Below, piece by piece: positions 1-13,339 of a DNA stretch of 13,339 nt (positions are counted from its first letter, which is position 1; each line of letters opens with the position of its first letter). Where the stretch lies: the NCBI GenBank assembly GCA_013813825.1, contig JACCRA010000345.1, positions 1 to 13,339 of the forward strand, given 5' to 3'. Made by a program: the position numbers and the translations under genes. This DNA is from Pyrinomonadaceae bacterium (GTDB lineage: Bacteria > Acidobacteriota > Blastocatellia > Pyrinomonadales > Pyrinomonadaceae). Under the pieces are notes generated by a model. The model made no database searches, was not told the DNA's origin, and saw only the letters and a program-made list of their open reading frames with translations.

Positions 1-176
1 GCCCAGACCAATCGCCCCGCCGCCGTCGCCCTCTCCCGCGCCCGCAGGCATGGGATCATCGTCGCCGCCGGGCGTACCAGTAAATGGCGGAGCGACGAAG
101 CCCGCCGACAGCATGTCGCGCCCGTCGCCCGCGACAAACTGACTCGGGATGGCGAACACGAGAGGTTGGTAGCAAA

Positions 177-242
177 TGGAAGCCCCGGCAAGGGCGAAAG
201 ATAATCTGCCTCGCAGGTCTTTCGCCCCGGATGGGGCTTTCA
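177..242. repeat. Nested palindrome, REP-like or structured RNA
   Basis: Two stems are nested. The outer arms 177-186 and 233-242 pair over 10 positions with one G-U. After a five-by-five internal loop, the arms GGGCGAAAGA (192-201) and TCTTTCGCCC (218-227) pair perfectly over 10 bases. The tip carries a further hairpin, CTGC (206-209) with GCAG (213-216). It lies just beyond the end of the minus-strand DUF1653 gene. The GGGCGAAAGA core resembles dispersed palindromic repeats I recall from Acidobacteria, Planctomycetes and Verrucomicrobia, but that comparison is memory only. It could be a REP/MITE-like element or a terminator or attenuator structure. Confidence 0.6.
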
Positions 243-248
243 ATTTTT
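224..248 (+). terminator. Candidate intrinsic terminator (plus strand)
   Basis: GCCCC (224-228) and GGGGC (233-237) form a short hairpin with a GGAT loop, followed by TTTCAATTTTT with five T at 244-248. This is the form of a plus-strand Rho-independent terminator. Its 5' arm overlaps the 3' arm of the perfect 10-base stem at 192-227, so the two structures compete. No plus-strand gene ending here is confirmed, although an open frame ends at 204. Confidence 0.4.
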
Positions 249-326
249 GTCGCGGTTCCGCCCACGTCGTAACCGTGAGCGACTCTCTTCCAGCACTCCG
301 GCGTTGTCTCACGTTAAGCGCCTTAT

Positions 327-557
327 TTACGTCTCACCGGTGAAGCGAAAGCGTGGCCGCGCGATGCCTGCTGCGACCTCCACTTCTTCCGTAAACATTC
401 CTAGCGGGCGTACCCACAGCGCCGGGCCGGTGTGCTCGTAGAGTGGCACATAGACGACGAAATTCTCTGCCGTCTCGCTGTGGCGCGCGACGCCGAGCAC
501 GAGGTAGCGCTGGCCTTTGTAATGCTCATAGATGCCGCCGGACAGAGTGCTATCCAT
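327..557 (-). CDS. DUF1653 domain protein, 76 aa
   Basis: The short protein matches the DUF1653 pattern along most of its length: an initial YEHYKGQRYLVLGVARHSET block, then a VVYVPLY strand and an LWVRPLGMF block near residues 47-55. The family consists of small, soluble, single-domain proteins of unknown biochemical role. The ATG at 557 is preceded by a purine-rich AGAAGAAAG stretch that can serve as a ribosome binding site. It lies 69 bases downstream of the stop codon of the TPR-CHAT gene on the same strand, so the two may share a transcript. No signal peptide or membrane segment is seen. Family assignment is confident; function is unknown. Confidence 0.85.
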   Translation of the reverse strand: MDSTLSGGIYEHYKGQRYLVLGVARHSETAENFVVYVPLYEHTGPALWVRPLGMFTEEVEVAAGIARPRFRFTGET

Positions 558-626
558 AATCTTTCTTCTGTGAATGAACCGCCCGCGTCGCCCGTGATAG
601 ATGCGATGCTAGCGGTAGCAGGCTGA

Positions 627-3600
627 TTATTGTTTCTTCGCGACGCCCTTGCCGAGCTTCCGCCATTCGCCCGACTGGATGAAGCTGGCCCAGTAAAACG
701 GGTGGCTGTAATCGCCCGCCATAGCGGCTGGCGCGCGCATGATGTCGCCGACCCCACGCTGCTCGCCGGCGTTTCTCTTCTGACTGTTACGATTGCCAGC
801 AGTGTTCTTCAGCATCCCCAGTTGCACTTGGCGAAGCGCCTCGCTACGCCCCTCGCCCGCTTGCAAACGCTTGTAATAAGCGACCATCAGATCGCGTGTC
901 GCCGCGTCCGACACCTGCCACAAACTCATTAACTGGCTCTCGCTGCCCGCCAGTACTAGCGCGCGCCGGAGGCCGTACACGCCGTCGCCGTTTTTGACTT
1001 CGCCGACGCCGGTTTCGCACGCCGACAGCACTACCAGTTTGGTCCCCCAGAGGTCGAGGCTCGTGGCTTCGAGCGCGGTCAATAATCCGTCGTCATTCGC
1101 GCCGCTGCCGCGGTTATTCACGCCCGCCAGCGCGAGACCGGAGCGCAACAAAGGATTCTCGCCGCCCGCTTTCTCATTACCGCCGCCGAGCTTCAAACCG
1201 CGCGCCTCTTGCGCCCCGGCCGCGGCACTCTGGTCCGGCAGGAAAAAGCCGTGCGTGGCGACGTGCAAAATGCTCGGCCCCGCCACCCGCTTGAGCGCGG
1301 TTTCGGTGGCTTGCGCGCCGGTGAAGACGCTTGGCTCGGTGAGGATCAAGTTGATCGCCGCAGCCTCGGCGGCGGTGCCGGGCAGTGGGGAAAACTTCGC
1401 TTCGGCCAGTGCGGCCGAACGGCGATTGTTGAGGCCGCCCTCGTTGTCCGCCTCCGTCAACTGCTCTACGTCGCCGCCACCGCTGCGGGCGCTGATGCCG
1501 CCCGCGTCGAACGACGGGTTGGCGAAGAGTGTCGGGCTTTCCCGGCTGTTCACTTCCGTTTGCAAGCGCAGCAGATCGCGCCCGCTGGAGAGATACGTGA
1601 TCGTGTAGCTTTCGATCAGGTATCGCCCGCGCTCATCGACGAGCGCGCTGAATGGAATCAAATTGAGCGCGCCGTCGGGCGAGATGAATAGCGCCCGCGC
1701 CCGTTCGCCGAGCAGACGCCGCACCGGCAACATCACGCGCGCATCCAGTTCCCGCGCCAACTGCCGCGCGTCCGCCCGGCGCGGATTGCTCAAAGCGCCG
1801 CGCCAGCGCGCCACAGCTTCGTCAATCGGCGCAGCCTCGCCCAGATCGACCCACTGCGCCGACGATGCGCCTCCTTCGCGCCGCAGAACGTAGGCGGCAT
1901 AGCGCGCCGGCTTGAATTTGATAGCCTTCGCGTCCACCGGGCGGAAAAGCACCAACTCGACGAGCGCCGCCTCCGCCGGAATCGACGCCTGCACGCGCTC
2001 AATCGTCACGGGTTGCGACTGTGCGCGAAATTCCTTGCTCCGCGCGCTGATCAATTCTTCGAGCCGCCCGACCTCAACCTCACGCCGCCGGATCAGTTCT
2101 TGACCTTGCGCCGCCCCGGCAGCGTCATCAACAGCCGACGGGGCGGAGCTGAGTTTCAACGTCGCCAGTTCCGAGCGCGCCGCCGCGAGTTGGTCCAGCA
2201 AAGCCCGGTCTTCCGCATTCAGCCGCCGCCGCAAAGCGCCGATCTGATCCGACATCGCGTCGAGCGCTCGCCCCTTGCGGCGCAAAATCGTTGTCAGTGC
2301 GAGTCGCGCGGCAGTCCCGTCCGCCGGTGCGGACGCGAGGTGGAATGAAACCGAAACGTGAGTTTCGTTGGTGAGCGTTTCGAGGTAAAGCAGTTTCTGC
2401 TGTTCCGAGCCAATCGTGAGAATCAGCGAGAGAGTCTCTTCGCGAATGTCGTTGGCGCGCGTGAGATGCCGGATGGCCTGCGTGGGGTCGCCGGCCGCTT
2501 CCGCCAGCATGGCGAGGTTGGCGTACAAGGCCGCCACATCCGGATGTTGTTCGCCCCGCGCCCGCTGCGTGATGCTCAACGCGCGCTCATAGAGCGGGCG
2601 GGCGCGCTCGTAAGCGCCCTGCCCGTGATAGACGCCGCCGAGATTGTTGACAGCGGTGGCGAAGCGCGGGTGGCGCGGGCCGAGCTTCTTCTCGAAAATT
2701 TGGAGCGCCCGCTCGAACATCCGCGCGGCGCGCTCTTTGTCGCCTTGTTCGTCGTAAATGAGTCCGAGTGTGTTGAGCGACGAGGCCACGTCCGGGTGTT
2801 CCGGGCCGAGAGCTTTTTCGCGGATGGCAAGCGCGCGGCGGGCCAGCGGTTCGGCTTTCGCTTGCTCGTCCCGGTAGTGGTAGAACGTGGCTAAGTTATT
2901 GAGAGTGGTCGCCAATTCCGGGTGCTCCGCCCCGTAGGCTTTCTCGTCGATCTCGACCACACGCAGTAACGACGCCTCGGCGCGCGGATAGTCGCCTAAG
3001 TCACGATATAACTCGGAGAGGTCGCTCAAGATGACGCCGTAAGTGGGGTGTTCCGCCCCGTATGATTTTTCGACGATGGGTAGTGCCCGTTCCATCAACT
3101 CCTTGGCGCGCACGATGTCGCCCTGCTGGGAGACGATCTGGCCGAGATTGAAAGAGTAGAGCGCCGTTAGGATGTGTTCCGCGCCGTTCGCCTGCGTGCT
3201 GATCTGCAAAGTGCGCTGGCGGTACTTCTCGGCGCGCGCGTAATCGCCCTTTTCGTTATTGAGTAGCGCGAGGTTGTGCAGCGGGGCGATCAGTTCTCGA
3301 TGATCGCGCCCGGACGCTTTCTCGCGAATCGCCAACGAGCGCAACAGCAACTCTTCGGCGCGCTTGTAGTCGGCCTTTTTCATGTAGAGAAGTGCGAGCG
3401 AATCCATTCGGATGACAATCTTTGCGCTGTCGGGGCCGTGCTCCTTTTCGGTCACGTTGAAGGCGCGGCGCAGCATCTGCTCCGCGCGATCATAATCACC
3501 TTGATCTTTATACATCGAGCCGAGCGCACCGAGCGGCAAGTCGAGAAAAAGATGCTCCGGCCCGCGCTTCTTTTCGTAGATCGCCAACGCCCGCAAGTAC

Positions 3601-3965
3601 GCTGGCTCGGCGCGGGCGAAGTCGCGCCGGCGCGTGTAAATGCCTCCGAGTTGGATCAGCGCGGTGGCGACCGCTTCATCATCCGGCCCTATTTCCCCCT
3701 CGGCAATCGCCAGCATCTGCTCGGCGAGCGGCAACGCTTCGTCATATTTGTCTTCGCTCTCAAGTTTGATGGCCTGTTCGAGTAAACTGGTGATCCGTTC
3801 CCGCGCCTTTCCCTGCGCTTGCAAGACTTTCAGCCGGGCTTCCATTTCGTCCGCGCTCGGCGGCGTCGGCTGTTGAGCGCGCGCGCCAGCCGCCGCGCCA
3901 CCTAAAAGACAAGCGAACAATAAAAGTGACAGTGATAATCTCGTCATCAGATTTCTTGCTTTCAC
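627..3965 (-). CDS. Exported TPR-CHAT protease-like protein, 1112 aa
   Basis: The N-terminus is a signal peptide (MKARNLMTR, a hydrophobic core LSLSLLLFACLL, then an AxA site in GARA before QQ). LFAC also fits a lipobox, so a lipoprotein is possible. About 11 tetratricopeptide repeats of roughly 42 residues (kinesin-light-chain type, with GDYxRAE and GxEHP signatures) span residues 55-510. A charged, probably coiled segment follows near 570-650. The C-terminal CHAT domain (about 735-1105) has the expected His905 in HVATHGFF and Cys983 in LSACETG, so the caspase-like dyad is intact. CHAT is a clan CD cysteine protease fold; the TPRs presumably bind a protein partner. I chose the GTG at 3965 because GAGAGG lies 8 bases upstream. 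A GTG at 3974 and an ATG at 3947 are alternatives. Substrate and role are unknown. Confidence 0.9.
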   Translation of the reverse strand: MKARNLMTRLSLSLLLFACLLGGAAAGARAQQPTPPSADEMEARLKVLQAQGKARERITSLLEQAIKLESEDKYDEALPLAEQMLAIAEGEIGPDDEAVATALIQLGGIYTRRRDFARAEPAYLRALAIYEKKRGPEHLFLDLPLGALGSMYKDQGDYDRAEQMLRRAFNVTEKEHGPDSAKIVIRMDSLALLYMKKADYKRAEELLLRSLAIREKASGRDHRELIAPLHNLALLNNEKGDYARAEKYRQRTLQISTQANGAEHILTALYSFNLGQIVSQQGDIVRAKELMERALPIVEKSYGAEHPTYGVILSDLSELYRDLGDYPRAEASLLRVVEIDEKAYGAEHPELATTLNNLATFYHYRDEQAKAEPLARRALAIREKALGPEHPDVASSLNTLGLIYDEQGDKERAARMFERALQIFEKKLGPRHPRFATAVNNLGGVYHGQGAYERARPLYERALSITQRARGEQHPDVAALYANLAMLAEAAGDPTQAIRHLTRANDIREETLSLILTIGSEQQKLLYLETLTNETHVSVSFHLASAPADGTAARLALTTILRRKGRALDAMSDQIGALRRRLNAEDRALLDQLAAARSELATLKLSSAPSAVDDAAGAAQGQELIRRREVEVGRLEELISARSKEFRAQSQPVTIERVQASIPAEAALVELVLFRPVDAKAIKFKPARYAAYVLRREGGASSAQWVDLGEAAPIDEAVARWRGALSNPRRADARQLARELDARVMLPVRRLLGERARALFISPDGALNLIPFSALVDERGRYLIESYTITYLSSGRDLLRLQTEVNSRESPTLFANPSFDAGGISARSGGGDVEQLTEADNEGGLNNRRSAALAEAKFSPLPGTAAEAAAINLILTEPSVFTGAQATETALKRVAGPSILHVATHGFFLPDQSAAAGAQEARGLKLGGGNEKAGGENPLLRSGLALAGVNNRGSGANDDGLLTALEATSLDLWGTKLVVLSACETGVGEVKNGDGVYGLRRALVLAGSESQLMSLWQVSDAATRDLMVAYYKRLQAGEGRSEALRQVQLGMLKNTAGNRNSQKRNAGEQRGVGDIMRAPAAMAGDYSHPFYWASFIQSGEWRKLGKGVAKKQ

Positions 3966-3990
3966 GCCCCACACCTCTCAGTCGCAAGGT

Positions 3991-4034
3991 ACAAATTTAC
4001 GACTCACCCGCGCCGGCGTTTAATGAAAATTTGT
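3991..4034. promoter_or_regulatory. Inverted repeat between divergent genes, possible operator
   Basis: ACAAATTT (3991-3998) and AAATTTGT (4027-4034) are perfect 8-base inverted copies, 28 bases apart, in the AT-richer part of the divergent region between the TPR-CHAT gene and korA. They lie just upstream of the TPR-CHAT start (26 bases from the GTG at 3965). Spacing of roughly three to four helical turns between half-site centres would suit cooperative repressor binding. Chance is not excluded for an 8-base pair. Confidence 0.3.
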
Positions 4035-4141
4035 GAGCCAGTTGGGGGACAACTGACAGCGCATCTTAACACTTTGAAATTTAATCGGGGGTTCTCGGAT
4101 TCAATACGGCGGTTGTGCCGGCAACGGTTTTGAGTCGTCGC

Positions 4142-4171
4142 TTGGATCGCGCGCGCGCGCCTGTGTACAAT
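4142..4171 (+). promoter_or_regulatory. Candidate sigma70-type promoter of korA
   Basis: TTGGAT (4142-4147) and TACAAT (4166-4171) are separated by 18 bases and each resembles the sigma70 consensus. Transcription would begin near 4178 and give a leader of about 75 bases before the korA ATG at 4253. The spacer contains a pure alternating CG run (4148-4160). The promoter falls inside the upstream-extended open frame that begins at 4115, which argues that the longer protein is not made. Confidence 0.5.
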
Positions 4172-4252
4172 GAACTGAAACTAACAGCTGAAGGCCACTC
4201 GCCCGAAGCCACAGCTTCGAGACACCAATCGACAGGAATCATTACAACACTT

Positions 4253-6121
4253 ATGAGCGCCATCATCGACACTCCGCCAGTTGAACACGCCGAGAAAAAC
4301 TTTGAAGAGTTGGAGACTGTCACCATCCGCTTCGCTGGCGACTCCGGCGACGGAATGCAGTTGACCGGCACGCAGTTCACCAATACTTCGGCCGTCCTCG
4401 GCAACGACATCTCGACTTTGCCCGACTTCCCGGCCGAGATTCGCGCGCCCGCCGGAAGTCTGCCCGGCGTCTCCGGCTTCCAGCTAAACTTTTCGAGTCA
4501 GGATATTCGCACGCCCGGCGATGAGCCGAACGTGCTAGTGGCGATGAACCCGGCGGCCTTGAAAGTCAACCTCTCCGACTTGGAAGAGGGCGGCACGATT
4601 ATCATCAACACCGACGAGTTCAACAAAGAGAACTTGAAGAAGGCGGCTTACGCCGCGAACCCGCTCGAAGACGACACACTGAAAGGCTACCGCGTCCACC
4701 GCTTGCCGATCACCAGCGTCAATTTGCGCGCGCTGCAAGAGGCGGGCGTCAAGCTGACGCGCAAGGAGATGGATCGCTGCAAAAACTTCTTCGCGCTCGG
4801 CATTCTCTACTGGCTTTATGATCGCCCGATGGAGCCGACCCTGAACTGGATCAACGCCAAGTTCGGCAAACTTCCCGAAGTCGCCCGCGCCAACGAGATC
4901 GCCTTAAAGACCGGCTACAATCTGGCCGACACGACCGAAGTCTTTACCACTCACTACACGGTCAAGAAGGCGGCGATTGCGCCGGGCAAGTATCGCAAGA
5001 TCACCGGCAACGAAGCGACCGCGCTCGGCTTCGTCGCCGCGTCGCAACTCTCCGGTCGCCCGCTCTTCTACGGTTCGTACCCGATCACGCCCGCCTCGGA
5101 CATTCTGCACGAGCTGGCGCGTCATAAAAATTTCGGCGTTAAAACCTTTCAAGCCGAAGACGAGATCGCCGCCGTCTGCGCGGCCATCGGCGCGTCGTTC
5201 ACCGGCCACCTCGGCTTGACGGGAACCAGTGGCCCCGGCGTCGCTTTGAAACAGGAAGCCATCGGCCTCGCCGTGATGACGGAACTGCCGCTCGTGATCA
5301 TCAACGTCCAGCGCGGCGGTCCTTCGACCGGCTTGCCGACGAAGACTGAGCAGGCTGATCTCTTTCAAGCCGTGTGGGGACGCAACGGAGAGTGTCCGGC
5401 CATCGTCGTCGCGCCCTCGACGCCCGGCGACTGCTTCCACATGGCGATTGAAGCCACGCGCCTCGCTTTCAAATACATGACGCCGGTCTTCTATCTCTCC
5501 GATGGCTACTTGGCGAACGGCGCGGAGCCGTGGGCCGTACCGCAGATCGACGAGTTGCCGAAGATCGAAGTGAAGTTCGCCGACGATCCGCAAAACTTCC
5601 TGCCCTATGCCCGCGACGAAGAGACGCTCTCGCGCCCCTATGCCGTGCCCGGCACGCCCGGCTTGGAACACCGCGTCGGCGGCATCGAGAAAGAACACCA
5701 GACCGGGAACGTCAACTACGATCCCGAAAATCATCACTTCATGGTGCAACTGCGCCAAGCCAAAGTTGACCGCGCCGCGCTCGACATTCCCGATCTCGGA
5801 ATCTTCGGCGAGCGAACCGGCAAGGTGCTCGTGTTCGGCTGGGGATCGACTTACGGTTCGATCACCACGGCTGTCGAACGCTTGCAGCGCGAAGGCCATT
5901 CGGTGTCGAGCGCGCACCTGCGCTACCTGAACCCGTTCCCGAAAAACTTGGGCGACGTGCTCTCCGGCTTTGAGCGAGTGATCATCCCCGAAATGAACCT
6001 CGGCCAACTCTGCACGATGATCCGCGCGAAGTATCTCGTGGACGCCGTCGCCTTCTCCAAAGTCAAAGGCCGCCCCTTCCAGATTCGCGAGATCGTGCGG
6101 AAGGTCGAAGAGTATTTGTGA
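4253..6121 (+). CDS. korA: 2-oxoacid:ferredoxin oxidoreductase, gamma-alpha subunit
   Basis: This is the larger subunit of a two-subunit enzyme that oxidatively decarboxylates a 2-oxoacid to its acyl-CoA with ferredoxin as electron acceptor, most likely 2-oxoglutarate to succinyl-CoA. The 622-residue length fits the fused gamma-alpha form. The gamma domain (about 22-215) has [15 protein letters not shown] at 25-39 and a conserved [14 protein letters not shown] block. The alpha domain carries YPITP at 276-280, AEDEIAA, the TGTSGPG loop and [11 protein letters not shown] from residue 353. The frame stays open back to 4115, but I start at the ATG at 4253: the gamma domain begins about 20 residues later and a promoter lies inside the extension. 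AGGAA sits 14 bases upstream, a long spacing. It leads an operon with its partner korB two genes downstream. Substrate is inferred from the family. Confidence 0.93.
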
Positions 6122-6133
6122 GAGGTCGCTATC

Positions 6134-6688
6134 ATGGCAATCACAACACAACTGATGACGGCGGAAGAATTGCTGGCGATGCCGGATGACGGCTTCCGTT
6201 ATGAACTGGTGGAAGGAGAGTTGAGACGGATGGCGCCTGCGGGTCAGTATCATGGGTGGGTTGGCATGGAATTGTCCGGCCCACTTCACCAGCACGTCAA
6301 AAGTCACAAGCTCGGTAAAGTCTTTATGGCGGAGACGGGGTTTCAACTCCGTCGTGATCCCGACACGGTCCGCGCTCCTGACAGCGCGTTCGTGAGGCGC
6401 GAGCGAGTCGAGCAAGTCGGGCGGACGAAAGGCTACTGGCCGGGCGCGCCCGATCTGGCGGTGGAAGTTGTTAGTCCGGGTGACACCGTGAGCGAGGTCG
6501 AAGAGAAGGTGCGAGAGTGGTTACATTTCGGCACGCGCTTGGTCTGGATCGTCAGTCCGAAACTGCGGACGATCACGGTCTATCGCTCGCTCACGGACAT
6601 CGTGACGTTGACGGAGAAGGACGTGCTTGACGGCGGCGATGTCGTGCCGGGCTTTCAAATTCCCGTCGCTGAAATCTTTGGCTTATGA
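6134..6688 (+). CDS. Uma2 family endonuclease-like protein, 184 aa
   Basis: The protein fits the Uma2 (DUF820) family, which has a restriction-endonuclease-like PD-(D/E)XK fold and no settled biological role. The N-terminal MTAEELLAMPDDGFRYELVEGE block is typical. Candidate catalytic residues are present: Asp83 in APDSAFV, Glu111 in LAVEVVSP and Lys125 in EVEEKV, so an active nuclease fold is plausible. The length is usual for the family. GAGG (6122-6125) lies 8 bases before the ATG, and only 12 bases separate it from the korA stop. Its TGA overlaps the next start as ATGA. Its position between korA and korB is unexpected. Family members are often present in many copies in a genome and appear mobile; here that is inference. 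Confidence 0.88.
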   Translation: MAITTQLMTAEELLAMPDDGFRYELVEGELRRMAPAGQYHGWVGMELSGPLHQHVKSHKLGKVFMAETGFQLRRDPDTVRAPDSAFVRRERVEQVGRTKGYWPGAPDLAVEVVSPGDTVSEVEEKVREWLHFGTRLVWIVSPKLRTITVYRSLTDIVTLTEKDVLDGGDVVPGFQIPVAEIFGL

Positions 6689-7323
6689 TCACTTCCACTT
6701 TCAAAGGTAATTCACGCTCAGTGCAAGACGTGTACGCGGAGGGCTTGCGCTACTTCATGGGGCAAGGAAGTCTCAACCACGCGCTGGCGCAACTCGCCAC
6801 CGATTTGCAGCGGCGGGAGATTGATTACATGGTCATCGGCGCGGTCGCTTTGTTAGCCCACGGCTACCCACGCTTCACCGAAGACATCGACTTGGTGATG
6901 ACAAAGGAAGGCTTAGACGTTTTTCATCGGGAGTTGATCGGACTCGGCTACGCGCCCGCGTTCCAAGGGGCGCGAAAGCGTCTGCGGGCGACGCGCGACG
7001 GCGTCAGCATCGAAATTATCACTTCCGGCGAGTATCCGGGCGATGGCAAACCTAAGCCGGTTAGTTTTCCCGTCCCCGCCGCCGCTTCAGTTGAAATTGA
7101 CGGCGTGCGGATCGTTACGCTGGAGAAACTGATCGAGTTGAAGCTGGCCTCCGGCATGACCGCGCCTGATCGTTTGAAAGACTTGGCCGATGTGCAAGAG
7201 TTGATTAAAGTCCGCAAGCTCACTTCCGACTTCGCGGAACGATTGGACCCTTATGTCCGAGATCAGTATTTGAAATTATGCCGGGCTGTCGAGCAGTCCG
7301 GGCGAAAAGAGGTTGAGGAATAA
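6685..7323 (+). CDS. AbiEii/MNT-like nucleotidyltransferase, 212 aa
   Basis: A nucleotidyltransferase fold is indicated by IGAVALLAHGYPRFTEDIDL (residues 51-70), which combines the glycine-bearing first motif with a DxD metal site (Asp67, Asp69). Glu110 in GVSIEI is a candidate third acid. Relatives act as toxins (AbiEii), as antitoxins that modify a partner (MNT), or have unknown roles, so function cannot be assigned. The start is inside the end of the Uma2 gene (ATGA overlap) with no clear Shine-Dalgarno of its own, implying translational coupling. Its stop TAA directly abuts the korB ATG, and its last codons contain the korB ribosome binding site. No HEPN or other toxin partner is seen beside it; the only immediate accessory neighbour is Uma2. 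Confidence 0.82.
   Translation: MITSTFKGNSRSVQDVYAEGLRYFMGQGSLNHALAQLATDLQRREIDYMVIGAVALLAHGYPRFTEDIDLVMTKEGLDVFHRELIGLGYAPAFQGARKRLRATRDGVSIEIITSGEYPGDGKPKPVSFPVPAAASVEIDGVRIVTLEKLIELKLASGMTAPDRLKDLADVQELIKVRKLTSDFAERLDPYVRDQYLKLCRAVEQSGRKEVEE
7315..7319 (+). promoter_or_regulatory. korB ribosome binding site inside the preceding gene
   Basis: GAGGA sits 4 bases before the korB ATG at 7324 and lies within the last codons of the nucleotidyltransferase gene. It supports this start despite the unusual N-terminal extension of KorB, and it ties korB translation to passage of ribosomes through the upstream gene. Confidence 0.6.
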
Positions 7324-8454
7324 ATGGATACGAACGGAAAAAATGGAGATGGGTTGGGCAGCATCGGCGGCAATGTTTCGGGGAGCGGCCCTTCGCCGGA
7401 AAGCGAGCCGGGATCGGTGGTGGCTGGTGCGGTCGCGCCGCCGCCGGCGAAGTTGACGAAAGCGGATTTCGTGTCGGGGCAGGAAGTCCGCTGGTGTCCC
7501 GGCTGCGGCGATTATTCGATTCTGAATAACGTGCAGAAGGTAATGCCGGAGCTTGGCATCCCGCGCGAGAAGATCGTGTTTGTCTCCGGGATCGGCTGCT
7601 CGTCGCGCTTTCCGTATTACATGAACACTTACGGTTTCCACTCGATTCACGGGCGCGCGCCGGCGGTAGCGACCGGCATCAAAGCGGCGAACCCGGAATT
7701 GAGCGTCTGGGTCATCACCGGCGACGGCGACGCTTTGAGCATCGGCGGCAACCACTTTATGCACGCCATCCGCCGCAACCTCGACATGAATTACGTTCTC
7801 TTCAACAATCGCATCTACGGTTTGACGAAGGGGCAGTACAGCCCGACCTCGGAGTTGGGGAAGAAGACGAAATCGACGCCGATGGGTGTTATCGATTACC
7901 CGCTCAACCCGCTCTCGGTCGCCATCGCGAGCGAGGCCACGTTCGTCGCTCGCTCATTGGATATTGATGTCAAACATTTGGGCGCGACGGTGCAGGCGGC
8001 GGCCCGACACAAGGGCGTCTCGTTCATCGAGGTCTATCAGAACTGCAACATCTTCAACGACGCCGCGTTCGAGTATTTCACCGACCGCTCGGTGCGCTCC
8101 GACAACATGATCTATTTAGAGCACGGCCAGCCGATGGTCTTCGGCAAAGAGCGCGACAAAGGTATTCGCATGAACGGCGCGCAGCCCGAAGTGGTTCAGT
8201 TTGGGGGCGAGACCGGCCTCAATGAAAACGATCTCCTTGTCCATGACATCCACTTGAAAGACCCGTCCGTCGCCTTCATGCTCGCGCGTATGGAGCAGCC
8301 AGACTTCCCGCAGCCAGTCGGCATCTTCCGCGCCGTCGAGCGCGCGACCTACGAAGACATGCTCGTCGATCAGATCAACTCCGCCATCAGTAAATCCGGC
8401 CCCGGCAGTCTGGAAAAACTGCTCAACAGCGGCGACACATGGGTTGTCGAGTAA
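7324..8454 (+). CDS. korB: 2-oxoacid:ferredoxin oxidoreductase, beta subunit
   Basis: KorB binds thiamine diphosphate and one [4Fe-4S] cluster and forms the catalytic centre with KorA. Four cluster cysteines are visible: Cys58 and Cys61 in WCPGCGDY, Cys92 in GIGCSS and Cys241 in YQNCNIFND. The TPP/Mg motif is GDGDALSIGGNH from 133 with NNRIYGLTKGQ at 161-171. The first 42 or so residues are a Gly/Ser/Pro/Ala-rich extension not usual in this family, but the start has a good ribosome binding site. It is the last gene of the korA-Uma2-nucleotidyltransferase-korB run. Codons 328 to the stop are repeated at 12003-12152, so this 3' end could have been exchanged by recombination. No ferredoxin-like delta subunit is encoded nearby, as expected for the two-subunit type. 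Confidence 0.94.
   Translation: MDTNGKNGDGLGSIGGNVSGSGPSPESEPGSVVAGAVAPPPAKLTKADFVSGQEVRWCPGCGDYSILNNVQKVMPELGIPREKIVFVSGIGCSSRFPYYMNTYGFHSIHGRAPAVATGIKAANPELSVWVITGDGDALSIGGNHFMHAIRRNLDMNYVLFNNRIYGLTKGQYSPTSELGKKTKSTPMGVIDYPLNPLSVAIASEATFVARSLDIDVKHLGATVQAAARHKGVSFIEVYQNCNIFNDAAFEYFTDRSVRSDNMIYLEHGQPMVFGKERDKGIRMNGAQPEVVQFGGETGLNENDLLVHDIHLKDPSVAFMLARMEQPDFPQPVGIFRAVERATYEDMLVDQINSAISKSGPGSLEKLLNSGDTWVVE
8305..8454 (+). repeat. Direct repeat, copy 1 (korB 3' end)
   Basis: The last 49 codons and stop of korB recur at 12003-12152 in the same orientation, 3698 bases downstream. The two copies align without gaps at 136 of 150 bases. Similarity stops abruptly on both sides. The interval between the repeats holds only the WD40-caspase gene and its flanks. 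Confidence 0.9.
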
Positions 8455-8463
8455 AGCACCGGC

Positions 8464-8495
8464 GCGCGGCTTTCATTCTCTGACGAAGGCCGCGC
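8464..8495 (+). terminator. Hairpin after korB, terminator-like without T tract
   Basis: The arms 8464-8474 and 8485-8495 pair over 11 positions with one G-U around a 10-base loop, starting 9 bases after the korB stop. It is GC-rich and well placed to end the korAB transcript, but no run of T follows, so termination is uncertain. Confidence 0.4.
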
Positions 8496-8583
8496 CGCGA
8501 CTGCCGTCGCCAATTCAATCCTGAAGCAACTCCTCGCGCACGCTATCCCGCGGTTCTCTTCGGTGCGCCCGAATGCCTGAGCC

Positions 8584-11500
8584 ATGAAAAGAATTATTCC
8601 CACCAAAACGATTATTCTTTTGCTTTTCATCTTTTATCCGGCCCCGACAATTTTCGCGCGGAAGCCCGAACTGATCGTGCAAGCCGGGCATTTCGGCTCG
8701 GCCCGATCGGTGATCTTCAGCCCGGATGGCAGACTGCTGGCGAGTGTGGACGAGCGCACCGTCAAACTGTGGGACGCGACGACGGGCGAGGAACTTCGCA
8801 CCATCGGGGACAATTCCGATTCGGTGACGGCCATTGCGTTCAGCCCTGACGGCAAAGCCTTGGCGAGCGTCGCCGGCAACGACAAGACGATCAAACTGTG
8901 GGACGTGATTTCTGGGCGGGAGTTGCGCGCGCTTAAAGGGCATTCTTCAATCGTCTATTCGATTGCCTTTAGTCCAGACGGGAGATCGCTGGCGAGCCTC
9001 AGCGTGGAGGCGCTCAATCTCTGGGACCTGACAGACGGCGGAAACCTGACGCCGAAGCGAGCAGCGACCGGCGGTCCTGCCGGCCGGGTCGCGTTCAGCC
9101 CAGATAGTAAAGTGCTGGCGAGTTTCGCTTATCACACTGTCACGTTGCAGGATGCGGTTTCGGGCGAACGGATTCGGACCTTTCCCGGTGGGCGTTTCGT
9201 CGTGTTCAGCCCCGATGGAAAGATTTTGGCAAGCCAAGACAGAGAGGACGATAGAAAAGTCAATTTGTGGGACGCACAGCAGGACGGCAAACTGCTCGGC
9301 ACGCTGGCGTGGCCGGGCGCTCCGCCCCGCTCAGGCATCCTCAGCACGGAAATTGAGGTCGTCGCATTTAGCCCTGACGGCAAGCTGTTGGCAATGGCCG
9401 GCGTGGACAAAACCGTTAAGCTCTGGAACGTAGAGACGCGACAGGTGGTTGGGACTCTGGCGGGCCATTCCGGTTTAGCCAACTCAATCGCCTTCAGCCC
9501 CGAAGGTCGCACGTTAGCCAGTGGAGGCTGGGATAAGGCCATCAGAATGTGGGATGCGGCGACGCACAGGGAGATTCGCCAAATGGCGAGCCACTCCGCT
9601 CTGCTCGGCTCGCTGGCGTTCAGCCCCGACGGCAAGACGCTAGCCGCCGTGAGCCACGGCCTCAAGCTGTGGGACTTGACGACGGGCTACCTGCTCCGCA
9701 CCTTGGAAGGCGCGGCCTCTCCCATCGCCTTCAGCCCCGACGGCAAATTGTTGGCGAGCGGCGGATCGGACGGGCTGATGTTGTGGGACACGGCCTCCGG
9801 CAAAAAACTCGGAACCTTCAAGAAAGGGCTGCCCGACATCTTCCGTCTGACGTTTAGCCCGACGGGAAAACTGTTAGCTCTCGACGGCGGCGAAGATCAG
9901 GTCATTCTGTGGGACGTGACCGCGCGCCGTGTGTCCCGGACGTTCACCAATGCGACCTCCGTTAGTTCGTCGGCTTTTAGCGCCGACGGGAAGGTGATCG
10001 CCTGCAAGGGCAACGACGGCCGGACGAACATCTGGAACGTGGCGACGGGCGTGAAGGTTGCAACGATTAACAACCAAGAGGTTTCCGCCGCCGCTGTCGC
10101 GCTCAACTCGAACGGCAAGCTCCTCGCATTTGCGGTTGATGGCATTGCCCTCTACGACATAACGACCGGCAGGAAAATCCGCACGCTGAAGGAGGACAAC
10201 ACCTCTTACTACACCGCCATCGCCTTCAGTCCGGACGACAAGACGTTAGCGATAGGGAGCGAAGACGGCACGGTCAAGCTGTGGAGTCTGACGACAGGCG
10301 AGGCCATCCCCGCCTCGGGAGAGTTGCCCGAATGGATTAACTTCGACGGCAAATTTGCGATCAAAAACGTCAACGGCAAATCCGTCGCCGCCCTCAATGA
10401 AACCGGCAAGATCAATCTGATTGATGCTCTCACCAAAACAGAACTAATCTCGCTCATCGCGCTCGACGAGCGGGAATGGGTCGTCGTCGCACCCGACGGC
10501 CTGTTCGACGGCACGCCGCGCGCATGGAAGCGCCTCGCTTGGCGTTTCAACCAAAACACTTTTGAGACCGCGCCAATCGAAGCCTTCTTCGACGAGTTTT
10601 ATTATCCGGGACTGCTGCAAGAAGTGATTGCCGCCATCGGCGGCCAGCGCCCGCGCGCCTCGGCCAGCATCGCCGATAAAGATCGTCGCCAGCCGCGCCT
10701 CCGCCTCGCCCTCGCCGACGCGCCAAAAAATAATGAGCCGAGCGCTGCCCGGACAGTCAAACTCGCCGTCGGGATTGAAGCCGGGCCGGGCGTTGAGGCG
10801 CGTGACCTCCGCCTGTTCCGTAACGGCGCGCTCATTCGCGTGTGGCGCGGCGACGTGCTGCGCGGTAATCAGAGCGTCACGGTTGAAGCGAACGTGACGC
10901 TCGTGGCGGGAGAGAACCAGTTGACAGCCTATGCCTTTAATCGTGACAACGTGAAAAGCGCGGACGCGACGCTCGCCGTCACCGGCGCGGCTACGCTCAA
11001 GCGTCCCGGCACAGTTCGTGTGCTTTCAATCGGCGTCAACTCCTACGCCAATGCGCGCTACGATCTGAAGTTCGCCGTCGCCGACGCGCGCGATTTCGCC
11101 GACACACTCAAAGAGCAGCAGCAACGCCTCGGCCTCTATGAAAGCATCGAAGTCACTCAACTCCACGACGGTCAAGCGACGAAGGCCAACATTCTTAAAG
11201 CACTCACGGAGTTGGCCGCCAAGTCGCAGCCGGAAGACGCCGTCGTCATCTTTTTCGCCGGTCACGGCACGGCGAGCGGGCAGCGTTTCTATCTCATCCC
11301 GCACGATCTCGGCCACATGGGCGAACGGACGCTGACCGATGAATTTCAAATGCGCGCCATTCTCGATCACAGCGTCTCGGATTTGGAGTTGGAAAAAGTG
11401 CTGGAACCGCTTGACGCTGGGCAGGTCGTTCTCGTCATCGACGCCTGCAATTCCGGGCAGGCATTGGAGTCGGAAGAGCGCCGCCGGGGACCAATGAACT

Positions 11501-11892
11501 CAAAGGGGCTGGCCCAGCTTGCTTATGAAAAAGGGATGTACGTGTTGACCGCCGCGCAGAGTTTTCAGGCCGCGCAGGAAGTCTCACAACTCGGCCACGG
11601 CTTGTTGACTTACGCGCTGATTGAAGAAGGCTTGCGGCAACGCGCGGCGGACACCGAACCGCGCGACGGCAGCGTCTTTCTGCGTGAGTGGCTTGACTAC
11701 GCGACGGCGCGCGTCCCCGAAATGCAACTCGACCAGATGGAGAAGGCGCGCGGTCTCGGCCTCAATCTCTCTTTCAAAGACGAAGAGCGCGGCCTGCCCC
11801 TCGCCCGCCGTTCAGGTCAGCGCCCGCGCGTTTTCTACCGCCGCGAAAGGGAAACGTCATCGCTCCTCATCGCCCGCCCCGCCGGGTCGTGA
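8584..11892 (+). CDS. Exported WD40-caspase (peptidase C14) fusion, 1102 aa
   Basis: The N-terminus is a signal peptide (MKRIIPTK, then a hydrophobic IILLLFIFYPAPTIFA) with a likely cut after Ala25. About 13 WD40 units follow, recognised by FSPDGKxLAS and xKLWD signatures, with a fourteenth degenerate unit ending in WVVVAPDGLFDG near 630-641; this suggests two seven-bladed propellers. A beta-rich, possibly Ig-like segment spans about 715-805. The caspase-like domain (about 809-1012) has His894 in FFAGHG and Cys955 in DACNSGQ, an intact clan CD dyad. Bacterial fusions of this kind are thought to be regulated proteases; export implies a periplasmic or extracellular role, and its substrate is unknown. 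No clear ribosome binding site precedes the ATG. It lies between two copies of the korB 3' end, which suggests acquisition as a block. Confidence 0.93.
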   Translation: MKRIIPTKTIILLLFIFYPAPTIFARKPELIVQAGHFGSARSVIFSPDGRLLASVDERTVKLWDATTGEELRTIGDNSDSVTAIAFSPDGKALASVAGNDKTIKLWDVISGRELRALKGHSSIVYSIAFSPDGRSLASLSVEALNLWDLTDGGNLTPKRAATGGPAGRVAFSPDSKVLASFAYHTVTLQDAVSGERIRTFPGGRFVVFSPDGKILASQDREDDRKVNLWDAQQDGKLLGTLAWPGAPPRSGILSTEIEVVAFSPDGKLLAMAGVDKTVKLWNVETRQVVGTLAGHSGLANSIAFSPEGRTLASGGWDKAIRMWDAATHREIRQMASHSALLGSLAFSPDGKTLAAVSHGLKLWDLTTGYLLRTLEGAASPIAFSPDGKLLASGGSDGLMLWDTASGKKLGTFKKGLPDIFRLTFSPTGKLLALDGGEDQVILWDVTARRVSRTFTNATSVSSSAFSADGKVIACKGNDGRTNIWNVATGVKVATINNQEVSAAAVALNSNGKLLAFAVDGIALYDITTGRKIRTLKEDNTSYYTAIAFSPDDKTLAIGSEDGTVKLWSLTTGEAIPASGELPEWINFDGKFAIKNVNGKSVAALNETGKINLIDALTKTELISLIALDEREWVVVAPDGLFDGTPRAWKRLAWRFNQNTFETAPIEAFFDEFYYPGLLQEVIAAIGGQRPRASASIADKDRRQPRLRLALADAPKNNEPSAARTVKLAVGIEAGPGVEARDLRLFRNGALIRVWRGDVLRGNQSVTVEANVTLVAGENQLTAYAFNRDNVKSADATLAVTGAATLKRPGTVRVLSIGVNSYANARYDLKFAVADARDFADTLKEQQQRLGLYESIEVTQLHDGQATKANILKALTELAAKSQPEDAVVIFFAGHGTASGQRFYLIPHDLGHMGERTLTDEFQMRAILDHSVSDLELEKVLEPLDAGQVVLVIDACNSGQALESEERRRGPMNSKGLAQLAYEKGMYVLTAAQSFQAAQEVSQLGHGLLTYALIEEGLRQRAADTEPRDGSVFLREWLDYATARVPEMQLDQMEKARGLGLNLSFKDEERGLPLARRSGQRPRVFYRRERETSSLLIARPAGS

Positions 11893-11925
11893 AACATGAC
11901 TGGTCAAGAGCGAAGCGGAAAAGGT

Positions 11926-11943
11926 GGGAGACCATTGGTCCCC
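11926..11943 (+). terminator. Hairpin after the WD40-caspase gene
   Basis: GACC (11930-11933) pairs with GGTC (11937-11940) around an ATT loop, extended by GGG (11926-11928) with CCC (11941-11943) across a bulged A. It starts 34 bases after the stop codon. No T tract follows, so it is only a possible transcript end. Confidence 0.3.
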
Positions 11944-12002
11944 TCCCGGCCTGCGAGTTGATCCCGAAGCGCGCCGCTCTCTAACTCTTACCTTTCGCCT
12001 TC

Positions 12003-12152
12003 TTTCCGCAGCCCGTCGGCATCTTCCGTGCCGTCGAGCGCGCCGCTTACGAAGACATGCTCGTCGATCAGATCAACGCCGCCATCAGTAAATCCGGCCC
12101 CGGCAATCTGGAGAAACTGCTCAACAACGGTGACACGTGGGTTGTGCAGTAA
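12003..12152 (+). pseudogene. Truncated duplicate of the korB 3' end (direct repeat copy 2)
   Basis: The frame from TTT at 12003 reads FPQPVGIFRAVERAAYEDML and on to the stop TAA at 12150-12152, matching KorB residues 328-376. Compared with korB there are 14 base differences in 150 and no indels; nine are synonymous and five change the protein (T to A, S to A, S to N twice, E to Q). That pattern implies that most divergence happened while both sequences were coding for a working KorB. Upstream of 12003 similarity ends sharply, and no start codon or ribosome binding site gives this piece a life of its own. It is either the displaced native end of korB or the rest of a deleted second korB. Confidence 0.9.
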
Positions 12153-12158
12153 GGAAAG

Positions 12159-12247
12159 GGATGAGTGCGGAGGGATGAGGGATGAATCAGAAAAGCACTC
12201 AAACGAGTTAATGCTTTCATTCATCTCTTATCCCTCCGCCATCATCC
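12159..12247. repeat. Long imperfect inverted repeat, MITE/REP-like or bidirectional terminator
   Basis: The arms 12159-12187 and 12219-12247 match at 25 of 29 positions as inverted copies; two mismatches become G-U pairs in plus-strand RNA, so 27 of 29 can pair. The loop can fold further through AAAGCA with TGCTTT and ACTC with GAGT. Each arm contains short GGATGA-type iterations. The element starts 7 bases after the korB fragment stop, and its right arm includes the last codon and stop of the minus-strand receiver gene. Its location between converging genes fits a two-way terminator; the arms also look like a dispersed intergenic repeat. Confidence 0.75.
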
Positions 12248-12607
12248 TTTGATCAGCCTGCGGATGGTCTCCACCAACAGGAAGAGATCGTGCGGCTTGC
12301 GGAGGAACTCGTTCGCGCCCGCCTCTTTCGCCTCCCTCTCACAATCTTCTATCGAGAACAACATAATCGGCAACGACTCCCGGTGCGGCAAACTTCGCGC
12401 GAATTTGACCACCTCCAACCCCGTCGTGTCCCGCAATTCATTATCCACCAGTAACAGGGCATAGCGTTGTTCGCCGCGTAGGAAGGTCTGGGCGGTCGTG
12501 CCGTCAGGTGCGCGCCAGACGTGCCAGCCGCCCAAGTCGAGCAGGTCGCCGACGAGTTGGGCGAGCATGAGATTGTTCTCGACGTAGAGGATGGCCGGTT
12601 GCACCAC
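12242..12607 (-). CDS. Stand-alone response regulator receiver (CheY-like), 121 aa
   Basis: A single receiver domain fills the protein. The predicted phospho-acceptor is Asp55 in LLLVDNELRDTTGLE, with Ser85 and Lys104 (LRKP) in the conserved signalling positions. The acidic pocket reads VENN at 9-12, so one of the usual metal-binding aspartates is replaced by Asn11. There is no output domain, so it would act by protein contact. The frame is open up to 12853, but I start at the GTG at 12607 because GGAG lies 7 bases upstream and the resulting protein begins right at the first strand (ILYVE). An ATG at 12655 is the main alternative. Its stop codon is supplied by the adjoining inverted repeat. 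No histidine kinase is in view. Confidence 0.8.
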   Translation of the reverse strand: MVQPAILYVENNLMLAQLVGDLLDLGGWHVWRAPDGTTAQTFLRGEQRYALLLVDNELRDTTGLEVVKFARSLPHRESLPIMLFSIEDCEREAKEAGANEFLRKPHDLFLLVETIRRLIKG

Positions 12608-12614
12608 GATGGTT

Positions 12615-12618
12615 CTCC
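12615..12618 (-). promoter_or_regulatory. Ribosome binding site deciding the receiver gene start
   Basis: On the minus strand GGAG is followed by seven bases and then GTG at 12607. Neither the ATG at 12655 nor the first ATG at 12853 has a comparable site. A weak promoter-like pair, TTAGCA (12672-12667) and CATAAA (12650-12645) with a 16-base spacer, would start transcription downstream of the ATG at 12655, also favouring the GTG. Confidence 0.45.
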
Positions 12619-12809
12619 ACGCGGGGCGCGGGCATGAGAGTTCATTTATGAGCATGAGGTGAGTTCTGCTAAGATGCGCGCGTTCGGTGAATGAAAATCC
12701 GCGACGGTCGTATGCGTAGCTCACCCTCAACCTCAACCGAGTGATGAGCATCGCCGTTGAGTCTGGAAGGCCAACACTCTCGGCGAACAAGTTACGCAAA
12801 CACATTCTA

Positions 12810-12823
12810 CCTACTGTTGTAGG
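12810..12823. promoter_or_regulatory. Small palindrome upstream of the XRE gene, possible operator
   Basis: CCTAC (12810-12814) and GTAGG (12819-12823) are perfect inverted copies around TGTT, 51 bases before the XRE start codon. HTH proteins of this class often bind near their own promoter, so it may be an autoregulatory site; that is inference only. The rest of the divergent region, 12608-12809, shows no gene and no strong promoter. Confidence 0.25.
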
Positions 12824-12874
12824 CGGAGGCAAGCGGCATCGCGCGAAGTCCAATTTATCGGGAGGCGACTCCTG

Positions 12875-13189
12875 ATGGGCTACGCGCGTCCGCGACCTAA
12901 GCGTTTGGCCGAAAAGCTGCTACAAATTCGGAACGCTCTCGGTCTGTCTCAAACAGATTTGTGGAGGCGGTTGGGAGTTGAGGATGAGATTTCACACAAG
13001 CTAATCTCAAAGTATGAACTAGACCAGAACGAGCCGCCGCTAAAGGTTCTCCTACAATATGCGCGGGTAGCGGGCGTCCACACCGAAGCCCTCATTGACG
13101 ACAATCTAGACCTCCCCTACAAACTCCCCGGCGACGTGCGCCACGAAGAGATCAAGCGCAAATACATACCGCGCGGCAAGAAGCGTTGA
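12875..13189 (+). CDS. Small XRE-family HTH DNA-binding protein, 104 aa
   Basis: A Cro/C1-type helix-turn-helix covers about residues 11-73: LAEKLLQIRNALGLSQTDL, then the recognition region around ISHKLISKYELDQNEPPL. The C-terminal tail is basic (KRKYIPRGKKR), which may add DNA contacts. GGAGG (12861-12865) lies 9 bases before the ATG, so the start is well supported. I recall this compact type, with an N-terminal RPRPKRLAEKL-like stretch and a C-terminal LIDDxLDLP segment, as a multi-copy family in acidobacterial genomes; that is memory, not a search. It is divergent from the receiver gene, with 267 bases between the starts, but a regulatory link is not shown. Confidence 0.85.
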   Translation: MGYARPRPKRLAEKLLQIRNALGLSQTDLWRRLGVEDEISHKLISKYELDQNEPPLKVLLQYARVAGVHTEALIDDNLDLPYKLPGDVRHEEIKRKYIPRGKKR

Positions 13190-13295
13190 GCGGCGAATAG
13201 AAGAATAACTGCCCCCTTCCGCCCGTTGGCCTCAATATCACTTTGAGCTAGACTAAACCGGATGATAACTATTCACCTTCGGAGCGTTCATTGTT

Positions 13296-13339
13296 ATGAC
13301 TGACGAAGAAAGAAGATTATTACGACTCGAAAACGCTGA
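13296..13339 (+). CDS. Start of an unidentified gene, cut by the right edge
   Basis: An ATG at 13296 opens the frame MTDEERRLLRLENA, which continues off the window after 14 codons. GGAG at 13281-13284 lies 11 bases upstream. The charged, probably helical beginning would fit many small proteins, so no function can be given. It is on the same strand as the XRE gene, 106 bases after its stop. Confidence 0.4.
   Translation, partial: MTDEERRLLRLENA

Follow-up and report, generated by a model that had tools for sequence, protein, structure and literature searches.

How did the 3' end of korB come to stand on both sides of a gene for a WD40-caspase protein? We addressed this question in a stretch of 13,339 nucleotides from a Pyrinomonadaceae bacterium (the window), which is the complete contig C422 of a metagenome-type draft genome (819 contigs, 78% complete) and contains no N. 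Its genes follow each other in the order TPR-CHAT protein (minus strand), korA, Uma2-type gene, nucleotidyltransferase-like gene, korB, WD40-caspase gene, response regulator (minus strand) and HTH protein. The intact korB (7324-8454, plus strand) encodes 376 aa and was assigned as the beta subunit of a 2-oxoacid:ferredoxin oxidoreductase by Pfam PF02775, by NCBIfam TIGR02177 above its cut-off and by the names of its homologues; the closest korB proteins that carry an organism name come mostly from Pyrinomonadaceae or Acidobacteriota. One korB protein (P0001; longest contig, 2153 bases) is two residues off that of the window, one of them being the last before the repeat described below (Asp-327 to Val), and possibly represents a second strain. 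The Uma2-type and AbiEii-like nucleotidyltransferase genes occupy 6134-7323 between korA and korB, where relatives have either, both or neither. The TPR-CHAT protein (627-3974) is a second type of caspase-like peptidase, located across the kor genes from the WD40-caspase, and the same arrangement is found in G043 (L044).

Comparison of both flanks of the caspase gene bears out what the initial annotation had described. Positions 8305-8454 and 12003-12152 (both plus strand) are direct copies, identical at 136 of 150 bases without gaps (BLAST E-value 2e-57), each ending in a TAA stop codon, with abrupt edges and one full gene between them (8584-11892, plus strand, 1102 aa). The 14 differing bases fall in 13 codons; nine are synonymous, as had been stated, and the other five replace a residue. 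The shared stretch extends one base further to the left (C at 8304 and at 12002), and beyond the repeat, the bases along this diagonal agree at 1-5 positions in each block of ten. Near the 5' edge, the copies differ at bases 3, 12, and 27, and the longest stretches of full identity (30 and 27 bp) are internal, with korB homology continuing to the left of these stretches in both copies. Chance similarity was ruled out as the source of the two copies, the next best place for the 150-mer in the window matching at 64/150 bases on the plus and 63/150 on the minus strand.

The gene between the copies encodes a WD40 propeller followed by a caspase-like peptidase, as judged from its ORF, profile searches and motifs. 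The caspase-like part contains AGHG at 892 and DACNSG at 953, which we take to be the His and Cys active-site motifs of a caspase homologue, and residues 814-1013 match the PADLOC caspase profile (7e-16). NCBIfam NF047832 matches with an E-value of 8e-18 but with 64.7 bits, under its cut-off of 140, and there is no Pfam caspase model among the best 25 of the 55 families listed for the window. The N terminus resembles a signal peptide by eye, and the gene product, as far as its sequence indicates, may be an exported caspase-like peptidase. Relatives listed outside its own 90% cluster (seven member sequences) are 55-62% identical over residues 600-1102. The GC content of the gene (0.606) is like that of its neighbors (0.543-0.632). 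WD40-caspase genes are patchily distributed, being found in 29 of 97 relatives' genomes at an E-value of 1e-60 or better, with at most seven candidates scored per genome. A phage origin of the protein was rejected, with no match among 50,697 phage records, as was a plasmid origin; here, all of 242 records were below 60% identity, and the only record in which the match spans 80% or more of the query was at 28%. One WD40-caspase protein, P0122, has a partial tandem repeat of its C-terminal caspase region. Caspase-like domains combined with WD40 repeats, as seen here, are known from prokaryotic caspase homologues, according to the extract of PMC3501461 that deals with them; the widespread form in this extract has NACHT, whereas the window protein is a propeller followed by the peptidase. 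For Pyrinomonadaceae and caspases together, the literature listed amounts to one paper, which to judge from its title concerns bacteria of the mosquito gut.

A member of the same family but of another genus, G019, has the site without the caspase gene. In this genome, korA, a Uma2 gene and an uninterrupted korB are directly followed by the response regulator and HTH genes. In the window, the response-regulator receiver gene is located at 12242-12853 (minus strand) and the HTH protein gene at 12875-13189 (plus strand), both recognized by domain search and by synteny with G019. Window positions 7300-13339 aligned to G019 DNA in two main pieces, 7362-8447 (83%) and 12002-13337 (75%), which share 144 bases in G019, and positions 12003-13339 searched alone gave a single continuous match (1335/1337 bases). 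This pattern fits an insertion of 8455-12002 (3548 bp, plus strand) with a 150-bp duplication, which predicts it. The last korB codon is Gln in G019 and in the distal copy, and the stop is followed by TAAGGAAA in both; the corresponding features of the proximal copy are Glu and TAAAGCAC. A Gln end is not rare, as it occurs in 20 of 118 homologues, and of the 14 differing bases, G019 shares seven with one copy and seven with the other. Synteny and the shared Gln and post-stop bases are the reasons why we read the distal copy (12003-12152) as the displaced remnant of the native korB 3' end. The reading that best fits the block 8455-12002, with the WD40-caspase gene in it, is an insertion, the distal copy marking the native end of korB; this supports the initial proposal that the gene had arrived as a block. 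Among the matches listed, G019 is the only other genome with a run spanning korB end, regulator and HTH gene (119 family genomes searched, three candidates scored per genome); the regulator-HTH pair itself is multi-copy, with matches away from korB in G019, G051, and G040. G019 could instead have lost an older insert through recombination between the repeats, but the absence of the caspase gene at this position in every other relative compared counts against such a loss.

Folding places a GC-rich hairpin past the proximal stop (8464-8495, plus strand), which is possibly a terminator brought in by the inserted block; the region overall folds no better than its shuffles (z -1.07, 26 of 200 equally good). 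The spacer from the end of the caspase gene to the non-homologous junction (11893-12002, plus strand) has no second copy that could be found in this genome, and a dispersed repeat was ruled out for 11880-12020, which matched itself alone. Behind the distal stop lies a long, near-perfect palindrome (12156-12250, plus strand; fold z -8.75), identified by repeat search as one of many dispersed copies in the genome (52 match rows, many of them both strands of one place). An element like it directly follows korB in G036 (L039).

We compared korB ends across relatives. The end was found in 43 of 119 family genomes at an E-value of 1e-8, a threshold that a more decayed tail copy could escape. In 42 of these, it occurs only in korB-length frames or in frames cut by a contig end, including two such ends in G001; a tail-only copy is confined to the remaining genome, that of the window. 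In a search of 97 relatives, the window's was again the only tail-only match among those listed. The korB loci of named genomes contain the end in 76 of 80 cases and never twice, and the caspase part is absent from all 80 loci; one (L105) has a WD40-only match distant from korB. No WD40-caspase gene was seen behind korB in 40 relatives' loci at 100 bits or more, none of these loci being congeneric; of the 32 loci followed further downstream, 22 extend at least 3.5 kb beyond korB. The genes behind korB vary, with a zinc-ribbon-like gene found there by eye in 15 of these 32 loci. The G051 draft has two kor loci (L035 and L052, 87% alike), one with a Uma2 gene and the other with a nucleotidyltransferase gene before korB.

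Which copy do the relatives resemble? The initial annotation had named a relative's end more similar to the distal one as support for insertion, and this was not borne out. By DNA bit score, 38 loci of relatives were nearer to the proximal copy in 30 cases, nearer to the distal copy in 4 and equal in 4, with G019 among the latter. By protein, the proximal copy was nearer for 107, the distal copy for 8 and neither for 3 of 118 homologous ends, a count that leaves out the near-identical P0001 and P0106, which is without the motif. The relative that had been envisaged is thus found in part: G019 has an uninterrupted korB followed by the genes from 12153 onward, but its korB end is not nearer to the distal copy. 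We explain the proximity of relatives to the proximal copy by faster change in a dead distal piece, as suggested by its longer branch in the tree below. No start codon lies in the distal frame from the stop preceding it (11982) up to an ATG inside the copy (12057), and two highly conserved residues have changed, a Thr (kept in 117 of 118 homologous ends) and a Ser (115 of 118); for these two reasons, the distal copy looks dead. The proximal copy, which forms the working 3' end of korB, has a Ser found in 2 of 118 homologues at a position where 86 have Ala, and private changes are present in both copies (29 gap-free relatives compared). In a tree of 33 korB ends, the proximal and distal copies are sisters (support 93/76, 91% of bootstrap trees, under the level that the tool marks with a star), with branch lengths of 0.041 and 0.079, respectively. 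Their identity of 90.5% lies within the range of 25 same-genus pairs computed (74.8-94.6%), and together with the sister placement this makes it most likely that the two ends separated in this lineage or among close relatives. The values of dN (0.046) and dS (0.33) would be expected if much of the divergence arose with both copies coding. Given private changes in both copies, the second end may also stem from an equally old duplication inside this genome.

We consider it probable that the gene was gained by ordinary recombination, in which a fragment from near kin, carrying a korB 3' end and then the WD40-caspase gene, would have recombined with the resident korB. As an ordinary gene gain, the event overall appears fairly well resolved; its direction, the gene order of the donor, the origin among near kin and the recombination route are what we infer. 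The locus contains a partial duplication of the homologous locus (150 bp) that adjoins non-homologous new DNA at a sharp junction (12002/12003), and two routes may have produced it. The DNA fragment of a close relative might have circularized, its right end (12002) meeting the left one within korB (12003), before a single crossover in the shared 150 bp brought it in. Alternatively, a linear fragment would have undergone homologous recombination on the korB side and an illegitimate join at 12002/12003; one shared base (8304/12002) is seen at this join, whereas microhomology of 3-10 bp is usual for the illegitimate route. Either route would leave korB whole, place the caspase gene behind it and turn the native last 150 bp into a dead piece beside its native neighbors. 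In the part of PMC3240628 on E. coli and conjugated and linearized plasmids, 56 of the 60 Lac-minus clones are reported to yield a PCR product diagnostic of a duplication; in the 14 that were sequenced, the end of the homologous gene is duplicated over 109-950 bp, which is interpreted as single crossover of recircularized molecules. This lacZ case, as presented in that part, likewise combines one homologous end, a duplicated piece on the far side and new DNA in between; it concerns a laboratory plasmid with a known donor, whereas the donor here is deduced. In an extract of PMC5361080, homology-facilitated illegitimate recombination with displaced downstream genes is proposed for Vibrio T6SS immunity arrays, and rhs orphan 3' regions are cited for the same displacement model. 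The homologous anchor upstream, the illegitimate join downstream and the native piece displaced downstream are common to that model, as the extract describes it, and to the window, which, in contrast to the Vibrio arrays, has no effector-immunity logic, has a metabolic host gene and contains a remnant that looks dead.

Could the distal end be what is left of a second korB? A tandem copy or a second kor operon may have lain downstream with the caspase gene in between, a deletion sparing only the last 150 bp. That most differences between the ends are synonymous would suit two genes that were both coding, and G051 and G001 each have two korB (87 and 79% alike, respectively). These are located on separate contigs, however, and both genomes are drafts, with contamination estimated at 6% (G001) and 3% (G051), so the extra korB may be foreign. 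An adjacent pair of korB, which the initial annotation had suggested looking for in relatives, was not seen in the loci compared, and G019 has a single korB with the same neighbors. We regard this deletion as unlikely. An assembly chimera, in which contigs of two organisms were joined at 12002/12003, seems improbable to us, although the junction rests on a single contig of a metagenome-type draft. The window is free of N, and a k-mer join needs a shared seam; the bases left of 12003 have no korB similarity, so that such a join would require a junction that already existed.

Prophage e14 in E. coli icd brings a replacement 3' end and displaces the original one. We give little credence to an analogous history for korB, in which a site-specific integrative element entered the 3' end with a replacement end and lost its integrase later. 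The likeness to e14 lies in the replacement 3' end with the original end displaced; the position at a gene 3' end and the intact frame fit such an element as well, and an empty site is present in a relative, G019. The site-specific parallel drawn in the initial annotation is nevertheless not supported. No integrase is among the gene products examined in the contig, as had been noted before, and the insert is a single full gene. There is no clean core, the first difference falling at base 3 of the repeat. The korB site is not reused in relatives, with a tail-only copy in 1 of 43 genomes, and gene-end repeats do not appear to be a general habit of caspase genes, since none of 44 other caspase ORFs is flanked by a repeat recognized as a protein-gene end. 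These ORFs come from the regions of 43 of the 57 match rows besides the window's, with 14 weaker or split rows left out; flanks were judged by eye, and those of five ORFs are too short for a full test. Direct repeats across the gene were found for 9 of the 44 at an E-value of 1e-3. Those of L195, L196, L209, L213, and L225 are short palindromes or other short matches, and those of L210 (twice) and L230 are neighboring WD40 paralogues, again by eye. In L226 (G017, contig C18, plus strand, about 4010-10384), a WD40-caspase gene is located in a 6.3-kb stretch with a tRNA-Gln gene on one side and, on the other, a perfect 45-bp repeat of the 3' end of that tRNA gene, which indicates that tRNA-flanked segments can carry such genes and thus favors the integrative element. 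The L226 flanks have an additional 107-bp match (70%), and the stretch includes what by eye is a broken UmuC-type gene, with no integrase recognized among ORFs of at least 100 aa; it is likely the remnant of a tRNA-targeted element. That small integrative cassettes, mobilized in trans, carry the WD40-caspase genes of Pyrinomonadaceae and target and restore gene 3' ends (tRNA-Gln in G017, korB here) strikes us as very doubtful.

Gene gain by ordinary recombination would make this locus a readable trace, left in nature, of the way in which one accessory gene can come to follow a housekeeping gene that stays intact, with no mobile element involved. It would also point to a way in which bacterial WD40-caspase genes might spread.
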